Positions 1-64,000 of a stretch of 64,000 nucleotides of DNA are shown piece by piece. The stretch's first letter is position 1. Each line of letters begins with the position of its first letter. The position numbers and the translations under genes are program-made. The notes beneath the pieces were generated by a model that saw nothing but the letters and a program-made list of their open reading frames with translations, was not told the DNA's origin and made no database searches. This DNA is from an uncultured Clostridia bacterium (GTDB lineage: Bacteria > Bacillota > Clostridia > Oscillospirales > Oscillospiraceae): positions 1-64,000 of the forward strand of contig CAMFBN010000006.1 of the NCBI GenBank assembly GCA_945948535.1. The letters are read 5' to 3'.

Positions 1-184
1 AGCCGTTCAGGTTGTCGTTGAGGCCGGAGCTTTCGGTGACGAACAGGGGTGCGGAAACGCGCTTTAAGTTCAGCGCTTTGGAAAACTCCTCCTGGAAGGT
101 ATCCTTGATGTAGGCAATGGCGCGCTGGGTGTCGTAGGCATCCAATTTGAGGCGGTAGCCCTGGGGAATCACGATTTTATTCAT
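1..184 (-). CDS. asnA: Aspartate-ammonia ligase AsnA, N-terminal part (runs off the window)
   Basis: Only the first 61 codons are in the window; the gene continues past base 1. The translated start ([20 protein letters not shown]) and the following [19 protein letters not shown] stretch match the N-terminus of the class II synthetase-like AsnA family, which makes asparagine from aspartate, ammonia and ATP in the cytoplasm. The Gly-Leu-Asn-Asp-Asn-Leu motif is a family hallmark. It is transcribed divergently from tgt, from a good promoter at 219-246. The C-terminal catalytic residues cannot be checked. Confidence 0.85.
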
Positions 185-218
185 AGCTGCTTCAACCTTT
201 CCGTGAAATATGCTTTCT

Positions 219-246
219 ATTGTATTCGATTTCGGCATAAAATCAA
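219..246 (-). promoter_or_regulatory. Promoter for asnA
   Basis: On the minus strand, TTGATT and TACAAT are separated by 16 bases, about 35 bases upstream of the asnA start codon. This fits a vegetative sigma-A promoter. Confidence 0.6.
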
Positions 247-305
247 GGGCGGTGTGAAAATTTTTCTGCCAATGGTGAATACCTGCTCCGATTTTGCCGG
301 TATAC

Positions 306-334
306 TTGAAAATGCCGAAGGAATCCTGTATAAT
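306..334 (+). promoter_or_regulatory. Promoter for tgt
   Basis: TTGAAA and a perfect TATAAT are separated by 17 bases. They end 49 bases before the chosen tgt start, which argues against the longer upstream ORF start at 203, because that start lies before the promoter. Confidence 0.65.
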
Positions 335-382
335 ACAGCGGTAAAGGTGTATAAGAGTGAATATCCATTTTGTGAGGTAATT

Positions 383-1513
383 ATGTTTGAACTGAAGAAA
401 ACGGAAGGGAAAGCCAGGCGGGGCGTGTTTACCTGCGCCCACGGCACCGTCCAGACCCCGGTATTTATGAATGTGGGTACGCAGGGGGCCATCAAGGGTG
501 CGCTGAGCGCGGAGGATTTGAAAAACATCGGTTGTCAGGTGGAACTGTCCAATACCTACCACCTGCACCTGCGGCCTACGGACAAGGTCGTCCGGGAAAT
601 GGGAGGGCTGCATAAATTCATGACCTGGGACGGCCCCATTCTGACGGATTCCGGCGGTTTTCAGGTGTTCAGCCTTTCTTCCCTGCGAAAGATCAAGGAA
701 GAGGGGGTCTATTTTGCCTCCCACATCGATGGACACAAGATTTTCATGGGGCCGGAGGAGAGTATGCAGATTCAGTCCAATCTGGGCAGCGATATCTGCA
801 TGGCCTTTGACGAGTGCATTGAGAATCCCTCTCCCCGGGACTATGTACAGCAGAGCGTGGACAGAACCTACCGCTGGCTGGTACGCTGCAAGGCAGAGAA
901 TGCTCGGCTGAACAGCCTGCCGGACACGGTGAATCCGCAGCAGATGCTGTGGGGCATCAATCAGGGCGGTACCTACGCAGATATCCGGATGGAGCACATG
1001 AAGCGTATCGCCGATTTGGATTTGCCCGGCTATGCCATTGGCGGCCTTGCGGTTGGGGAGACAGCTCAGGAGATGTACGACATCATCGAGGCAGTGGAAC
1101 CCTATATGCCCGCCGACAAGACCCGCTACCTTATGGGTGTGGGTACACCAACTAATATCATTGAGGCCGTTGCCCGTGGCGTGGACTTCTTCGACTGTGT
1201 CATGCCCGCCCGCAATGCCCGGCACGCCCGTCTGAATACGTGGGAAGGGGCCATCAATCTGAAGAATGCCAAGTATATGACAGATGAGCGGCCCATCGAT
1301 CCCCAGTGTGACTGCCCAGTGTGCCGTCGGTTCAGCCGTGCCTATATCCGCCATCTCTTTATCGCGGAGGAGATGCTTGCCATGCGCCTTGCGGTGATGC
1401 ACAACCTGTATTTTTACAATAAGCTTATGGAGCGGATTCGTCAGGCACTGGACGAGGGGACCTTCGCACAGTTCCGGGCGGAGTATTCCGAGAAATTGGC
1501 GAGAAGAATCTAA
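383..1513 (+). CDS. tgt: tRNA-guanine transglycosylase
   Basis: 376 aa, the usual length for bacterial Tgt. The enzyme swaps guanine 34 for preQ1 in tRNAs with GUN anticodons during queuosine synthesis. The track ORF starts at 203, but ATG 383 ([10 protein letters not shown]) follows a GTGAGG ribosome site and a promoter, so the first 60 residues are not used. Visible landmarks are [12 protein letters not shown] (catalytic Asp and substrate loop), [15 protein letters not shown] (nucleophile Asp region) and the C-terminal zinc site CDCPVC with a later His. It is followed 69 bases later by yajC, a common order in Firmicutes where tgt and yajC neighbour queA or secDF. Confidence 0.95.
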
Positions 1514-1521
1514 AGTTGCCC

Positions 1522-1549
1522 TTGCTTTTTACGGGAACGATGCTATAAT
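1522..1549 (+). promoter_or_regulatory. Possible promoter for yajC
   Basis: A perfect TATAAT at 1544-1549 has TTGCTT 16 bases upstream. yajC may therefore be transcribed on its own as well as by read-through from tgt. Confidence 0.5.
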
Positions 1550-1582
1550 AGTGTCTATATTAAAAACGAAGGAGTTTTTTTA

Positions 1583-1960
1583 ATGAATTTTCTGACTTCA
1601 ACCAGTGCAGGCGCCGGCATGGGCAGCACCCTGATTATGATGGTGCTGATGATCGCCATCTTCTACTTCATGCTGATTCGTCCTGAGAACAAGCGCAAGA
1701 AGGAAGCGGAGCAGATGCGTTCCGCTGTCAAGAAGGGCGATAAGATCACCACCATCGGCGGCATCACCGGTACGGTTGTGGATGTTAAGGAGTCCCGGAT
1801 TGTTCTGGAGACCGGTGCGGACCAGGTTCGCATTGAGTTCGAGAAGTGGGCAATTTCCTCCAACGAAACCGCCGCTGAGCATGCGAAAGAGGAAGCAAAG
1901 AAGGCTCAGGAAGCCAAGGCCAAGGCCAAGGCTGCCAAGAAGGCGGAAAAGAATCAGTAA
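1583..1960 (+). CDS. yajC: Sec translocase accessory subunit YajC
   Basis: 125 aa with one N-terminal membrane segment (about residues 12-32, ending FYFMLIRPENKRKKE). A conserved cytoplasmic domain containing GDKITTIGGITGTV follows, then a long Ala/Lys/Glu-rich tail. The RPE/RPQ motif directly after the membrane segment and the GGI-GTV motif are diagnostic for YajC, which associates with SecDF. An AAGGAG site precedes the ATG. secD and secF are not downstream; instead the gene ends in a terminator, so it appears to be the last gene of its unit. Confidence 0.93.
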   Translation: MNFLTSTSAGAGMGSTLIMMVLMIAIFYFMLIRPENKRKKEAEQMRSAVKKGDKITTIGGITGTVVDVKESRIVLETGADQVRIEFEKWAISSNETAAEHAKEEAKKAQEAKAKAKAAKKAEKNQ

Positions 1961-1970
1961 TTGACACAGA

Positions 1971-2005
1971 AAACAGGCTCCGAATTTGTTCGGGGCCTGT
2001 TTTTT
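1971..2005 (+). terminator. Rho-independent terminator after yajC
   Basis: AACAGGCTCCGAA and TTCGGGGCCTGTT form a stem around a short loop and are followed by a run of T. It closes the tgt-yajC unit. Confidence 0.8.
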
Positions 2006-2024
2006 ATCATGCGTTGTACGGGCA

Positions 2025-2065
2025 ATACTAATTCTTGATTGAAGCATTTAATCAAGAGTTAGTAT
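2025..2065. repeat. 16-bp inverted repeat at the end of the GerMN lipoprotein gene
   Basis: ATACTAATTCTTGATT and AATCAAGAGTTAGTAT pair with one mismatch around a 9-base loop. The right arm overlaps the stop codon of the minus-strand lipoprotein gene. There is no clear T tract, so it may be a weak terminator or an mRNA 3'-end stabiliser. Confidence 0.5.
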
Positions 2066-2544
2066 AAATAAAATTCAAGGGGCTGATCATAAACGGAATG
2101 CCCGGTCTCCAAAACCTCTCCCTCCACGGTGATGGTAATGGCATCGGCCTGGTAGGCAGTCAGGAAGGTGTTCACCACACTGCCCATCAGCACATATTCC
2201 CCAGCGGTACCCATGGGCAGAAGGGACTGCCGCAGAGCGTCATTGAAGTCTGCTTCCAGTGTGGCTTTTCCTGTATCAGTAGACACCTCCATGACAGTGC
2301 TGACGCTGGTATCTTCAGCTAGCACACCGACATTGACCAGCTGCTGGATTATGACAGCGTCCGTTATGGCGGGAACTGCGATATCCGTTTTGACAAAGCC
2401 ATCCGCATTCTCGTTGGGTGAGAATACGGTCAGAATTTCCAGCGGCTCTGTGGTTTCCACCGCAGTGGTGGGGGTAGAAGCGGTACTGCCGCAACCGGTG
2501 AGCAGCAGGCAGCAGAGCAGAATCAACAGCAGTGTTTTTTTCAT
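2059..2544 (-). CDS. GerMN-domain lipoprotein
   Basis: 161 aa from ATG 2544. The track ORF adds 13 unlikely residues, and the chosen start gives a clean lipoprotein signal (MKKTLLLILLCCLLLTGC) with the lipobox Cys at about residue 18. A Thr-rich linker leads into a domain of about 110 residues. That domain has the look of GerMN: a hydrophobic helix, then LEADFNDALRQSL, then GSVVNTFLTAY and ITITVEGE near the end. GerMN is the sporulation and germination domain of GerM. It is probably an extracytoplasmic lipoprotein; a role in spores is inferred from the family only. Confidence 0.7.
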   Translation of the reverse strand: MKKTLLLILLCCLLLTGCGSTASTPTTAVETTEPLEILTVFSPNENADGFVKTDIAVPAITDAVIIQQLVNVGVLAEDTSVSTVMEVSTDTGKATLEADFNDALRQSLLPMGTAGEYVLMGSVVNTFLTAYQADAITITVEGEVLETGHSVYDQPLEFYLY

Positions 2545-2600
2545 GACAGAAAATCTCCTTACAAGAAACCCTGACAGGTGCATATGCTTCTGGTTATAAT

Positions 2601-2628
2601 GCGGGGCTTCCGAATTGGGAAGCCCCGC
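2601..2628. terminator. Hairpin between the two lipoprotein genes
   Basis: GCGGGGCTTCC and GGAAGCCCCGC are perfect inverted arms just downstream of the minus-strand SH3b gene. The U-rich tail is poor, so termination efficiency is uncertain. Confidence 0.55.
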
Positions 2629-2640
2629 TGTAACAGCCTA

Positions 2641-4002
2641 TTAATCAAGCGAAACGTAATCCATGCAGATCCAGCCGGTGCTGATTTCGCCCCAGGTGGT
2701 GCCGTCCACGGTCTTCTGAGAGAGAATTGTGACCTTGGTACCGTATTTCAGAGAACCTACCACGTCATAGTTCGTACCTGCGCCGCTGCGCACACGCAGA
2801 CCGCTTTCCGTAGTGACGGTAGCCTTTTGACCATCCGAGGAATTGGAACTGCTGCTGCCGGAGGAACCGGTATCCACATAGGCCATGCTGATCCAGCCCT
2901 TGTTGGTGCAGCCCCAGGTGACGCCGTCATAGGTGAACTGCTCCAGAATGGTCACGCTGTCGCCCTCGGCGTAGGAACCCACGGAATCGTAGCCCTTACC
3001 GGGACCGCTGCGGATATTCAGACCGCCGCCCGCGGTGACGGTGCCCTTGGCGGTGTTGGAGCCGGTGGTACCGTCCTGATAGACGTAGTTCAGGCTGATC
3101 CAGCCCTTGCTGGTACGTCCCCAATCGCCGCTCTTTTCGAGAATTTCCACCCGTGCGCCGTAGGAGTAGCTGCCGAGGCTGTCACTGTCCTTGCTGGCGC
3201 TGGCACGGATGTTCAGCTGCTTGGCGGTGACAATTCCCCGGAACTGGACGGTGGTGCTGCCGTTGCCGGTGCTGGCAGTGGTGTTATTGTTGGTGGTATT
3301 ATTGCTGGTGGTGTCAGTGGGGGTCTGGGTGGTGGTGCCGCTGGTGTTTACGTACTCCATCTTAATCCAGCCCTTATTGGTGCGGCCCCAGCCATTCTTG
3401 GTTTCCAGAATGGTCACCACATCGCCCTTGTTGTAGGAGCCCTGCACCTTGCCGTCAGGTTCGCTGCGGATGTTCAGGTTATTCACAGTGACAACGCCCT
3501 TGATGCTCGTGGTGTCATTGCTGCCGGCAGTGGGTTCCGTCGCGGGATTCTCACCGGCGGGGGTATTGATGTCGCCGCCTGTGGGCATCTGGCTGGGAAT
3601 GTCCATTTCTACGTAGTCCATGACAATCCAGCCCGCCTCGGGGGATATGATGTAGGCCCAGTTGATGCCGGTGACTTCCTCCCGGCGGCTGATTTCCACT
3701 TTATCGCCGGCGTCCAGCGTACCGACCACGGTAGCTTCCGTGCTGGGCGAGCTGCGAATGTTTATCTGGCTGGTGACAGTCGCGGTATTCTCGTTGACAG
3801 GCTCCGTTGCTTCAGTGGTGGGCGCCTCGGTTTCAGTAGGAGCGGAGGTATCCGACAGGCTGATGCCGGGGTTTTGAGGGGTTGTATCCGCAGGCTCCTG
3901 TGTATCTTTCTTCATACAGCCGGTAAACAGCGTTGCGGTGAGAGCCGTTGCGAGAATCAGGCTCAATGGCTTCCTGAGGTTGTACTGATCGGAGAAATTC
4001 AT
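2641..4002 (-). CDS. Lipoprotein with five SH3b repeats
   Basis: 453 aa with a membrane-targeting start and a lipobox-like TLFTGC at residues 24-29. A Thr/Glu/Pro-rich linker follows, then five bacterial SH3 domains separated by Ser/Thr/Gly linkers. Each repeat carries the N-I/V-R-S-x-P/A signature (INIRSSPS, LNIRSEPD, LNIRASAS, LNIRSGPG, LRVRSGAG) and ends in a GWI-x-M-x-Y-V strand. SH3b domains usually bind peptidoglycan or surface polymers. No catalytic domain is present, so it may be a wall-binding adaptor on the outer face of the membrane. A GAGG site precedes the ATG. Confidence 0.85.
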   Translation of the reverse strand: MNFSDQYNLRKPLSLILATALTATLFTGCMKKDTQEPADTTPQNPGISLSDTSAPTETEAPTTEATEPVNENTATVTSQINIRSSPSTEATVVGTLDAGDKVEISRREEVTGINWAYIISPEAGWIVMDYVEMDIPSQMPTGGDINTPAGENPATEPTAGSNDTTSIKGVVTVNNLNIRSEPDGKVQGSYNKGDVVTILETKNGWGRTNKGWIKMEYVNTSGTTTQTPTDTTSNNTTNNNTTASTGNGSTTVQFRGIVTAKQLNIRASASKDSDSLGSYSYGARVEILEKSGDWGRTSKGWISLNYVYQDGTTGSNTAKGTVTAGGGLNIRSGPGKGYDSVGSYAEGDSVTILEQFTYDGVTWGCTNKGWISMAYVDTGSSGSSSSNSSDGQKATVTTESGLRVRSGAGTNYDVVGSLKYGTKVTILSQKTVDGTTWGEISTGWICMDYVSLD

Positions 4003-4127
4003 GGGGTTGCCTCACTTTCGTCTCATTTCTCGAAACTATTATAGCGAACAAGGTAGGCTCTTGTCAATAGCGTAAGAATATCTTAAATATTTTCCAAGGA
4101 AGATTATGGAATAGCGACAGCCAATAC

Positions 4128-4157
4128 TTGACAATAATATGGTATCGGTGGTACAAT
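4128..4157 (+). promoter_or_regulatory. Promoter for the cysS T-box transcript
   Basis: TTGACA and TACAAT are separated by 18 bases, immediately upstream of the T-box leader. Transcription would begin near 4164. Confidence 0.7.
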
Positions 4158-4164
4158 AACGCAG

Positions 4165-4360
4165 AATTAAATACCGCTGTGAACGGAAAGAGTACCGTTT
4201 TCTGCCCTTCAGAGAGTCCGGGTCATCGGCTGTAAGCCTGGATACGTGCGGGAAACGGGAAGGTGCGTCCGGGAGCGGAATGCGATCAAAAGTGAGAAAT
4301 AAGAGTGGAACCGCGGCCCAGACCGCCTCTTGTACATAGGTACAGGGGGCGTTTTTTATT
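4165..4360 (+). promoter_or_regulatory. T-box leader (tRNA-Cys responsive) with terminator
   Basis: The conserved T-box AGAGTGGAACCGCGG lies at about 4302-4316, followed by a terminator stem (CGCCTCTTGTAC with TACAGGGGGCG) and six T residues. Upstream is the AGAGAG motif of stem I. A TGC triplet at 4247-4249 lies where the specifier codon is expected, on the 3' side of stem I, and matches the downstream cysteinyl-tRNA synthetase. Uncharged tRNA-Cys would stabilise the antiterminator and switch cysS and probably polA-rimI-tsaD on. Confidence 0.88.
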
Positions 4361-4406
4361 TGATCATTCTCATTTTTCATGCACGATTATATTAGGAGGA
4401 AGCACT

Positions 4407-5822
4407 ATGTATCTATACAATTCTCTGACCCACAAGAAGGAACTGTTCGTTCCCAACCACCCCGATATTGTAAAAATGTACACTTGCGGCCCGACGGTGT
4501 ATCACTTCGCCCACATCGGCAATCTGCGTACCTACATCATGGAGGACGTGCTGGAAAAGGCACTGCGCTACAATGGCTACAACGTCAAACGGGTCATGAA
4601 CATCACCGACGTGGGCCATCTGGCCTCCGATGCGGACACCGGCGAGGACAAGATGCTCAAGGGCGCCCGCCGGGAGCACAAAACCGTCATGGAAATTGCC
4701 CAATACTACACCGACGCCTTCTTCTCCGACTGCGACAAGCTGAACATCAAGCGCCCGGATGTGGTGGAGCCTGCAACGAACTGCATCGACGAGTATATCC
4801 ATATGGTGCAGACTCTGCTGGATAAGGGCAGGGCCTACCTTGCTGGCGGCAACGTGTACTTCGACACCTCCACGCTGGAGAAATACTATGTCTTCAACGA
4901 TCATGACGAGGAAGATCTGGCTGTCGGCGTTCGGGAAGGCGTGGAAGAGGATGTAAACAAGCGGAACAAAAATGACTTTGTCCTTTGGTTTACCAAGTCC
5001 AAGTTTGAGGATCAGGCCCTCAAGTGGGATTCTCCCTGGGGTGTTGGCTATCCCGGCTGGCATATCGAGTGCTCCTGCATTTCCATGAAGCACCTGGGCG
5101 AGGATCTGGATATTCACTGCGGCGGCATCGACAATGCCTTCCCCCACCACACCAACGAAATTGCCCAGTCCGAGAGCTATCTGGGCCACAAGTGGTGCAA
5201 CTACTGGTTCCATGTCCACCACCTGAATACCGATACCGGCAAAATGTCAAAGTCCAAGGGCGAATTCCTGACGGTGTCCCTGCTGGAGCAGAAGGGCTAC
5301 GACCCCATGGCCTACCGGCTGTTCTGCCTGCAGAGCCACTACCGGCGGAATCTGGTGTTCTCCTGGGAGAACCTGGATAACGCCGTGGCGGCATACGATA
5401 AGCTGGTTGCAAAGATTGCCACACTGAAAAATGACGGCGATGTGGATCAGGAAGCCTTCGGCAAGCTGAAGGAGCGGTTCGTAAACGCTCTGAACGGCGA
5501 TCTGAATACTTCTGTTGCTGTAACGGCCCTGTATGACGTGCTGAAAGCCAAGTGCAATGACGCCACCAAGCTGGGACTGATCGCTGACTTTGACCAGGTG
5601 CTGTCTCTGAATCTACTGTCCGCGGCGGAGAAGCTGAACAAGGCGAAAGCGGAGGAGGAAGTGGCTAACGCCGATCCTGAAATCGACGCGCTGGTTGCCG
5701 CCCGTACGGAGGCCAAGAAGGCCAAAAACTTTGCCGAAGCCGACCGGATTCGGGACAATCTGAAAGCCCGGGGCATCGAAATCATCGATACCCCGCAGGG
5801 GACCAAGTGGAGAAAAGTATGA
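4407..5822 (+). CDS. cysS: Cysteinyl-tRNA synthetase
   Basis: 471 aa from ATG 4407, which has an AGGAGGA site; the earlier in-frame start at 4305 lies inside the T-box and is rejected. It charges tRNA-Cys in the cytoplasm. Class I signatures are present: FAHIGNLRTYI (HIGH-type motif) and GKMSKSKGEF (KMSKS). Zinc ligands are expected in the CTCGPTVY, CSCISMKH and HHTNEIAQSE segments. The C-terminal part holds the DALR-like anticodon domain and a Lys/Ala-rich end. It is controlled by the T-box leader upstream and overlaps polA by ATGA. Confidence 0.97.
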   Translation: MYLYNSLTHKKELFVPNHPDIVKMYTCGPTVYHFAHIGNLRTYIMEDVLEKALRYNGYNVKRVMNITDVGHLASDADTGEDKMLKGARREHKTVMEIAQYYTDAFFSDCDKLNIKRPDVVEPATNCIDEYIHMVQTLLDKGRAYLAGGNVYFDTSTLEKYYVFNDHDEEDLAVGVREGVEEDVNKRNKNDFVLWFTKSKFEDQALKWDSPWGVGYPGWHIECSCISMKHLGEDLDIHCGGIDNAFPHHTNEIAQSESYLGHKWCNYWFHVHHLNTDTGKMSKSKGEFLTVSLLEQKGYDPMAYRLFCLQSHYRRNLVFSWENLDNAVAAYDKLVAKIATLKNDGDVDQEAFGKLKERFVNALNGDLNTSVAVTALYDVLKAKCNDATKLGLIADFDQVLSLNLLSAAEKLNKAKAEEEVANADPEIDALVAARTEAKKAKNFAEADRIRDNLKARGIEIIDTPQGTKWRKV

Positions 5823-8347
5823 AGCTGCTGATTTTAGACGGCAACAGTGTGATTAACCGGGCCTATTTCGGCGTTCGTCCCCTGACGACCCGGGACGGCT
5901 TGTACACTCACGCCATCTATGGTTTTCTGAACATTTTGGAGCGGATGGAAAAGGAGGAGCAGCCGGAAGCCATTGCTGTGGCCTTTGACCTCCACGGCCC
6001 TACCTTCCGCCATCTGAAATATGAGGGCTATAAGGCGAACCGCCACGGTATGCCGGAGGAGCTGGCCCAGCAAATGCCCATTATGAAGGATGTGCTTCGG
6101 GCCATGAACATCCCCATTTATGAGTGTCAGGGCTGGGAGGCCGATGATGTCATCGGTACGGCGGCGAAAATCTGCTCAAATCAGGGCTGGGAGTGCGTTA
6201 TCGTCACCGGCGACCGGGATTCTTTGCAGCTGATTGACGAAAATGTCCACGTCAAGCTGGTAATTTCCAAGTCGGGCCAGACCACGGCGACCCTGTATAC
6301 CGAGGAAGTGTTCCGGGAGGAATACGGTTTTGAGCCCAAGAAGCTGATTGACCTGAAAGCGCTGATGGGAGATTCCTCCGACAATATTCCCGGCGTCGGC
6401 GGCGTCGGACCCAAGACAGCCAAGGAGCTGCTGGCGAAATTCGGCAGTCTGGATGGAGTGTATGCCCATCTGGACGATCCTTCCATCCGACCAAAGCTGC
6501 GAGAAAAGCTGGAAAAGGACAGGGAACAGGCCTATCTTTCCTATGATCTGGCCACCATCCGCCCGGAAGCACCTGTGGAATTTGCCCCGCGGGATGCCAT
6601 TGTCCAGCCCTATAACCGCCCGGAGTTATATAAACTGTTCCAGAAACTGGAATTTGTGCGCCTGATTGACAAATACGGCCTTCGCGGGGCGGCGGAGGAA
6701 GCGCCGAAGCAGGAGACTGCTGTCAAGGCCCTGCCCAGGGTGGATACCCTGCCCGCAGACGTATCGGAGTGCGCCCTGTACCTGGCTGAGGACGGGAGTC
6801 TGGGCATCGCGTGGGAGGGCGGCGTGTGTGCCTATACTCCCATGGAGCTGACAATGCAGGGACTTGCCCTTGCGGATAAGAAGCTGATTCTGCACGACAG
6901 TAAATCTACCTTCCACCGGCTGGATGGACTGGGAATCGGCGGCGGAACCTGCGTTTTTGATACAGCTCTTGCCGCCTATGACCTGAATCCTTCCCAGTCT
7001 GACTATCCCGTCTCCAAACTGGCGACAAATTTCCTCGGAACCTCCGTGGAGGATGGAGATGCCACCGCCTGTGCCGAGGCTCTGTGGCAGCTGCGCCCCA
7101 TCCTGGCAGCGGAACTGGAAAAGAGCGGCATGACGGCCCTGTACCGGGATATGGAGCTGCCGCTGTGCGAGGTGCTTTACCGCATGGAAAACCGGGGCAT
7201 TCGTATTGACCGTAACCAGCTGGAACAGTTCGGTCAGATGCTGTCCCAGCGCATTGCTGCCTGTGAAGAATTGATTTTCTCCTATTCAGGGGGAACCTTT
7301 AATATCAATTCCCCAAAACAATTGGGGGAAGTCCTCTTTGAGAAACTGGGCCTGCCGCCTTCCAAGAAGACCCAGAAGGGCTACTCTACAAATGCCGAGG
7401 TACTGGAAAAGCTGAAGGACAAGCACCCCATCATCCCCGCCATCATGGATTACCGGATGCTGACCAAGCTGAAATCCACCTACGCCGACGGCCTGCTGAA
7501 GGAAATCGGCGAAGACGGGCGGGTGCACACCACCTTCCAGAATTTGGTGACTGCCACCGGGCGGCTGTCCTCCACGGAGCCAAACCTGCAAAATATCCCG
7601 GTTCGAACGGATTTGGGTGCGGAAATCCGAAAAATGTTCGTGCCGGAGCCGGGCTGTGTTCTGGTGGACGCGGACTACAGCCAGATCGAACTGCGGGTGC
7701 TGGCCCATATTGCCGATGATAAGGCAATGCAGAAGGCTTTCTGCGACCGGGTGGACATTCACACGGCCACAGCTTCGCAGGTCTTTGGCGTTCCCGTGGA
7801 GAAAGTGACGCCCCTGCAGCGCCGCCATGCCAAGGCGGTGAACTTCGGCATTGTCTACGGCATCAGCGAGTTTTCCCTTGCTGAGGATATCGGCGTATCC
7901 CGCTATGAGGCCCGGGAATATATCGACAATTATCTTGCGAACTATTCCGGTGTCCGCGCTTATATGAAACAGGTGGTGGCGGATGCCCGTGAGACCGGAC
8001 ACACCCAGACCCTCTACGGCCGCCGCCGGTATGTACCGGAGCTGAAAAGCAGCAACTTCAACGTCCGCAGCGGCGCGGAGCGCATCACGCTGAACACCCC
8101 CATTCAGGGCACGGCGGCGGATATCATCAAGCTGGCCATGATCCAGGTGGAGAACGCGCTGAAAGAGAACTACCCGCAAGCCAAGCTGCTGCTTCAGGTA
8201 CACGATGAACTGATTGTGGAATGTCCGGAGGAACAGGCCGAAGCGGTTGCCGCGCTGGTCAGCCGGGAGATGGAAGGGGTTGCCCAACTGAAAGTACCAC
8301 TGACGGCGGAGGCCCACTTCGGAAAGAGCTGGTATGATGCAAAATGA
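5819..8347 (+). CDS. polA: DNA polymerase I
   Basis: 842 aa. ATG 5819 shares ATGA with the cysS stop and has GGAG nine bases upstream, so it is preferred over ATG 5807. Residues 1-290 are the 5'-3' flap nuclease domain (GDRDSLQLI, GDSSDNIPGVGGVGPKTA). Residues about 310-430 are a reduced 3'-5' exonuclease-like domain that lacks the Asp-x-Glu motif, so proofreading is probably lost, as in many Gram-positive PolA. The C-terminal half is the polymerase, with DADYSQIELRVLAH (motif A), RRHAKAVNFGIVYG (motif B) and QVHDELIVE (motif C). It works in repair and Okazaki-fragment maturation. Confidence 0.97.
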   Translation: MKLLILDGNSVINRAYFGVRPLTTRDGLYTHAIYGFLNILERMEKEEQPEAIAVAFDLHGPTFRHLKYEGYKANRHGMPEELAQQMPIMKDVLRAMNIPIYECQGWEADDVIGTAAKICSNQGWECVIVTGDRDSLQLIDENVHVKLVISKSGQTTATLYTEEVFREEYGFEPKKLIDLKALMGDSSDNIPGVGGVGPKTAKELLAKFGSLDGVYAHLDDPSIRPKLREKLEKDREQAYLSYDLATIRPEAPVEFAPRDAIVQPYNRPELYKLFQKLEFVRLIDKYGLRGAAEEAPKQETAVKALPRVDTLPADVSECALYLAEDGSLGIAWEGGVCAYTPMELTMQGLALADKKLILHDSKSTFHRLDGLGIGGGTCVFDTALAAYDLNPSQSDYPVSKLATNFLGTSVEDGDATACAEALWQLRPILAAELEKSGMTALYRDMELPLCEVLYRMENRGIRIDRNQLEQFGQMLSQRIAACEELIFSYSGGTFNINSPKQLGEVLFEKLGLPPSKKTQKGYSTNAEVLEKLKDKHPIIPAIMDYRMLTKLKSTYADGLLKEIGEDGRVHTTFQNLVTATGRLSSTEPNLQNIPVRTDLGAEIRKMFVPEPGCVLVDADYSQIELRVLAHIADDKAMQKAFCDRVDIHTATASQVFGVPVEKVTPLQRRHAKAVNFGIVYGISEFSLAEDIGVSRYEAREYIDNYLANYSGVRAYMKQVVADARETGHTQTLYGRRRYVPELKSSNFNVRSGAERITLNTPIQGTAADIIKLAMIQVENALKENYPQAKLLLQVHDELIVECPEEQAEAVAALVSREMEGVAQLKVPLTAEAHFGKSWYDAK

Positions 8348-8784
8348 AGATCATACCCATGAACGAAGGCCATGTAGCCCAGGTCGCTGTGCTGGAAAAG
8401 CTGTGCTTTTCCGACCCGTGGAGTGAGAACAGCGTAGCTTCTGAACTGGAAAACCCCTTGTCCCTGTGGCTCATCGCCGAGGAGGATGGAGCCGTCTGCG
8501 GCTATGTCGGCTCCCAGACGGTGCTGGACGAGACGGATATGATGAACATTGCCGTGCGCCCGGACTGCCGCCGGAATGGCATTGCCGCCGCCCTGATTAC
8601 AGAGCTGGTCAGCCGGCTGAAGGCGCAGGGAAGCCGCATTCTGCGGTTGGAAGTCCGGGAGTCCAACTTCTCCGCCATAGCGCTGTATGAAGCATTGGGC
8701 TTCACACAACTGGGCCTTCGGAAAAACTATTACAGAAATCCCAAAGAGAACGCCCTGATTCTGGGAAAGGAGTGGGAAATTTGA
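8344..8784 (+). CDS. rimI: Ribosomal protein S18 alanine N-acetyltransferase
   Basis: 146 aa GNAT-fold acetyltransferase that starts in an ATGA overlap with polA. NIAVRPDCRRNGIAAALI is the acetyl-CoA-binding motif A, and LEVRESNFSAIALYEALGF is the conserved RimI C-terminal motif. Known family members acetylate the N-terminal Ala of ribosomal protein S18. Its position directly before tsaD, overlapping it, is the usual Firmicutes tsaB-rimI-tsaD arrangement, here without tsaB, which must lie elsewhere. Confidence 0.92.
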   Translation: MKIIPMNEGHVAQVAVLEKLCFSDPWSENSVASELENPLSLWLIAEEDGAVCGYVGSQTVLDETDMMNIAVRPDCRRNGIAAALITELVSRLKAQGSRILRLEVRESNFSAIALYEALGFTQLGLRKNYYRNPKENALILGKEWEI

Positions 8785-9797
8785 ACATTCTTGCGGTAGA
8801 ATCCTCCTGCGATGAAACCGCCGTCGCCATCGTCAGGGATGGGCGGCAGGTGCTGACGGACTGCATCGCCTCCCAAGTGGACCTGCACCGGATTTACGGC
8901 GGCGTAGTGCCGGAGATCGCCTCCCGGAAGCACATTGAAGCGATTTACGGTCTGGCTGAGCAAGCGCTGCGCGAAACCGGCCTGACCCGGCGGGACATTG
9001 ACGCAGTTGCCGTGACCTATGCCCCGGGTCTCATCGGCGCGGTGCTGGTGGGTGTGAACTTTGCCAAGGCGGCGGCGCTGGCCATGGGCAAGCCCCTGAT
9101 TCCGGTGCACCACATCCGGGGCCATATCGCCGCCAATTATCTTGCCTACCCGGAATTGGAACCGCCTTTTCTGTGTCTGGTGGTGTCCGGCGGACACACC
9201 ATGTTTGTGGAGGTCAAGGACTATACGGATATGCGGATCCTCGGTACCACGCTGGACGATGCGGCAGGGGAGAGCTTTGACAAGGTGGCGCGGGTGCTGG
9301 GAATGCCCTATCCCGGCGGAGCGGCTCTTGACAAGGCGGCAAAGCTGGGCGATGAAACAAAATACGCGCTTCCTCGCAGTAAACCCGGCGAAAATCCCTA
9401 CAACATGAGCTTTTCCGGCCTGAAAACCGCCGCCCTGAACCTGATTCACCATGCGGAGCAGGTGGGAGAGGAACTGGACATGCCCAGTCTGTGCGCGGCC
9501 TTTTCCGCTGCCGTGTCCGACACGCTGGTTCCCCGGGCAGTGATGGCTATGAGGGAAACCGGCTACCGGAAAATCGCGGTTGCCGGCGGTGTGGCGGCCA
9601 ATTCCCGCATTCGCGCTGACCTGTTGGCGGCGGCGAAAGAATTGGGTGCGGAGGTCTATATGCCCCCCTTAAGTCTTTGCGGCGACAACGGCGCCATGAT
9701 CGGGGCACAGGCATATTATGAATACCGTGCCGGGAACACGGCGGATATGCGCCTGAACGCCTACGCGACCAAATCCATACTGGGGGAAGCACTGTAA
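8781..9797 (+). CDS. tsaD: tRNA N6-threonylcarbamoyladenosine synthase subunit TsaD
   Basis: 338 aa if translation starts at TTG 8781, which overlaps the rimI stop and sits nine bases after AAAGGAG. The GTG at 8772 in the track would touch the ribosome site and is less likely. The protein begins MNILAVESSCDETAVAIV, the classic TsaD start. It contains the metal-binding HHIRGHIAANYL motif and the later SGGHT and GGVAANSRIR nucleotide-binding segments. It transfers the threonylcarbamoyl group to A37 of ANN-decoding tRNAs together with TsaB and TsaE. Confidence 0.95.
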   Translation: MNILAVESSCDETAVAIVRDGRQVLTDCIASQVDLHRIYGGVVPEIASRKHIEAIYGLAEQALRETGLTRRDIDAVAVTYAPGLIGAVLVGVNFAKAAALAMGKPLIPVHHIRGHIAANYLAYPELEPPFLCLVVSGGHTMFVEVKDYTDMRILGTTLDDAAGESFDKVARVLGMPYPGGAALDKAAKLGDETKYALPRSKPGENPYNMSFSGLKTAALNLIHHAEQVGEELDMPSLCAAFSAAVSDTLVPRAVMAMRETGYRKIAVAGGVAANSRIRADLLAAAKELGAEVYMPPLSLCGDNGAMIGAQAYYEYRAGNTADMRLNAYATKSILGEAL

Positions 9798-9938
9798 ACT
9801 GGTGTGGATAAATATAAGCGCGTTGGCATGGTGATTATAGCGTAATTGTTAAAAGCCTGTTACTAAAGCACGGATATTATCAACATTTGAACTGTACTTT
9901 TGTGGATAGGTCTGTGGAAACTGTGCATAACATAACGC

Positions 9939-9967
9939 AAAAGAGAGGGCAATTCGCCCTCTCTTTT
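9939..9967. terminator. Bidirectional terminator between tsaD and the dehydrogenase gene
   Basis: AAAAGAGAGGGC, loop AATTC, then GCCCTCTCTTTT. The A and T tracts on either side let it terminate on both strands between these convergent genes. Confidence 0.85.
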
Positions 9968-9970
9968 CAG

Positions 9971-10930
9971 TTACCTATTCACAACGTTCTGCGGCTTCCC
10001 CTCGAGGAATGCCCGGATGTTCTCCACCACAGTATCCAGCAACCGCTGACGGCTCTCCACCGGAGCCCAGGCCATGTGGGGCGTGATGATGCAGTTCTTG
10101 CAGGAAAGCAGGGGACAGTCTGCGTCCATAGGCTCGTGGCACACCACATCAACGGCGGCAGAGCGGAGCTTGCCGGAATTCAGAGCGTCGGCAAGGGCCT
10201 GTTCGTCTACCAGAGGCCCGCGGGAGGTGTTGATGAGCATGGCCCCGTCCTTCATTTTGGCAATGGATTCCGCGTTGATAATTTTCTCCGTCTCCGGGAA
10301 CAGGGGGCAGTGCAGGGACACAATGTCGGACTGGGTCAGCAGCGTGTCCAAGTCCACATATTCACCAATCTGGCGGCCCTCCTCGCTCTGGGAACGGTTG
10401 TAGGCGATGACCTTCATACCGAAAGCCTTTGCCAGCCTGCCCACGGCTTTCCCAATGCTGCCGAAGCCGATAATGCCCAGTGTTTTGCCCACCAGTTCCG
10501 TCTGCGGTGTCAGCCAGTAGGTAAAGCAATTTGCGTTAACCCAGCCCCCGGTGTGAACATCGTGGTTGTGGAGTCCCACCCGGTGGCAAAGCTCCAGAAT
10601 CAGGGCCATGGTGAACTGGGCCACGGCTGCCGTGCCATAGGTGGGAACATTGGTTACGGGGATACCGCGCTTGGCACAGGCGGCGCAGTCCACGACGTTG
10701 TAGCCCGTTGCCTGCACGCAGATCAGACGGATATTGGGGCAGTGGGCCAGCAGATTTTCGGTGATGTGCACCTTGTTCACCAGAACAATCTCGCTGTCGC
10801 CGATGCGTTCGATGGCTTCTTCTTCGGAATCCGTCCGGTCATAGATGGTCAGCTCACCGAACTGGCGCAGGCAGTCGTAGGACAGGTCGCCGGGGTTCAG
10901 CGCGTGTCCGTCGAGAATCACAATTTTCAT
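9971..10930 (-). CDS. D-2-hydroxyacid dehydrogenase (NAD-dependent)
   Basis: 319 aa. The Rossmann fingerprint GFGSIG is near residue 152. The catalytic triad positions are visible as NTSRGPLVDE (Arg), VDVVCHEP (Glu) and ITPHMAWA (His). Members reduce 2-keto acids such as hydroxypyruvate, glyoxylate or phenylpyruvate; the substrate cannot be told from sequence. A GGAGGT site precedes ATG 10930. It is divergent from the rluA-type gene, with 60 bases between. Confidence 0.88.
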   Translation of the reverse strand: MKIVILDGHALNPGDLSYDCLRQFGELTIYDRTDSEEEAIERIGDSEIVLVNKVHITENLLAHCPNIRLICVQATGYNVVDCAACAKRGIPVTNVPTYGTAAVAQFTMALILELCHRVGLHNHDVHTGGWVNANCFTYWLTPQTELVGKTLGIIGFGSIGKAVGRLAKAFGMKVIAYNRSQSEEGRQIGEYVDLDTLLTQSDIVSLHCPLFPETEKIINAESIAKMKDGAMLINTSRGPLVDEQALADALNSGKLRSAAVDVVCHEPMDADCPLLSCKNCIITPHMAWAPVESRQRLLDTVVENIRAFLEGKPQNVVNR

Positions 10931-10990
10931 GGTTGACCTCCTTGAAATGGGGTGTATTTTTTGGTAGGATAAGGCAAAGGAGAGATTTGC

Positions 10991-11626
10991 ATGGAACTAC
11001 TGTATGTGGATGAAGCCGTGGTAGTGTGCATGAAACCCGCCCGTGTGCTGTCCACGGATGAACCGGGAGGACTGCCGGAGCTGGTGCGTCAGGCACTGGG
11101 GTACCCGAGGGCGGATGTGCGCACGGTACACCGGCTGGACCGGGTGGTCAGCGGGGTGATGGTGCTGGCAAGGTCCGCTGAGGCCGCGTCGGAACTGTCC
11201 CGGCAGGTGCGGGAGGACGAATTTTCCAAGGAATACCTTGCGGTTCTCCACGGCGTTCCAAAGTCCCCGGAGGGAACGCTTACGGATCTGCTGTACCGGG
11301 ACAAGGCCCGCCGTATGACCATGGTAGCCCGTGAGCCGGGGAAGGGCGTGCAGGAAGCGGTGCTTGACTACCGGGTATTGGGGACGGCTGAGGGTCTGAG
11401 CAAGGTAGCCGTGCTTCTTCACACCGGCAGAACCCACCAGATTCGGGTGCAGTTTGCCAGCCGGGGACTGCCGCTGGTGGGGGAGCGGAAGTATTCGGAA
11501 CTGGGGGACCCCTGTGAAATCGCCCTGTGGTCCCATAAAATCGGCTTTACCCACCCGCTGACAGGGAAACAAATGGAGTTCTCTCAGGAGCCGCCAAAGG
11601 AGAATCCCTGGACGCTTTTTGAATGA
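10991..11626 (+). CDS. RluA-family RNA pseudouridine synthase
   Basis: 211 aa, short for the family because no S4 RNA-binding domain is present. HRLDRVVSGVMVLA contains the catalytic Asp motif (HRLDR); LHTGRTHQIRVQFA and GLPLVGERKY are the other conserved family blocks. It would isomerise uridine in rRNA or tRNA, with the site unknown. An AGGAGAG-type site precedes the ATG. The short single-domain form resembles RluA/RluC relatives that modify a single stem-loop. Confidence 0.88.
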   Translation: MELLYVDEAVVVCMKPARVLSTDEPGGLPELVRQALGYPRADVRTVHRLDRVVSGVMVLARSAEAASELSRQVREDEFSKEYLAVLHGVPKSPEGTLTDLLYRDKARRMTMVAREPGKGVQEAVLDYRVLGTAEGLSKVAVLLHTGRTHQIRVQFASRGLPLVGERKYSELGDPCEIALWSHKIGFTHPLTGKQMEFSQEPPKENPWTLFE

Positions 11627-11700
11627 AGTCCCGACATGCTGTGCGATAAATGGAGTATATCATACTTTTTCCATTCTTGCAAACACCAGGAGGATAAGTA

Positions 11701-11958
11701 ATGCCGCATTATGACTTTTTCCAGCACAAACAGTGCGAGTATTTCCCATGCCATGCGGGGGCCGACCCGGAGACCTTCAGCTGCCTGTTCTGCTACTGTC
11801 CGCTGTACTGCCTGGGCGAGAACTGCGGTGGAAACTTTCGATACACCGCCTCCGGCATCAAGGACTGCCAGCACTGTCTGCGGCCCCATAGACGGGAGAA
11901 TTATGACACCATCTGCAAACAAATGAAACAGGTGCTGGAGCTGGTGAAAAAGCCTTGA
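11701..11958 (+). CDS. Small cysteine-rich protein
   Basis: 85 aa with about ten cysteines spread over FFQHKQCEYFPCH, CLFCYCPLYCLGENCGG and DCQHC, suggesting one or two metal sites. It resembles the 'cysteine-rich small domain' family common in Clostridia, sometimes found near cobalamin genes; its biochemical role is unknown. AGGAGG lies eight bases before the ATG. The tRNA-Ser promoter overlaps its stop codon. Confidence 0.75.
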   Translation: MPHYDFFQHKQCEYFPCHAGADPETFSCLFCYCPLYCLGENCGGNFRYTASGIKDCQHCLRPHRRENYDTICKQMKQVLELVKKP

Positions 11959-11983
11959 TTTTTTGCCGCTAAGCTGGTATAAT
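11955..11983 (+). promoter_or_regulatory. Promoter for tRNA-Ser
   Basis: TTGATT and a perfect TATAAT are separated by 17 bases and end ten bases before the tRNA. The -35 box covers the stop codon of the cysteine-rich gene. Confidence 0.7.
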
Positions 11984-11993
11984 GGCACCCAAT

Positions 11994-12084
11994 GGAGATG
12001 TACCCAAGTGGCCGAAGGGTGCGGATTCGAAATCCGCTAGGCGCCGAAAGGCGTGCGGGGGTTCAAATCCCTCCATCTCCGCCA
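11994..12084 (+). tRNA. tRNA-Ser (anticodon CGA)
   Basis: Seven-base acceptor arms GGAGATG and CATCTCC, a long variable arm, the T-loop GTTCAAATC and an encoded CCA end are all present. The anticodon loop TTCGAAA gives CGA, reading UCG serine codons. A terminator follows directly. Confidence 0.95.
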
Positions 12085-12090
12085 GGAAAG

Positions 12091-12118
12091 CCATACCCTT
12101 ACGGGGGTATGGTTTTTT
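12091..12118 (+). terminator. Terminator for tRNA-Ser
   Basis: CCATACCC, loop TTACG, GGGGTATGG, then TTTTTT, seven bases after the encoded CCA. Confidence 0.85.
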
Positions 12119-12124
12119 CTAATT

Positions 12125-12220
12125 GGAGGGATTTGAACCGTAATGAATCCATCAGTCCGGTGGACTGATGGCATCCGGCGGCTCGACGCCGGATGCTCCA
12201 TATTGTAATCAAATCCCTCC
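12125..12220. repeat. Nested palindromic element built from tRNA-Ser tail sequence
   Basis: Outer arms GGAGGGATTTGA (12125-12136) and TCAAATCCCTCC (12209-12220) are perfect complements and are copied from the T-arm of the adjacent tRNA. Inside are two further perfect 10-bp hairpins: CCATCAGTCC/GGACTGATGG and GCATCCGGCG/CGCCGGATGC. The RNA or single strand would fold as a three-way junction. It codes for nothing recognisable. Confidence 0.75.
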
Positions 12221-12230
12221 ATCTCCGCCA
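12209..12230 (+). repeat. Second copy of the tRNA-Ser 3' end (22 bp)
   Basis: TCAAATCCCTCCATCTCCGCCA is identical to 12063-12084, the 3' end of tRNA-Ser including the CCA. This is the kind of duplication left when an element integrates at a tRNA 3' end and later decays. Only 146 bp separate the copies, so no functional element remains. Confidence 0.85.
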
Positions 12231-12233
12231 ATA

Positions 12234-12279
12234 CATTTAATCCCGGTATTCTTTTGGAATACCGGGATTGAATGTTTTT
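12234..12279 (+). terminator. Strong terminator downstream of the duplicated tRNA tail
   Basis: CATTTAATCCCGGTATTC and GAATACCGGGATTGAATG form a long stem followed by TTTTT. It may be the original tRNA-Ser terminator, displaced by an insertion. From here to 12446 I see no gene; a degenerate 16-bp copy (12400-12415) of the sequence at 12134-12149 is the only notable thing. Confidence 0.8.
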
Positions 12280-12446
12280 CGTATTCAATTCAGATAATGA
12301 ATATTTCAAAGACTGCGTTTTCCCTTATTTTTACCCTTATGCCTTCACGGATTTGATAAACTGCTTAATCCGCAGCACCTTTTTGCATTTGGATGGTTCT
12401 GAACCATAGTGAATCAAACCCTCTGAAAACTGGGGAATTACCAATA

Positions 12447-13415
12447 TTAAACAAAAAACTGGAACAGGCAGAAGGCAGCATAGATGCACAGAAGCAGGAT
12501 ACCCTGCCAGCGCTCCAGCTTTTTCCGGGTCAGGGCGGGGACGCACAGCAGCAACATGACAATCAGCATCAGGGGAATGTCCAGCACCAGAGATGCGTTG
12601 TGGCCCAGCAGCAGCTTGCCCACGGGCACCTCGAAGGGAGCCAGCGTGACCGCCACACCGGAAACCAGCACCAGATTGAACACGTTCGCGCCGATGACGT
12701 TGCCGATGCCCAGGGAGGCATGGCCCTTCTTTAGAGATGTGATGGTGGTGACCAGCTCGGGAAGGCTGGTGCCCAGCGCCACGAAGGTCAGAGCGATGAC
12801 GGTTTCGGGCACGCCCAGGAACTGGGCAATGATGGTGCCGTGTTCCACCAGCAGGTCAGCGCCCACGGCGATGAGGGCCGCGCCCACCACCAGCAGCACC
12901 AGCTCCATCAGCAGGGTCCGGGGCTTGCCGTCGCTTTCCTCTTCTTCCTCCACTTCATCGGGGTGCTTCAGGCCCTGACGGACGTTGAGGATCAGGTAGA
13001 CAACGAAGATCGCCAGCATGACAAGACCCATCCAGCGGGGGAAGTAGCCCAGCAGGTAGGCGGCTACGCAGTAGAGAGCTGCGGAGCTGAAGAAGAAAAT
13101 GACGGGCATTTTCATGGTTTTCGCGTTGGCAGGGCCGGGGTTGAAGGCGACGGAAATACCGGCAATCAGGGCGGTGTTGCAGATGATGGAGCCGATGGCG
13201 TTGCCGTAGGCCATGGCGCCCTGACCCAGCATGGCGCCGGTGGCGGAGACCATGACCTCGGGCAGGGTGGTGCCGATGGAAACCACAGTGGCGCCCACGA
13301 TGATATCGGGCAGGTGGAAGCGGCGGGCGAGGCCGGTGGCGCCGTCAACGAACCAGTCGCCGCCCTTGATGAGCAGCAGCAGACCGACGGCAAAGAAAAG
13401 AATGGATTGAATCAT
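12447..13415 (-). CDS. CaCA-family cation antiporter (YrbG-like)
   Basis: 322 aa from ATG 13415, which has AGGAG eight bases upstream; the track start six codons earlier has none. It has about ten membrane segments in two homologous halves, each carrying an alpha-repeat: VGATVVSIGTTLPEVMVSATG in the first and LTFVALGTSLPELVTTITS in the second. An acidic cytoplasmic loop (EVEEEEESDG) separates the halves. The family exchanges Na+ or H+ for Ca2+, Mn2+ or related ions. The yybP-ykoY-like leader upstream suggests that Mn2+ is the relevant substrate here. Confidence 0.9.
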   Translation of the reverse strand: MIQSILFFAVGLLLLIKGGDWFVDGATGLARRFHLPDIIVGATVVSIGTTLPEVMVSATGAMLGQGAMAYGNAIGSIICNTALIAGISVAFNPGPANAKTMKMPVIFFFSSAALYCVAAYLLGYFPRWMGLVMLAIFVVYLILNVRQGLKHPDEVEEEEESDGKPRTLLMELVLLVVGAALIAVGADLLVEHGTIIAQFLGVPETVIALTFVALGTSLPELVTTITSLKKGHASLGIGNVIGANVFNLVLVSGVAVTLAPFEVPVGKLLLGHNASLVLDIPLMLIVMLLLCVPALTRKKLERWQGILLLCIYAAFCLFQFFV

Positions 13416-13451
13416 TTTGCACACTCCTAACACAAATTCTTAACGCAAGGC

Positions 13452-13485
13452 GAAAAAAATACCCGACACCCCAATACGGATGCCG
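13452..13485 (-). terminator. Terminator between the riboswitch aptamer and the antiporter gene
   Basis: Read on the minus strand, CGGCATCC and GGGTGTCG pair (two G-U pairs) and are followed by a run of seven T. It lies about 40 bases upstream of the start codon and would be the expression platform of the riboswitch. Confidence 0.65.
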
Positions 13486-13507
13486 AGCTCAAACATACGA
13501 CTGGGGA

Positions 13508-13605
13508 GAACATCGTGAGTCTCGCAAATTAAAGCAAGCCAGGCAAAAGCCGCGTCTGTTGACTTGCTGCGCGAAAGGCGCTTGCTACTCCCTCATCGTC
13601 GGAGA
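13508..13605 (-). promoter_or_regulatory. yybP-ykoY-like (Mn2+) riboswitch
   Basis: On the minus strand the leader has GAGGGAGTAGC near its 5' side, a GTCAACA segment in the middle and TTTGCGAGACTCA near its 3' side. These correspond to the conserved GGGGAGUAG, GUCAACA and GCAAGACC elements of the yybP-ykoY class. The leader lies between a strong promoter and a terminator ahead of a cation antiporter, a typical partner. High Mn2+ would favour read-through and export. Confidence 0.65.
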
Positions 13606-13619
13606 TATTCATTTCCGCT

Positions 13620-13648
13620 ATTCTAGCATTGCATCCGGAAAAAGTCAA
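13620..13648 (-). promoter_or_regulatory. Promoter for the riboswitch-antiporter transcript
   Basis: TTGACT and TAGAAT are separated by 17 bases on the minus strand, just upstream of the aptamer. Confidence 0.7.
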
Positions 13649-13720
13649 GCTGGAATCTCTGAAAATGTGACGGACTTGTCCATAGCAGCTGTGGTAGGAT
13701 TCTGCGTGGAGGGATGCGGT

Positions 13721-14692
13721 ATGAAAGTAATCTGGAAGGAAATCTGCACGGCTTTTTTTATGGGGGCGATTCTGCCGGTATTGATTCTAAATATTTCCGC
13801 GCTTTTACTCAGGGGAAAAGCGCAGGAACTGCCAATTGTAGAAAGCGTTCCGGAGACAAGCGCGGCAGAGGGGTTGGATTTTCCCGTGCTGATACATTTT
13901 TCGGACGGAAATGTGAAGCAGATGGATATGGATATGTACCTGACCGGTGTCGTTCTTGGCGAAATGCCGGCGGATTTTGAATCGGAGGCGTTGAAAGCGC
14001 AGGCAGTTGCCGCAAGGACCTATACCGCAAAGGCGGTCAAGACCGGTGGAAAACATGGAAACGGAAGCATATGCACCGATCCCAGCTGCTGTCAGGCGTA
14101 TCTGTCGGAAGAAATGTACCTCAGCCGGGGCGGAACGGAGGAACTGCTTCAGAAGGTTCGCAGTGCAGTCGAGGATACCTCCGGCTATGTGCTGACCTAT
14201 GATGGAGAACTGATCGAAGCGACGTATTTCTCCTGCTCCGGGGGCAGCACGGAGGACGCCGTCGCTGTTTGGGGCACGGATTATCCCTATTTAAGGGCAG
14301 TGCCCAGCCCCGGAGAGGAGGAGGCTCATCACTTTTGCGACACGACGTGCTTTACAGTATCGCAGTTTCAGGAAAAGACCGGCTGTACCCTGACTGGGGA
14401 CCAAAGCGAATGGTTTGAAATTGAAGCGTACACACAAGGCGGCGGAATAGACTCAATGCTGATCTGCGGGGAACGATACACCGGGACGCAGCTGCGTCAG
14501 CGATTGGGCCTGCCTTCCACCGCTATGACGATATCCGCCGTGGGAAACACCATTACGATTGTCACAAGGGGCTATGGTCACCGAGTGGGAATGAGCCAGT
14601 ACGGAGCCGATGCCATGGCGGCAACCGGCAGTAATTTTATTGAGATTCTGGCGCATTACTATCCCGGCACGCAGCTGGTCCAGCTTTCTTAA
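13721..14692 (+). CDS. spoIID: Stage II sporulation protein D
   Basis: 323 aa from ATG 13721 (GGAGG eight bases upstream). The track ORF starts inside the divergent promoter and is too long. One N-terminal membrane anchor (about residues 9-29) precedes an extracellular SpoIID/LytB domain. Landmarks are MYLTGVVLGEMPADFESEALKAQAVAARTY, with the conserved catalytic Glu in EMP, then YFSCSGGSTEDA and GYGHRVGMSQYGA. SpoIID is the lytic transglycosylase that works with SpoIIP and SpoIIM in forespore engulfment. No sporulation partner is adjacent. Confidence 0.93.
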   Translation: MKVIWKEICTAFFMGAILPVLILNISALLLRGKAQELPIVESVPETSAAEGLDFPVLIHFSDGNVKQMDMDMYLTGVVLGEMPADFESEALKAQAVAARTYTAKAVKTGGKHGNGSICTDPSCCQAYLSEEMYLSRGGTEELLQKVRSAVEDTSGYVLTYDGELIEATYFSCSGGSTEDAVAVWGTDYPYLRAVPSPGEEEAHHFCDTTCFTVSQFQEKTGCTLTGDQSEWFEIEAYTQGGGIDSMLICGERYTGTQLRQRLGLPSTAMTISAVGNTITIVTRGYGHRVGMSQYGADAMAATGSNFIEILAHYYPGTQLVQLS

Positions 14693-14847
14693 AAGGTCTG
14701 TTATACAATAGAGAATCACTTATCCTGCGGACGGAAATGCCGCAGGCTTATAATTAACAGTAAGTTCACACAGAGAACCGTTGTTTTATCGAGAAAAATC
14801 TGGTATAGTATACAAAAACTGAGAAGTTAGAAAAAGGAGGAGTCCCA

Positions 14848-16551
14848 ATGATTCTGACGATTGACGGACATACTGCGGAAGCAAAACCGGAGCAAAGTCT
14901 GCTGGACCTGGTGAAACAGTTGGGTCTGGAAGGGAATCGCCTTGCAGACCGTCCACTCGCCGCTAAAATTGCCGGTGAGGTATTTACGCTGAATTATATT
15001 CCTGTCCGCACAAAGGATACGCAGGGTGACCGTCCCTCTATGCGTCAGGCCATGGCGGCTTCCAACGGCGTTATCCGCCTGCTTCACTACGGCGACTCTG
15101 CCGGTAAGAAATGCTATATCCGTACAGCCCAGTTTGCATTCTTTTTGGCACTGCGGCAGCTGTGGCCGGATTCTGCGGGAAAGATCAGCTGTACCCTTGG
15201 CTCCAGCGTCTACATTCAGGTCAGCGGTGCTCCGGATTTTTCAGCGTCGAAACTAAAGCAGCGGGTGAAGGAGATCGTGCAGGAGGGGATTCCGCTGATT
15301 CGCCGCAGAGTCCCGCTGGAAGACGCTGCTGCCAGATTTCACAGGGAAGGGCAGGAGGACAAAGCCCGTCTTCTCCGCTGGCGTTCCACAGATTACTTTG
15401 ACGAATACGTGTTTGGGGACTATGCTGACTATTTCTATGGGGAAATGCTGCCCTCGACGGCGTATCTGACCGTCTGGGATATTTTACCGGCAGATGGAGG
15501 ATTCCTTTTCCTCTACCCGGACGATCAGAATCCTGAGATTTGCGCAAAGATTCCCGCCATGCCGAATTTCTTTTCTGTGTTCAATGAAGGGGAACGCTGG
15601 TGCGCGCTGATGGAGTGTGAAACCGTCGCCGATTTGAACGAACTGACGACCTCGGGCAAAATCCGGGAACTGATCCGGGTAAACGAGGCGCTGCATGAAA
15701 AGCGGTTTTCCCAGGTGGCAGACATGGTTTGCCAGCGCGGCGCGAAGGCGGTTATGCTGGCAGGCCCCAGTTCCTCCGGTAAGACGACTTCTGCTCACCG
15801 CCTGGCGACCCAGCTTCGTGTCCATGGAAAAAAACCAATCCTCATGAGTTTGGATGACTACTACATTGACCGGGATAAAATCGCCCCCGGCCCGGATGGG
15901 AAGCTGGACTTGGAGCACATCAATACCATTGACGTTGCCCTGTTCCGGGAGAATATGGCTCATCTGCTGTCAGGAGAGAGCGTGGAGCTTCCAAGATTCA
16001 ACTTTATCACCGGCCGCAGAGAATGGACAGGGAAGATTCTGACACTGTCTGAGAATTCTGTGATTATCGTGGAGGGTCTCCACGGTCTGAATCCGGCCTT
16101 GCTTCCGGAAAATGTGGAGAAATCCCTGATTTTCCGGCTTTATGTCAGCCCCCTGCTGCCGCTCAATCTGGATGACCATAACCGTATCCCCACCAGCTAT
16201 CTGCGGCTGCTTCGCCGCATTGTACGGGACTACGAGACCCGGGGCGCGTCGGTACAGCATACCCTCTCCATGTGGGACAGCGTGCGCAGGGGAGAGCAGC
16301 GGTGGATTTTCCCTTATCAGGAGAATGCGGATGTGATCTTCAACAGCTCCACGCTGTATGAGCTGGCGGTGCTGAAAAAGCACATCTTCCCCCCACTGAC
16401 AGCGGTGCAGCCGGAGGATGAATGCTACGATGCGGTTCGGAATATTGTCAAGATCCTCAATTACATCCAGGAGGCAGACGTGGACGATGAGATCCCGCCA
16501 ACCAGTCTGGTGCGGGAATTCATCGGCGGGAACACCTTCTATCGAACCTGA
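14848..16551 (+). CDS. TGS-domain / uridine kinase-like fusion protein
   Basis: 567 aa in three parts. Residues 1-65 resemble a TGS ubiquitin-like domain. Residues about 70-200 resemble the second additional (editing-like) domain of threonyl-tRNA synthetase (RLLHYGDSAGKK, FDEYVFGDYADYFYGE). Residues about 285-520 are a uridine kinase/phosphoribulokinase-type P-loop kinase with LAGPSSSGKTTSAHRL (Walker A), MSLDDYYIDRD and VIIVEGLHGLN. This architecture is widespread in Clostridia, but its substrate is not established to my knowledge. AAGGAGGAG precedes the ATG. It is transcribed alone, in a convergent pair with potD. Confidence 0.85.
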   Translation: MILTIDGHTAEAKPEQSLLDLVKQLGLEGNRLADRPLAAKIAGEVFTLNYIPVRTKDTQGDRPSMRQAMAASNGVIRLLHYGDSAGKKCYIRTAQFAFFLALRQLWPDSAGKISCTLGSSVYIQVSGAPDFSASKLKQRVKEIVQEGIPLIRRRVPLEDAAARFHREGQEDKARLLRWRSTDYFDEYVFGDYADYFYGEMLPSTAYLTVWDILPADGGFLFLYPDDQNPEICAKIPAMPNFFSVFNEGERWCALMECETVADLNELTTSGKIRELIRVNEALHEKRFSQVADMVCQRGAKAVMLAGPSSSGKTTSAHRLATQLRVHGKKPILMSLDDYYIDRDKIAPGPDGKLDLEHINTIDVALFRENMAHLLSGESVELPRFNFITGRREWTGKILTLSENSVIIVEGLHGLNPALLPENVEKSLIFRLYVSPLLPLNLDDHNRIPTSYLRLLRRIVRDYETRGASVQHTLSMWDSVRRGEQRWIFPYQENADVIFNSSTLYELAVLKKHIFPPLTAVQPEDECYDAVRNIVKILNYIQEADVDDEIPPTSLVREFIGGNTFYRT

Positions 16552-16559
16552 ATATGGTA

Positions 16560-16588
16560 ACATCCCGGAAGCGCTGCTTCCGGGATGT
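16560..16588. terminator. Hairpin between the kinase fusion gene and potD
   Basis: ACATCCCGGAAGC and GCTTCCGGGATGT are perfect 13-bp arms between two convergent genes. T-rich flanks are short, but the position fits a shared terminator. Confidence 0.7.
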
Positions 16589-16600
16589 CTGCATTCTAGA

Positions 16601-17710
16601 TCAGTTGATTTTCACATTTTCCCACAGGGTGTTCAGGTATCCCAGGGCCTCGCTGTCCAGATTCTTGTAGGCCAGTTTGTTGTATGCCTCAGCAAAGTTC
16701 TCCAATTCCGGATAGAGAACTTCCATGGCTTCGCCGCCCATTTCCTCAATATAGCCGTCGTTGGTATAAACGATGCTGTTGGGAGAGGCATAGTAGGTAA
16801 ACTCGGCGTTTGCGATGGCAGGTTCCTCGGAGAGCATGAAGTTAATAAAGGTCTCTGCCAGCTCCTTGTTCTGGGCGCAGGAGGGGATGCACATGGCGTC
16901 CACATAGAAGTTGGTGTTCTCAGGATAGTAGAATTGCAGGTCAACATTTTCGGACTGGGCGTCCACCATGGTGAAGTAGTCACCGGCATAATATGCGCCG
17001 ATCGCCGCCTCACCGGACTCCATCATGTTGAAGATCTCGTCCATCACGTAGCTCTTGACCAGAGGACGCTGTGCCAGCAGCTCGTCGTACGCCTTGTCCC
17101 AGCTGGCCTTGTCCGTAGTGTTCACGTCGATGCCCAGCTTGTACATGGCGGTACCGAAGGCATCCCGGGAGTTGTTGAACTGCAAGACCTTGCCTGCATA
17201 TTTTTCATTCCAAAGCAGGTCCCAGCTGCCGCTATCGGCTTCGTCAACCACATTGGCGTCATAGATAACGCCCACAATGCCGTAGGTGTAGGGAATGGAA
17301 TACTGGTTGTCGGGATCGTAGTACAAGCCCTTGAAGGTATCTTCGATATACTGATAGTTGGGGATATTGTCAAAGTTCAGGGGCAGCAGCAGGCCTTCCT
17401 GTGCCATTCTCGCAATCATATAGTCGGAAGGGATGATGACATCGTAGCTGACGGCACCGCTGGAAATTTTGCTGTACATATCCTCGTTGGAGGCGAAGGT
17501 AGAGTAGTTAACGGTAACCTTTTCTCCGTAGGTTTCCTGATACCACTTTTCAAATTCCCGAATGGTGTCGAAGGAGCCTTCGCTGCCGTCGGAAATATAC
17601 TCGCCCCAGTTGTAGACATTCAGGGTCAGGCCCTTCTTGCCACCACAGCCGGTCAGGCACATGCCCGCCAGCATCATGGCAATCAGGCACAGGGAAATCC
17701 ATTTTTTCAT
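16601..17710 (-). CDS. potD: Spermidine/putrescine ABC transporter, substrate-binding lipoprotein
   Basis: 369 aa. The signal ends in the lipobox MCLTGCGG at about residues 18-25, so the protein is lipid-anchored outside the membrane. LNVYNWGEYIS and DVIIPSDYMIARM are typical PotD/PotF segments. It captures polyamines for PotBC. It is the last gene of the minus-strand pot operon, 32 bases after potC. Confidence 0.93.
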   Translation of the reverse strand: MKKWISLCLIAMMLAGMCLTGCGGKKGLTLNVYNWGEYISDGSEGSFDTIREFEKWYQETYGEKVTVNYSTFASNEDMYSKISSGAVSYDVIIPSDYMIARMAQEGLLLPLNFDNIPNYQYIEDTFKGLYYDPDNQYSIPYTYGIVGVIYDANVVDEADSGSWDLLWNEKYAGKVLQFNNSRDAFGTAMYKLGIDVNTTDKASWDKAYDELLAQRPLVKSYVMDEIFNMMESGEAAIGAYYAGDYFTMVDAQSENVDLQFYYPENTNFYVDAMCIPSCAQNKELAETFINFMLSEEPAIANAEFTYYASPNSIVYTNDGYIEEMGGEAMEVLYPELENFAEAYNKLAYKNLDSEALGYLNTLWENVKIN

Positions 17711-17742
17711 TCTGTTTCCTCCGTTTTTTCTTCAAAGGTAGA

Positions 17743-18534
17743 TTATTTTGCTTCATCCTTTTCGTCCACAAGGTTGCTGATCAGAAGCAGGCCCAGAGTG
17801 ACGAAGAAGATGATGGTCGCCAGTGCGTACATTTTCGGCGTTACGGTCTTCTTGGTCATGCCGTAAATCCGAATGGGCAGCGTTTCAAAGCCGTTGCCGG
17901 AAGTAAAGTAGCTGATTACGAAGTCATCCAGTGACAGAGTGAAGGCCATAATGGCGCCGGTGATGATACCGGGCAGGATTTCCGGCAGCTCCACCTTGAA
18001 GAAAGCGCCCATAGGCGTGCAGCCCAGATCCATGGCCGCTTCCGGCAGGGACTTGTCCATCTGCCGCAGCTTCGGCAGAATCTGCAAAATCACATAGGGC
18101 AGGCAGAAGGTGATGTGGGCGATCAGCATGGTCCAGAAGCTCAGACTGGTGGACGCACCGAACAGTCTGCCCACAAAGACGAACATCAGCATCAGGGAAA
18201 TACCCGTGATGATATCCGGATTGGTCATGGGGATGTCCGTTACGGTGTTCATCACAGCCTTGGACCACTTTGAGCGAAGCTTATTGATACCCACGGCGGC
18301 AGCTGTACCCATAACTGTGGAAATCACGGTGGCGGAAGCCGCCAGAATCAGCGTATTGCGTACCGCCTCCAGCGTGTTGCGGTCCTTCAATAGCTCCTGA
18401 TACCATTTCAGGGAGAAGCCGGAAAACACGGAAAGACTTTTTGACTCGTTAAAGGAGAATACAAGAAGCACCAGAATCGGAGCAAAAAGAATCGCGAATA
18501 CGATGCTGCTGTAGATTTTGGAAGATGTTTTCAT
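17743..18534 (-). CDS. potC: Spermidine/putrescine ABC transporter permease PotC
   Basis: 263 aa with about six membrane segments. The EAAxDLG permease motif (LPEAAMDLGCTPMGAFFKVELPEI) contacts the ATPase PotA. It begins within the last bases of potB (ATGA overlap). The short charged C-terminus (NLVDEKDEAK) is cytoplasmic. Confidence 0.93.
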   Translation of the reverse strand: MKTSSKIYSSIVFAILFAPILVLLVFSFNESKSLSVFSGFSLKWYQELLKDRNTLEAVRNTLILAASATVISTVMGTAAAVGINKLRSKWSKAVMNTVTDIPMTNPDIITGISLMLMFVFVGRLFGASTSLSFWTMLIAHITFCLPYVILQILPKLRQMDKSLPEAAMDLGCTPMGAFFKVELPEILPGIITGAIMAFTLSLDDFVISYFTSGNGFETLPIRIYGMTKKTVTPKMYALATIIFFVTLGLLLISNLVDEKDEAK

Positions 18535-19421
18535 TCTTCGTCACCTCCGTACACATACCGTGCAGTGACATATTTGACCGCAGCCATACATACCAGCAGA
18601 ATCAGCATCAGGATGAAGGCGATGGCAGCGGCAAAATGCAGATTGTTGGCAACGTACTGCCCTTCAATCGCGTCGCCAATGAGGAAGAACTTGCCGTTGC
18701 CCAGCTTCTGGGAGATATAGAACGTGCTGATAGAGGGAATCAGAACCATGGTAATGCCGGAAATGACACCGGGCATGCTCAGAGGAATGATTACCCGCCG
18801 CAGAACGGAGATGCTTCCGCAGCCCAGATCCCGAGCCGCTTCCAGCAGCCGCCCGTCCAGTTTTGCGAGGATGGAGTAAATGGGGAGCACCATGTAGGGG
18901 AAATAGTCATACACCATGCCGATAATGACGGCGGCCTCCGTGCCGATGATGTGGACGGTTCCAAGACCCAGCGCGGAAAGGAAACCGTTCAGGATACCGG
19001 TATCCTGCAAAATCGTCATCCAGGCGTAGGTGCGGATCAGGAAATTCATCCACATGGGAATCATTATCAGCGTTACCATTGTCTTCTGCGTGCGCTCTTT
19101 GGCACGGGACATGATATAGGCCATGGGATAACCCAGCAGCAGGCAGATAATGGTGGAGATCACTGCCAGCTTGACAGACCGCATGAAGATCAGAAGATAG
19201 GTTCTGACCTCCACGGAGGAGCCGTCCTCCTGCACAATATTGCTGGTTGCGGTAAAGAAACGGGTGATATTCTCGGTGGTAAACGCAAACTGATTATCCG
19301 TAAAGGCGTAATAGGCAATGAACGCCAGCGGCACCACCACAAACAGGGCAGACCAAATGGAGTAGGGAGCCAGAGCCATCCGGTAGCCGTTCTGGGGATG
19401 CCTGCGATTTGCGGTTCTCAT
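18531..19421 (-). CDS. potB: Spermidine/putrescine ABC transporter permease PotB
   Basis: 296 aa with about six membrane segments and the coupling motif [19 protein letters not shown]. It overlaps potA at its start and potC at its end by four bases each, so translation is probably coupled through potABC. Confidence 0.93.
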
Positions 19422-20536
19422 TCTTCCTCTTCACCTCCGGGATTGGACAGCTCGTCCAGTTCGTTGGAGAAGGAGGAGTAGTCGCCGAACATACCGGAAT
19501 ACTTGGACTTCTTCATAATATGGATGGCATCGGGCTCCAAAGAAATGCCAATATGCGCGCCTTCCTCCACCGGGTCGGTGGTCTGAATCATCCACTTGAA
19601 GCCGTCAATATCCACGATGGCCTCGTTGTGAACCCCCATGAAGGTCACGGAGGTCACGGTGCCCTGAAGCACGCCGGGTTCCGGCTTCACGATGTCCACA
19701 TCCTCCGGGCGGATGACCACATCCACAGGCTCATTGGGGGCAAAACCGGTATCCAGACAATCAAAAACCTGCCCGCCGAAACGAACCTTATAGTCCGCCA
19801 GCATCACGCCGTCCACAATATTGCTCTCACCGATGAAATCGGCAACAAAGGCATTGACAGGCTCGTTGTAAATGTCCTGCGGGGTGCCGATCTGCTGAAT
19901 CTTGCCCTCACTCATGACGACAATGGTGTCGGACATACTCAGGGCTTCCTCCTGATCGTGGGTGACGAAAATGAAGGTAATCCCGGTGGATTTCTGAATT
20001 TTTTTCAGCTCCTGCTGCATATCCTTGCGCAGCTTCAGGTCCAGCGCGCCCAGAGGTTCGTCCAGCAGCAGGACCTTCGGCTCGTTGACCAGTGCCCGTG
20101 CGATGGCGACGCGCTGCTGCTGACCGCCGGACAGGCTGGTGACACGGCGGTGGGCAAAGCCGGACAGCATAACCATGTCCAGCATTTTATTGACCTTCTC
20201 CTTGATCTCCTTTTTAGGCAGCTTTCGCTCCCGCAGGGGGAAGGCGACGTTTTCAAACACATTCAGGTGCGGAAACAGGGCATATTTCTGGAAGACCGTA
20301 TTGACGTTACGTTTGTGGGGCGGGACATCGTTGATGCGTTCTCCCATGAAAATCACATCGCCCTGATCCGGGTAGACAAAGCCGCCGATGATCCGCAGGG
20401 TGGTGGTTTTTCCGCAGCCGGAGGGGCCCAGAAGGGTAATAAACTCATTGTCGTGAATGTCCAGACTGATATTGTCCAGAACTGTCTCTCCGTCAAAAGC
20501 TTTGGAGATGTTTTTCAGTTCAATAATTTTGTCCAT
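19418..20536 (-). CDS. potA: Spermidine/putrescine ABC transporter ATPase PotA
   Basis: 372 aa from ATG 20536 (AAGGA upstream); the track start 28 codons earlier runs through an attenuator-like hairpin and is rejected. Walker A is [12 protein letters not shown], the signature [12 protein letters not shown], Walker [13 protein letters not shown], and the switch His is in [10 protein letters not shown]-terminal TOBE-type regulatory domain covers residues about 240-350. It powers PotBC uptake. First gene of potABCD, downstream of a 440-base structured leader. Confidence 0.95.
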
Positions 20537-20574
20537 TGATCGTTCCTTCTTTCCCGAATTTTGTCCAAACACAT

Positions 20575-20609
20575 GAAAAAGCGGCACGCCGCAAATCGGC
20601 ATACCGCTT
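20575..20609 (-). terminator. Attenuator-like hairpin directly upstream of potA
   Basis: On the minus strand, AAGCGG ... GCCG / CGGC ... CCGCTT form a stem followed by five T, ending about 40 bases before the potA start codon. A terminator here, inside the leader, suggests premature termination control. Confidence 0.65.
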
Positions 20610-20647
20610 GTGTCATTCAAAACGACCGGACTTCAAGACTGTCATAG

Positions 20648-20678
20648 GAAAAACGGAACCCGAAAACCGCAAGGGTTC
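20648..20678 (-). terminator. Second terminator-like hairpin in the potA leader
   Basis: GAACCC, an 11-base loop, GGGTTC, then CGTTTTT on the minus strand, about 40 bases upstream of the other hairpin. Confidence 0.55.
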
Positions 20679-20823
20679 GACAAATTTCGCATCCGGCAGC
20701 GCAGAAGGGGAATCGCATCCGAATCAGATCAGAGTCTATATAGCAAAGATTACTTTTACTACTCTTATTGACCATTTCACAAGTTTATGCCATGGGGCAC
20801 TATCGGTTTATAGTAACCAACTT

Positions 20824-20978
20824 ATAAAACTGAGCTTCTAACTCAATCAATAAGGCAACAGAAGTTGCCAAACCGCAAGCGGTCTTCGGCATTCGACCCG
20901 GCTGTCCGTATGGCCTTAGCCGGCAAAGACCGGCGGTCGCAGCATCTTGCTTTGGAAAGACTCTTTCCAATTGAGATG
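20824..20978 (-). ncRNA. Candidate structured small RNA (possibly 6S-like) or distal potA leader
   Basis: A strong minus-strand promoter would start a transcript near 20977. The RNA would hold several stable hairpins, including GGCAAC-TTCT-GTTGCC and GCCGG-TCTTT-GCCGGC. Its 5' CTCAAT can pair with its 3' ATTGAG, and it ends in TGAG/CTCA followed by TTTTAT. The length, about 155 nt, and the paired ends would suit 6S RNA, but no diagnostic sequence was confirmed. No convincing ORF lies within it. Alternatively it is the first part of the potA leader. Confidence 0.4.
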
Positions 20979-20983
20979 GGTTC

Positions 20984-21011
20984 ATTATAACACAATTCGA
21001 CTGCAAGTCAA
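20984..21011 (-). promoter_or_regulatory. Strong promoter for the structured RNA / potA leader
   Basis: TTGACT and a perfect TATAAT are separated by 16 bases on the minus strand. Confidence 0.75.
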
Positions 21012-21105
21012 TATGGAAAAAGAATAAATATTTGTGCAAAAAGTGGAAAAACCGGCGCAATATGCACAATAAGTTCGCCATATCCCAGAAAATGAAGAAT
21101 GCCGG

Positions 21106-21134
21106 TTGACAGAGCCGCAGCCTTCGTGTATGAT
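21106..21134 (+). promoter_or_regulatory. Promoter for the glycine riboswitch-agcS transcript
   Basis: TTGACA and TATGAT are separated by 17 bases. The start would fall near 21141, just before the first aptamer. Confidence 0.7.
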
Positions 21135-21163
21135 GTCCTTGTAATTTAATACCGACAAACGAA

Positions 21164-21328
21164 GTTCTTAGGGGAATGGCGTGAGCCTGCCGAAGGAGTA
21201 ACACTCTCAGGCGCCTGTTTTCAGGTGGGGACTAAGAATGGATGTAGCTCTGGAGAATCTCAGAATTGAGTACCGAAGGTGCAAAGCGGTTTTCCGTCGA
21301 ATCTCTCAGGTAAAAGGACAGAGTAAGT
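21164..21328 (+). promoter_or_regulatory. Tandem glycine riboswitch
   Basis: Two aptamers lie in series. The first has CTGCCGAAGGAGTAA and ACTCTCAGGCG enclosed by a TTCTTAG/CTAAGAA helix. The second has TACCGAAGGTGCAAAG, then AATCTCTCAGGTAAAAGGAC and CAGAG closing a GCTCTG helix. These are the hallmark gcvT-type motifs. Glycine binding would control the downstream amino-acid/sodium symporter. A hairpin at 21366-21395 is the likely expression platform. Confidence 0.92.
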
Positions 21329-21365
21329 ACGTTTCCTGTTTTGGCAGGGGAAACGCGCTTTCTTT

Positions 21366-21395
21366 TCGCTGGAGCAGTTGCGTCCAGCGATTTTT
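21366..21395 (+). terminator. Expression-platform terminator of the glycine riboswitch
   Basis: TCGCTGGA and TCCAGCGA form a stem followed by TTTTTG, 24 bases before the agcS start. A second stem-loop (CGTTTCCTG with CAGGGGAAACG) just upstream may be its competitor. Confidence 0.7.
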
Positions 21396-21418
21396 GTTTG
21401 TCAGAAAGAGGTCAAAAA

Positions 21419-22810
21419 ATGGAAACAATCGTAACACAAATCGTGGCAGCAGTCAATGACGTACTTTGGAACAAGTGCCTTGTGCTACTGTTCCTGCTTT
21501 TGGGCAGCGGCGTATTCTTTTCGATCCGTACCCGCTTTGTCCAGGTTCGAAAACTCGGCGAGGGTATGCGCCGGGTCTTCGGCAATATCAAGCTGGTAGG
21601 TGAGGGAGCAGGCAAGGAGGGTATGAGCTCCTTCCAGGCGCTGGCGACCGCGATTGCTGCCCAGGTTGGTACAGGTAACATTGCCGGCTGTGCAACCGCG
21701 CTGGCCTCCGGCGGCCCCGGCGCAATTTTCTGGATGTGGGTGTCCGCGTTCTTCGGAATGTCCACCATCTACGGTGAGGCCGTCCTGGCACAGAAGTACA
21801 AGCAGACCAACGAAGCGGGCGAAGTCACCGGCGGCCCGATTTATTACATCAAGGCCGCGTTTAAGGGGAAACTCGGTTCCTTCATGGCTGCGTTCTTTGC
21901 CATTGCCATTACGCTGGCGCTGGGCTTCATGGGCAATATGGTGCAGTCAAACTCCATCGGCGATGCCTTCCACACCGCCTTTGGCATTCCCAAGGTGGTC
22001 ATCGGTGTAATCATCGCCTGTGTGTGCGCCTTTATTTTCCTCGGTGGTGTCAAGCGGATTGCGGCAGTCACGGAAAAACTGGTGCCCATTATGGCCTGCT
22101 TCTATATTCTTGGCTCTCTGGTTGCCATTTTCATGAACGCCGGGAATATCCTGCCAGCGTTGAAAGCGATTTTTGTGGGTGCGTTCAATCCCCAGGCGGT
22201 TCTGGGCGGTGCGCTGGGCGTTACGGTGAAGGAAGCCATGCGTTTTGGCGTTGCCCGGGGCCTGTTCTCCAACGAGGCAGGTATGGGCTCCACCCCTCAT
22301 GCTCATGCGCTGGCCAAGGTGGCAAAGCCTCAGGATCAGGGTGTCGTGGCTATGATCGGCGTGTTCATCGATACCTTTATCGTTCTGACCATGACCGCGC
22401 TGGTCATTCTGACCTCCGGCGTTCTGGGCACTGTGGGCGCTGACGGTGAGCTGCTCAGCGGCACCGCGCTGGCGCAGGCGGCTTTCAACCATTCTTTTGG
22501 CGGCTTCGGCAACGCCTTTGTGGCAATCTGCCTGCTGTTCTTTGCGTTCTCCACCATTATCGGCTGGTATTTCTTCGGAGAATCCAATGTGAAGGCCCTG
22601 TTCAAGGGGAAGAAGGCAGCCCGGGTGGCTTACGGTGTCATCGCGCTGGTCTTCATCGCCATCGGTTCTTTCCAGAAGGTTTCTCTGGTGTGGGATATGT
22701 CCGATATGTTCAACGGCCTGATGGTCATTCCCAACCTGCTGGCGGTACTGGCCCTCAGCGGCGTGGTCGCCAAGTTTGCGAAGGATGACAATAACCTGAC
22801 CGGAGAATAA
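21419..22810 (+). CDS. agcS: Sodium:alanine/glycine symporter (AgcS family)
   Basis: 463 aa from ATG 21419, after the terminator; the track start at 21341 lies inside the riboswitch. About eleven membrane segments. Family blocks include GEGAGKEGMSSFQALATAIAAQVGTGNIAG, GGPGAIFWMW, TGGPIYYI and FSNEAGMGSTPHAHA. These proteins import alanine or glycine with Na+. The tandem glycine riboswitch points to glycine, and probably shuts import down or opens it with glycine status. Confidence 0.94.
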   Translation: METIVTQIVAAVNDVLWNKCLVLLFLLLGSGVFFSIRTRFVQVRKLGEGMRRVFGNIKLVGEGAGKEGMSSFQALATAIAAQVGTGNIAGCATALASGGPGAIFWMWVSAFFGMSTIYGEAVLAQKYKQTNEAGEVTGGPIYYIKAAFKGKLGSFMAAFFAIAITLALGFMGNMVQSNSIGDAFHTAFGIPKVVIGVIIACVCAFIFLGGVKRIAAVTEKLVPIMACFYILGSLVAIFMNAGNILPALKAIFVGAFNPQAVLGGALGVTVKEAMRFGVARGLFSNEAGMGSTPHAHALAKVAKPQDQGVVAMIGVFIDTFIVLTMTALVILTSGVLGTVGADGELLSGTALAQAAFNHSFGGFGNAFVAICLLFFAFSTIIGWYFFGESNVKALFKGKKAARVAYGVIALVFIAIGSFQKVSLVWDMSDMFNGLMVIPNLLAVLALSGVVAKFAKDDNNLTGE

Positions 22811-22816
22811 AATAGC

Positions 22817-22841
22817 TGCGCCGGGAAACTTTCCCGGCGCA
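22817..22841. terminator. Terminator between agcS and ecfT
   Basis: TGCGCCGGGAAA and TTTCCCGGCGCA form a perfect stem followed by AATTTCTC, between convergent genes. Confidence 0.7.
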
Positions 22842-22847
22842 ATTTCT

Positions 22848-23675
22848 CTATTGGAAGGGATTGAAATAGCGTCCGCCGTTTAAATAAGTCAGCGTCAGCG
22901 ACAGGAGCATCAGAACGGCGCAGCTCAGCATACAGGCAAGATCCAATTTTGAAAAGGGCCTGCCGGAGTACCATGTGCGTTTCTTTTCCTTGCCAAAGCC
23001 CCGCAGCTCCATGGCATTGGAAATGGTTTCAATTCGTTCCATGGAGGAAAGAATCAGGGGAATCAGAATGGCGCTGGCAGCTTTCAGACGGTGAATCAGA
23101 TTGGCCTTTTTACTCATTTCCGTTCCCCGGGCCTGCTGGGCAAGGGAAATGTCCCGATATTCCCGCTGAATGTCCGGGATATACCGCAGCGCCAGCGCCA
23201 CAGCGTAGCTGATGCGGTAGCTGATGCCAATGCGGTTCAGGGAGGCGGCAAACTCGGACGGATTCGTCGTGCACACAAACAGCAGAACGATGGGGATGGT
23301 GCAGGCGTTTTTCAGAATCACATTGAGGTGGTAGAACAGCTGTTCCGCCGTCACGCTGTAGGGGCCAGCAATGTGGAACAGAACCGTTTTCGTACCGTAG
23401 ATATTGGTTCCGTGCATGGGGCTGAACAGGAAAATCAGGATGTTGTTCATCACAATATAGACGCACATGATCCCCAGCGTGACCGAAATGTCCTTCAGCT
23501 TCAGCCTTGCGATGCGGAACAGGAGTACAGCGGCGACGGTCATAGCCACCAGCAGCGGTGTGTAGAAGCTGGTCATGGCAGCCAGTGTCCACAGGATCAG
23601 ACACACCAGCTTGCAGGCGCCTGTGAGCCGGTGGATGGGGGAGGGACGGTCGATATAATTAAAGAGGTTGGTCAT
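22848..23675 (-). CDS. ecfT: ECF transporter transmembrane (T) component
   Basis: 275 aa, CbiQ/EcfT family, with about six membrane segments. The two coupling motifs are recognisable in the cytoplasmic helices (SLAQQARGTEMSK and ERIETISNAMELRGFGKEK, the A-R-G/L-R-G signatures). It bridges the ATPases and the substrate-binding S unit. It overlaps the ATPase gene by four bases and ends the operon. Confidence 0.9.
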   Translation of the reverse strand: MTNLFNYIDRPSPIHRLTGACKLVCLILWTLAAMTSFYTPLLVAMTVAAVLLFRIARLKLKDISVTLGIMCVYIVMNNILIFLFSPMHGTNIYGTKTVLFHIAGPYSVTAEQLFYHLNVILKNACTIPIVLLFVCTTNPSEFAASLNRIGISYRISYAVALALRYIPDIQREYRDISLAQQARGTEMSKKANLIHRLKAASAILIPLILSSMERIETISNAMELRGFGKEKKRTWYSGRPFSKLDLACMLSCAVLMLLSLTLTYLNGGRYFNPFQ

Positions 23676-25381
23676 TTGCGCACCTCCCGGTCTCTGGCAA
23701 TAAAGCGGCGGGTGAACTCTTCGGAATTGTCAATGCCGCACAGGGCGGAAAGGTGGTACAGCGAGGTTTCCTTCAGGTGGGCTTCCGCTACAATCTGGGG
23801 ATCGTTCAGCACCTCTGCCGCGGACTTGTCGGCGATGACCTTGCCCGCATGGAATACCACCGCTCTGGGGGTGTATTCCAGCATCAGGTGCATATCGTGG
23901 GTAATCAGGACAACCGTGATGCCCTGACGGTTCAGCTCCCGCAGAAAATCCATAATTTCCGTGTAATGCTTCAGATCCTGACCGGCGGTGGGCTCGTCCA
24001 GTAGAATCATCTCCGGCTTCAGAACCAGAATGGAAGCAATCGTCACGCGCTTCTTCTGACCATAGCTCAGGGCGGAAACGGGCCAGTTTCGGAAGGGGTA
24101 CAGTCCGCAGATTTTCAGTGTTTCCTCCACCCGGGGGCGGATTTCCTCCTCCGGCACCTGCCGGTTCCGAAGGCCCAGCGCCACTTCGTCATAAATCTGT
24201 GTCTTGGAAATCATCTGATTGGGATTCTGCATCACATAGCCAATGTGGTCAGCCCGCTCCTTGATGGACAAGGTGTTCAGGTCGATGCCGTTCAGTTCCA
24301 AAATACCGCTCTGGGCTTTCTCAAAACCGCAGACTACCTTGGAGAAGGTGGACTTTCCGGCGCCGTTGGTGCCGACAATGCTGAGCATCTCCCCCTTGTG
24401 TACCGTCACACTGACACCCCGCAGGGCATGGTGTCCGCCGTCGTAGGTAAAATCGAGATTTTCTGCCCGGAGCAGTACCGGCGCGGCGGCATTGACTTCG
24501 GCATTGGGATGCTGCTCGTACCAGCAGCGAACCTGTTCCTTCTGCGCATCGCTGAGAGTCAGCTCCGGGAGGTAGGAGGGGCGCATAGCTTTTGTCAATG
24601 CAACACCCGCGTATTTCAGTGCTGTGACATACAGCGGCTCCCGAATGCCGCAGGCGGGAAGCAAATCGGTGCACAGCAGAGAGTCCGGATCCCCATCATA
24701 GCGAATACGCCCATCCTCCATCAGGATGACGCGGTCCACCGGTCGATAGAGTACATCCTCTACCCGGTGCTCGATAATAATGACGGCGCAGCCGGTCCGC
24801 TTCTGAATCTCGTCGATCAGAACAATGGCCTGTTTCCCGGTAGCGGGGTCCAGATTGGCGAGCGGTTCATCAAACAGCAGAACGTCAACATTTCCGACCA
24901 TAACGCCGCCCAGGCCGACCCGCTGCTTTTGCCCGCCGGATATTTCGTGGGGCGCATGGTTCAGAACCTGCTTAACATCCACCAGTTCCGCAATACGCGC
25001 TACTGTGTCGTGCATAGGGCCGACCGGAACGCAATCGTTCTCCAGCGCAAAGGCAATATCCTCCGCCACCGTCAGGCCGATAAACTGCCCATCGGAATCC
25101 TGCAAAACGGTTCCAACCGTTTGCGACAGTTCAAACAGGCCCATATTCTGGGCATTTTTACCGCCGATGGTCAGGCTGCCGGTGGACTTTCCGGGATAGG
25201 AATTGGGTACAAGGCCGTTGATGCAGTGGGCAAGGGTGGACTTGCCGCAGCCGGAGGGCCCGGCAATCAGCACCTTTTCGCCCTTGTGAATGTCCAGATT
25301 GATGTGGTACAGGGTCGGCTCCGCCTGAGCGGTATACTGGAAACCGAAGTCCTGAAAACGGATAATGGGTTCATTCTCCAA
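23672..25381 (-). CDS. ECF transporter ATPase, two nucleotide-binding domains fused
   Basis: 569 aa if it starts at TTG 25381, eight bases after AGGAGG on the minus strand. The track ATG 17 codons earlier lies inside a hairpin and lacks a site. Domain 1 has IAGPSGCGKSTLAHC, ISGGQKQRVGLG and VLLFDEPLANLD; domain 2 has IVGTNGAGKSTFSKV, LSYGQKKRVTIA and ILLDEPTAGQD. Two ATPases on one chain replace the usual EcfA1/EcfA2 pair. It sits between the S and T components. Confidence 0.9.
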   Translation of the reverse strand: MENEPIIRFQDFGFQYTAQAEPTLYHINLDIHKGEKVLIAGPSGCGKSTLAHCINGLVPNSYPGKSTGSLTIGGKNAQNMGLFELSQTVGTVLQDSDGQFIGLTVAEDIAFALENDCVPVGPMHDTVARIAELVDVKQVLNHAPHEISGGQKQRVGLGGVMVGNVDVLLFDEPLANLDPATGKQAIVLIDEIQKRTGCAVIIIEHRVEDVLYRPVDRVILMEDGRIRYDGDPDSLLCTDLLPACGIREPLYVTALKYAGVALTKAMRPSYLPELTLSDAQKEQVRCWYEQHPNAEVNAAAPVLLRAENLDFTYDGGHHALRGVSVTVHKGEMLSIVGTNGAGKSTFSKVVCGFEKAQSGILELNGIDLNTLSIKERADHIGYVMQNPNQMISKTQIYDEVALGLRNRQVPEEEIRPRVEETLKICGLYPFRNWPVSALSYGQKKRVTIASILVLKPEMILLDEPTAGQDLKHYTEIMDFLRELNRQGITVVLITHDMHLMLEYTPRAVVFHAGKVIADKSAAEVLNDPQIVAEAHLKETSLYHLSALCGIDNSEEFTRRFIARDREVRK

Positions 25382-25401
25382 TGAGGATTCCTCCTGACGA
25401 A

Positions 25402-25429
25402 CAAAGGCAGGCGGTTGCGCCTGCCTTTG
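25402..25429 (-). other. Perfect hairpin between the ECF S-component and ATPase genes
   Basis: CAAAGGCAGGCG, loop of four, CGCCTGCCTTTG: 12-bp perfect arms ending shortly before the ATPase ribosome site. The tail is only weakly T-rich. It may be a partial terminator that lowers expression of the A and T units relative to S, or an mRNA processing site. Confidence 0.6.
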
Positions 25430-25441
25430 CAATGCTGAAAA

Positions 25442-25990
25442 TTATTCCTTAGTCAGACTGCCGGCCTTAGTCTTGGTTGCGGCGTAGGCGATGCACAGCA
25501 GGCTTCCGACGATGGCGGTGGTAACAGCGTTGGCAACGGCGGCCATCAGACCCTGGGCGATCAGCTTGTCCCAGGGCTCGCCCATCATGTACACATCCAG
25601 CACAGGGGCGACAGCCAGCCAGCAGATCAGGTGGCAAACCAGCTGGGAGATATTGAACTTAATCAGGCCCTTCTTACCCAGCTCGCCTTCCTCCATCTTC
25701 AGGGTCTTGGCGGCAATGCCCATCAGCAGACCGAACACGCCGGAAGCGATGACCCAGCTCCACCACACACCCCAGCCGTAGCTGAAGTCAATCAGCGTGT
25801 GTCCGATGAGACCGACGAGAGCGCCAGCAACGGGGCCGTAGACCACGGCCAGGAATGCCAGCAGACCGTACTGCACAGAGATGCTGGTATTGGGCACGGG
25901 GCTGGGGATGGCGACAAAGCGGCCCAGAACGAAGAACAGGGCGGCGCCGATGCCAATGGCAACGATGGTTTTCACAGAGAATTTCTTCAT
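25442..25990 (-). CDS. ECF transporter substrate-binding (S) component, UPF0397 type
   Basis: 182 aa from ATG 25990 (MKKFSVKTIVAIGIG), five to six membrane segments. VAIGIGAALFFVLGRF and VVYGPVAGALVGLIGHTLID, with WWSWVI, match the UPF0397 family, often labelled riboflavin-type ECF S components. The true ligand is unproven. The partner DUF62 enzyme upstream suggests an adenosine- or methionine-related ligand instead; this is inference. Confidence 0.82.
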   Translation of the reverse strand: MKKFSVKTIVAIGIGAALFFVLGRFVAIPSPVPNTSISVQYGLLAFLAVVYGPVAGALVGLIGHTLIDFSYGWGVWWSWVIASGVFGLLMGIAAKTLKMEEGELGKKGLIKFNISQLVCHLICWLAVAPVLDVYMMGEPWDKLIAQGLMAAVANAVTTAIVGSLLCIAYAATKTKAGSLTKE

Positions 25991-26046
25991 GTTTTCTACC
26001 TCCATAGTAATTTCTATTCAGGCATAAATGCCAAAACAGCTTTCTC

Positions 26047-26892
26047 TCAGAAGCCCTTAAACGGCTCAATACGGATGCGCCAGGAGTTGCCTGTGCCGAT
26101 GTTGTAGGCCCGGGCAAAGCTGCCCTGATTGATGGCAACAGCAACGCAGTCCAGGCTGTTGACATAGGCCAGCGCCTCGCCCACGTACACATCCGCAAAG
26201 CTCTTGGCAAACTGGATAATGTTGCGGTAGACGCAGCGGGTGTCATTCTCAATGGTAATGCTCACCCGATCACCGTATTGAATGCCGGTTTGCAGGAACA
26301 GCGTCCGGGGGATGTTGGTCCACAGGCTGCCGAACCGCACGTCCAGCACATCAATGGTGCCGCACACGGCATGGCCTTCCATCCTCGGTTCGATTATGGG
26401 AAGCCGCACCAGTGAGTCTGTGTCCCGCAGAGGGCCGACCTCGGCAAAATCAATGATGCCGCTGGCAAGCCGCGCGCCGGTATAAGCGTAGACATCCCGT
26501 CCGTGGAAGGTGTAGCTTTCACCGGAGCGGGGGAGACGGTTCACATTTTCATCGATTTCCCGGACTTCCTCAATGCCGTCAAACCGGATCACATGGGTCA
26601 GCGTACCGTTGTCGGGTGTAACGACATAGTGCCCACTGGCGGTCTTGACCACAACGCTCTTTCGGTCAGAGCCGACACCGGGATCCACCACAGATACAAA
26701 TACGGTGCCCTGGGGCCAGTAACGAATCGTCTGGATCAGGCGATAGCTGGCTTCCCAAATATTGTAAGGGGTAATGTCGTGGGTCAGGTCGTGAATATTC
26801 AGTTGGGGGTGAACGGAATACGCAACGCCGTACATGGCGCTGACCGCGCCGTCCACAAGGCCGAAGTCCGTTTGAAATACCAGATGATTCAT
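26047..26892 (-). CDS. DUF62 / SAM hydroxide adenosyltransferase family protein
   Basis: 281 aa. LVFQTDFGLVDGAVSAMYGV opens the protein, with the conserved Asp. HDITPYNIWEASY, FVSVVDPGVGSDRK and VTPDNGTLTHV follow, all typical of the DUF62 (fluorinase/SAM-hydrolase) fold. Known DUF62 members cleave SAM to adenosine and methionine using water. A GGAGG site precedes the ATG. It leads the ECF operon, so uptake and SAM or adenosine handling are probably linked. Confidence 0.88.
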   Translation of the reverse strand: MNHLVFQTDFGLVDGAVSAMYGVAYSVHPQLNIHDLTHDITPYNIWEASYRLIQTIRYWPQGTVFVSVVDPGVGSDRKSVVVKTASGHYVVTPDNGTLTHVIRFDGIEEVREIDENVNRLPRSGESYTFHGRDVYAYTGARLASGIIDFAEVGPLRDTDSLVRLPIIEPRMEGHAVCGTIDVLDVRFGSLWTNIPRTLFLQTGIQYGDRVSITIENDTRCVYRNIIQFAKSFADVYVGEALAYVNSLDCVAVAINQGSFARAYNIGTGNSWRIRIEPFKGF

Positions 26893-26924
26893 GTCTGTGT
26901 TACCTCCGGGGAATTCTATAGTTC

Positions 26925-26952
26925 ATTATACAGGCTGCGGCGAGATTGTCAA
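26925..26952 (-). promoter_or_regulatory. Promoter for the DUF62-ECF operon
   Basis: TTGACA and a perfect TATAAT are separated by 16 bases on the minus strand, about 35 bases before the start codon. No riboswitch motif is visible between. Confidence 0.75.
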
Positions 26953-26979
26953 TGGAAAACATTTTTTCGTATGCTGTCG

Positions 26980-27008
26980 TTGCAATGAGCGGATACCTAT
27001 GCTATAAT
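26980..27008 (+). promoter_or_regulatory. Promoter for the flavin reductase-like gene
   Basis: TTGCAA and TATAAT are separated by 17 bases and end 20 bases before the ATG. Confidence 0.65.
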
Positions 27009-27028
27009 ATGGAATAGGGAGTGATTTT

Positions 27029-27559
27029 ATGAAGAAAAAAGTAGATGCTTTTGACTACGCCAAAGTGATCTGCAAAGCGCTGCGTAAGGGCGTACTGCTG
27101 ACGACCCGCGCTGGCGACCGCGTGAATACCATGACCATCGGTTGGGGCAAGATCGGCGTGGAATGGGGGAAGCCCATTTTTATTGCCTATGTGCGCGACA
27201 GCCGCTATACAAAGCAGCTTTTGGAGGAATCCGGGGAATTTACGGTCAATGTTCCGATGAACGAGGAAAACCGGGAGATACTGGGCTACTGCGGCAGCAA
27301 GTCAGGCCGCGACACCGACAAAATCCGTGACAGGAAGCTGGAAACTGTGGATTCCGATGTGGTGGCAGCCCCGGGAATTGTACAGTTTCCCCTGACCTTG
27401 GAGTGTAAGGTGATCTACCAGCAGAAGCAGGAGCTTGCGCAAATGCCCCGGGAGGTAATCGGAAGATTCTATCCTCCGGTGGGAGCGGAAGCGGCGCCTG
27501 ATATGCACACCGCGTTCTACGGTGAAATCGTGAATGCGTATCTTATCGAGAAGGACTGA
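27029..27559 (+). CDS. Flavin reductase-like (FMN-binding split barrel) protein
   Basis: 176 aa. VLLTTRAGDRVNTMTIGWGKIGVEWGKP and RYTKQLLEESGEFTVNVP match the flavin reductase-like split-barrel family, which binds FMN and passes electrons to a partner. The partner and substrate are unknown. GGGAGTG precedes the ATG; a strong terminator follows, so it is a single-gene unit. Confidence 0.85.
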   Translation: MKKKVDAFDYAKVICKALRKGVLLTTRAGDRVNTMTIGWGKIGVEWGKPIFIAYVRDSRYTKQLLEESGEFTVNVPMNEENREILGYCGSKSGRDTDKIRDRKLETVDSDVVAAPGIVQFPLTLECKVIYQQKQELAQMPREVIGRFYPPVGAEAAPDMHTAFYGEIVNAYLIEKD

Positions 27560-27565
27560 CAGTAT

Positions 27566-27601
27566 GTAAGCCGCTGCGTGGCGCAGCGGCTTACTTTTTT
27601 T
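27566..27601. terminator. Terminator after the flavin reductase-like gene
   Basis: GTAAGCCGCTGCG and CGCAGCGGCTTAC form a perfect 13-bp stem followed by seven T. From here to 27850 there is only a leader or promoter region, with TACAAT at 27772-27777 and no convincing -35 box. Confidence 0.85.
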
Positions 27602-27850
27602 CATGGAGGAATTCTGGGTTCCCTGACGTGTGATTTTCTATTCGACTGGATGATTCTTAAAAGTTCTGTCAAAATTACCAGTACCGGGCGGTAAAAACCG
27701 GCGGCAATCAGCAAAGCGCAAGAATTGTCGAATTTTGCAAAATTCTTGTAGCAGTTCTGTCAAGAGTGTGTTACAATAGGAACGTTGGTTTCTATCGCAT
27801 TGCATTTCACTATGAATACTGTAGCGTTGAGATGGAGGAGAGATATTACC

Positions 27851-28996
27851 ATGTCGAACAACAATATCACGCCGTCAGATTTTTTTAATCCGGATACGCA
27901 GGTTGCGCATCTTGGATTGATTGCTTGTCCGGGTGCAGAGGAACTGACCAACCTGATCGATGGTCACCTTCGCACATGGGCAAGGGAAGCTGGCATTGAG
28001 AAGGACACGTTTGTCATTGACTGTGACTGCCCCCGCTTTCAAAGCGGCGACGCAAAGGGCCTCGTCAAGGAGTCTGTCCGGGGAGACGATATTTTCTTCG
28101 TCGTAGACCCCGGCAACTACAGCCTGACCTATAATCTGTTCGGTCAGGAAAACCATATGTCTCCGGACGACCACTTTGCGAACCTGAAGCGGCTGATTCA
28201 GGCAGTGGCAGGCAGAGCCCACCGTATGACGGTTATCATGCCCAGTCTGTACGGCGGCCGGCAGCACCGGCGTGTTGCCCGTGAAAGCCTGGACTGCGCG
28301 GTTGCTTTGCAGGAGCTGCAGAGCATGGGCGTTCAGAACATCATTACCTTCGATGCCCACGATCCGCGGCTGATGAACGCGGTTCCGCTGATGAGCTTCG
28401 ATAATGTGATGCCAACCTATCAGGTGCTGAAAACACTCCTGCGTAAGATGCCCGAGCTGAGCTTCGACAAGGATGACTTTATTGTCATCAGCCCTGATGA
28501 AGGCGCCATCAACCGGAATATGTATTTTTCCAGTGTTCTGGGCTGCAATCTTGGTATGTTCTACAAGCGCCGGGACTATACCCGGGTGGTGAATGGCCGT
28601 AACCCGATCGTTGCGCATGAGTATCTCGGTGAGAGCGTGGAAGGGAAGACCGTTTTCATTGCCGATGATATTATCGCCTCCGGTGAAAGTATGCTGGAGG
28701 TTGCCGGAGAGCTGAAAAAGCGCGGGGCGAAGAACATTATCGCCAACGCTACCTTCCCGCTGTTTACCAGTGGTGTCGCCAAGTTTGATGAGGCGGTCCG
28801 GGAGGGTACGCTGACTGCCGTTCTCGGTACCAACCTGACCTACCGCAAGCCGGAGCTTTTGAGCAGAGAATGGTACTTTGACGTGGACTGCTCCAAGTAC
28901 TGCGCATACTTTGTTGTTGCCATCAACCATGAGATGAGTGTCTCCTCCATTTGCGACCCCATCAAGAAGATTGAAGCGCTGCTGAAGAATCGCTGA
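27851..28996 (+). CDS. Ribose-phosphate pyrophosphokinase (long, divergent type)
   Basis: 381 aa from ATG 27851 (GGAGGAG upstream), about 65 residues longer than typical Prs. The PRPP-binding loop is FIADDIIASGESMLEVAGEL; MPSLYGGRQHRRVARESLDC corresponds to the ATP/ribose-5-phosphate region, and ITFDAHDPR to the regulatory flexible block. It would make PRPP for nucleotide, histidine and NAD synthesis. The extra N-terminal block (LGLIACPGAEELTNLIDG) distinguishes this clostridial variant. It may be the only Prs of the organism or a second copy. Confidence 0.85.
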   Translation: MSNNNITPSDFFNPDTQVAHLGLIACPGAEELTNLIDGHLRTWAREAGIEKDTFVIDCDCPRFQSGDAKGLVKESVRGDDIFFVVDPGNYSLTYNLFGQENHMSPDDHFANLKRLIQAVAGRAHRMTVIMPSLYGGRQHRRVARESLDCAVALQELQSMGVQNIITFDAHDPRLMNAVPLMSFDNVMPTYQVLKTLLRKMPELSFDKDDFIVISPDEGAINRNMYFSSVLGCNLGMFYKRRDYTRVVNGRNPIVAHEYLGESVEGKTVFIADDIIASGESMLEVAGELKKRGAKNIIANATFPLFTSGVAKFDEAVREGTLTAVLGTNLTYRKPELLSREWYFDVDCSKYCAYFVVAINHEMSVSSICDPIKKIEALLKNR

Positions 28997-29005
28997 TATC
29001 CCCGC

Positions 29006-29047
29006 AAAAACACAGCCTCCCGTTCCAAACCGGAACGGGAGGTTTTG
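29006..29047. terminator. Bidirectional terminator between the PRPP synthetase gene and cotJC 3' part
   Basis: CCTCCCGTTCC, loop AAACC, GGAACGGGAGG, flanked by AAAACACAG and TTTTGTG. Confidence 0.8.
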
Positions 29048-29050
29048 TGC

Positions 29051-29464
29051 TTACATATCCATTGCAGGGTTCATATAGTATACATTTTTCTGATTCAGTT
29101 TCTCCCGCAATAATTGCGCGGCTTCTCCGAACCTTTGGAAATGGACGATTTCCCGTTCACGCAGGAACTTAATCACATCGTTGACATCGGGATCGTCACT
29201 AAGCCTGAGAATATTGTCATAGGTAACCCGCGCTTTCTGCTCTGCCGCGAGGTCCTCCACCAGATCTGCCATGGGGTCTCCCTTGACGGCCATGCTGGCA
29301 GCGTTCCAGGGGCTGCCGGATGCGGCGGTGGGATATACACCCACGGTGTGGTCGACGAAATATGGTGCGAATCCGGCATCTTTGATCTGCCCATCATTGA
29401 GATTTCTTGTCAGCTGATGCACAATCGCGCCAATCATCTCCAGGTGACCCAGTTCCTCTGTACC
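29051..29464 (-). pseudogene. cotJC: cotJC, 3' part (interrupted spore-coat manganese catalase)
   Basis: Encodes the C-terminal two thirds of CotJC, beginning with EELGHLEMIGAIVHQL just inside the att core. That stretch carries the Glu and His ligands of the manganese-catalase four-helix fold. Later blocks VEDLAAEQKARVTYDNIL and EREIVHFQRF supply further metal ligands. The 5' part lies 17.6 kb away at 47074-47261 on the same strand. Joining at the shared GGTAC restores an uninterrupted frame of 198 codons plus stop. It is classed as pseudogene only because it is split; it is probably restored by excision. Confidence 0.92.
29460..29464. other. att core (left junction of the cotJC-intervening element)
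   Basis: The minus strand reads GGTAC, identical to the core at 47074-47078. The element side carries GAAGCATCGGAAATGTTCC on the plus strand; the chromosome side is cotJC sequence. Confidence 0.85.
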
Positions 29465-29519
29465 CGGAGAAGCATCGGAAATGTTCCAAAAAACAGTGGA
29501 CAGGCAATGTCTGTCAGTT

Positions 29520-31430
29520 TTAGCAGCACTCCATAAGGTAGGACTGTCCGGCTTTTACGGTCAGTTCGATGCTGGAGCCGTCCACCGGGCGGTACTCCAA
29601 GGGCGTTCCGAAGATATCCGTGTGTTCCTTAGGCGTGGTTGCGCCTACCGCGCCAAGAGGCAGACGGATTTTCACATCCTGCTGTTCCGTTGAGATTACG
29701 CCGACGAGCACATCATCCTCCCAGAACCGGGCGATGGCTACCACATTGCCTTCGGCGTACAGGAATTTCATACCGCCCAGCCGCAGCGCTTTGTGATCTG
29801 CCTTCAGGTGGGTCATGGTGTGAATCAGGCGGTAAGCGTCACAGGAGGGAATGTCCCGGCTCCAAGGCATGGGATAGCGGCAACCCTCGTTGGTGCCCAG
29901 CGTTCCGTCAATTTCCGCTTCGTCTCCGTAGTAGACAGAAGCCGCGCCGGTGAGCAGGAACTGGAAAATCACCGCCCCCCGGTAGCTTTCCTGAGAAATT
30001 ATGGGATTGTTGTGCAGGCGGCTGGCATCGTGGCTGTCAAACAGGTTAAACTGGTTCTCCCACATCACGTAGGGCAGCTTCGCCAGATGCTCCAGAACGC
30101 GGTTTTTCACATCCTGCGCCGTCATCCGGTAGGGCACGCTGCGAAGAACGGCGTTTCTCGCCATGAACAGATCCGGCTCTCCCAAAAACTGCCGGATGAC
30201 TCTGCCGCAGCCGTAGTAATTCATCGGCGCGTCCCATTCATTTCCCTGCAAATACTGAGCACAGTCGCCCCAGTCCTCCGCCAGAATATAGGCCTGTGGG
30301 TTAACAGCGCGAATGCTTTCACGAATCTCGGGCCAGAGAGTGTGGGCCAGCTGAAGCTCGTCCTTTCTGCCGAAGGTATCCGCCACGTCAAATCGCCAGC
30401 CGTCAATGCTGTAGGGTGGCTTCAGCCATTTTTTCAGAACAGAATCCTCCCCGCGGTAGATCACATCCCGCAGAGCCTCAGAGGTATAGTTGAGGGTGGG
30501 CAGGGTATCGACACCCAGCCATTTGTGATAGGAATTGTCGGGTGCAAAGAAATAGTATTCCCGCTCCGGGCTGTCCGGGTTGTTGTAGGCTCCGACGGAC
30601 TTATCGAAGAAGGCCCCGTCCCGATTAAACCACTTGTGAGCAATGCCGGTGTGGTTGATGGAGATATCCAGAATCAGCTTCATGCTATTCTCATGAAGCG
30701 CCTGGCTCAGCTCCGCCAGCGCCTGATCACCGCCCAGATGGGGGTCCACATGGAAGTAATCCAGGCAATCGTACTTATGTACAGAGGGCGCCACAAAAAT
30801 GGGGTTTAAGTACAGGGCAGTCACGCCCAGCTCTTTCAGATAGGGAATCTTCTGCCGGATGCCCTGCAGATCGCCGCCGAAGAAATCCATGCAGTAGCCC
30901 TTCTCATAGGGCAGGGGCGTATCTTCCCAGTGCTCCATGTGAATGGCCGGGTGACCATCCTGAGAGTATTCACCGGTGCGAACATCGTTTGAGGAGTCAC
31001 CGTTGCAGAACCGTTCCGGGAATATCTGGTAAAACACCGCGTCCTTGACCCACTCCGGCTGGACATAATCCGCCAGCAGCACGAAATCGTAGGTGTGATC
31101 CGGCACATAGGTGGTGATTTCCTTCTGCGTATAGAAGTAAATCACATTCTCACAGACCAGATAGAATTGGTACTGCATCCGATTTTCCGTCATCTGCAGA
31201 GGGGCTTCGTAGTAGACAAGCCCCTTTTCTTCCTTCCAACGGGTCATCGGGATCAACTGCTCCACACCGTTGGGAATGGTACGCAGAAAAACACAGTTCA
31301 CCGGAGCATCCCGGTAAAAACGCAGCCTGATGGTAACGGTTTCAAACAGCTTTGGGCAAGGGCTGCTGACGAAGGCAGGAGTGCCGTCGCTGTAGACGCT
31401 TTCCAGCCAGAGGTCATTGCAATTTTCCAT
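29520..31430 (-). CDS. GH13 alpha-glycosidase (neopullulanase/cyclomaltodextrinase-like)
   Basis: 636 aa from ATG 31430 (AAGGAAG eight bases upstream). An N-terminal beta-sandwich (about residues 1-115) precedes the catalytic barrel. The conserved regions are LILDISINHTG, DGWRFDVADTFG (nucleophile Asp), ILAEDWGD (acid/base Glu) and LFDSHDASR (stabiliser Asp), followed by a short C-terminal beta domain. No signal peptide is present, so it acts on imported maltodextrins or related glucans in the cytoplasm. Its 3' end lies only about 55 bases inside the element boundary. Confidence 0.9.
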   Translation of the reverse strand: MENCNDLWLESVYSDGTPAFVSSPCPKLFETVTIRLRFYRDAPVNCVFLRTIPNGVEQLIPMTRWKEEKGLVYYEAPLQMTENRMQYQFYLVCENVIYFYTQKEITTYVPDHTYDFVLLADYVQPEWVKDAVFYQIFPERFCNGDSSNDVRTGEYSQDGHPAIHMEHWEDTPLPYEKGYCMDFFGGDLQGIRQKIPYLKELGVTALYLNPIFVAPSVHKYDCLDYFHVDPHLGGDQALAELSQALHENSMKLILDISINHTGIAHKWFNRDGAFFDKSVGAYNNPDSPEREYYFFAPDNSYHKWLGVDTLPTLNYTSEALRDVIYRGEDSVLKKWLKPPYSIDGWRFDVADTFGRKDELQLAHTLWPEIRESIRAVNPQAYILAEDWGDCAQYLQGNEWDAPMNYYGCGRVIRQFLGEPDLFMARNAVLRSVPYRMTAQDVKNRVLEHLAKLPYVMWENQFNLFDSHDASRLHNNPIISQESYRGAVIFQFLLTGAASVYYGDEAEIDGTLGTNEGCRYPMPWSRDIPSCDAYRLIHTMTHLKADHKALRLGGMKFLYAEGNVVAIARFWEDDVLVGVISTEQQDVKIRLPLGAVGATTPKEHTDIFGTPLEYRPVDGSSIELTVKAGQSYLMECC

Positions 31431-31464
31431 AGACAATTCTTCCTTTCCTTTGTAGCACCCTGAC

Positions 31465-31492
31465 ATTGTATCAAAATGACAGAAAAAGTAAA
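31465..31492 (-). promoter_or_regulatory. Promoter for the GH13 gene
   Basis: TTTACT and TACAAT are separated by 16 bases on the minus strand, 35 bases upstream of the start codon. Confidence 0.6.
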
Positions 31493-31618
31493 GGGCATAA
31501 GCAAAGCTGTTTCCGGATTAAGACTTTTTGTTGAGATAGCTTGGTCAAAGCATATCCGAATCAGTTATGGCTTCTTGCGGAACTCATAAGAGAAGGCGAG
31601 AACCGACCCGCTGGTGTA

Positions 31619-32878
31619 TTATTTGCGTTTGGCAGATGTCTGCCTTTGGCGCTGTGGCAGCGTTACAGTGATTTGCAGTTTGCCCTTTGTGGGCTGGGAC
31701 GCATGAATCTGACCGTTGTGGGCGGCAGTAATGGCACTGGCGATGGAAAGGCCGATGCCATGCCCACCGGTTTGAGAGTTTCGGGAAGGGTCAGCCCGGT
31801 AGAAACGCTCAAACAGCCTGTTCAGATCACCTTCCGGCAGGGGAACTGCGGAGTCATTGCAGACTGTCAGCCTGAGCTGCTTACCGTGCTTTGACAGAGA
31901 CAGCATAATAGCAGTCTCTTCCGGGGAATACTTCAGAGCATTGTCCAGCAGGATACCGACCAGCTTGGAAATCGCCTTTTCGTCTGCTTCCATGGAAAGC
32001 ATGGGTTCGACGGCAATTTGCAAATCTTTCTTCTGTGTCTGCGCAAGGGTATGGAAGGACTGCGCCGTTTCCGCAATTACATCGGCAACCGGGATTTCCA
32101 GCAGCTCCAGCGGCGTTCCGCCTTCCTCCATCCGGGCAAGGCTCACCAGATCATTGGTCAGGCCTGTTAGCCTGTGAACATTGCTTTGGATATCCGCCAG
32201 CCACTCGTTTTCTCCCAACTCCATTGCCAGAACGTCTGCATCCGCCTGAATAATGGTCAAAGGCGTTTTGATTTCATGTCCCGCATCCGTGATAAACTGC
32301 TTCTGCTTTCCGTAGCTTTCCGCAAAGGGACGGACGATCCTGCCGGAAAAGTAGACCACAATGCCAAAAATCAGCAGCAGGCCAGCGGCTGAAAGGAGGA
32401 TACTGGTCAGCAGAAACCGCTGAAAGGCGCTGATTTCCCGTCCGCAGTCCAGAAATCGAATCCGAACGGTATCCCCATCATATTGCTTGCGGTAGCGGTA
32501 GATACTCTGAAAGCCGGTATCTGTGTCCTTTGCAAAGACTTTGGCAGCCAGGGAGGAGGCTTCGTCATCATCGATCATGGCCCCAACCGGAAGCTGGGTG
32601 TCAAGCACATTGCCGTCCGATGACAGAACCACAGAAAAGAAACGGGCATAGCTGTGCGAGTCCGGCGAAAATTGGCTGAACAAACCATTTGCCCCTGTTC
32701 CAATGGTGCCTTTGCTTTTCACCATGCGTCCCGGATTATCGACAGTTATTATTCGGTCCGCCTCTGACACGATGCCCCGGTAACTGGCAAGGTTGATTCC
32801 ACCTACCAGTACCACCAGCACGACAAGCAGGGTAGACATAGACAGAATGATAAAGCGGGCGCGTAACTTCTGGATCAT
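31619..32878 (-). CDS. Membrane sensor histidine kinase
   Basis: 419 aa with two membrane segments (about residues 8-29 and 160-180) around a 130-residue extracellular sensor region. The cytoplasmic part has the H-box ITDAGHEIKTPLTI (phospho-His) and the ATPase boxes LVGILLDNALKYSP (N-box) and TGGHGIGLSIASAI (G-box). It overlaps the response-regulator gene by four bases and follows it in the operon. The signal is unknown; possible targets are the divergent VTC/DUF4956 operon. Confidence 0.92.
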   Translation of the reverse strand: MIQKLRARFIILSMSTLLVVLVVLVGGINLASYRGIVSEADRIITVDNPGRMVKSKGTIGTGANGLFSQFSPDSHSYARFFSVVLSSDGNVLDTQLPVGAMIDDDEASSLAAKVFAKDTDTGFQSIYRYRKQYDGDTVRIRFLDCGREISAFQRFLLTSILLSAAGLLLIFGIVVYFSGRIVRPFAESYGKQKQFITDAGHEIKTPLTIIQADADVLAMELGENEWLADIQSNVHRLTGLTNDLVSLARMEEGGTPLELLEIPVADVIAETAQSFHTLAQTQKKDLQIAVEPMLSMEADEKAISKLVGILLDNALKYSPEETAIMLSLSKHGKQLRLTVCNDSAVPLPEGDLNRLFERFYRADPSRNSQTGGHGIGLSIASAITAAHNGQIHASQPTKGKLQITVTLPQRQRQTSAKRK

Positions 32879-33546
32879 GTATGTTCCTCCAAAAGATACC
32901 CGGCGTTTCGCACCGCTTTAATGGCAACATTGGCGTTTAACGCATTCAGCTTTTTGCGAAGATAGGAAATATAGACCCAGACCACGCTGTTTTCCACATT
33001 GGAATCCAAACCCCAAATCTTTTCCATAAAACGGTCAGGGGAGATCAGCTGCCGTGGGTTTGCCATCAGCAGCTCCATCATCTGATATTCCTTGTTGGCC
33101 AAACGGAAGCTGCCGGTGGGAGAGCTTAATTCGAAATTTCTGCGGTTCAGGGTGAGGTTTCCGAAGGTCAGGGAGGCATCCACCTCCAGATGTCCTCTTG
33201 TCATGGCACGAATCCGGGCCAGCAGCTCCTGTGTATCAAAGGGTTTTGTCAGATAGTCGTTGGCCCCGGAGTCCAGACCCAGCACTTTGTCATCGACTTC
33301 TGCTTTCGCGGTCAGCATCAGTACAGGAACCTGCTTTCCCTTGGCACGGATAGCCTTTAAAACGGAGATTCCGTCCAGCTTCGGCATCATGATATCCAGA
33401 ATTACACCGTCATAGTCACCGTTTTCCAGATACTCCATCGCAGTCTGTCCATCGTATACGGCATCCACACTGTAACAGTTTTTCTCCAAGATATGTGTGA
33501 TGGCTCTGGACAGGGAACGTTCATCCTCAGCAAACAATAATTTCAC
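32875..33546 (-). CDS. OmpR-family response regulator
   Basis: 223 aa starting at GTG 33546 with AAGGAGG upstream. The receiver domain has acidic residues EDE, the phospho-acceptor Asp in VILDIMMPKLDG, and the conserved Lys in YLTKPFD. The C-terminal winged helix has LANKEYQMMELLM and VWVYISYLRKKL. It is divergent from the VTC-DUF4956-beta-helix operon across about 155 bases, which suggests it regulates that operon. Confidence 0.93.
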   Translation of the reverse strand: MKLLFAEDERSLSRAITHILEKNCYSVDAVYDGQTAMEYLENGDYDGVILDIMMPKLDGISVLKAIRAKGKQVPVLMLTAKAEVDDKVLGLDSGANDYLTKPFDTQELLARIRAMTRGHLEVDASLTFGNLTLNRRNFELSSPTGSFRLANKEYQMMELLMANPRQLISPDRFMEKIWGLDSNVENSVVWVYISYLRKKLNALNANVAIKAVRNAGYLLEEHT

Positions 33547-33702
33547 GGTCCATTCCTCCTTTTCGGCTATTGTACACCATTCACATTAACTATAGCTTAA
33601 ATTTGGAGGCAAGTAAAGCAGGCCAATTTTGAAATTTTTGTGTCTTTAAGGCTCAGTTATGGTTGGCGTGTTATGCTTTCCCCAGAAAAGGAGGAATCCC
33701 AT

Positions 33703-34422
33703 ATGGCCTATCAATCGGTGTTCAGTCGGTATGAGCTGAAATATTTACTGACCCCAGCCCAGAAAAAGCAGGTTCTTCTGGCAATGCAGCCTTATATGAA
33801 GCTGGACGACTACGGGCGAACTACCATACGAAATATCTATTATGATACCCCCAGCTACCGTCTCGTGCGGCAGTCGCTGGAGCGTCCCGCTTACAAGGAG
33901 AAGCTGCGCATTCGCAGCTATGCCCAGGCTGATCCCTTCAGCCCGGTGTATGTGGAGTTGAAAAAGAAATACGACGGCATAGTATACAAACGCCGTATCG
34001 CCCTGCCGGAGAGGGAAGCCATGGCATGGATTTCGGGAAATTGCCCCTGCCTGCGGGAGGAACAGATCGTGAGAGAAATCGACTATTTCAAATGTTTTTA
34101 CACCCCGCTGGAACCAAAGGTGTTCCTTTCTTACGAACGGGAGGCCTATTACGCGCTGGATGGTTCCGATTTCCGGGTGACCTTCGATGAATCCATCCTC
34201 AGCCGTCAGAGAAATCTGTCCCTGTGCGACGGAATATGGGGCACGCCTCTGCTGAGTGCAGGACAAACCCTCATGGAAATCAAATGTGCAGGCGGAATTC
34301 CGCTGTGGATGACGGCAGTGCTTTCTGAAGAAGGTATTTTCAAAGCTTCCTATTCCAAATACGGTACAGCATATCAGAAAATGATTTATCCATATTTACA
34401 GGGAGGACGCAAATATGCTTGA
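33703..34422 (+). CDS. VTC-domain (polyphosphate polymerase-like) protein
   Basis: 239 aa from ATG 33703 (AAGGAGG upstream). FSRYELKYLL, TTIRNIYYDTPSYRLVR, KEKLRIRSY and YVELKKKYDGIVYKRR match the VTC triphosphate-tunnel fold, with alternating basic residues facing the tunnel and EIKCAG near the end. In yeast VTC makes polyphosphate; bacterial members next to DUF4956 and CotH genes are of uncertain role. It overlaps the DUF4956 gene. Confidence 0.85.
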   Translation: MAYQSVFSRYELKYLLTPAQKKQVLLAMQPYMKLDDYGRTTIRNIYYDTPSYRLVRQSLERPAYKEKLRIRSYAQADPFSPVYVELKKKYDGIVYKRRIALPEREAMAWISGNCPCLREEQIVREIDYFKCFYTPLEPKVFLSYEREAYYALDGSDFRVTFDESILSRQRNLSLCDGIWGTPLLSAGQTLMEIKCAGGIPLWMTAVLSEEGIFKASYSKYGTAYQKMIYPYLQGGRKYA

Positions 34423-35110
34423 CTTTTTCTTTCGGGGAGTCTTTAATACAGATATTTCCGGTGTGATTTCCTTCGGAGATTTCCTTTTGTGCATGGGCTG
34501 CTCGTTGCTGATTGGCGGGATTCTGGCCTTTAGCTGCCGCTATCAGGGACGGTATACCAAGAGCTTTCTGGTCACGCTCATGCTGCTGCCTGCTGTGGTC
34601 TGCACCATTATCATGATGGTAAGCGGCAGTGTGGGCGCAGGTGTGGCGGTAGCGGGAGCCTTCAGTCTGGTGCGCTTTCGTTCGGCACCGGGGACAGGCC
34701 GTGAAATTACCATGCTGTTTCTTGCCATGGGTGCGGGATTGATTGCGGGTATGGGGTATCTGGCATTTGCATTGCTGTTTGCTCTGATCATGTCGGTCAT
34801 GAATGTGATATACAATCGTCTGGACTTTGGCGAAAAGAAAAATAGCCAGCGGTATCGGACACTGTCCATCATGATCCCGGAGAGCCTTGATTACGGCGGT
34901 GTCTTTGACGAGGTGCTTCGCCATTACACCACGGATTACACGCTGACCCGGGTAAAAACCACCAATATGGGAAGCCTTTTCCGCCTGACCTACGACCTGA
35001 CCCTGCGGGAAGACGTCAGCGAAAAGGAACTGATTGACCAGCTGCGCTGCCGGAACGGGAACCTGGAAATCATGCTGTCCTGTCAGGAGAGCGCCCCGGC
35101 GGAGCTGTAA
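34415..35110 (+). CDS. DUF4956 membrane protein
   Basis: 231 aa with about four membrane segments (residues about 20-40, 47-68, 70-85 and 98-130) and a soluble C-terminal domain of about 90 residues. GAFSLVRFRSAPGTGREI is the conserved family motif. The family nearly always sits beside VTC-domain genes, as here, and its function is unknown. It starts inside the VTC gene, so the two are probably translationally coupled. Confidence 0.85.
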   Translation: MLDFFFRGVFNTDISGVISFGDFLLCMGCSLLIGGILAFSCRYQGRYTKSFLVTLMLLPAVVCTIIMMVSGSVGAGVAVAGAFSLVRFRSAPGTGREITMLFLAMGAGLIAGMGYLAFALLFALIMSVMNVIYNRLDFGEKKNSQRYRTLSIMIPESLDYGGVFDEVLRHYTTDYTLTRVKTTNMGSLFRLTYDLTLREDVSEKELIDQLRCRNGNLEIMLSCQESAPAEL

Positions 35111-35122
35111 GGAGGAAGAGCT

Positions 35123-36979
35123 GTGAAGAATAGAGCAATGATCAGTTTTGTGCTGTGCGCCGGTATGATGCTGACAGGGTGTGTCTCCGGCAGCAGTGCA
35201 ACTGTGGCAACTGTTACCGCTGCGGGAACAGCGCCCACGGAGGCAACCATTGCGGCGGAAAAAACCGACATTTTCAGCGACCGGGATATGGACACATCCT
35301 ATTCCAAAACGGACAGTATTGCCGTTGTACTGACCGGTGACGCCGTCTCCTGTAATAGCGGCAATGTGGATATTTCCGGTACGACAGTGACCATCGAAAA
35401 GGAAGGCACTTATCTTCTCAGCGGAACACTGGACGATGGTGTAATCCTTGTAGATGCGGACAAAGCTGATAAAATTCATCTGGTTTTGAATGGCGTATCT
35501 ATCCACAGCGAAGCGAGCGCTCCAATTTTTGTCCGTCAGGCGGACAAAGTGTTTGTAACGCTGGCGGCAGGAACCCAGAACAGCCTGACAAACGGCGGCA
35601 GCTTCACGCCGGATGGGGATACCAATGTGGACGCGGTGATTTTCTCCAAGGAGGACCTGACTCTGAACGGAACCGGAACGCTGACCATTACCAGTCCCGG
35701 CGGGCACGGCGTTGTCTCCAAGGATTCCCTGAAAATAACCGGGGGCACCTACGCCATTGACGCGGAGGCCCACGGACTGTGCGGCAAGGATGCGGTGAGC
35801 ATTGCGGATGGCACCTTTGATATCATCGCCGGGAAGGACGGCATTCACGCTGAAAACAGCGAGGACGCAGAGCTGGGCAGAGTCTATCTGGAAAACGGCG
35901 CCTATCGCATCAACGCTGAAGGAGACGGCATCAGCGCTTCCGGGAGCTGTCGGATTGTGGACGGAGACTATGCCATCACAACTGGCGGCGGCAGCGAGAA
36001 CGCCCAAAAGCCTGCCTCCAATCCGGGCTTTGGCAGAGGACAGAAGGGCGGAGGTACCCCCGCTGGCAAACCGCAGTTTGATTCTCAGGACTTCCCGGAA
36101 CGGGGAGCGGACGGAAAGGGCGGAATCAAGGGAATGGAACGAATAGATCCGCCCCAGGAGCCTGCGGGGGGACAGGAGCCCGCAGCTACCACGGCGGAAG
36201 CCGATACCGTCAGCACCAAGGGCATCAAGGCAAAAAGCCTGACCATTGAGGGCGGTACCTTCACCATCGATTCTGCCGATGACGGTCTCCATACCGATGG
36301 AAATCTGACCCTTCGAGGCGGAACACTGGAAATTGCCTCCGGCGACGACGGCATCCACGCTGATGATACTGTGACCATTGCTTCCGGCGCCATCCACATT
36401 ACGGAAAGCTATGAGGGAATCGAGGGTCAGCACGTTGTCATTCAGGGCGGCGAGATCACGCTGACGGCCACCGACGACGGCCTGAACGCCGCAGGCGGTA
36501 TGGATGGCAGTGGCTTTGGCAAACGCGGCGATACCTTCGCCAAGTCCGGCGAGACCCCCAGCATTGTGATTTCCGGCGGCAGCGTCGATGTCACAGCCTT
36601 CGGCGACGGCATTGACGCCAACGGTACACTGGAGATCACCGGCGGTACTGTGACCGTCAGTGGCCCCACCTATGGAGATACCTCTGTTCTGGACTACGAC
36701 ATTTCCGGAACAATCACCGGCGGCGCCTTCATTGGTACAGGCGCGTCCTCAATGGCACAGAACTTCTCCGTCAGCACGCAGGGGGTAATCTGCGTGAATG
36801 TGGGCGCACAGAACGCAGGCACGAACATCACCTTGACGGACCATAATGGAACGGTTGTCCTGTCCCACACGCCGGCACTGGACTATGAAATTGTGATTCT
36901 CAGTGCTCCTTCGATTCAGTCGGGCGAAAGCTATACACTGAACGTTGGCGGTTCCACGCAGGTATCCACCGCGAAATAA
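35123..36979 (+). CDS. Surface lipoprotein with beta-helix carbohydrate-binding-type repeats
   Basis: 618 aa beginning at GTG 35123 (GGAGGAAG upstream). The signal ends in a lipobox, MMLTGCVSG. Repeated segments such as GTLDDGVILVDADK, TLTITSPGGHGV, GGTFTIDSADDGLH and GGTLEIASGDDGIH give a right-handed parallel beta-helix, as in the DUF4353-type 'carbohydrate-binding' proteins. A Gly/Pro/Lys-rich low-complexity insert interrupts it at about residues 295-360. It is the third gene of the VTC operon; the CotH kinase often found in such clusters is absent. Confidence 0.82.
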   Translation: MKNRAMISFVLCAGMMLTGCVSGSSATVATVTAAGTAPTEATIAAEKTDIFSDRDMDTSYSKTDSIAVVLTGDAVSCNSGNVDISGTTVTIEKEGTYLLSGTLDDGVILVDADKADKIHLVLNGVSIHSEASAPIFVRQADKVFVTLAAGTQNSLTNGGSFTPDGDTNVDAVIFSKEDLTLNGTGTLTITSPGGHGVVSKDSLKITGGTYAIDAEAHGLCGKDAVSIADGTFDIIAGKDGIHAENSEDAELGRVYLENGAYRINAEGDGISASGSCRIVDGDYAITTGGGSENAQKPASNPGFGRGQKGGGTPAGKPQFDSQDFPERGADGKGGIKGMERIDPPQEPAGGQEPAATTAEADTVSTKGIKAKSLTIEGGTFTIDSADDGLHTDGNLTLRGGTLEIASGDDGIHADDTVTIASGAIHITESYEGIEGQHVVIQGGEITLTATDDGLNAAGGMDGSGFGKRGDTFAKSGETPSIVISGGSVDVTAFGDGIDANGTLEITGGTVTVSGPTYGDTSVLDYDISGTITGGAFIGTGASSMAQNFSVSTQGVICVNVGAQNAGTNITLTDHNGTVVLSHTPALDYEIVILSAPSIQSGESYTLNVGGSTQVSTAK

Positions 36980-36988
36980 ACGCATAGG

Positions 36989-37019
36989 CCGGGACTCCCA
37001 CCTCAGGGAGTCCTGGCAT
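36989..37019. terminator. Hairpin after the VTC operon
   Basis: CCGGGACTCCC and GGGAGTCCTGG form an 11-bp stem downstream of the operon. The T tract is weak. Confidence 0.55.
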
Positions 37020-37032
37020 TCTAATGGATGAT

Positions 37033-37530
37033 TCAGTAAAGGGAACGGATAATCTCAGCACACCGCTCCAGCCCCAGTACACCGCTGTCAAGCGTAACAT
37101 GGTAGTTCTGGGATTGTCCCCACTTCTTGTCCGTATAGAAGCGATGGTAGGCAGCCCGGCGCTTGTCCTTGTCCTTAAGCCGCTGCTCCGGGGAAGCGTC
37201 CCGCTCACCGTAGACCTCAACAATCCGCTTTGACCGGAAATTCAGATCTGCGTGGATAAAGACCTTCAGGCAATCTGCTGTGTCCCGGAGGATGTAATCC
37301 GCGCAGCGGCCCACGATGACACAGGACCCCTTCCGGGCAAGCTCTGTAATGATTTGATATTGGATTGTCCACAGATAATCTTCGTTGGTAGGGCCATAGG
37401 CACGGTTGGAGAATACATTGGCAAGCACGCCGCCGGGGGTATATTCCCCGGCTTCCAGGATGTAGCCCTCGCTGAACCCGCTCTCCTCGGCAATTTTCTG
37501 GATGATCTCCGCGTCATAACAGTCTGCCAA
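37033..37530 (-). pseudogene. Cytidylate kinase-like protein, 5'-truncated
   Basis: 165 codons match the middle and C-terminal part of the cytidylate-kinase-like family: YDAEIIQKIAEESGFSEGY, GSCVIVGRCADYIL, YHRFYTDKKWGQ and YHVTLDSGVLGL. The N-terminal P-loop part is missing. In another frame, directly upstream, ARIGRLL followed by a stop looks like the end of the lost segment, so a deletion with a frameshift is likely. The only in-frame start is a TTG with no ribosome site. Confidence 0.7.
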
Positions 37531-37652
37531 TACGCGCTGTTCCCAAATGCTGATTGGATTGTTCCATTGGTATCACGTTCCTTTGCATAATAATAGCGTG
37601 CAGCCTGAAAACGCTGGATTTACGCCGCAGGCTACACGCTTAATGGATGTAT

Positions 37653-37892
37653 TTAGTTCAGATAGTCGCCCACAGGACAGGAGTTATACTGTTTTATGAC
37701 TTTTAAGAGGATTGAGCCATCCTCTTGAGGAATTTCCTCCACAATTTTGTACTTTGTGCGGTTCCGACCCAAGTTTGCCTTATAATGCGCCACTTCTTCC
37801 GTTACCAGCTTTACTGCGTAATCGTGTTCTACATCCTCCTTCAGCAGGAAATGAAGTGTCTGGCAGATGCACGTCGCTTTTACCCGTTTCAT
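37653..37892 (-). CDS. Conserved hypothetical protein, 79 aa
   Basis: Starts at ATG 37892 (MKRVKATCICQTLHFLL) with GAGG upstream. It is a small soluble alpha/beta protein with the blocks EEVAHYKANLGRNRTKYKIVEE and ILLKVIKQYNSCPVGDYL, which look conserved, but I assign no function. A leader hairpin with a T tract lies just upstream. Confidence 0.6.
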   Translation of the reverse strand: MKRVKATCICQTLHFLLKEDVEHDYAVKLVTEEVAHYKANLGRNRTKYKIVEEIPQEDGSILLKVIKQYNSCPVGDYLN

Positions 37893-37908
37893 TCTGATAC
37901 CCTCTTTC

Positions 37909-37956
37909 AAAAATAGTGGCACCTCTGCGCAACTGGATTTACGCAGAGATGCCACT
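37909..37956 (-). terminator. Leader hairpin with T tract ahead of the 79-aa gene
   Basis: AGTGGCATCTCTGCG and CGCAGAGGTGCCACT (one mismatch) followed by ATTTTTG on the minus strand. There is no gene upstream on this strand that would need a terminator, so it is either an attenuator or a promoter-proximal stop. Confidence 0.6.
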
Positions 37957-38115
37957 CGTTACAATCATAGTATACTTCGTTTTGTGATGGGTTGCAAAGG
38001 ACAATTTACACAAAAAACAGCCGTTTTCCTTTGGGAAAAACTGCCTTTGCAATTGCGGGCCCATTTTTGATACAATATGGTTGTATTCAATTGCCCAGTG
38101 GAAGGATGATGAAAC

Positions 38116-38595
38116 GTGTATCGGAAAGGCGACTATATCAGCTATAACGGACATGGTGTCTGCCGGATCGGAGATATTCGAAAAATGAACTTTGGAAATG
38201 GGGAACAGGAATACCTTGTGATTGAACCGATTGCTTCCGGCAGCGCGACGATTTACCTGCCGGCGGAGAATCCAAAGGCGCAGACGCGGATGCGTCCGGT
38301 GCTGACCCGGGAAGAAATCGATTCTATCATTTTCAGTGTCAGAAACGACCAAATGCCGTGGATACTGGATCGTAAGGCCAGAATGGCTCTGTTCCAGCAG
38401 ATACTGTCCCGGAGAGATACACGGGAACTGCTTCTGCTGGCAAGCTGTCTGCACAAGCGAAAAATAGAAGCAGGACTCCCGACCAGTGAAATGGATATCC
38501 TGCATAAAGTGGAGGGTATGATTGAGCAGGAGTTTTCCTTTGCTCTGAATATCAGCAGGGCGGAGATTGGACAGTACATTCGAGATCGGCTGTGA
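38116..38595 (+). CDS. CarD-family transcriptional regulator
   Basis: 159 aa beginning at GTG 38116. The N-terminal CarD/TRCF RNA-polymerase-interacting domain has GDYISYNGHGVCRIGDI and EYLVIEPI, with TIYLPAEN. The helical C-terminal half (about residues 65-159) would contact promoter DNA upstream of -10. CarD proteins stabilise open complexes. It lies inside the cotJC element, an unusual cargo. Confidence 0.88.
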   Translation: MYRKGDYISYNGHGVCRIGDIRKMNFGNGEQEYLVIEPIASGSATIYLPAENPKAQTRMRPVLTREEIDSIIFSVRNDQMPWILDRKARMALFQQILSRRDTRELLLLASCLHKRKIEAGLPTSEMDILHKVEGMIEQEFSFALNISRAEIGQYIRDRL

Positions 38596-38661
38596 GATGC
38601 AGCCAGACCTCAGACATCCTTCAAAGAAGGGGCGCACAATGATTATGTCCCCATGAAAAAT

Positions 38662-38697
38662 GGAAAGGACTCGGGCAGAAGTGCCTGAGTCCTTTCC
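38662..38697 (+). terminator. Terminator after carD
   Basis: GGAAAGGACTCGGGCA, loop GAAG, TGCCTGAGTCCTTTCC, then GCTTT. A strong 16-bp stem. Confidence 0.75.
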
Positions 38698-38714
38698 GCT
38701 TTGCGTTATGAACA

Positions 38715-38738
38715 CATAGGTTCCCTCGGGAACCTATG
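38715..38738. repeat. Perfect 10-bp hairpin
   Basis: CATAGGTTCC, loop CTCG, GGAACCTATG, without a T tract. It lies between carD and tetR next to a larger palindrome. Confidence 0.6.
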
Positions 38739-38754
38739 AATAAATCACCTGCGG

Positions 38755-38875
38755 CTGAGCAGCGGGCCTTTTGCTTTCCCAGTGCGGTTTGAAAAACAGG
38801 AAATACACACAGTATTCTTCTGTTTTTCAAATCTTCCGGGAAAACAAAATCTCATGCTGTCAGCTCTTGCTGATT
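38755..38875. repeat. Long imperfect palindrome upstream of tetR's 3' end
   Basis: The centre is TTTGAAAAACAGGAAATAC facing GTATTCTTCTGTTTTTCAAA. Outward the arms continue imperfectly, with CTTTTGCTTTCCC facing GGGAAAACAAAATC. The overall size of about 120 bp, with no coding, resembles a miniature inverted-repeat element or a large RNA hairpin. Confidence 0.5.
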
Positions 38876-38889
38876 TAATCAGAGCTTCC

Positions 38890-39423
38890 CTAGTTCCGAT
38901 TCGGAAAGCGACCGATTTGGTAAAATACCTCCGAAAGCTCATCTACGCTCTCTGCTTTCCCATTTTGGAGCCAGACCAGACCGGTGTTGTACAGGGAACC
39001 GGTGTACATATACAGCTCGTAACGTTCAATAGAACGTTGGGGCATATTCCCGGCAATTTCCTCATGAAACTGGTTGAGCTTCTCCAGAATGAGGGAGCCA
39101 TATCCAAAGCGGTGCAGATCCAGTATCTGCTTTTCATACCGGCTGAAGAATTCAAAACTTCTGCGCATATTATCGTAAGTATAGTAGTTATCGCCATCGT
39201 ATTGAACCTCTGCCCGGAACTGTTCCAGAACATCGGTGATCAGCGTGGTAATCACGCTTTCCTTCGACGAGTAATTGCGGTAAAAGGACGCACGGGCCAC
39301 ACCGGCTTCTGATATGATCTCCGTGACTGTGATGTCAGAAATACTTTTTTCATTCAATAGTGTTAATAAAGCGGCTGTGATCCGTGCTTTTACCCGTATA
39401 TTTGCTTCCTGACGTTTGTTCAT
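38890..39423 (-). CDS. TetR/AcrR-family regulator
   Basis: 177 aa. The N-terminal helix-turn-helix is ITVTEIISEAGVARASFYRNYSSKESV, classic TetR. The C-terminal ligand and dimer domain (about residues 60-177) is of the TetR_C-type with LYNTGLVWLQNG. It is divergent from degV; a palindrome in the intergenic region is a likely operator. Confidence 0.9.
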   Translation of the reverse strand: MNKRQEANIRVKARITAALLTLLNEKSISDITVTEIISEAGVARASFYRNYSSKESVITTLITDVLEQFRAEVQYDGDNYYTYDNMRRSFEFFSRYEKQILDLHRFGYGSLILEKLNQFHEEIAGNMPQRSIERYELYMYTGSLYNTGLVWLQNGKAESVDELSEVFYQIGRFPNRN

Positions 39424-39501
39424 TGATAGCTCCTTGCAATATATGATATAAATACTGCGTTTTTGTCTCAGTTTGCCTTATTGCGGCAGTCAGTGAAATA
39501 A

Positions 39502-39515
39502 GATACAATTGTATC
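39502..39515. promoter_or_regulatory. Probable TetR operator (14-bp palindrome)
   Basis: GATACAATTGTATC is a perfect palindrome between the divergent tetR and degV genes. It contains TACAAT on both strands, so a bound repressor could cover both -10 regions. Confidence 0.5.
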
Positions 39516-39630
39516 ATTTCATTATATCTATTTGAAAGTCCCGTTGTCAACAGCTGACCATATGAATGATTACAACTTGCCGGATGGAAGGGACTGCGCC
39601 GATTATGTGGATAAACAGAAAGGAAACGCT

Positions 39631-40497
39631 ATGAAAATTGCGATTACGACAGACAGCAACAGCGGCATCACTGCCCAGGAGGCGGAGAAGCTGGGGGTTT
39701 TCTTGCTTCCCATGCCGGTGATAATCGATGAGGAAACCTATCTGGAGGGTTTGAATATTCACACAGAGCAGCTGTTTGCGGCGATGGAACTGGAGCGCGG
39801 TGTTTCTTCATCCCAACCGGCACCGGGCAGCATTCTCCAATTGTGGAATTCTATTTTTGAGCAGGGCTATGACGCCATCGTATATATTCCCATGACCAGC
39901 GGACTCAGCGGAAGCTGTCAGAATGCCGCTATGCTCGCGGAAGACTTCGAAGGCAGAGTATATGTGGTGGACAATCACAGAATCTCCGTGACCCAGCGGG
40001 GGTCGGTGCTGGAAGCGAAGCATATGGCGGACGCGGGATATCCGCCGGAAGAAATCAAAGCGTATCTGGAGGCATCTGCGTTTCAGGCCAGCATCTATCT
40101 GACGGTTGCGGATTTAAAGTATCTTCAGCGGGGTGGACGGCTCAGTTCCTCGGCGGCTTTGCTGGGAACGCTTCTGAATATCAAGCCGATTCTTTCCATA
40201 CAGGGTTACCAAATTGACGTATTTTCAAAGGTCCGCGGATTGAAGGCATGTGAGAAGAAAATGATCGAAGCGGTTCAAAACGATATTTCGACACGCTTTG
40301 CGGATGTTCCCATGGAAAAGCTCCGAATTGAGGCAGGCGGAACCCAACGGAATCAAGAGGACAGGGACCACTGGCAGTCGACAGTTCAGGCGGCGTTCCC
40401 GGGTGCGGCAGTGGAGTATGTGACGCTTCCGTGCAGTATTGCCAGCCATGTTGGACCGGATTGTATGGCGATGGCTGTTTTTGCCAGTGAATATTGA
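39631..40497 (+). CDS. DegV-family fatty-acid-binding protein
   Basis: 288 aa from ATG 39631 (AAAGGAAA upstream); the track start is 33 codons too early. IAITTDSNSGITAQEAEKLGV and YIPMTSGLSGSCQNAAML are DegV hallmarks (lipid carboxylate-binding Thr/Ser), as are DLKYLQRGGRLSSSAALLGTLLNIKPIL. FakB-type members bring exogenous fatty acids to FakA kinase. No fakA is adjacent. It may be controlled by the divergent TetR. Confidence 0.92.
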   Translation: MKIAITTDSNSGITAQEAEKLGVFLLPMPVIIDEETYLEGLNIHTEQLFAAMELERGVSSSQPAPGSILQLWNSIFEQGYDAIVYIPMTSGLSGSCQNAAMLAEDFEGRVYVVDNHRISVTQRGSVLEAKHMADAGYPPEEIKAYLEASAFQASIYLTVADLKYLQRGGRLSSSAALLGTLLNIKPILSIQGYQIDVFSKVRGLKACEKKMIEAVQNDISTRFADVPMEKLRIEAGGTQRNQEDRDHWQSTVQAAFPGAAVEYVTLPCSIASHVGPDCMAMAVFASEY

Positions 40498-40601
40498 CAG
40501 ACGGCGCCTGCGGAGAGGTGATCGTCCTTGATGGAAATTTCCGCTAATGCGGGCGCATAACATAGAAACTATTGGTTGCATAACGGATATTTGCAGTATT
40601 T

Positions 40602-41921
40602 TTAGAGGGAATTTTGAATATAAAAAACGAGACCCGCCGCGTTGGCCAGGAACCAGCCGATAGGAATGGAGCACCAAATCGCGACCACGCCCAGCGGCGT
40701 ATGGGGCGCCAGTGCGTAAGACAGGGCTACGCGGGTGCCCAGAGAAATGATGGTGAGAGTCAGGGAAATGTGGGGCCTGCGGATGCCGCGGAAGTAACCG
40801 TACCAAAGGAACAGCACGCCGATGCCCACATACATGGCACCCTCAATCCGTAGGTATCGGGCGCCTTCCGCAATGATTTCTGTCTCACTGGCATCAACAA
40901 AAAATCCCATCAGATTTCCGGCGAAGAGGAAGATCAGAACGGAGATGGCAAGACAGAAGCAGGCAGAAGCAAGAAAGGAAATTCTCGTTCCCTTACGGAT
41001 GCGGTCTTCCTTTTTGGCACCGTAGTTCTGTGAAACGAACAGGGAGTAGGCGTTGCCGAATTCCTGTGCGGGCATATAGACGATGGTGTCAATTTTGACG
41101 GCGGCAGCGAAAGCGGCCATAATGGCGGCGCCAAAGCTATTGACCAGGCCCTGAATCATGAGAATGCCAAAATTCATGACAGACTGCTGGATGCCCGTTG
41201 CGACATCGTTGACAATGATTTCCCGAAGCCTGTGAAAACTCCGTCCTGGGGACTTGTCTCCACGCAGGATTGGGAGCCTGGCAAGTGAATAGGCGGCGAT
41301 GCCGATACCGGAGGCAGCTTGCGCGATTACCGTCGCCCAGGCAGCGCCGCCAACGCCCATGTTCAGGCCCACAACGAACCCAATATCCAACACAATGTTC
41401 AGTCCGGCGGATACGGCCAGAAAAATCAGTGGCACCATGGAGTTGCCCATAGCCCGAAGCAGATACGAGAAGAAATTGTAAAGAAATACGAAGAGAATAC
41501 CCACAAACACTGCGGAAACATATTCCCGGGTCATCTCCATCAGTTCTGTCGGCGTTTGCAGCAGATTCAGAATGGACTGCATTCCCGGGTAGATAACGAG
41601 GTAGATTAGCCCGGATACAACAAGAATAAACCAAAACGACAGCCGGATATCCTCCCGGAGTCTTCCATCCTCACCGGCGCCGTAGTCGGCGGAAAAGAAG
41701 GCACCGCTTCCCATGCACAGGCCGATGATAATAGAGGTAATGAAGATCATCAGCGTGTAGGCGGAGCCCACGGAGGCCAGCGCATCCGCGCCGATGCACT
41801 TGCCGACGATCAGCGTGTCCGCCAGATTATATACCTGCTGCAAAAGATTTCCCGCAATCATAGGCAAGGAAAAACGAATGAGCTTCTGAAAAATAGAACC
41901 TTCTGTTAAATTGATTTCCAT
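40602..41921 (-). CDS. MATE-family efflux transporter
   Basis: 439 aa from ATG 41921 (GGAG nine bases upstream), with twelve membrane segments in two repeats. FSLPMIAGNLLQQVYNLADTLIVGK begins repeat 1 and VATGIQQSVMNFGILMIQGLVN repeat 2. It exports cationic drugs or metabolites using Na+ or H+. Convergent with degV and unlinked to its neighbours by spacing. Confidence 0.92.
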   Translation of the reverse strand: MEINLTEGSIFQKLIRFSLPMIAGNLLQQVYNLADTLIVGKCIGADALASVGSAYTLMIFITSIIIGLCMGSGAFFSADYGAGEDGRLREDIRLSFWFILVVSGLIYLVIYPGMQSILNLLQTPTELMEMTREYVSAVFVGILFVFLYNFFSYLLRAMGNSMVPLIFLAVSAGLNIVLDIGFVVGLNMGVGGAAWATVIAQAASGIGIAAYSLARLPILRGDKSPGRSFHRLREIIVNDVATGIQQSVMNFGILMIQGLVNSFGAAIMAAFAAAVKIDTIVYMPAQEFGNAYSLFVSQNYGAKKEDRIRKGTRISFLASACFCLAISVLIFLFAGNLMGFFVDASETEIIAEGARYLRIEGAMYVGIGVLFLWYGYFRGIRRPHISLTLTIISLGTRVALSYALAPHTPLGVVAIWCSIPIGWFLANAAGLVFYIQNSL

Positions 41922-42137
41922 CTTTATAAACTCCAATCGTAGCTTCCGTATCTTTTCTTGATTTCAGCGTTGATTCAAAAAGCTATTTTACTGTAAAAGC
42001 GGCTAAATTGCAAGACACACCGGATGGAATGGTCACTAAAAACGGATACCGCAAATACGGCTATGCGTATACGCGCCAGTGCGCGCCAGCATGAATTCCG
42101 TTCTGCGCCATATAGCAGGGCAGGGGAGGAATGTCTG

Positions 42138-42260
42138 ATGAAGTCGAAAGCAGATACATCAGTGGGAGAGGCGATTCCAGATCTGGATAAACCGGAATAC
42201 ATCATTTCCCGGCTCACCCGGAAAAATCTGTCCTCTGTTCCCTCGAAAAGAGGAATCTGA
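42138..42260 (+). CDS. Possible small ORF, 40 aa
   Basis: MKSKADTSVGEAIPDLDKPE begins nine bases after GGGAGG, a good ribosome site. A hairpin with 13-bp arms follows. I do not recognise the protein; coding status is unproven. The rest of 41922-42394 holds no other gene that I can support. Confidence 0.35.
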   Translation: MKSKADTSVGEAIPDLDKPEYIISRLTRKNLSSVPSKRGI

Positions 42261-42308
42261 TTAGCCTGTCCCGGCGGGACAAATGTTAAAATAAAAAACC
42301 AAAAGAGG

Positions 42309-42341
42309 GGAAAGCACCAGACGTTGAATCTGGTGCTTTCC
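42309..42341. repeat. Hairpin, copy 1 of a repeated stem-loop
   Basis: GGAAAGCACCAGA, 7-base loop, TCTGGTGCTTTCC: perfect 13-bp arms. A near-identical stem-loop lies at 45498-45524. Confidence 0.75.
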
Positions 42342-42394
42342 GTTTCGTAAGAAACCTAAAAAGCCAATTGAAAGGTTTCCAATATCCCTGCCGC

Positions 42395-43285
42395 TCAGTG
42401 CTTCAAGATCCGAATATAATGGTTTGCTTCGCGCAGCACATGATCTGCCAGCAAGGGAAGAATGATGCTGCGAATTTTGCACTGCTGTATTCCTTGCACG
42501 CCTGCTATCTTGAAATCCCGGAAGCGAATGGTTTCTGAAAGAGATTCTGCCATCTGCGTTTTTTGAGCGGCATTTTTGCTGTTTTCCAGAAGTTTGCCAT
42601 ACTCTTTTGCGAAATTATCCGCAGTGCAGAAGAGCTCTGCTTCGCAGGGGTCCAGCAGCCCCCGGATAAACTGGGCGTGCTCCATCATGATCTGGTTCCA
42701 GAAGCATTCATTTTCCTTCATGGAGCACTCGGACAGGTCACCGTCCCGCTCCAGCATTTCCACGAACTTTCGGTACAGCTTCGCCTCCCGCAGAATGTGT
42801 TCGATCAGGAGCGGATAATTCAGAGTGAACATTTCGCATCTTAATGCCCGTTTGAGAATGGTTTCCTTGAAATCGATCAGCCCAGCCAGAAGCTTTAGCG
42901 CAGTGCGGTTCAGTCTGTGCACTTTTTCCTGCATTTGGGTCAGATTACTTTGGCAGTCTCCGGGCCGTAAACACAGGGAATGATTTGTAATTTCCCTGGC
43001 AATGGGAATTCCGGTAAAGCACTCTGTCTGCTTTTCTGTCCAAGCCGTAAACTCCGTCACTACCTCTCCCGACTCGATCACATCCCTACCGACGACACCG
43101 CCTGCCAAAGTAACGGTGTCCCGCAGCAGTGCCTCGAAGCTCTTTTGGTAAAATGCTGCCCTTTCTGAGAAGGAAGGATCGGCAGAGGTGAATCCTGCCC
43201 GCAGGAAAAACGCATGCTCTTTCATGATTCGCCCGAAAAACAGGTGCAGCTCCAATGATTTTACAACATACCGGTTCGTATTCAT
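42395..43285 (-). CDS. DUF2935 protein (helical, probable metal-binding)
   Basis: 296 aa from ATG 43285 with GGAGG upstream. The track's 919-residue ORF simply runs on into the antisense of the oxidase gene. It has two similar all-helical halves: LELHLFFGRIMKEHAFFLRAGF, then YPLLIEHILREAKLYRKFVE with NQIMMEHAQFIRGLLD. These carry His/Glu pairs like ferritin or hemerythrin-type folds, typical of DUF2935. Function unknown. Its promoter region has been replaced by the oxidase fragment. Confidence 0.82.
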   Translation of the reverse strand: MNTNRYVVKSLELHLFFGRIMKEHAFFLRAGFTSADPSFSERAAFYQKSFEALLRDTVTLAGGVVGRDVIESGEVVTEFTAWTEKQTECFTGIPIAREITNHSLCLRPGDCQSNLTQMQEKVHRLNRTALKLLAGLIDFKETILKRALRCEMFTLNYPLLIEHILREAKLYRKFVEMLERDGDLSECSMKENECFWNQIMMEHAQFIRGLLDPCEAELFCTADNFAKEYGKLLENSKNAAQKTQMAESLSETIRFRDFKIAGVQGIQQCKIRSIILPLLADHVLREANHYIRILKH

Positions 43286-43293
43286 AGTACCTC

Positions 43294-45235
43294 CAGACCA
43301 AAGCCAAATTTCGAAACCCTGATCGAGCGGTTCTTTGCCAATGAGGAGCTGCACACCGTCTTTTTCCATGACCATCTGTTTGCCAACATGCACCAGCAGC
43401 ATGGCCTGTTCGGCGCGCTGATCGTCGAACCCGCCGGGGCGGAATTTCTGGATCCCCACACCCTGTGCCCCATCCGTTGTGGTACGCAGGCAGTGATCCG
43501 CCGGAAGGACGGCACCGCATTCCGGGAGTTCTCTCTGTTCCTCCATGATTTTGCCCTGCTGTTTGACGGAAAGGGAAATCCTTTGAACCCACCGGAGCAG
43601 CCCGGTTCCCACGATGATCCCGGCGTCATGGGAATCAACTACCGCTGCGAGCCTATGCCAGAGCGGCTGAAATACAAAGACGACCCGGCACACATCTTCT
43701 CGTCTCTGACCTACTGGGACCCTGCTACACCTATGCTGGAAACCTATCCTGGCGAGGAGCTGGTGATCCGGCTGCTGGACGGGGCCCATGAGGAGCAGCA
43801 CGCCTTTAACATTGTGGGCATGTCCTGGGAAAAGAAAATCACCAACCCGAATTCCCCGGTGGTAGCAGCACAGACCATCGGCATATCGGAGGTCTTCAAT
43901 ATTCGCGTTGAAGAGCCCTACGCCGCCGGAGATTACCTCTACTACAGCGGCAGCGTGGACGATGTATGGCTTGGGCTTTGGGGAATTATCCGCGCTCATG
44001 CCGAGCCACTGGAATGCCTGCCGCCCCTGTGCGGAAAGCGGAAGAAACAGGTATGCCTGACGCCGCCGCCCGGGGCTTGCATCCACAAATTTGAGATTGC
44101 CGCGATTCAACAGGATCTGGAGTATAACCGCTACGGCGACCACGACCCGGACGGACTGCTGTTTGTTCCGCTGGAGGATGTGGAAAACATCCGCCGGGGC
44201 AGGAAACGGCCCGTTCCGCTGATTCTCCGGGCCAATGCCGGAGACTGGATCGAAGTGACACTTCACAATCTGTTTGAAAAACAGGTGCCCTATTTTGACT
44301 ACCCCTCCGTGCCGCTGGATCTGCGCCACAGGCCCTCCAACCGGGTGTCGCTGAATCCCCAGTTTCTTCAATACGACCCAATAAATGACTCGGGTCTGAA
44401 TGTGGGCTATAACGATGCAGAGCAGACCGTTGCGCCCGGGGAATGCAGAAAATACCTGTGGCATGCCGACAGGGGCCTGCTCCGTTCCTTCGGCGACCTG
44501 AGAAACCACAAGTATCACGGTCTGTTCGGCGCAATCATCATCGAGCCGCCGGGAGCCAAATACTACCGCACATTCAGTCAGGTGGCGCAAAACCATGAGG
44601 TGCAATCCATTATTACGGCGCCGGGTGCGGCAACCTTCCGGGAGTTTGTTCTCTTTGCCCACAACGGAATCCGAATGTTGGTTAAAGCGGGGAATCTCAT
44701 AAAAACCACGGAGGCAGGGGAACCCCACGGTGCCCACGGCGAGGTGGATCATGAGGACACGGGGGAGAAAGGCTTCAATTACCGCTCCGAACGGTTCTTT
44801 AACCGCTTTCAGAGGGTGCCTCTGGCTTCCAAACTTTTTGATTCCAAGGTGCACGGGGAACCGGCTACCCCGGTGCTCAAGGCCTATACCAGGGAGCGGG
44901 TGATCATCCGCTACCTGATGCCGGGAGATAAGCCCAGAAACACAGTCTTCCTGATCCACGGTCATGTATGGCGGGAGCAGCCCGGGAATCCACTGTCCAA
45001 TGTGGAGCCGGTGAAGGGGGCCATCAGCGTGGGCAATGTCTACAATCTGGAACTGCTGGGGGGCGCTTCCGACTGTCCCGGCGACTATCTCTACCGTTCC
45101 GGCGCCCTGCGCTGGGATGTGGAGTCCGGAATGTGGGGCATTCTCAGAATTCAAATGCGTACGGCGTTCTACACGCTGGCATCCTGCTACCGCAATGTGG
45201 GGCAGTGGTGGGAGAAGGTATGGAGGAAAGACTGA
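43294..45235 (+). pseudogene. Multicopper oxidase, 5'-truncated
   Basis: An open frame of about 647 codons resembles the later domains of large multicopper oxidases. HTVFFHDHLFANMHQQHGLFGAL and HKYHGLFGAIIIEPPG are repeated copper-site segments; FLIHGHVWREQPG is another. The frame is open at its 5' end to about 43294, where it meets the upstream region of the DUF2935 gene, with no start codon or ribosome site. The track ATG at 43388 lies inside a copper motif and cannot be the real start. The N-terminal cupredoxin domain has been lost, so it is probably inactive. Confidence 0.75.
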
Positions 45236-45263
45236 CGGTTTGGATGGTTTGGGTGATTACAAT

Positions 45264-45293
45264 GGCATGTATCTTTTTCGAACCCCATATAGT
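45264..45293 (+). promoter_or_regulatory. Candidate sporulation (SigE-like) promoter ahead of the recombinase
   Basis: GGCATGTA, 14 bases, then CATATAGT. The -10 resembles the CATACAAT of mother-cell sigma-E promoters; the -35 match is weaker. It lies about 50 bases before a small ORF and 280 bases before the recombinase. Confidence 0.3.
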
Positions 45294-45338
45294 AGGGGGT
45301 GGAGGTGCTGCCTGCTGTATCATAAGGAATATGTATAC

Positions 45339-45512
45339 GTGGGAGGATCCATTCCAGAGCTGAACGCACAGGAACACAGGGATTTTTTGATTCTTCTGGA
45401 AAAAGCGGTTCTCTATTCTCTGGAGAATCGAAATCTGATCAGCCGTAATCAAAGGGACAGGTGTCTCATTGGGATCGACAACCTGCACGCAAAGGATAAG
45501 CACCAGACTTAG
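45339..45512 (+). CDS. Small ORF upstream of the recombinase (57 aa; possible directionality factor)
   Basis: GTG 45339 follows AAGGAA by nine bases. The predicted protein is helical and charged (LNAQEHRDFLILLEKAVLYS, then NRNLISRNQRDRCLIGID), like SHOCT-type or small DNA-binding helices found beside clostridial recombinases. In the Bacillus spsM system a 58-residue protein (SprB) directs excision by the neighbouring recombinase, so a similar role is possible here but only inferred. The frame is open further upstream, so the start is uncertain. Confidence 0.5.
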   Translation: MGGSIPELNAQEHRDFLILLEKAVLYSLENRNLISRNQRDRCLIGIDNLHAKDKHQT

Positions 45513-45524
45513 GGTCTGGTGCTT
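45498..45524. repeat. Hairpin, copy 2 of a repeated stem-loop
   Basis: AAGCACCAGAC, short loop, GTCTGGTGCTT: perfect 11-bp arms, overlapping the stop of the small ORF. Similar to 42309-42341. It may partly terminate transcription before the recombinase. Confidence 0.7.
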
Positions 45525-45576
45525 TCCATATTGGCGTGCCTGCATGGAGGCAAAAAAGCAGAAGGGAGCATTTGCC

Positions 45577-47124
45577 GTGTCTGTCAATCGATATGAACGT
45601 TTGAATGAGGAACACCGGCACCAGCAGGTGAAAAAGCGCGTTGCCGCATACTGCCGGGTTTCCACCGACCATGAGGATCAGGCCAATTCCTTTGAAAGCC
45701 AGCAGCGGTATTTTCGCCAATACATTCAGTATCACCCGGACTGGGAGCTGTATGACATTTTTGCGGATGAAGGTTTGTCCGGAACCACAACGAAAAAGCG
45801 CAGAGAGTTTAACCGAATGATTGCCTGCGCAGAAAACGGTGAAATCGACCTGATTATTACGAAGGAGATCTCCCGTTTTGCCAGAAACACATTGGATAGC
45901 ATTTCCTATACCCGGAAACTGAAACGACACGGAGTGGGTGTGATTTTTATGAGCGACAACATCAACACCCTGGACGGGGATGCAGAATTGCGCCTTGCCA
46001 TCATGTCCTCCATCGCCCAGGAGGAGAGCAGAAAAACCTCTGAACGTGTCAAGTGGGGGCAGAAGCGGCAGATGGAGCAAGGGGTTGTCTTTGGAAGGAA
46101 CATGCTTGGGTATGACGTGAAAGATGGAAAGATGACAATTAACGAAGATGGCGCGGAAGTGGTGCGCCGGATCTTTCATAAATTCGTTCATGAGGGAAAA
46201 GGCACCCACGTGATTTGCCGGGAACTGCGGGAAGAAGGGATTGTGCCGATGCGGGGGAAAGAGTGGTGCAATACGGTGATTCTTCGGCTCCTTCGGAATG
46301 AAAAATACTGCGGTGATCTGGTTCAAAAGAAAACCTATACGCCGGATTACCTGTCCCACGAAAAAAAGTACAACAAAGGTCAGGAAGAATTCGTAATCAT
46401 CAAAGATCACCATGCGCCGATTATTTCCCGGGAACTGTTTGATGAAGCAAATCGAATTCTGGACGAACGGTCCGATTCTCAGGCCGGGAAATCAAAGCAC
46501 TCCAACCGCTACCCGTTTTCCGGAAAAATCAAGTGTGGATGCTGTGGTGCAAGCTATGTTTCCCGGTATAAGCCCCGGAAGGATGGAAGCAGGTATAAAT
46601 CATGGAGGTGCTATGAAGCAGTGAGGAATGGTTCCCCCCATATTGACCCATCGGGAAACCACGTTGGGTGTTCCGGCACCGGTATCCGCAATGAAGACGC
46701 CGTCCATATCATGTATTTGGTAACCCGGAGCCTGAAATATGACAGAAAAAAGGTAGCAAACAATCTTCTCAGCGTCATTCAGCCGGTTATCCATCAGGAT
46801 ATGTCCGGCGTGGGCATAGAAAGCAGCCAATACCAGATCCAGCGTGAAAAGCAGCAGGAACGGATCCGGGCAATTACTGATGCGATTGATGAGATCATTT
46901 CAGGTGCGGCAGATGAGGATGTGTTTTACAAGCACATCCTGAATAAAATGGTAGTGATTGACTCGGAACATATCGAAGTATACCTTAACCTGCTTCCTTT
47001 TACATGGACCTACGCAGTATCCAGAGTGTTGCCCACCGAGGCCAAAGCACAACGGAGCATTTCTGATGCTTCAGTACCAATGTCGGTCAGCAGCCCCTTC
47101 AATTCGTCGAAGGGCATGGAGTAG
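45577..47124 (+). CDS. Large serine recombinase of the cotJC element
   Basis: 515 aa from GTG 45577 (AAGGGAG eight bases upstream); the track ATGs earlier lack sites. The N-terminal resolvase domain has RVAAYCRVSTDHEDQ (catalytic Ser about residue 29), EGLSGTTTKKRREFNRMI and ITKEISRFARNT. The recombinase domain follows, then a zinc ribbon (IKCGCCGASYVSRY ... CSG) and a C-terminal coiled coil. Size and layout match SpoIVCA/SprA-type enzymes. The reading frame crosses the att core at 47074 and uses antisense cotJC sequence for its last 15 residues. Confidence 0.93.
   Translation: MSVNRYERLNEEHRHQQVKKRVAAYCRVSTDHEDQANSFESQQRYFRQYIQYHPDWELYDIFADEGLSGTTTKKRREFNRMIACAENGEIDLIITKEISRFARNTLDSISYTRKLKRHGVGVIFMSDNINTLDGDAELRLAIMSSIAQEESRKTSERVKWGQKRQMEQGVVFGRNMLGYDVKDGKMTINEDGAEVVRRIFHKFVHEGKGTHVICRELREEGIVPMRGKEWCNTVILRLLRNEKYCGDLVQKKTYTPDYLSHEKKYNKGQEEFVIIKDHHAPIISRELFDEANRILDERSDSQAGKSKHSNRYPFSGKIKCGCCGASYVSRYKPRKDGSRYKSWRCYEAVRNGSPHIDPSGNHVGCSGTGIRNEDAVHIMYLVTRSLKYDRKKVANNLLSVIQPVIHQDMSGVGIESSQYQIQREKQQERIRAITDAIDEIISGAADEDVFYKHILNKMVVIDSEHIEVYLNLLPFTWTYAVSRVLPTEAKAQRSISDASVPMSVSSPFNSSKGME
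47074..47078. other. att core (right junction of the cotJC-intervening element)
   Basis: Second copy of GGTAC (minus strand). The element side carries GGAGCATTTCTGATGCTTC on the plus strand; the chromosome side is the cotJC 5' part. Confidence 0.85.
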
Positions 47125-47261
47125 CGCTGAGACAGATAGCGCAGGGAAGCGCCAAGCTCGCCATCCGGGCCGCCGTACTGGGAAATGATGATTGCCGCCA
47201 GCCGGGGATTGGTATTGGAAATTTTCACGGGATATTGCAGCTTCTTGTCATATACAAACAT
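47074..47261 (-). pseudogene. cotJC: cotJC, 5' part (interrupted spore-coat manganese catalase)
   Basis: ATG 47261 follows AAGGAGG located in the end of the cotJAB gene. The 62 residues before the core (FVYDKKLQYPVKISNTNPRL, then ISQYGGPDGELGASLRYLSQ and FDELKGLLTDIGT) are the CotJC N-terminus. After the core the frame reads foreign sequence for 20 residues and stops at 47010. Joined with the part at 29051-29464 it forms a complete 198-residue protein. CotJC is a manganese-catalase-like inner spore-coat protein. Confidence 0.92.
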
Positions 47262-47263
47262 GG

Positions 47264-47710
47264 TTACGCCTCCTTATTTGCGCAGTATTCCCAGGGCCAT
47301 GGGTCATCCAGCCAGGTATATCCCTCGGCGGTGGCAGGCATACCGTGGGTCAGCGGACCATGTTCCTGGATATACAGCTGCCTGCACTTATCGTACATTT
47401 GCTGATACTCTCGGTACAGTGCCAGCGCTTCCTGATCTTCCCTGTGCGTATCTAGGTAAAGTGCCAGCTCCTGAACGGCAAAGCCCAGTGACTGAAGCTC
47501 TGCCAGTGTTGTCGGCGGCAGTTCATACTGATTGACCATGCCCATAAACGGCAGATCCAGACCCGGGAAGAGGGTACCCCGAACCAGACCCTTTTTTGCC
47601 TCATATCTTGCGGGGTTTTCCATCTGGAAGGGAACGTAAGGATTCGCCAGAGGCGCCATGGCAGGTAAGCGCCCGTCCCGATAGGACGGTTCCTGAATTT
47701 GTCTGTCCAA
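47264..47710 (-). CDS. CotJA-CotJB fusion spore coat protein
   Basis: 148 aa starting at TTG 47710, eight bases after AGGAGG. Residues about 15-65 (PLANPYVPFQMENPARYEAK, GTLFPGLDLPFMGMVN) match CotJA. Residues about 70-145 (ELQSLGFAVQELALYLDTHR, YGPL-like HGPLTHGM and WLDDPWPWEY) match CotJB. In Bacillus these are two genes; here they are one frame. It precedes cotJC by two bases. Expression in the mother cell is inferred from the family. Confidence 0.87.
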   Translation of the reverse strand: MDRQIQEPSYRDGRLPAMAPLANPYVPFQMENPARYEAKKGLVRGTLFPGLDLPFMGMVNQYELPPTTLAELQSLGFAVQELALYLDTHREDQEALALYREYQQMYDKCRQLYIQEHGPLTHGMPATAEGYTWLDDPWPWEYCANKEA

Positions 47711-47754
47711 TTTCGATACCTCCTGAAAGATAGAGTCGGATTTTCGTCCACGTC

Positions 47755-47762
47755 ATACTATG
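47755..47762 (-). promoter_or_regulatory. Candidate mother-cell sigma -10 element for the cotJ operon
   Basis: CATAGTAT on the minus strand, about 45 bases before the cotJAB start, resembles SigE or SigK -10 boxes. The -35 (GAACAT about 15 bases upstream) is a weak match. Confidence 0.4.
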
Positions 47763-47827
47763 TTTTCTCCCCGCGGGATGTTCAGAAAAGGGCTGCCCCC
47801 GCATAAAAATTGCAGGAGGTGGTGCAT

Positions 47828-48526
47828 TTGAAAAGGTGGAAGTATTATCTGTTCTGCGTTGGGGTCATGACGCTGACGCTGCTGTGCGCGTATTGGGGAA
47901 GCATGGCCGTGACCGTAATCTCCGAAGAACTGCCGTTTGTGCGGAAGCACTGCGTTGTGATTGATCCCGGTCATGGAGGGGAGGATGGAGGCGCCACTTC
48001 CTGTACGGGGCGAATGGAAAGCGCGTATAATCTGGCTATCTCGAGAAGGCTGGATGACCTGCTGCACCTGCTGGGCTATCAAACGCGCATGACACGTACA
48101 TCGGATGTTTCCATCTACACGACCGGCGACACCATTGCACGCAAGAAGATATCGGATTTGAAGGAAAGGGTCAGAATTGTCAATGAAACACCCGGCGCGG
48201 TTTTCATCAGCATCCATCAGAATCTGTTCAGTGATGCCCGGTACAGCGGTGCACAGGTGTTTTACGCAAAAACCGATGGGAGCAAAGAACTGGGGCAGAA
48301 GCTTCAAAGTGAATTGGTCACAGCGCTGAACCCAGGCAGCAACCGGAAAAGCAAGCCAATCAGCGGCGTATATCTGATGGAGAATATCCAATGCACCGGG
48401 GTTCTGATTGAATGCGGTTTCCTGTCAAATCCCCGGGAGGAGGCAAAGCTAAGGAATGCCGAATATCAAAAAAAGCTGTGCTGTGTCATTGGAGCCACGC
48501 TGAGTCAGCAGCTTTCGAACACTTGA
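47828..48526 (+). CDS. cwlD: Spore-cortex N-acetylmuramoyl-L-alanine amidase CwlD
   Basis: 232 aa from TTG 47828, eight bases after AGGAGG. One N-terminal membrane segment leads into an Amidase_3 domain with the zinc ligands in VVIDPGHGGEDGGA (His), RMESAYNLAIS (Glu) and FISIHQNLF (His), and a C-terminal IECGFLSNP (catalytic Glu). CwlD makes muramic lactam in the cortex. It is divergent from the cotJ operon, with the radA promoter overlapping its end. Confidence 0.9.
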   Translation: MKRWKYYLFCVGVMTLTLLCAYWGSMAVTVISEELPFVRKHCVVIDPGHGGEDGGATSCTGRMESAYNLAISRRLDDLLHLLGYQTRMTRTSDVSIYTTGDTIARKKISDLKERVRIVNETPGAVFISIHQNLFSDARYSGAQVFYAKTDGSKELGQKLQSELVTALNPGSNRKSKPISGVYLMENIQCTGVLIECGFLSNPREEAKLRNAEYQKKLCCVIGATLSQQLSNT

Positions 48527-48551
48527 CCCCCTGAAAATTTGCTGGTATAAT
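48523..48551 (+). promoter_or_regulatory. Promoter for radA
   Basis: TTGACC and a perfect TATAAT are separated by 17 bases. The -35 overlaps the cwlD stop codon. Confidence 0.7.
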
Positions 48552-48587
48552 CACCATAAACGCAATGATTCTCACGGAGGATACCAT

Positions 48588-49949
48588 ATGGCAAAGACGA
48601 AATCCGTTTTTTTCTGCACCAACTGCGGCAATGAGACGCCGAAGTGGATGGGCCGCTGCCCCAGCTGCGGCGCCTACAATACCATGGAGGAGCACATCGA
48701 GAAGCCGGTCGCTCCCGGTAAGGGGAAGGCCGCGCCGGTCGGTATGAGCCGCAGGCCCCAGCGGATCCGCGAGGTAGACGGCGACGGGGAAATCCGCTTT
48801 TCCACCGGTATGGGAGAACTGGACCGGGTCTTAGGCGGCGGTGCGGTGGCAGGCTCACTGGTGCTGGTAGGCGGCGCTCCCGGCATCGGAAAATCCACCC
48901 TGCTGCTTCAGATCTGCAACAGCCTGTGCAGTGGACGGCAGGTGCTGTACGTTTCCGGTGAGGAAAGTGAGCGCCAGCTGAAGCTCCGGGCGGAACGGCT
49001 GGGGGTGTCTCCCGAGAACCTGTTCATTCTCTCCGAAACACGGCTTTCGGATATTGTGGAGACCGTGGACGAGATGAAGCCGGATATTCTGATTGTCGAC
49101 TCCATTCAGACGCTGTACAACGAAAACAACGATTCCTCCCCCGGCAGCGTCTCTCAGGTCAAGGACTGCACCATGACTATGATGCAGCTTTCCAAAGCGC
49201 AGGGAATCACGGTGTTCGTGGTGGGCCACATCAACAAGGACGGCAACATTGCCGGCCCGAAGGTGCTGGAGCACATGGTGGACTGCGTTCTGTACTTTGA
49301 GGGCGACCCCAATACGTCCTATCGGCTCCTGCGTGCGGCCAAAAACCGCTTCGGCTCAACCAATGAGATTGGCGTATTTGAAATGCTGGACACCGGTCTG
49401 GTGGAAGTGCCGAATCCCTCCCAAATGCTGCTGGAGGGGCGGCCCGAGGGGGCCAGCGGAACCTGTGTCGCCTGTGTCATGGAGGGAACCCGGCCCGTTT
49501 TGGCAGAGGTTCAGGCACTGATTGCAAAAACGACCTTTAATGTACCACGCCGCGCGGCGGATGGTTTTGACTTCAACCGTGCGGTACTCCTGATGGCTGT
49601 TGCGGAAAAGCGGGCCGGAATGAAGCTGAGTGCCTTTGATGCCTACATCAATGTCATCGGTGGCCTGCATCTGGACGAACCGGGCGCTGACCTGCCGGTG
49701 GCGTTGGCAATCGCCTCGTCTTACCGGGATGTGCCCATTGCGGATGACTTGGTCGCCATCGGGGAAGTGGGCTTAACGGGAGAAGTGCGTGCCATATCCC
49801 ATCTGAGCCAGCGTCTCGGGGAGGTGGCCCGGCTGGGATTTCATAAGTGCATGATTCCCAGAAGCGGGTCAGAAAAAGTAGAGATTCCCCAGGGACTGAC
49901 GGTATACCGGGTGAGGAATCTCCGGGAAGCCATCGAAACGGCATTATAA
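48588..49949 (+). CDS. radA: DNA repair protein RadA (Sms)
   Basis: 453 aa. An N-terminal zinc finger (FFCTNCGNETPKWMGRCPSCG) precedes the RecA-like ATPase with VGGAPGIGKSTLLLQI (Walker A) and DILIVDSIQTL (Walker B). The RadA-specific KNRFGSTNEIGVFEM block follows, and a C-terminal Lon-protease-like domain with LDEPGADLPVALAIASS. It drives branch migration in recombination repair. A GGAGG site precedes the ATG. Confidence 0.95.
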   Translation: MAKTKSVFFCTNCGNETPKWMGRCPSCGAYNTMEEHIEKPVAPGKGKAAPVGMSRRPQRIREVDGDGEIRFSTGMGELDRVLGGGAVAGSLVLVGGAPGIGKSTLLLQICNSLCSGRQVLYVSGEESERQLKLRAERLGVSPENLFILSETRLSDIVETVDEMKPDILIVDSIQTLYNENNDSSPGSVSQVKDCTMTMMQLSKAQGITVFVVGHINKDGNIAGPKVLEHMVDCVLYFEGDPNTSYRLLRAAKNRFGSTNEIGVFEMLDTGLVEVPNPSQMLLEGRPEGASGTCVACVMEGTRPVLAEVQALIAKTTFNVPRRAADGFDFNRAVLLMAVAEKRAGMKLSAFDAYINVIGGLHLDEPGADLPVALAIASSYRDVPIADDLVAIGEVGLTGEVRAISHLSQRLGEVARLGFHKCMIPRSGSEKVEIPQGLTVYRVRNLREAIETAL

Positions 49950-49954
49950 AAATG

Positions 49955-49984
49955 CGGCTGTCCTGTCAACATGCAGGGCAGCCG
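49955..49984. terminator. Hairpin between radA and coaBC
   Basis: CGGCTGTCCTG and CAGGGCAGCCG pair with one mismatch between convergent genes, with a short T-rich flank. Confidence 0.55.
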
Positions 49985-49997
49985 ATTCATTATGGGC

Positions 49998-51194
49998 CTA
50001 TTGTTTTGAAAGCGCGATTGCTTTGTCCAGAATGGTATTTGATACTTCCTCCTTGGAAAGCAGTGGCAGTTCCGTGGTATCAGCCTGCGTGATGATCGTA
50101 ATCACATTGGTATCCACCCCAAAGCCGGCGCCGGGAACCTTCAGATTATTGGCACAGATCATGTCCACGTGCTTCTTCTCCAGCTTTGCCCGGCTGTTTT
50201 CCAGCATATCCCTGGTTTCCATGGAGAATCCGCAGATAATCTGGTCATCTGTGCGGTGCTCCCCCAGATATCCCAGAATATCCTGTGTCCGTTTCAGGGA
50301 AATCTGCATATTTCCATCCTGCTTTTTAATTTTGTCGTCTGAATACTGCACCGGAGTATAATCGGCCACGGCAGCTGCCATGAAAATATAGTCAGACTGG
50401 GGCGCGCGGGACGTAATTTCTGCATACATATCCTGCGCGGAAATCACCGGAACAACCCGAACAAAGGGAGGCGGCGTAATAGAAACAGGACCGGATACCA
50501 AGGTTACAGCCGCGCCTCTCAGCATTGCCATGCGGGCAAGGGCATATCCCATCTTTCCCGTGGAATGGTTGGTCAGATACCGAACAGGGTCCAGAGACTC
50601 CTGAGTTGGCCCGGCGCTGACGAGAACCCGCTTTCCTTCCAAATCCTGCGCCAGCGCCAGACGCCGCAGAACATATTGCAGCAGTTCCTCCGGCTCCGGA
50701 AGCTTGCCCAGGCCGACCGCACCGCAGGCAAGCCGGCCGCTGGCAGGGGAGATCACCTCCCAGTCATACCGGCGCAGGATGTCCAGATTGTCCTGCGTTA
50801 CCGGATTCTCGTACATATTGGTGTTCATGGCTGGGGCAATTAGCTTGGGGCAGCGGCAGGCGAGTACGGTGGTCGTCAGCATATCGTCAGCCAGTCCGTG
50901 TGCCAGCTTTGCGCAGACATTGGCGGTGGCGGGCGCAATGATAACCAGATCCGTGCGCTGGGCAAGAGAAATGTGCTCCACTTGATGCACAAAATTACGG
51001 TCAAAGGTATCGACCATAACCTTGCGCCCGGTGAGCTGCTCAAAGGTCAGCGGCGTAATAAATTCCGTGGCATTTTTTGTCATAACCACCTCAACGGCAG
51101 CATGCTGCTTGACCAGTGCGGATGCCAGTGCTGCTGCTTTATAGGCGGCAATACCGCCGGTAACACCCAGCAAAACGGTTTTTCCCTTCAGCAT
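49998..51194 (-). CDS. coaBC: Phosphopantothenoylcysteine decarboxylase/synthetase CoaBC
   Basis: 398 aa from ATG 51194 (GGAGGA upstream); the track start runs 42 codons into the promoter region. The N-terminal CoaC flavoprotein half has LLGVTGGIAAYKAAALAS, the catalytic His in FVHQVEHISLA, and APAMNTNMYENP (substrate clamp). The C-terminal CoaB half has SAGPTQESLDPVRYLTNHSTGKMG. It makes 4'-phosphopantetheine in coenzyme A synthesis; coaD lies at 57.6 kb. Confidence 0.95.
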   Translation of the reverse strand: MLKGKTVLLGVTGGIAAYKAAALASALVKQHAAVEVVMTKNATEFITPLTFEQLTGRKVMVDTFDRNFVHQVEHISLAQRTDLVIIAPATANVCAKLAHGLADDMLTTTVLACRCPKLIAPAMNTNMYENPVTQDNLDILRRYDWEVISPASGRLACGAVGLGKLPEPEELLQYVLRRLALAQDLEGKRVLVSAGPTQESLDPVRYLTNHSTGKMGYALARMAMLRGAAVTLVSGPVSITPPPFVRVVPVISAQDMYAEITSRAPQSDYIFMAAAVADYTPVQYSDDKIKKQDGNMQISLKRTQDILGYLGEHRTDDQIICGFSMETRDMLENSRAKLEKKHVDMICANNLKVPGAGFGVDTNVITIITQADTTELPLLSKEEVSNTILDKAIALSKQ

Positions 51195-51291
51195 ATCGTG
51201 TCCTCCAGAATGGTTTCTGTATATTATAGCCGGAATATCGAGTGCTGTAAAGCCCGAAAAAGAAAAGATAAGCCGATAGGGAATTTTCTGG

Positions 51292-51320
51292 TTGACAAAT
51301 TTAAAAACCTGTGTTAACAT
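51292..51320 (+). promoter_or_regulatory. Promoter for tRNA-Leu
   Basis: TTGACA and TAACAT are separated by 17 bases, 32 bases before the tRNA. Confidence 0.7.
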
Positions 51321-51352
51321 AGTCCAGTCGTTGAGAGATGACGGCAGAATAT

Positions 51353-51440
51353 GGGCGAGTGGTGGAATTGGTAGACTCGCTAGATTCAGGTTCTAGTGTT
51401 CACTGCGGACGTGCGGGTTCAAGTCCCGCCTCGCCCACCA
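51353..51440 (+). tRNA. tRNA-Leu (anticodon CAG)
   Basis: Acceptor arms GGGCGAG and CTCGCCC, a long variable arm, GGTTCAAGTCC T-arm and an encoded CCA end. The anticodon loop TTCAGGT gives CAG, reading CUG. Confidence 0.95.
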
Positions 51441-51443
51441 TGG

Positions 51444-51482
51444 AAAACAGGAAGGTACGTGTTTGCGTATCTTCCTGTTTTT
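51444..51482 (+). terminator. Terminator for tRNA-Leu
   Basis: AAAACAGGAAG and CTTCCTGTTTT arms with inner TACG/CGTA pairing, ending in a T run. Confidence 0.8.
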
Positions 51483-51512
51483 GCTGTACGCTGAAAGGGG
51501 AGAGGGGAGACG

Positions 51513-51902
51513 CTAAAAGAGAACTGCTCCAAGTAAGAAGCCTATAATCAAAGAACCAATTCCAACAAGCGCGTATTCTACAGGATTTCTACGATATTTG
51601 ATTCGTACCACCTTACGAATCACAGGCTTTTCAACAACTTTTTCAACCACCTTATCGACCTTTTTGACCATATTCAGAACAATTGGAGGGTCCTCATAAA
51701 CAGGCTTTCGTCCTGTTGCCAAATACTCAACTTCTGTATCCAGAATATCCGAAAGCTTTATCAGATGAATCGTGTCCGGACTGCTTTGATCGTTTTCCCA
51801 TTTGCTGATTGCTTGTCGGGAAACGCCAAGCGACTGGGCCAGCTGCCCCTGCGACATATTCTTTTGACTGCGAAGCTGTACTATTCTTTCACCGATTGAC
51901 AT
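51513..51902 (-). CDS. XRE-family regulator with a C-terminal membrane anchor
   Basis: 129 aa. Residues 1-62 form a Cro/CI helix-turn-helix (MSQGQLAQSLGVSRQAISKWE). A basic repetitive linker (KKVDKVVEKVVEKPVIRKVV) follows, and one hydrophobic segment closes the protein (YALVGIGSLIIGFLLGAVLF). A membrane-tethered regulator is likely. It follows the tyrosine recombinase gene on the same strand, 48 bases away. Confidence 0.85.
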   Translation of the reverse strand: MSIGERIVQLRSQKNMSQGQLAQSLGVSRQAISKWENDQSSPDTIHLIKLSDILDTEVEYLATGRKPVYEDPPIVLNMVKKVDKVVEKVVEKPVIRKVVRIKYRRNPVEYALVGIGSLIIGFLLGAVLF

Positions 51903-51950
51903 ATAAATTACCTTTAAAATGTGTCAACTATTTGTTGCAATTACAGATTT

Positions 51951-52955
51951 TTATGAACTTTTATCAAAATCCAGCTTGGACAGTGGATTCGCCTCAGCGG
52001 CTATTTTGAGTTCCGTACTTTCTATGTGTGTGTAGATTTGCGTGGTGTTCAGGTTCTCGTGCCCAAGCACTTCCTGCACAGTCTTAACATCAACGCCGCC
52101 TGAAAGCATCATGGTTGCGGCCGTATGGCGCAGCTTATGTGCGGAAAACTGCGTGGAATCCAGCCCCGCCTTCATTAGTGCCTTTTTCACCAGCCTGTGA
52201 ACCGCTGTGACGCTGATTCTGTTATTATCCCTCGACCCAAAGAGCGCGCGGTTGTCCGAGAGTTCTTTCATATTTCGCTCCACCAGATAAGCATCAATTG
52301 CCTTTCGACACGCTTTTCCAAAATAAACAAATCGCTCCTTGTTACCCTTGCCAACTACTCGAATTCGATCCTCATAGACATCCGAGATATTCAGCCCTAC
52401 CAATTCGCTTCGGCGAATTCCGCAATTCAAAAAGAGCATCAAAATCGCATAATCTCTCTTTTCATTTTGCCCGGAAACAGCCTGAAGCAGAGCCGCTGAC
52501 TGCTCCATGGTAAGATACTTTGGCAAACTTTTGCGCAATTTAGGATATTCGAGATCTGCAACCGGATTGTCCTGCAATTGTTTCGTCCTTACTGTAAGGT
52601 ATTTGAAAAAGGATTTAATTGAGGACAATTTTCTGGCACGTGCGGCTGCAGAGATTCCGTAGTCCGGGGAAGCAGTACCCGGATTTATGGCGCGGTCATT
52701 GGCCAAATAGGACAGGAAATCAAAAACATCCGAGGTATCAATATCCTGAATGAATTCGATATCCACATCTCGGATATCAATGTCATCCAAAACCGTCGAA
52801 ATTGGCATTTCATTTCGCATCAGCTTTATAAATCTTAAAAACATTCTTAAATCCAAATAATACTCGGATATTGTTAGCGGTGATTGTCCCATGATATTTT
52901 CATGGTAGATCAGGAATTCCCGCAGAACCTGCGGGCAGTCCGAATAACGTTTCAT
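51951..52955 (-). CDS. Tyrosine recombinase (XerC/integrase type)
   Basis: 334 aa. The SAM-like N-terminal DNA-binding domain spans about residues 5-125. The catalytic domain has FLNCGIRRSELVGLN (Arg I), SAHKLRHTAATMML (H-x-L-R), VLGHENLNTTQIYTHI (His and nucleophile Tyr). It is distinct from the xerD at 54.8 kb. Upstream lies a cluster of three hairpins, and an integrase remnant lies just beyond, so this looks like a small recombinase island. Confidence 0.9.
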   Translation of the reverse strand: MKRYSDCPQVLREFLIYHENIMGQSPLTISEYYLDLRMFLRFIKLMRNEMPISTVLDDIDIRDVDIEFIQDIDTSDVFDFLSYLANDRAINPGTASPDYGISAAARARKLSSIKSFFKYLTVRTKQLQDNPVADLEYPKLRKSLPKYLTMEQSAALLQAVSGQNEKRDYAILMLFLNCGIRRSELVGLNISDVYEDRIRVVGKGNKERFVYFGKACRKAIDAYLVERNMKELSDNRALFGSRDNNRISVTAVHRLVKKALMKAGLDSTQFSAHKLRHTAATMMLSGGVDVKTVQEVLGHENLNTTQIYTHIESTELKIAAEANPLSKLDFDKSS

Positions 52956-53009
52956 GATTTCCTCCTGGTAATTGGATTGGTTTGCTGCTATTATAACAGA
53001 TTCTCATCG

Positions 53010-53114
53010 CGAACGCAACAAAATTTTTATTTTGTTGCGTTCGTCAGGGCTTTTTAATAAACAGGGCTAGTTGCCCTGCCCAACGCAACAAAATCAGGCT
53101 TGTTGTTGCGTTCG
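53010..53114. repeat. Palindrome cluster upstream of the tyrosine recombinase
   Basis: Palindrome A is CGAACGCAACAAAAT / ATTTTGTTGCGTTCG (15-bp arms, 4-base loop). Palindrome B is AACGCAACAA / TTGTTGCGTT, 38 bases further on. They share the motif GAACGCAACAA, giving four copies in alternating orientation. A third hairpin, CAGGGC/GCCCTG, lies between. No gene overlaps it. It looks like recombination or binding sites for the adjacent recombinase. Confidence 0.75.
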
Positions 53115-53181
53115 CCTATCAGACCCTGACTTCCTCCTTTCAGTAGTGCTATTCGTAGGATATCACAGCCGCCCTCACTTG

Positions 53182-53598
53182 TCAACTCGCTTTTCGCCCG
53201 GATGAAGCCCGCCGCCGTCTATACTTGGCCTGCAACTGCAAATCCGCCAGCGCGTAAATCATGGTCACTGACTCCGAGTTGTGATTCAGTGCCCGCCGCA
53301 CTTTCTCGATATCCCCGTACTTTTTCATCAATTCCACCGCATAAACCTTACGAAAGCTGTGCGGGGCCACGTTCTGCGGCAGTCTGAACGCCTGCGCGGC
53401 CCGCTTTACATCCTTCCAGGCCGCCTGTCTGGTATGGTGTTTCCGGGGATTCCTGCCGGGAAAGACCCAGTATTCCCCGGCATGGTTCCGGAGGTCAGAC
53501 AGCAGGGGCTCAGGTAAACCCACTTGCCGCCGCTTCCCTGTCTTGTCCTCAGTAACCCAGAAATGGGGCCGCAACTGCCACGGCTGAAGCTGTAGCAT
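53182..53598 (-). pseudogene. Tyrosine integrase, C-terminal fragment
   Basis: 138 codons keep the catalytic half: HFWVTEDKTGKRRQVGLP, VAPHSFRKVYAVELM (H-x-x-R) and ALNHNSESVTMIYA (His, Tyr). The N-terminal binding domain and the first catalytic Arg are missing, and no ribosome site is seen. It belongs to a family frequent in clostridial islands. Confidence 0.7.
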
Positions 53599-53674
53599 GC
53601 CCCCGCCTTTGGTACAACCAATACAAGTACGGTTTGGATTATGAAAAACAGTCGGGCGAAAGTCGAATTACTTC

Positions 53675-53703
53675 TTTACATTTTGACGTTTTCCGGCTAC
53701 AAT
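53675..53703 (+). promoter_or_regulatory. Promoter for pfkA
   Basis: TTTACA and TACAAT are separated by 17 bases, 38 bases before the start codon. Confidence 0.55.
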
Positions 53704-53741
53704 ATACTTGAATCAAACCTGAAAGAACGGAGGAACCCTAA

Positions 53742-54713
53742 ATGAGCGTAAAAAGAATTGGTGTACTTACCAGCGGTGGCGACGCCCCCGGCATGAACCC
53801 CTGCGTGCGTGCAGTCGTGCGCACTGCTCTGTATCATGGCCTGGAGTGTTACGGCATTCGGCGTGGATGGAACGGCTTAATCACTGGCGATGTTGTCAAG
53901 CTGGATGAAAAAAGCGTATCCCATACAATCAACAGGGGCGGTACAATCCTGTATACTGCGCGAAGCAAGGAGTTTATGACTGAAGAGGGTCAGAGAAAAG
54001 CTGTTTCTACCTGTAAATTCCTTGGTTTGGACAGCATTATTGCCATTGGCGGTGATGGCACATTCCGTGGCGCTCGTGCTCTGAGCAAGTATGGCATTAA
54101 CGTAATCGGAATTCCCGGTACAATTGATAATGATATCAGCTGCACGCATTACTGCATTGGCTTTGACACTGCCGCAAATACCGCGATCGAGTGTATCGAT
54201 AAGCTGCGCGATACCATGCAGTCTCATGAGCGCTGCTCCGTGGTTGAGGTAATGGGTAGAAACGCCGGATATCTTGCGATGTACGTTGGCCTGGCTGTCG
54301 GTGCCACCGCCGTTCTGGTGCCCGAGGAGGAAATTGACTTTGAGCGGGATGTCGTTGAAAAGATCCGCAAAGCACGGCTGAACGGTTTTACGCACTATAT
54401 GATCGTAGTTGCAGAGGGCGCTGGTTCGGCTTCTGACATCGCAGCGAAAATCAAGGAAGCAACTGACTTGGATCCCCGTGTGACTGTATTGGGGCATATC
54501 CAAAGAGGCGGCTCCCCCACTGGGCGTGATCGTGTCAATGCCACAAAGATGGGATACCTGGCTGTGGAGCTTCTGCTGCAGGGTAAGACAAACCGGATCG
54601 TCTGTACGCATGATGGCGGGTTTACAGACGTCGATATTGACGAAGGACTATCCATGCAAAAGGGCATCCAGAAAATGGAAGTGGATGTGCTTGCGGCAAT
54701 GACAGGAATTTAA
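53742..54713 (+). CDS. pfkA: ATP-dependent 6-phosphofructokinase
   Basis: 323 aa, standard size. ATG 53742 has CGGAGG upstream. LTSGGDAPGMNPCVRA and AIGGDGTFRGA are the ATP-binding glycine motifs; GIPGTIDNDISC carries the catalytic Asp region and VEVMGRNAGYLA the fructose-6-phosphate contact. GGDGT (Gly after the second Asp) indicates ATP rather than PPi use. It commits sugar to glycolysis. A terminator follows. Confidence 0.95.
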   Translation: MSVKRIGVLTSGGDAPGMNPCVRAVVRTALYHGLECYGIRRGWNGLITGDVVKLDEKSVSHTINRGGTILYTARSKEFMTEEGQRKAVSTCKFLGLDSIIAIGGDGTFRGARALSKYGINVIGIPGTIDNDISCTHYCIGFDTAANTAIECIDKLRDTMQSHERCSVVEVMGRNAGYLAMYVGLAVGATAVLVPEEEIDFERDVVEKIRKARLNGFTHYMIVVAEGAGSASDIAAKIKEATDLDPRVTVLGHIQRGGSPTGRDRVNATKMGYLAVELLLQGKTNRIVCTHDGGFTDVDIDEGLSMQKGIQKMEVDVLAAMTGI

Positions 54714-54753
54714 GGTACTTCTTCTCTGCTGTACGTAATTGAACATATAATTT

Positions 54754-54787
54754 AAAAAGTCTGCCGTTTCAGGACGGCAGACTTTTT
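54754..54787. terminator. Bidirectional terminator between pfkA and xerD
   Basis: AAAAAGTCTGCCGT, short loop, ACGGCAGACTTTTT, serving convergent genes on both strands. Confidence 0.85.
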
Positions 54788-55673
54788 ATGCTTTCGGATG
54801 GCATTTATCATAAACAGATTTCACTTTTGCGTTAACCAGTGAAGCGTACATTTGTGTAGAAGAAATATCGCTGTGTCCCATCAATTCCTGGAGCGCACTG
54901 AGATCTGCCCCATTTTCCAAAAGATGAACAGCAAAGCTATGACGAAGAGTGTGCGGTGTTATGTCTTTCTCAATCCCAGCCTTAGACTGATAATACTTCA
55001 ATATCTTCCAGAACCCCTGCCGGCTCATGCGTACGCCGCTCACATTGACAAACAGCGCATCTTCAGAAGCGCTTACTGCCATCAGAGGCCGTGCATCATT
55101 TAAATAACTCGCAAGTGCTTTCAAAGCGGCAGGATACAAGGGAATCACACGGGACTTCTTGGCGCCATTGCAGCGAACAAAGCCCATTCCCAAGTTTACG
55201 TCCTCGACATTTAGTTCGATCAATTCCGTAACACGAATCCCGGTCGCGTACATAACCTCAAGCATCGCTTTGTCACGAAGCCCTTTAGAATCTGTCGTAA
55301 CTGGCTGCGAAAGAAGAAGCTCCACTTCCCTGCCTGTCAAAATCTGAGGAGGCTTACGCTCGCCGCGATCCACATGGATCTGATCGGTAATCGGAGATGC
55401 TTCCAGGAATCCGGAAGACACGGCGTATACGTAGAAATTTTTAAGGCTGGCAAGCGTACGTGACACCGTTGCACCAGACTTCCCCTGATCCTGCAGATGG
55501 GTAAGATACACGCTGATATTCTGTTGTACAGCATTCAGCAGCTCGGTTCCCTCGGTACGCTCCAGCCAATCAGAGAACTGGCGGATATCGCGCATATAGG
55601 AGGAAACCGTATTACCGGACGCCTTTTTTACCTTACTCAGGTAATTTTCATAAGTGCTTATTATGTCCAGCAT
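54786..55673 (-). CDS. xerD: Site-specific tyrosine recombinase XerD
   Basis: 295 aa from ATG 55673, the usual XerD length. The catalytic set is visible: MYATGIRVTELIEL (Arg I), TPHTLRHSFAVHLL (His, Arg II) and LMGHSDISSTQMYASL (His, Tyr). It resolves chromosome dimers at dif with XerC. It follows the membrane-protein gene 55690-56220 by 16 bases, as xerD often follows spoIIM in Clostridia. Confidence 0.92.
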   Translation of the reverse strand: MLDIISTYENYLSKVKKASGNTVSSYMRDIRQFSDWLERTEGTELLNAVQQNISVYLTHLQDQGKSGATVSRTLASLKNFYVYAVSSGFLEASPITDQIHVDRGERKPPQILTGREVELLLSQPVTTDSKGLRDKAMLEVMYATGIRVTELIELNVEDVNLGMGFVRCNGAKKSRVIPLYPAALKALASYLNDARPLMAVSASEDALFVNVSGVRMSRQGFWKILKYYQSKAGIEKDITPHTLRHSFAVHLLENGADLSALQELMGHSDISSTQMYASLVNAKVKSVYDKCHPKA

Positions 55674-55689
55674 GAAACAGCCTACCAAT

Positions 55690-56220
55690 TTACCCTTTCG
55701 TAGAATCTATCAAGCACACAAATGGTGCAATAATGCGGTAATCCAATATAGTGGTAAACACGATCGCAGCAAACACGGTACAGGTAACAATAAGCCAGTG
55801 CAGCCTATCCGGCATGGAAACTGAGCAGAGCCAGTACCAATACAGTAACGGGAGTGTTGTACAGCCACTAAATAGAAGGAAGTATCGAAGAAGCCATCCG
55901 CCAGAGCCAAAGCTCACAAGGATTCGCAATGAAACAAAAGAAAACAGGAACGCCTTCACATAGCATACGCCTGCGATTGCCCAGGGCATTGAGAAGACAC
56001 CAAAAAAAGCGGACAGCAGAAAAGGTAACAGAGCTGCGTTCAGCAGGCCAACGATCGACGCAGAACAAGAAACGATTCTGTGCATCAAAGAAAATGTCTC
56101 TGGTGAAAAAAAGAAATACGGAAAAGCACCGAATAACAGGCCGCCGATCCAACACATTGCAAGAACGAACGGCATTCCCTTGCGAGCATTCAGACGTGCA
56201 GAAAACCAATTTTTGTGCAT
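55690..56220 (-). CDS. Membrane protein in the spoIIM position (function unassigned)
   Basis: 176 aa from ATG 56220 (GGAGG ten bases upstream), with about five membrane segments. The start KNWFSARLNARKGMPFVLAM resembles the N-terminus of integral membrane proteins of the SpoIIM type, and the gene precedes xerD, which is the clostridial spoIIM place. The sequence match is too weak to name it. From 56221 to 56560 the only visible feature is the palindrome at 56505-56548. Confidence 0.6.
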   Translation of the reverse strand: MHKNWFSARLNARKGMPFVLAMCWIGGLLFGAFPYFFFSPETFSLMHRIVSCSASIVGLLNAALLPFLLSAFFGVFSMPWAIAGVCYVKAFLFSFVSLRILVSFGSGGWLLRYFLLFSGCTTLPLLYWYWLCSVSMPDRLHWLIVTCTVFAAIVFTTILDYRIIAPFVCLIDSTKG

Positions 56221-56504
56221 GCCAAAGCCACCTCCGAACACAAACAGGATACCAAAAACCTGCTTACGAAAAAAGGGAGCTGGTATGTCACAAGGGATAG
56301 AATATCTCGTAAAACCTTTACGCACATACTATACTCCATTTCTTACAAAAATTCAAGCTTTTTTAGCCAAAATTGCTTTTTTTGTAAATTATGACGGATA
56401 ATTATGTAAACAAAATTATGTGAACGAAAGTAGGGCTTGTTGCAGATTCTTTACCATTTTAAATTATCGTCCCTATATGTTGCGATTGAGCGAGTCGCGC
56501 GCTA

Positions 56505-56548
56505 CTAAATATTGGATTTGCAAGGCTTCTTGCAAATCCAATATTTAG
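56505..56548. repeat. Perfect 20-bp-arm palindrome
   Basis: CTAAATATTGGATTTGCAAG, loop GCTT, CTTGCAAATCCAATATTTAG. It lies downstream of the TIGR04086 gene. The arms are unusually long and perfect, and there is no T tract, so it is more than a typical terminator. Confidence 0.8.
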
Positions 56549-56560
56549 AGTAATATTTAT

Positions 56561-57004
56561 TTACCTCCTTGGCCTATTGACGCTTGGTATTCGCCGGGAA
56601 CCCGCTTTTCTTCCCCTCTCCCCTTTCATTTCAAGCATACAAATGACTGTACTTCCACAAAGAATAAGGATCCCAGTGGTTCCAATGCCGTTGAATTGAC
56701 CTCCAAAGAATAGGGCGCTGATTATTAACAATGTCACCCAATACAAAATACCCGCAATTGCGCATGTCAATAGTTTTCTTCTCTTGATAATGCGGCAGGC
56801 TGTTTTTGTCCCAATCATCGACGTGACCAGTAACATAATGGCAATCCCATAACCAATTTTCTCCCATTCCAACTTTTCCAAACTGATCAATTTTGCCAGG
56901 AATGCGGACAGAATCAACATGATACCCAGGCTGATACTGGTAGCGATTGCGAATCCGGCAGGCATGGAAACAGCTCTGCCTGTCACCATATGGTTACGCA
57001 TCAT
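56561..57004 (-). CDS. TIGR04086-type membrane protein
   Basis: 147 aa from the ATG at 57004, which has GGGGGA eight bases upstream. About four membrane segments: GFAIATSISLGIMLILSAFLA, KIGYGIAIMLLVTSMIGTK, AIAGILYWVTLLIISALFFGG and TTGILILCGSTVICML. Small clostridial/bacillar membrane proteins of this layout (YrzE-like) have no known function. Confidence 0.7.
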   Translation of the reverse strand: MMRNHMVTGRAVSMPAGFAIATSISLGIMLILSAFLAKLISLEKLEWEKIGYGIAIMLLVTSMIGTKTACRIIKRRKLLTCAIAGILYWVTLLIISALFFGGQFNGIGTTGILILCGSTVICMLEMKGERGRKAGSRRIPSVNRPRR

Positions 57005-57096
57005 TCTCACGTCCCCCTTTCTCTTCATTCTATTCACTCACGATATAAAAATACCGGGACAGGCATACGCCCATCCCGGATATGTTTATATTCATT

Positions 57097-57600
57097 TTAC
57101 ACATCGATGTCCACATTCATCGTTTTTCGCTGTTCCTGTGCTTCAGTTACCGCGCGGAACTTCATCCTCGTATCCCTTACCTCATTCAGAGCCTTGGAAA
57201 CAACTTCCTCTGTCTGCCGCAGGGACTCGTCCATATACTCATTCGCAGCCTTCCGCAGTTGGTTGATTCGGCTCTGCGTTTGAGCGACCAACTCCTCACT
57301 GCGTTTTTTCGCTTCCATGTAGACCGATTCCTTGGTGACCATCTGCTTGGCTTTTTCCTGCGCTTCCCTGACGATATTTTCCGCTTCCCGCCGGGCCTGG
57401 CCAACAATTTCTGTACGGGATTCTACTATGGCGCGAGACTGCTTGATTTCGCCAGGCAACTGAGCCAGAATTTCATCCAGCATATCCAAAACACGATCCC
57501 GCTCCAGAATACACTTATCCGCAGCAAGCGGCATGGAGCGAGCATCCTGCACCATGTCATACAGCGCGCCAATGATATCTTCCGTGTTGCGTTCCGCCAT
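57097..57600 (-). CDS. Coiled-coil protein, DivIVA/SMC-like region only
   Basis: 167 aa, almost entirely coiled coil (EIVGQARREAENIVREAQEK, AKKRSEELVAQTQSRINQLR). No membrane segment. It resembles the short coiled-coil 'ATPase' proteins encoded next to coaD in many Clostridia; role unknown. It ends the coaD unit, 12 bases after it. Confidence 0.65.
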   Translation of the reverse strand: MAERNTEDIIGALYDMVQDARSMPLAADKCILERDRVLDMLDEILAQLPGEIKQSRAIVESRTEIVGQARREAENIVREAQEKAKQMVTKESVYMEAKKRSEELVAQTQSRINQLRKAANEYMDESLRQTEEVVSKALNEVRDTRMKFRAVTEAQEQRKTMNVDIDV

Positions 57601-57612
57601 AATGATTTCCTC

Positions 57613-58107
57613 CTAAAATTGTTTTTTCCTGCTCTCTATTCTTTCCTGAAAGTCCGGAATAATTTCACTGGGCAGAAAATCCGATAAGTCCACGCCGTAA
57701 GCTCCCAATTCCTTGACCATGCTGGAACTCAGGTACATATACTGACTGTCAGCAGTCAGGAACATAGTATCCAGATCGGGGTTAATTTTGTGGTTAACCA
57801 GCGCCATCTGAAACTCTGTTTCAAAGTCCGAGACAGCCCGCAGCCCCTTTACAACCACACAGCTCCCCCTTCGCCTGGCGTATTCCGCCAGCAGCTCATT
57901 GGAACTGTCGACCTCAACGTTTGGCAAATCCCCGGTAACACGGCGTATAAGTTCCACCCGTTCTTTCTGCGTAAACATCGGATTCTTGCCGGCATTGACC
58001 ATAACGCAGACAATCAGCTTGTCAAAAATACTGGAAGCTCTGCGTATAATATTCAAATGGCCGCTGGTAATCGGATCAAAACTGCCCGGATAGATTGCTG
58101 TTTTCAT
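57613..58107 (-). CDS. coaD: Phosphopantetheine adenylyltransferase
   Basis: 164 aa from ATG 58107. YPGSFDPITSGHLNII contains the nucleotidyltransferase T/HxGH motif; VVKGLRAVSDFETEFQMA and SSSMVKELGAYG are the other conserved blocks. It makes dephospho-CoA. It follows rsmD by 17 bases, a standard Firmicutes pair. Confidence 0.95.
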   Translation of the reverse strand: MKTAIYPGSFDPITSGHLNIIRRASSIFDKLIVCVMVNAGKNPMFTQKERVELIRRVTGDLPNVEVDSSNELLAEYARRRGSCVVVKGLRAVSDFETEFQMALVNHKINPDLDTMFLTADSQYMYLSSSMVKELGAYGVDLSDFLPSEIIPDFQERIESRKKQF

Positions 58108-58124
58108 ATATAACCTGACACTAC

Positions 58125-58667
58125 TCACAACCTGCGATAAATCGTGAGCAATGTCTTCCCATATTTATAGTCTTTAGAGCGTTGGTAACCGTCGAATTCA
58201 CAGGGTAACTCTTTCCCAACCGGCCTCTCTGTGACTATTATACCATCTGTTTGCAAAATGTCAATTTCTGTGATTCGTTTTAGTGCATTTTCAAGATACG
58301 TTTCGGCGTAGGGTGGGTCAAGAAAGATGATGGAGAAGGTTTCCCGGCATCTGTTCACATAATCCATGTAGTCGCTGCGGATTACTGTTCCATCCTGCGC
58401 AAGCTTCGTGCGTCTCAAATTTTCCCGAATCAATTGGCACGCTTCTTCTCGGGCGTCTACAAACACACTTCGTTTTGCGCCCCTGCTTAGCGCTTCAATT
58501 CCCAACTGCCCAGTGCCGCCAAACAGATCCAAAACATTGGCTCCTGGAATATCAAAGTTGATAATGCTGAAAAGTGCTTCCTTGACTCGGTCCGCCGTTG
58601 GCCGTGTCAGCATCCCCTCCGGGGTTTTCAACTGAACACCTCTGGCTTTTCCAGTGATAACACGCAT
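58125..58667 (-). CDS. rsmD: 16S rRNA (guanine-966-N2)-methyltransferase RsmD
   Basis: 180 aa. RVITGKARGVQLKTPEG is the conserved start; NVLDLFGGTGQLGIEALSRG binds SAM and IIFLDPPYAETYLE is the catalytic DPPY. It methylates 16S rRNA G966. It precedes coaD and follows uvrC by eight bases, so transcription is probably linked. Confidence 0.94.
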   Translation of the reverse strand: MRVITGKARGVQLKTPEGMLTRPTADRVKEALFSIINFDIPGANVLDLFGGTGQLGIEALSRGAKRSVFVDAREEACQLIRENLRRTKLAQDGTVIRSDYMDYVNRCRETFSIIFLDPPYAETYLENALKRITEIDILQTDGIIVTERPVGKELPCEFDGYQRSKDYKYGKTLLTIYRRL

Positions 58668-58675
58668 ATTTTCAC

Positions 58676-60493
58676 CTAGCTTTCTGCGTTTCTGAAATGG
58701 GAATATACAGCTGCAGCCGCATCTTTTGGAAGCAGTCGCTCCAATTCTGGCAGCGTTGCCTGACGAATCGCCTGAATGGATTTAAACTGTCGCAGAAGCT
58801 CCTGCTTCCGTTTCGGGCCGATGCCCGGGATTTCATCCAGCTCGGAATAGCGCAGCCTTTTACTGCGCAGCTGCCTGTGATACGTAATCGCAAAGCGATG
58901 GGTTTCTTCCTGAATAGTACCAATCAAGGAAAAGATTGCCGGATTGTTGTCGATTCGGATTTCCTGCCCCTCCGGCGTTACCAGCGCCCGTGTGCGGTGC
59001 CGATCATCTTTTACCATGCCGAACACCGGGAAAGACAGGTTTAATTCTTCCAGCGCGCTTACGACGGTTCTGGCATGATTCACGCCGCCGTCAATCAGGA
59101 GAAGATCCGGTGCGGTCTCAAAACCATTGTCCCCGGATTTGTAATGCGTAAACCGCCGTTTGACGATCTGGTGCATGGAAGCGTAGTCATCCTGATTGGA
59201 AAGCCCCTCCAGCTTAAACCGTTTGTAACCGCTTTTATAGGGCCTTCCAGATTGAAATACCACCATGCTGGCAACGATATCCGTTCCGGAAATGTTGGAA
59301 ATATCGTAGGATTCAATTCGCATCGGCGGATCCATCCCCAACATTTTGCCGAGAAGTGTCAGTGTCGCGCTGACGCGCTCATCCTTGCCTGTCACCCGCT
59401 CTGCTTCCTCCTGGGCGTTTTTGCAGGCCAGTTCCACCAAACGTACATTGTCCCCTCTTTGCGGTACCAGCAGCTTAGGCTTTCGTCCCAGCTGCTGCTC
59501 CAGCAGCTGAGAAAATAACTCAGCATCTTCCAAAGGAAAAGGAAGCAGCACACGTTTGGGAGCCAACCCTCGGCTTAAATAGAACTGCTTCATCAGGCTG
59601 GATACGGCATCCGCTTTTTCGTCCGGTCTGGAAAACACCTCATATTCTTTATCCAGAAGGCTTCCTCCGGAAAAATGAAGTACCGCAAAACAGGCCTTGG
59701 CTTCTGTCTCACCGTAGCCAATCACGTCTGTATCCGCCAATGTACCTGCTGTGACAAGCTGTTTCTGTCCCAGATTCTCCACGGCCTGCAATCGATCCCG
59801 AAGGCTTGCGGCCAGTTCAAATTCCAAGTTTTCCGCTGCGGCAAGCATCTGCCCACGAATCTCGTCCGCTACAGACTTATAGTTACCCTGAAGCAGTTCC
59901 CGTGCCTGCAGCATGGTTTGCCTGTATTCCGTGCAGGACTTTCCCTCCTGACACCAGCCGGCGCATTGATTCATGTGGTAGTTCAGGCAGGGTCTCCCCT
60001 TCCCTACGTCTCTGGGAAACTGCAAATGGCAGCCGGGCAGCTTCAGCGTCAGGCGAAGCGCTTCCATGACATCATGCGTTACGCTTCTACCACCGAAGGG
60101 GCCAAAGTATTCCGCACCGTCGTCGCTGAGTTTGCTCACAAGGGTGATTCTGGGGTAAACCTCCCGCATATCCAGCCGGAGATAGGGATACCCCTTATCG
60201 TCCTTCAGCAGAATATTATACTTCGGCATATACCGCTTAATCAGAGAGCATTCCAGCACCAGCGCCTCAAATTCGGACGCGGCAACAATCACATCAAAAT
60301 GATGAATCTTAGTCACCATGATGCGGGTCTTCGGCGTATGGGACGCGGTATCCTGAAAATACTGGCTGACACGGTTTTTCAGCTTTTTGGCCTTGCCGAC
60401 ATATATCACCTTGTCTGTCTGATCCCGCATGATATACACGCCGGGGGCATATGGCAGGCTAAGCGCTTTTTCCTTCAGCTGGTCAAACGTCAC
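58676..60493 (-). CDS. uvrC: Excinuclease ABC subunit C
   Basis: 605 aa from GTG 60493 (GGGGGAG seven bases upstream); the track ATG 25 codons earlier has none. The N-terminal GIY-YIG nuclease has PYAPGVYIMRD and VIYVGKAKKLKNRV; then the UVR coiled coil (ADEIRGQMLAAAENLEFELA), the C-terminal RNase H-like nuclease (DLLLIDGGVNHA) and a helix-hairpin-helix pair (LDEIPGIGPKRKQELL). It makes the dual incisions in nucleotide excision repair. Confidence 0.96.
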   Translation of the reverse strand: MTFDQLKEKALSLPYAPGVYIMRDQTDKVIYVGKAKKLKNRVSQYFQDTASHTPKTRIMVTKIHHFDVIVAASEFEALVLECSLIKRYMPKYNILLKDDKGYPYLRLDMREVYPRITLVSKLSDDGAEYFGPFGGRSVTHDVMEALRLTLKLPGCHLQFPRDVGKGRPCLNYHMNQCAGWCQEGKSCTEYRQTMLQARELLQGNYKSVADEIRGQMLAAAENLEFELAASLRDRLQAVENLGQKQLVTAGTLADTDVIGYGETEAKACFAVLHFSGGSLLDKEYEVFSRPDEKADAVSSLMKQFYLSRGLAPKRVLLPFPLEDAELFSQLLEQQLGRKPKLLVPQRGDNVRLVELACKNAQEEAERVTGKDERVSATLTLLGKMLGMDPPMRIESYDISNISGTDIVASMVVFQSGRPYKSGYKRFKLEGLSNQDDYASMHQIVKRRFTHYKSGDNGFETAPDLLLIDGGVNHARTVVSALEELNLSFPVFGMVKDDRHRTRALVTPEGQEIRIDNNPAIFSLIGTIQEETHRFAITYHRQLRSKRLRYSELDEIPGIGPKRKQELLRQFKSIQAIRQATLPELERLLPKDAAAAVYSHFRNAES

Positions 60494-60591
60494 AGTGAAT
60501 CTCCCCCGTTTTCCTTGCAGTGCAGAATGTAATGGTAATGAATACCGCCCCAATGCTTCTACGGGCACTGAGGCGGTTAAGTAAAATGGTG

Positions 60592-60852
60592 TTAATATAC
60601 GTCCCGCTGGAGCAGCGCTTCCAGTGCAGTCACCGCGGCTTCCTCATCCGGGCCGATTGCGCTCAGAGTGACGGTAGAACCGGTGACAATTCCGAGAGAC
60701 ATAATGCCCAGAAGACTCTTGGCGTTCATCTTGCGGCTCCCGGACTCCAGCCAGATGCTGCTTTCAAATTCGTTAGCTTTCTGCACAAAATAGGTAGCCT
60801 GTCTGTTATGCAGACCGGATTCGCAGCGAACAACGACTTCTTTGTTAATCAT
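60592..60852 (-). CDS. HPr phosphocarrier-like protein
   Basis: 86 aa from ATG 60852 (AAGGAG upstream). GLHNRQATYFV holds the phospho-His of the PTS cascade, although the usual HARPA is HNRQA here. SLLGIMSLG holds the regulatory Ser phosphorylated by HprK. It could be HPr itself or a Crh-like paralogue; the altered active-site surroundings make that open. No PTS enzyme I gene is adjacent. Confidence 0.82.
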   Translation of the reverse strand: MINKEVVVRCESGLHNRQATYFVQKANEFESSIWLESGSRKMNAKSLLGIMSLGIVTGSTVTLSAIGPDEEAAVTALEALLQRDVY

Positions 60853-61019
60853 AATTCCACTCCTTTTCATTACATCCGTGCGGATGCAACGGGTCTGCCT
60901 ATATCATAGCATTTTTACTGAAAATGTCAACTCATTTTCGTCCTGTTTTCACAAGAAGTGAGGGAAAAGAATGTCGATTCTTGTTGAAAACGTTTCCAGC
61001 TTCTTCCAGAAACCATTTC

Positions 61020-63398
61020 TCAGCGAAATTCCGCAATTGTAACGCCGTCTTCTCCCTCACCATACTGCCCAAGCCGGAATTGCTTGATGAACTTATTCTT
61101 CTTCAGCGCTTGCTGCACAGCCGCACGAAGGGTTCCGGTTCCCTTGCCGTGAATGATCCGAACCTGTGTCAAATTGGCGCGCATGGCTTCATCCAGATAC
61201 CGCTCCAAAACACACACTGCCTCAATGGCATCCATCCCTCGCAGATCCACTTCCGTGGGCATAGCACTGAGCTTCATTTCCCGGCCGGAGTGTTTTGGGC
61301 GGGCTCCTTTTTCCTGATAGGGATTCTCATTTTCCAAAAGGTACACCTCGTCCGGTGCCGCAGTCATTTTCAGAATACCTGCCTGAAGCTGGAGGGTTCC
61401 GTCCTTGTTAATACCAATAACACTGGCCTTTGTTCCAAGCTTGAGAAGCTCCACTGTATCACCAATCAGAATGCCGCGGCTGGGCTTGGGGCGTTCCTTC
61501 TGGGGCTGCGCGGCGTGGAGCTTTTCCTCCACCTCATTCAAATTCCGGCACAGGTCCGCCTGCCGCTGGTTGAAACCGGTGGTATCCGCGCTGTCCTGAA
61601 GCTGCTTTTTCATGGCCTTCAGTTCTTCACTGGCCAAGTTCGCGGCAGCACGGGCTTCCTCGATGATGTGCTGCGCCTCCCGCCGGGCGGACTCCATGGC
61701 CTTTTCCTTTTCACGGCGAAGCTGCTCATTGTATTCCTCGCTCTGCTGCTTGATTTTTGCAGTCTCCTGACGCAGCCGCTCTGCCTCCCGCCGGGCAGCT
61801 TCCATCTGCTGACGCTGCTGTTCCAGCTGGGACAGGACATCTTCAAAGTCCTTATCGCTTTTATCGACCAGATCATCGGCTTCCTTCAGAATTTCCTCCG
61901 CCAGACCCAGCTTGCGGGAAATGGCGAAGGCATTGGACTTTCCGGGAATGCCGATCAGAAGCTTATAGGTGGGACGCAGTGTCTCCACGTCAAATTCACA
62001 GGAGGCATTGATGACCCCTTTTGTCCGCATGGCATACAGCTTGAGCTCCGCATAGTGGGTCGTAGCGACAACGTGGCTGCCCATCTTTCGGCAAAACTCA
62101 ATGATAGCCGTTGCCAGAGCGGCGCCCTCCGCCGGGTCCGTACCGGCACCCAGCTCATCAAACAGTACCAGCGTCCGGTCATCACACTGGGCAACCACAT
62201 CTACAATAGTACGCATATGGCTGGAGAATGTGGAAAGGCTCTGGGCAATGGACTGCTCATCACCAATATCTGCCAGAATGGCGTCAAAGGTCGAAAGAAC
62301 GCTTCCATCCCCTGCCGGAATATGCAAACCACACTCCGCCATCAGCGTCAGCAGACCGATGGTCTTCAATGTCACCGTTTTACCGCCGGTATTGGGGCCG
62401 GTAATGATCATGGTGTCAAAATCCGTGCCCAGCCGGACGGTGATGGGCACAACGACCTTGGGATCAATCAGCGGGTGTCGTGCTTTGCGCAGCTCTACCC
62501 TGCCCTGATCGTTCATTATCGGCGCACCTGCGCGCATCTGGTAGGCCAGCTTCGCCTTGGCAAAGATCACATCCAGCTGCACCAGCATCTGATAGTCCAG
62601 ATTGATGGCCTCCCGATAGCCTGCAGCCTCTGCGGACAACTCCGCCAGAATCCGCTCAATTTCTTTCTTTTCCTTCAGTTCCAGCTCCCGCAAGGCGTTA
62701 TTGGCATTCACAGCGGACATGGGTTCCACGAAATAGGTGGAACCGGATGCCGAAACATCGTGCACCAAACCGGGAACGTCATTTTTGCATTCGCTTTTTA
62801 CGGGAACAACGTACCGCCCCTGCCGAATGGTAATGATCGGCTCCCGCAAGAATTTGGAATAGGCTGGTGAGGAAATGACCTTCTGCAAACTGTCTCGAAT
62901 TTTACCGGATTGAATCCGCATATGGCGGCGGATATCCGCCAGTGCGGTAGAAGCCGTGTCCGCAATTTCCTCCTCAGACAAAATAGCGCCGTAGATTTTA
63001 TCTTCCAGGTATTTGTTGGGTGTCAGCGCGTGGAACAGAGGGTCCAGCACTGTCGGTGCGTCGTCCTCGGATATATAACCCTGCGTGTTGCGGGCGCACC
63101 GTAGAATTCCGGCAATACGGAGCAGCTCCTTCGGCTGTAAGGTTCCGCCCCGTTCTGCCCGCTCCAGAGAGGCAGAGACATCAGAGACATCACCAAAAAC
63201 CGGATTGCCCTTCCGGTCACATAAATCGGAAGCCGCTGTGGTCTGCGCAAGCAGAAGGTTTACTTCTTCCAAATCGGCGGTCGGTGCAAGCCCAAGGCAG
63301 GCTTCCTTGCCGCCTACGCTGCCCGCACAGGCAGACAACATCTGCAAAACCTGAGAAAGTTCCAGCTTTTGCAGGGATTTTTCGTATAATTCAGACAT
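61020..63398 (-). CDS. mutS2: Endonuclease MutS2
   Basis: 792 aa, full length. The ATPase core has TGPNTGGKTVTLKTIGLL (Walker A) and LVLFDELGAGTDPAEGAAL (Walker B), followed by a long coiled coil (residues about 510-620). A KOW-like insert precedes the C-terminal Smr nuclease domain (VDLRGMDAIEAV, IIHGKGTGTLRAAVQQAL). It suppresses recombination and splits collided ribosomes in Bacillus. It overlaps recO by eight bases. Confidence 0.96.
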   Translation of the reverse strand: MSELYEKSLQKLELSQVLQMLSACAGSVGGKEACLGLAPTADLEEVNLLLAQTTAASDLCDRKGNPVFGDVSDVSASLERAERGGTLQPKELLRIAGILRCARNTQGYISEDDAPTVLDPLFHALTPNKYLEDKIYGAILSEEEIADTASTALADIRRHMRIQSGKIRDSLQKVISSPAYSKFLREPIITIRQGRYVVPVKSECKNDVPGLVHDVSASGSTYFVEPMSAVNANNALRELELKEKKEIERILAELSAEAAGYREAINLDYQMLVQLDVIFAKAKLAYQMRAGAPIMNDQGRVELRKARHPLIDPKVVVPITVRLGTDFDTMIITGPNTGGKTVTLKTIGLLTLMAECGLHIPAGDGSVLSTFDAILADIGDEQSIAQSLSTFSSHMRTIVDVVAQCDDRTLVLFDELGAGTDPAEGAALATAIIEFCRKMGSHVVATTHYAELKLYAMRTKGVINASCEFDVETLRPTYKLLIGIPGKSNAFAISRKLGLAEEILKEADDLVDKSDKDFEDVLSQLEQQRQQMEAARREAERLRQETAKIKQQSEEYNEQLRREKEKAMESARREAQHIIEEARAAANLASEELKAMKKQLQDSADTTGFNQRQADLCRNLNEVEEKLHAAQPQKERPKPSRGILIGDTVELLKLGTKASVIGINKDGTLQLQAGILKMTAAPDEVYLLENENPYQEKGARPKHSGREMKLSAMPTEVDLRGMDAIEAVCVLERYLDEAMRANLTQVRIIHGKGTGTLRAAVQQALKKNKFIKQFRLGQYGEGEDGVTIAEFR

Positions 63399-64000
63399 GT
63401 TCTTCTCCTATGTACAGAGATTTGTAGAAATCCAGGGTAGAAAAGCCCCGTTCCAGCTGCGTTGCAAGATAGGCCTCCGTAAGATCCGCAAGCTGTAACA
63501 GCGTATCCTCTCCCGCAGTAAAGGAAAACAAACGCTTTGGGTCACAAAGGCAGATATATCGCATCGCTTCCAGAACTGCCGGTGTAACCGGAAGTCGGAT
63601 TCCGTTGGATTCCGGGCTGCGGCAGCTTTCACATTCCAATTGCCCTGCCAGAAGGTCAAAGCGGGATGGATTCTGGCTGCCGCAGATGTGGCAGCCAAAC
63701 AGATCCGGCGTGTAACCGGACAAGCAGGCAGCGCGCAATTCAAAAACGGACTTTATCTGCGCTTCCGGCAGCGCCAGATTTGACAAGGCATAGAGACTGT
63801 TTAAAAGCAGCGATTGCAGCTCGGGATTTGGCATATCCTCTTGCGATAACACTTCAGCAACCTGTGCAAAATAGGTCGCCAAAGAGAGCTTTGTCAGCTC
63901 CCTTCGCAGGGGCGAGAATAGCTCTATGGAGTGGGCTTCATTGATCGTATACTGACCACGGTATTCAAACAGCGTAAACTCACCATAGGCCAGAAGCTGA
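63391..64000 (-). CDS. recO: DNA repair protein RecO (N-terminus outside the window)
   Basis: The track begins at an internal ATG (63882), but the frame is open to the window edge and continues QLLAYGEFTLFEYRGQYTIN, typical of the RecO OB domain. The C-terminal helical part has a zinc site with GCHICGSQ and CESCRS. RecO loads RecA at gaps with RecR. It ends inside the mutS2 start. Confidence 0.88.
   Translation of the reverse strand, partial: QLLAYGEFTLFEYRGQYTINEAHSIELFSPLRRELTKLSLATYFAQVAEVLSQEDMPNPELQSLLLNSLYALSNLALPEAQIKSVFELRAACLSGYTPDLFGCHICGSQNPSRFDLLAGQLECESCRSPESNGIRLPVTPAVLEAMRYICLCDPKRLFSFTAGEDTLLQLADLTEAYLATQLERGFSTLDFYKSLYIGEEHV

Follow-up and report, generated by a model that had tools for sequence, protein, structure and literature searches.

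Units of Two Hairpins Behind Bacterial tRNA Genes Carry Direct and Inverted Copies of the Adjacent tRNA Tail

INTRODUCTION

Phages and genomic islands classically insert at tRNA genes, and the fixed attachment core of such an element normally limits it to one or a few tRNAs. To our knowledge, ordinary island remnants contain a direct fragment of the tRNA tail and never an inverted copy, and no bacterial element has been described that copies the tail of its tRNA both forwards and backwards. For the phages of the T-loop class, strand exchange was proposed to take place at the T-loop, as in Ms6 (PMC1762012). In CTXphi, an inverted pair of sequences around hairpins lets single-stranded DNA form an attachment site (PMC3089051). 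The Islander survey of tRNA islands discards candidates shorter than 2 kb (PMC4383910), and this cut-off would therefore hide units of the size described here. Searches of open papers for repeats beside bacterial tRNA genes yielded no description of such an element.

Here, we describe a unit located at 12085-12230 of a window of 64,000 nucleotides (the whole stretch of DNA analyzed: positions 1 to 64,000 of contig CAMFBN010000006.1, assembly GCA_945948535.1), which comes from an uncultured bacterium of the Oscillospiraceae whose genus is likely Faecousia. This unit is not a single case and is one member of a family, which occurs behind many different tRNA genes of a group of gut bacteria. Its members have a common anatomy, are present or absent with precise limits, and copy the tail of the tRNA next to which they stand. 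What sets the family apart from the elements described in the open papers searched is the tail imprinting itself rather than the mechanism proposed below. Arms that track the local tail could be a way round the limit to one tRNA or, on a rival reading, belong to a new kind of tRNA-linked RNA; the family also offers a natural test of whether template switching holds palindromes identical through evolution.

THE UNIT BEHIND tRNA-Ser(CGA)

Table 1. Features in and around the unit behind tRNA-Ser(CGA), in window coordinates.
Feature	Position	Strand	Basis
Likely tRNA promoter, TTGATT-17-TATAAT, TG before the -10	11955..11983	+	consensus scan alone
tRNA-Ser(CGA), host gene of the unit	11994..12084	+	ARAGORN; Rfam RF00005
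tRNA-Ser tail, the copied sequence (positions 55-76 including CCA)	12063..12084	+	
Whole repeated unit, 146 bp, terminator - X' - core - X, CCA to CCA	12085..12230	+	
T-run terminator hairpin of tRNA-Ser, leading part of the unit	12089..12118	+	sequence; predicted folds
X', inverted copy of the tRNA T-arm and T-loop	12124..12139	-	16/16 inverted repeat; positions 54-63 kept family-wide
Core hairpin 1, loop GGT, CCGGTGG motif	12150..12170 (about)	+	fold; covariation
Core hairpin 2, 10 bp, loop GCTCGA, GGCTNGAC motif	12171..12196	+	fold; covariation
X, exact direct copy of the tRNA-Ser tail including CCA	12209..12230	+	22/22
Second terminator after X	12233..12275	+	terminator scan
X'-like 12389-12415 running into X-like 12412-12424	12389..12424	+	22/27 match; 0/2000 shuffles

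The limits given for the unit in Table 1 are based on like units beside other tRNAs and on empty sites at two other tRNAs, which start exactly after the CCA. The terminator hairpin lies between tRNA-Ser and X' and is counted within the repeated unit. The initial annotation had stated that the last 22 bases of tRNA-Ser are repeated exactly and that an inverted T-arm stands ahead of two inner perfect hairpins, and both statements were confirmed: X agrees at all 22 positions, GGTTCAAATCCCTCCA (12060-12075) recurs in inverted form as X' at 16 of 16, and the two hairpins follow, the first closed by a triloop and the second having 10 bp. Over 13 nt, X' is complementary to 12209-12221. The predicted RNA fold of 12115-12240 has an energy of -56.5 kcal/mol (z = -7.2 against shuffles), and z = -7.8 was obtained for 12063-12230 folded as single-stranded DNA.

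Downstream of X, the second terminator is 93% identical over 29 nt to the terminator directly after tRNA-Ser(GGA) in another genome (G013), and it is probably tRNA-Ser's own terminator, displaced by the unit. The weaker repeat that had been noticed near 12400-12415 also proved to be above chance: 22 of 27 nt agree at 12389-12415, a match that 2000 shuffles of the region never equaled. Because this repeat continues into an X-like stretch, the two together are probably a decayed second unit from which the core has been lost. A spurious ORF of 90 aa runs antisense across the unit and the tRNA (window 12037-12309, minus strand, ending ...RWRDLNPRTPFGA), and ORFs of this kind may get annotated as proteins.

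THE FAMILY AND ITS SPREAD

A search of the genome with this stretch showed that the two inner hairpins are present elsewhere in it. The unit after tRNA-Val(GAC) of the same genome is built in the same way, with arms that match the tRNA-Val tail instead; in relatives, the same anatomy was found at tRNA-Gln, Gly, Arg, Lys, Ala, and Pro. The named relatives are MAGs of Oscillospiraceae, including Candidatus Faecousia intestinavium. Member counts rest on searches with a covariance model of the two core hairpins (R1), which matched 13 members in the window's genome and members in 33 of 40 genomes of the same genus and 14 of 151 genomes of the bacterial family. Weaker members occur in other families of the order, several of them with X'-like arms and tRNA-like tails. 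The units measure about 120-240 bp across the family, and their presence is patchy even within the genus and even for one tRNA. A genome of another family (G455) contains, at dispersed places, at least 11 near-identical matches of 44 nt to the two-hairpin core.

When the type I and type II cores were compared with Rfam 15, nothing except tRNA exceeded the gathering cut-off; with this result and the patchy presence, the units do not behave as a known RNA family carried by all relatives, the outcome that the initial annotation had named as refuting it. A candidate microbiome RNA catalogue (PMC8040213) could include the core. A viral origin was considered and rejected, as the core pattern and a second pattern matched no contig in IMG/VR and a looser one matched a single contig (L208, IMGVR_UViG_3300029305_011730), where the unit lies outside the prophage, after a displaced tRNA tail. 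At the right end of that prophage, the end of a tyrosine-integrase-like frame is followed by the displaced tRNA 3' fragment and then by a type I unit of the host.

POSITION RELATIVE TO tRNA GENES

In a set of 144 matches, 83 begin within 80 nt downstream of a same-strand tRNA, nearly all of them at a distance of 46-63 nt. Another 14 are found 170-240 nt behind a tRNA, mostly as later copies in arrays; the tRNAs concerned represent 26 anticodons. Matches without a reachable tRNA are often found behind a displaced tRNA 3' fragment, a tmRNA-like end, a contig end, or an earlier copy. At L099, L134, and L171, an integrated element has displaced the tRNA 3' fragment behind which the unit stands, and at L140 and L174 the unit stands behind a tmRNA-like 3' end, recognized by eye. 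Real genomic islands and one prophage adjoin some units. The arms were also surveyed in samples picked regardless of element presence, with shuffled flanks as the control: both arms were found at 7 of 39 tRNAs of the window's genome, 8 of 40 tRNAs of a genome of another genus (G118), and 20 of 35 copies of tRNA-Val(GAC) within the genus, compared with 0 in shuffled flanks in each case.

Several other sequences were seen at these places. At L003 (rc, before 661), L125, and L141, a frame enters the last ~8 bases of the tRNA tail (GTCCACCA / CTCTCCACCA) and the unit comes next; by look, this frame resembles the C-terminus of a large serine recombinase, and serine recombinases are unusual at tRNA genes (PMC4383910). 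A third kind of insert after tRNA-Val (L180, L192, L193) consists of a terminator, GTCAAGCGG..CCGCTTGCAGTGGGTCAG, and a direct tail of ~30 nt, with no inverted copy. Another dispersed repeat (GTGAAATAAATCCC...GATTTGTGAAAT...) lies just behind tRNA terminators (L101, L102, L043, L227, L024) and is present also in another family of the order, and repeats of ~110 bp (GGGCAGTGCCCGGAGCCAGTTCGTTACG...) directly follow one unit (L060). One short contig of the window's assembly (L210, G000:C99) carries three tRNA genes without encoded CCA and is possibly a contaminant; the assembly is rated 4.4% contaminated.

THE ARMS TRACK THE LOCAL tRNA TAIL

Summed over the 83 units next to a tRNA, the arms fitted their own tRNAs with a score of 2369; exchanging tails between units gave 1088 on average and 1170 at most. 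X copies tRNA positions 55/56-76: its identity to the tRNA is 6% at position 54 and 94% at position 56, 94-98% over positions 56-68, and 67-86% over positions 70-76. X' copies positions 54-63, with 99% from position 54 and a fading match beyond 63, and in some units it is full-length, with TGG opposite the CCA. Thus, the two arms have a common sharp boundary in the T-loop. Where tRNAs of the same anticodon differ between genomes, X agrees with the tail of its own genome 435:13 and X' 247:6, both being pair counts that are not independent. Changes of both arms relative to the tail were considered as independent proof that X' pairs with X, and this was abandoned with only 4 such cells against 2.1 expected. 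One rare mismatch was noticed in another family, where a unit behind tRNA-Met (L249) has the arms of a different tRNA (tail TTCGAGTCCTGCTCTACCCACCA).

CORE STRUCTURE, EMPTY SITES, AND TANDEM ARRAYS

Each of the 18 core pairs shows a two-sided change in at least one sequence, and pairing is kept in 97.4% of cells; 500 shuffles never attained the observed values. The share of G-T pairs is 1.0% in the core, against ~10% for tRNA stems and 2.7% for the terminators at these loci. Because the terminators are also poor in G-T, the scarcity is a weaker sign of DNA-level structure and was dropped as a proof of it. A second core type (type II), whose model was matched in 29 of 40 genomes of the same genus, shares its arms with the first; the T-arm of the tRNA is copied in its first stem as well, and it contains conserved unpaired motifs. 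Both core types, with equal arms, were found at the same tRNA in different species.

The tRNA-Val of G240 (L199) has no unit, and its CCA is directly followed by the flank that succeeds X in G000, G009, G019, and G193, with 78-90% identity from the first bases. The tRNA-Arg(ACG) of the window's genome (L217) is likewise empty, and at L099 a displaced 3' part of tRNA-Arg with a unit stands ahead of the same flank. Both empty sites are cut exactly at the CCA and are not polarized, as loss by misalignment of the 22-nt repeats would look identical. Tandem units occur at Ser, Ala, Arg, Pro, Leu, and Gly tRNAs, each with its terminator first and its tail last. The nearest core came from the same anticodon for 27 of 83 units (4.2 expected) and from the same genome for 18 of 83 (3.5 expected), which argues that the units are inherited in place and are also shared among the tRNAs of one genome.

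A PROPOSED MOBILE ELEMENT OF tRNA 3' ENDS AND ITS RIVALS

The units are best read, with a probability of roughly 0.5, as a site-specific mobile element that is non-autonomous and resides at tRNA 3' ends, with a crossover in the T-loop and arms that are re-copied from the local tRNA; its enzyme, its mobility, and its function are what we infer here. In its favor stand the placement of the units behind same-strand tRNAs of 26 anticodons, arms that fit their own tRNA and the tail of their own genome, the sharp boundary in the T-loop, the empty sites, the tandem units, the excess of nearest cores from the same genome and anticodon, and the two core types with equal arms at one tRNA. Against it, the empty sites would look alike after a loss, neither circles nor new insertions were observed, and no recombinase could be linked to the units. 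A tyrosine recombinase, supplied in trans, would join the unit at the T-loop (positions 54-56), which would restore the tRNA, the tail that it displaces becoming X on the distal side. Both arms stop at the T-loop bases where exchange was proposed for Ms6, and a recombinase crossover there would give exactly such an X. X' and X may pair across the core hairpins, so that single-stranded DNA would offer a double-stranded attachment site in the manner of CTXphi. Since a plain crossover into a new tRNA would produce a hybrid tail, the arms would have to be rewritten after a move to another tRNA and held equal to the local tail. The rewriting might proceed by template switching, for which tail-terminator-X' and X'-core-X offer two nested palindromes, and misalignment between the tail and X may also contribute to the upkeep. 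Such switching should change both sides of a stem and leave no G-U intermediates (PMC8794818), and the stem changes observed here, two-sided and almost free of G-T, agree with it. The further step, that the units represent a new class of mobile element without fixed ends, among the smallest known, which borrows the tail of any tRNA or tmRNA in both orientations as its recombination arms, so that one core could colonize most tRNA genes of a genome and leave them undamaged, is put forward tentatively and is rather more doubtful than the reading itself.

The chief rival, which we regard as unlikely, is a conserved structured RNA that would arise when transcription reads through the terminator of the tRNA. 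Its X' would act as an antisense of the T-arm, pairing either with the tRNA tail or with X, and would thereby govern how the tRNA transcript folds, is processed, or decays. Strong covariation, conserved loops, the conserved unpaired motifs of type II, the invariable position on the tRNA strand, and the retention of X' and X where pairing is possible are all consistent with such an RNA. An RNA would account poorly for the patchy presence within the genus and even at one tRNA, for boundaries exactly at the T-loop and the CCA, for tandem and empty sites, and for a terminator placed ahead of it. X moreover carries the whole tail with its CCA, which is superfluous for pairing with X', and G-T pairs are rare compared with tRNA stems, though the terminators are low too.

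Less probable again is a by-product of replication at tRNA genes, with no movement between loci, in which snap-back template switching at the terminator hairpin would give rise to the inverted copy. The direct copy would come from a further switch, and the tandems would be due to slippage. Every part of the unit consists of nested palindromes, the two-sided changes without G-T fit template switching (PMC8794818), and the units with full-length X' would also be explained; homologous cores at tRNAs of 26 anticodons, common within genomes, speak against it, and it leaves the restriction to some genomes unexplained.

A relic of a retroelement or of a single-strand (Y1, RAYT-like) transposon using the tRNA tail as primer or target is very improbable. 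X' resembles a primer-binding site for a tRNA 3' end and the perfect hairpins resemble substrates of single-strand transposases, but at the search sensitivity used, reverse transcriptase (PF00078) was absent from G011 (15 units, 97% complete), G018 (21 units), G009, and G193, and Y1 transposase (PF01797) was absent from G011 and G002 (15 units, 98% complete), with a small doubt due to the incompleteness of MAGs. Both enzymes were rejected as required ones, being missing from several element-rich genomes. Equally improbable are ordinary remnants of islands or phages, the view of the initial annotation, for which the direct displaced tail, a hallmark of such islands (PMC4383910), and the true islands and prophage beside units speak, and against which stand an inverted copy foreign to such remnants, the lack of an integrase inside the units, and conserved covarying cores of two types. 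The part of that annotation which saw a tRNA-derived miniature element comes close to the evidence, if the element is taken as one that is associated with the tRNA and can be repeated in tandem at its end; the part which saw the remains of repeated integration is insufficient for the inverted copy, the conserved covarying cores, and the 26 anticodons.

COMPARISON WITH KNOWN SYSTEMS

The units resemble REP/BIME sequences with RAYT and MITEs as short, dispersed, non-coding palindromes that are related within a genome. They differ in their location at tRNA 3' ends in one orientation, in ends that match each tRNA, and in not requiring a Y1 transposase, which the element-rich G011 and G002 lack. 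The identical terminal inverted repeats that all copies of a MITE share are not found, as the arms follow the adjacent tRNA. In a comparison by eye, integron attC sites and cassette arrays are likewise arranged head-to-tail, each with a foldable palindromic site, whereas the units contain no cassette gene and have arms whose sequence tracks the tRNA rather than a constant core motif.

Like the tRNA islands and phages of the T-loop class (Islander, PMC4383910; Ms6, PMC1762012), the units repeat the 3' tail of the tRNA, T-loop through CCA, in direct orientation at the far end (X), occur in tandem arrays, and target tRNA and tmRNA. Unlike them, they are ~120-240 bp long and gene-free, the hairpins leaving no room for an integrase gene; they carry the inverted copy X' besides the direct one, and a single core family is found at 26 anticodons. 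Xer integration of CTXphi (PMC3089051) shares with the units two inverted att-like copies, foldable, around ~90 nt with hairpins. The targets of the units are tRNA tails rather than dif, phage genes are absent, and the use of single strands is putative; in the predicted fold, the X'/X stem encloses the hairpins, so that the two inverted copies come together into one site as those of CTXphi do.
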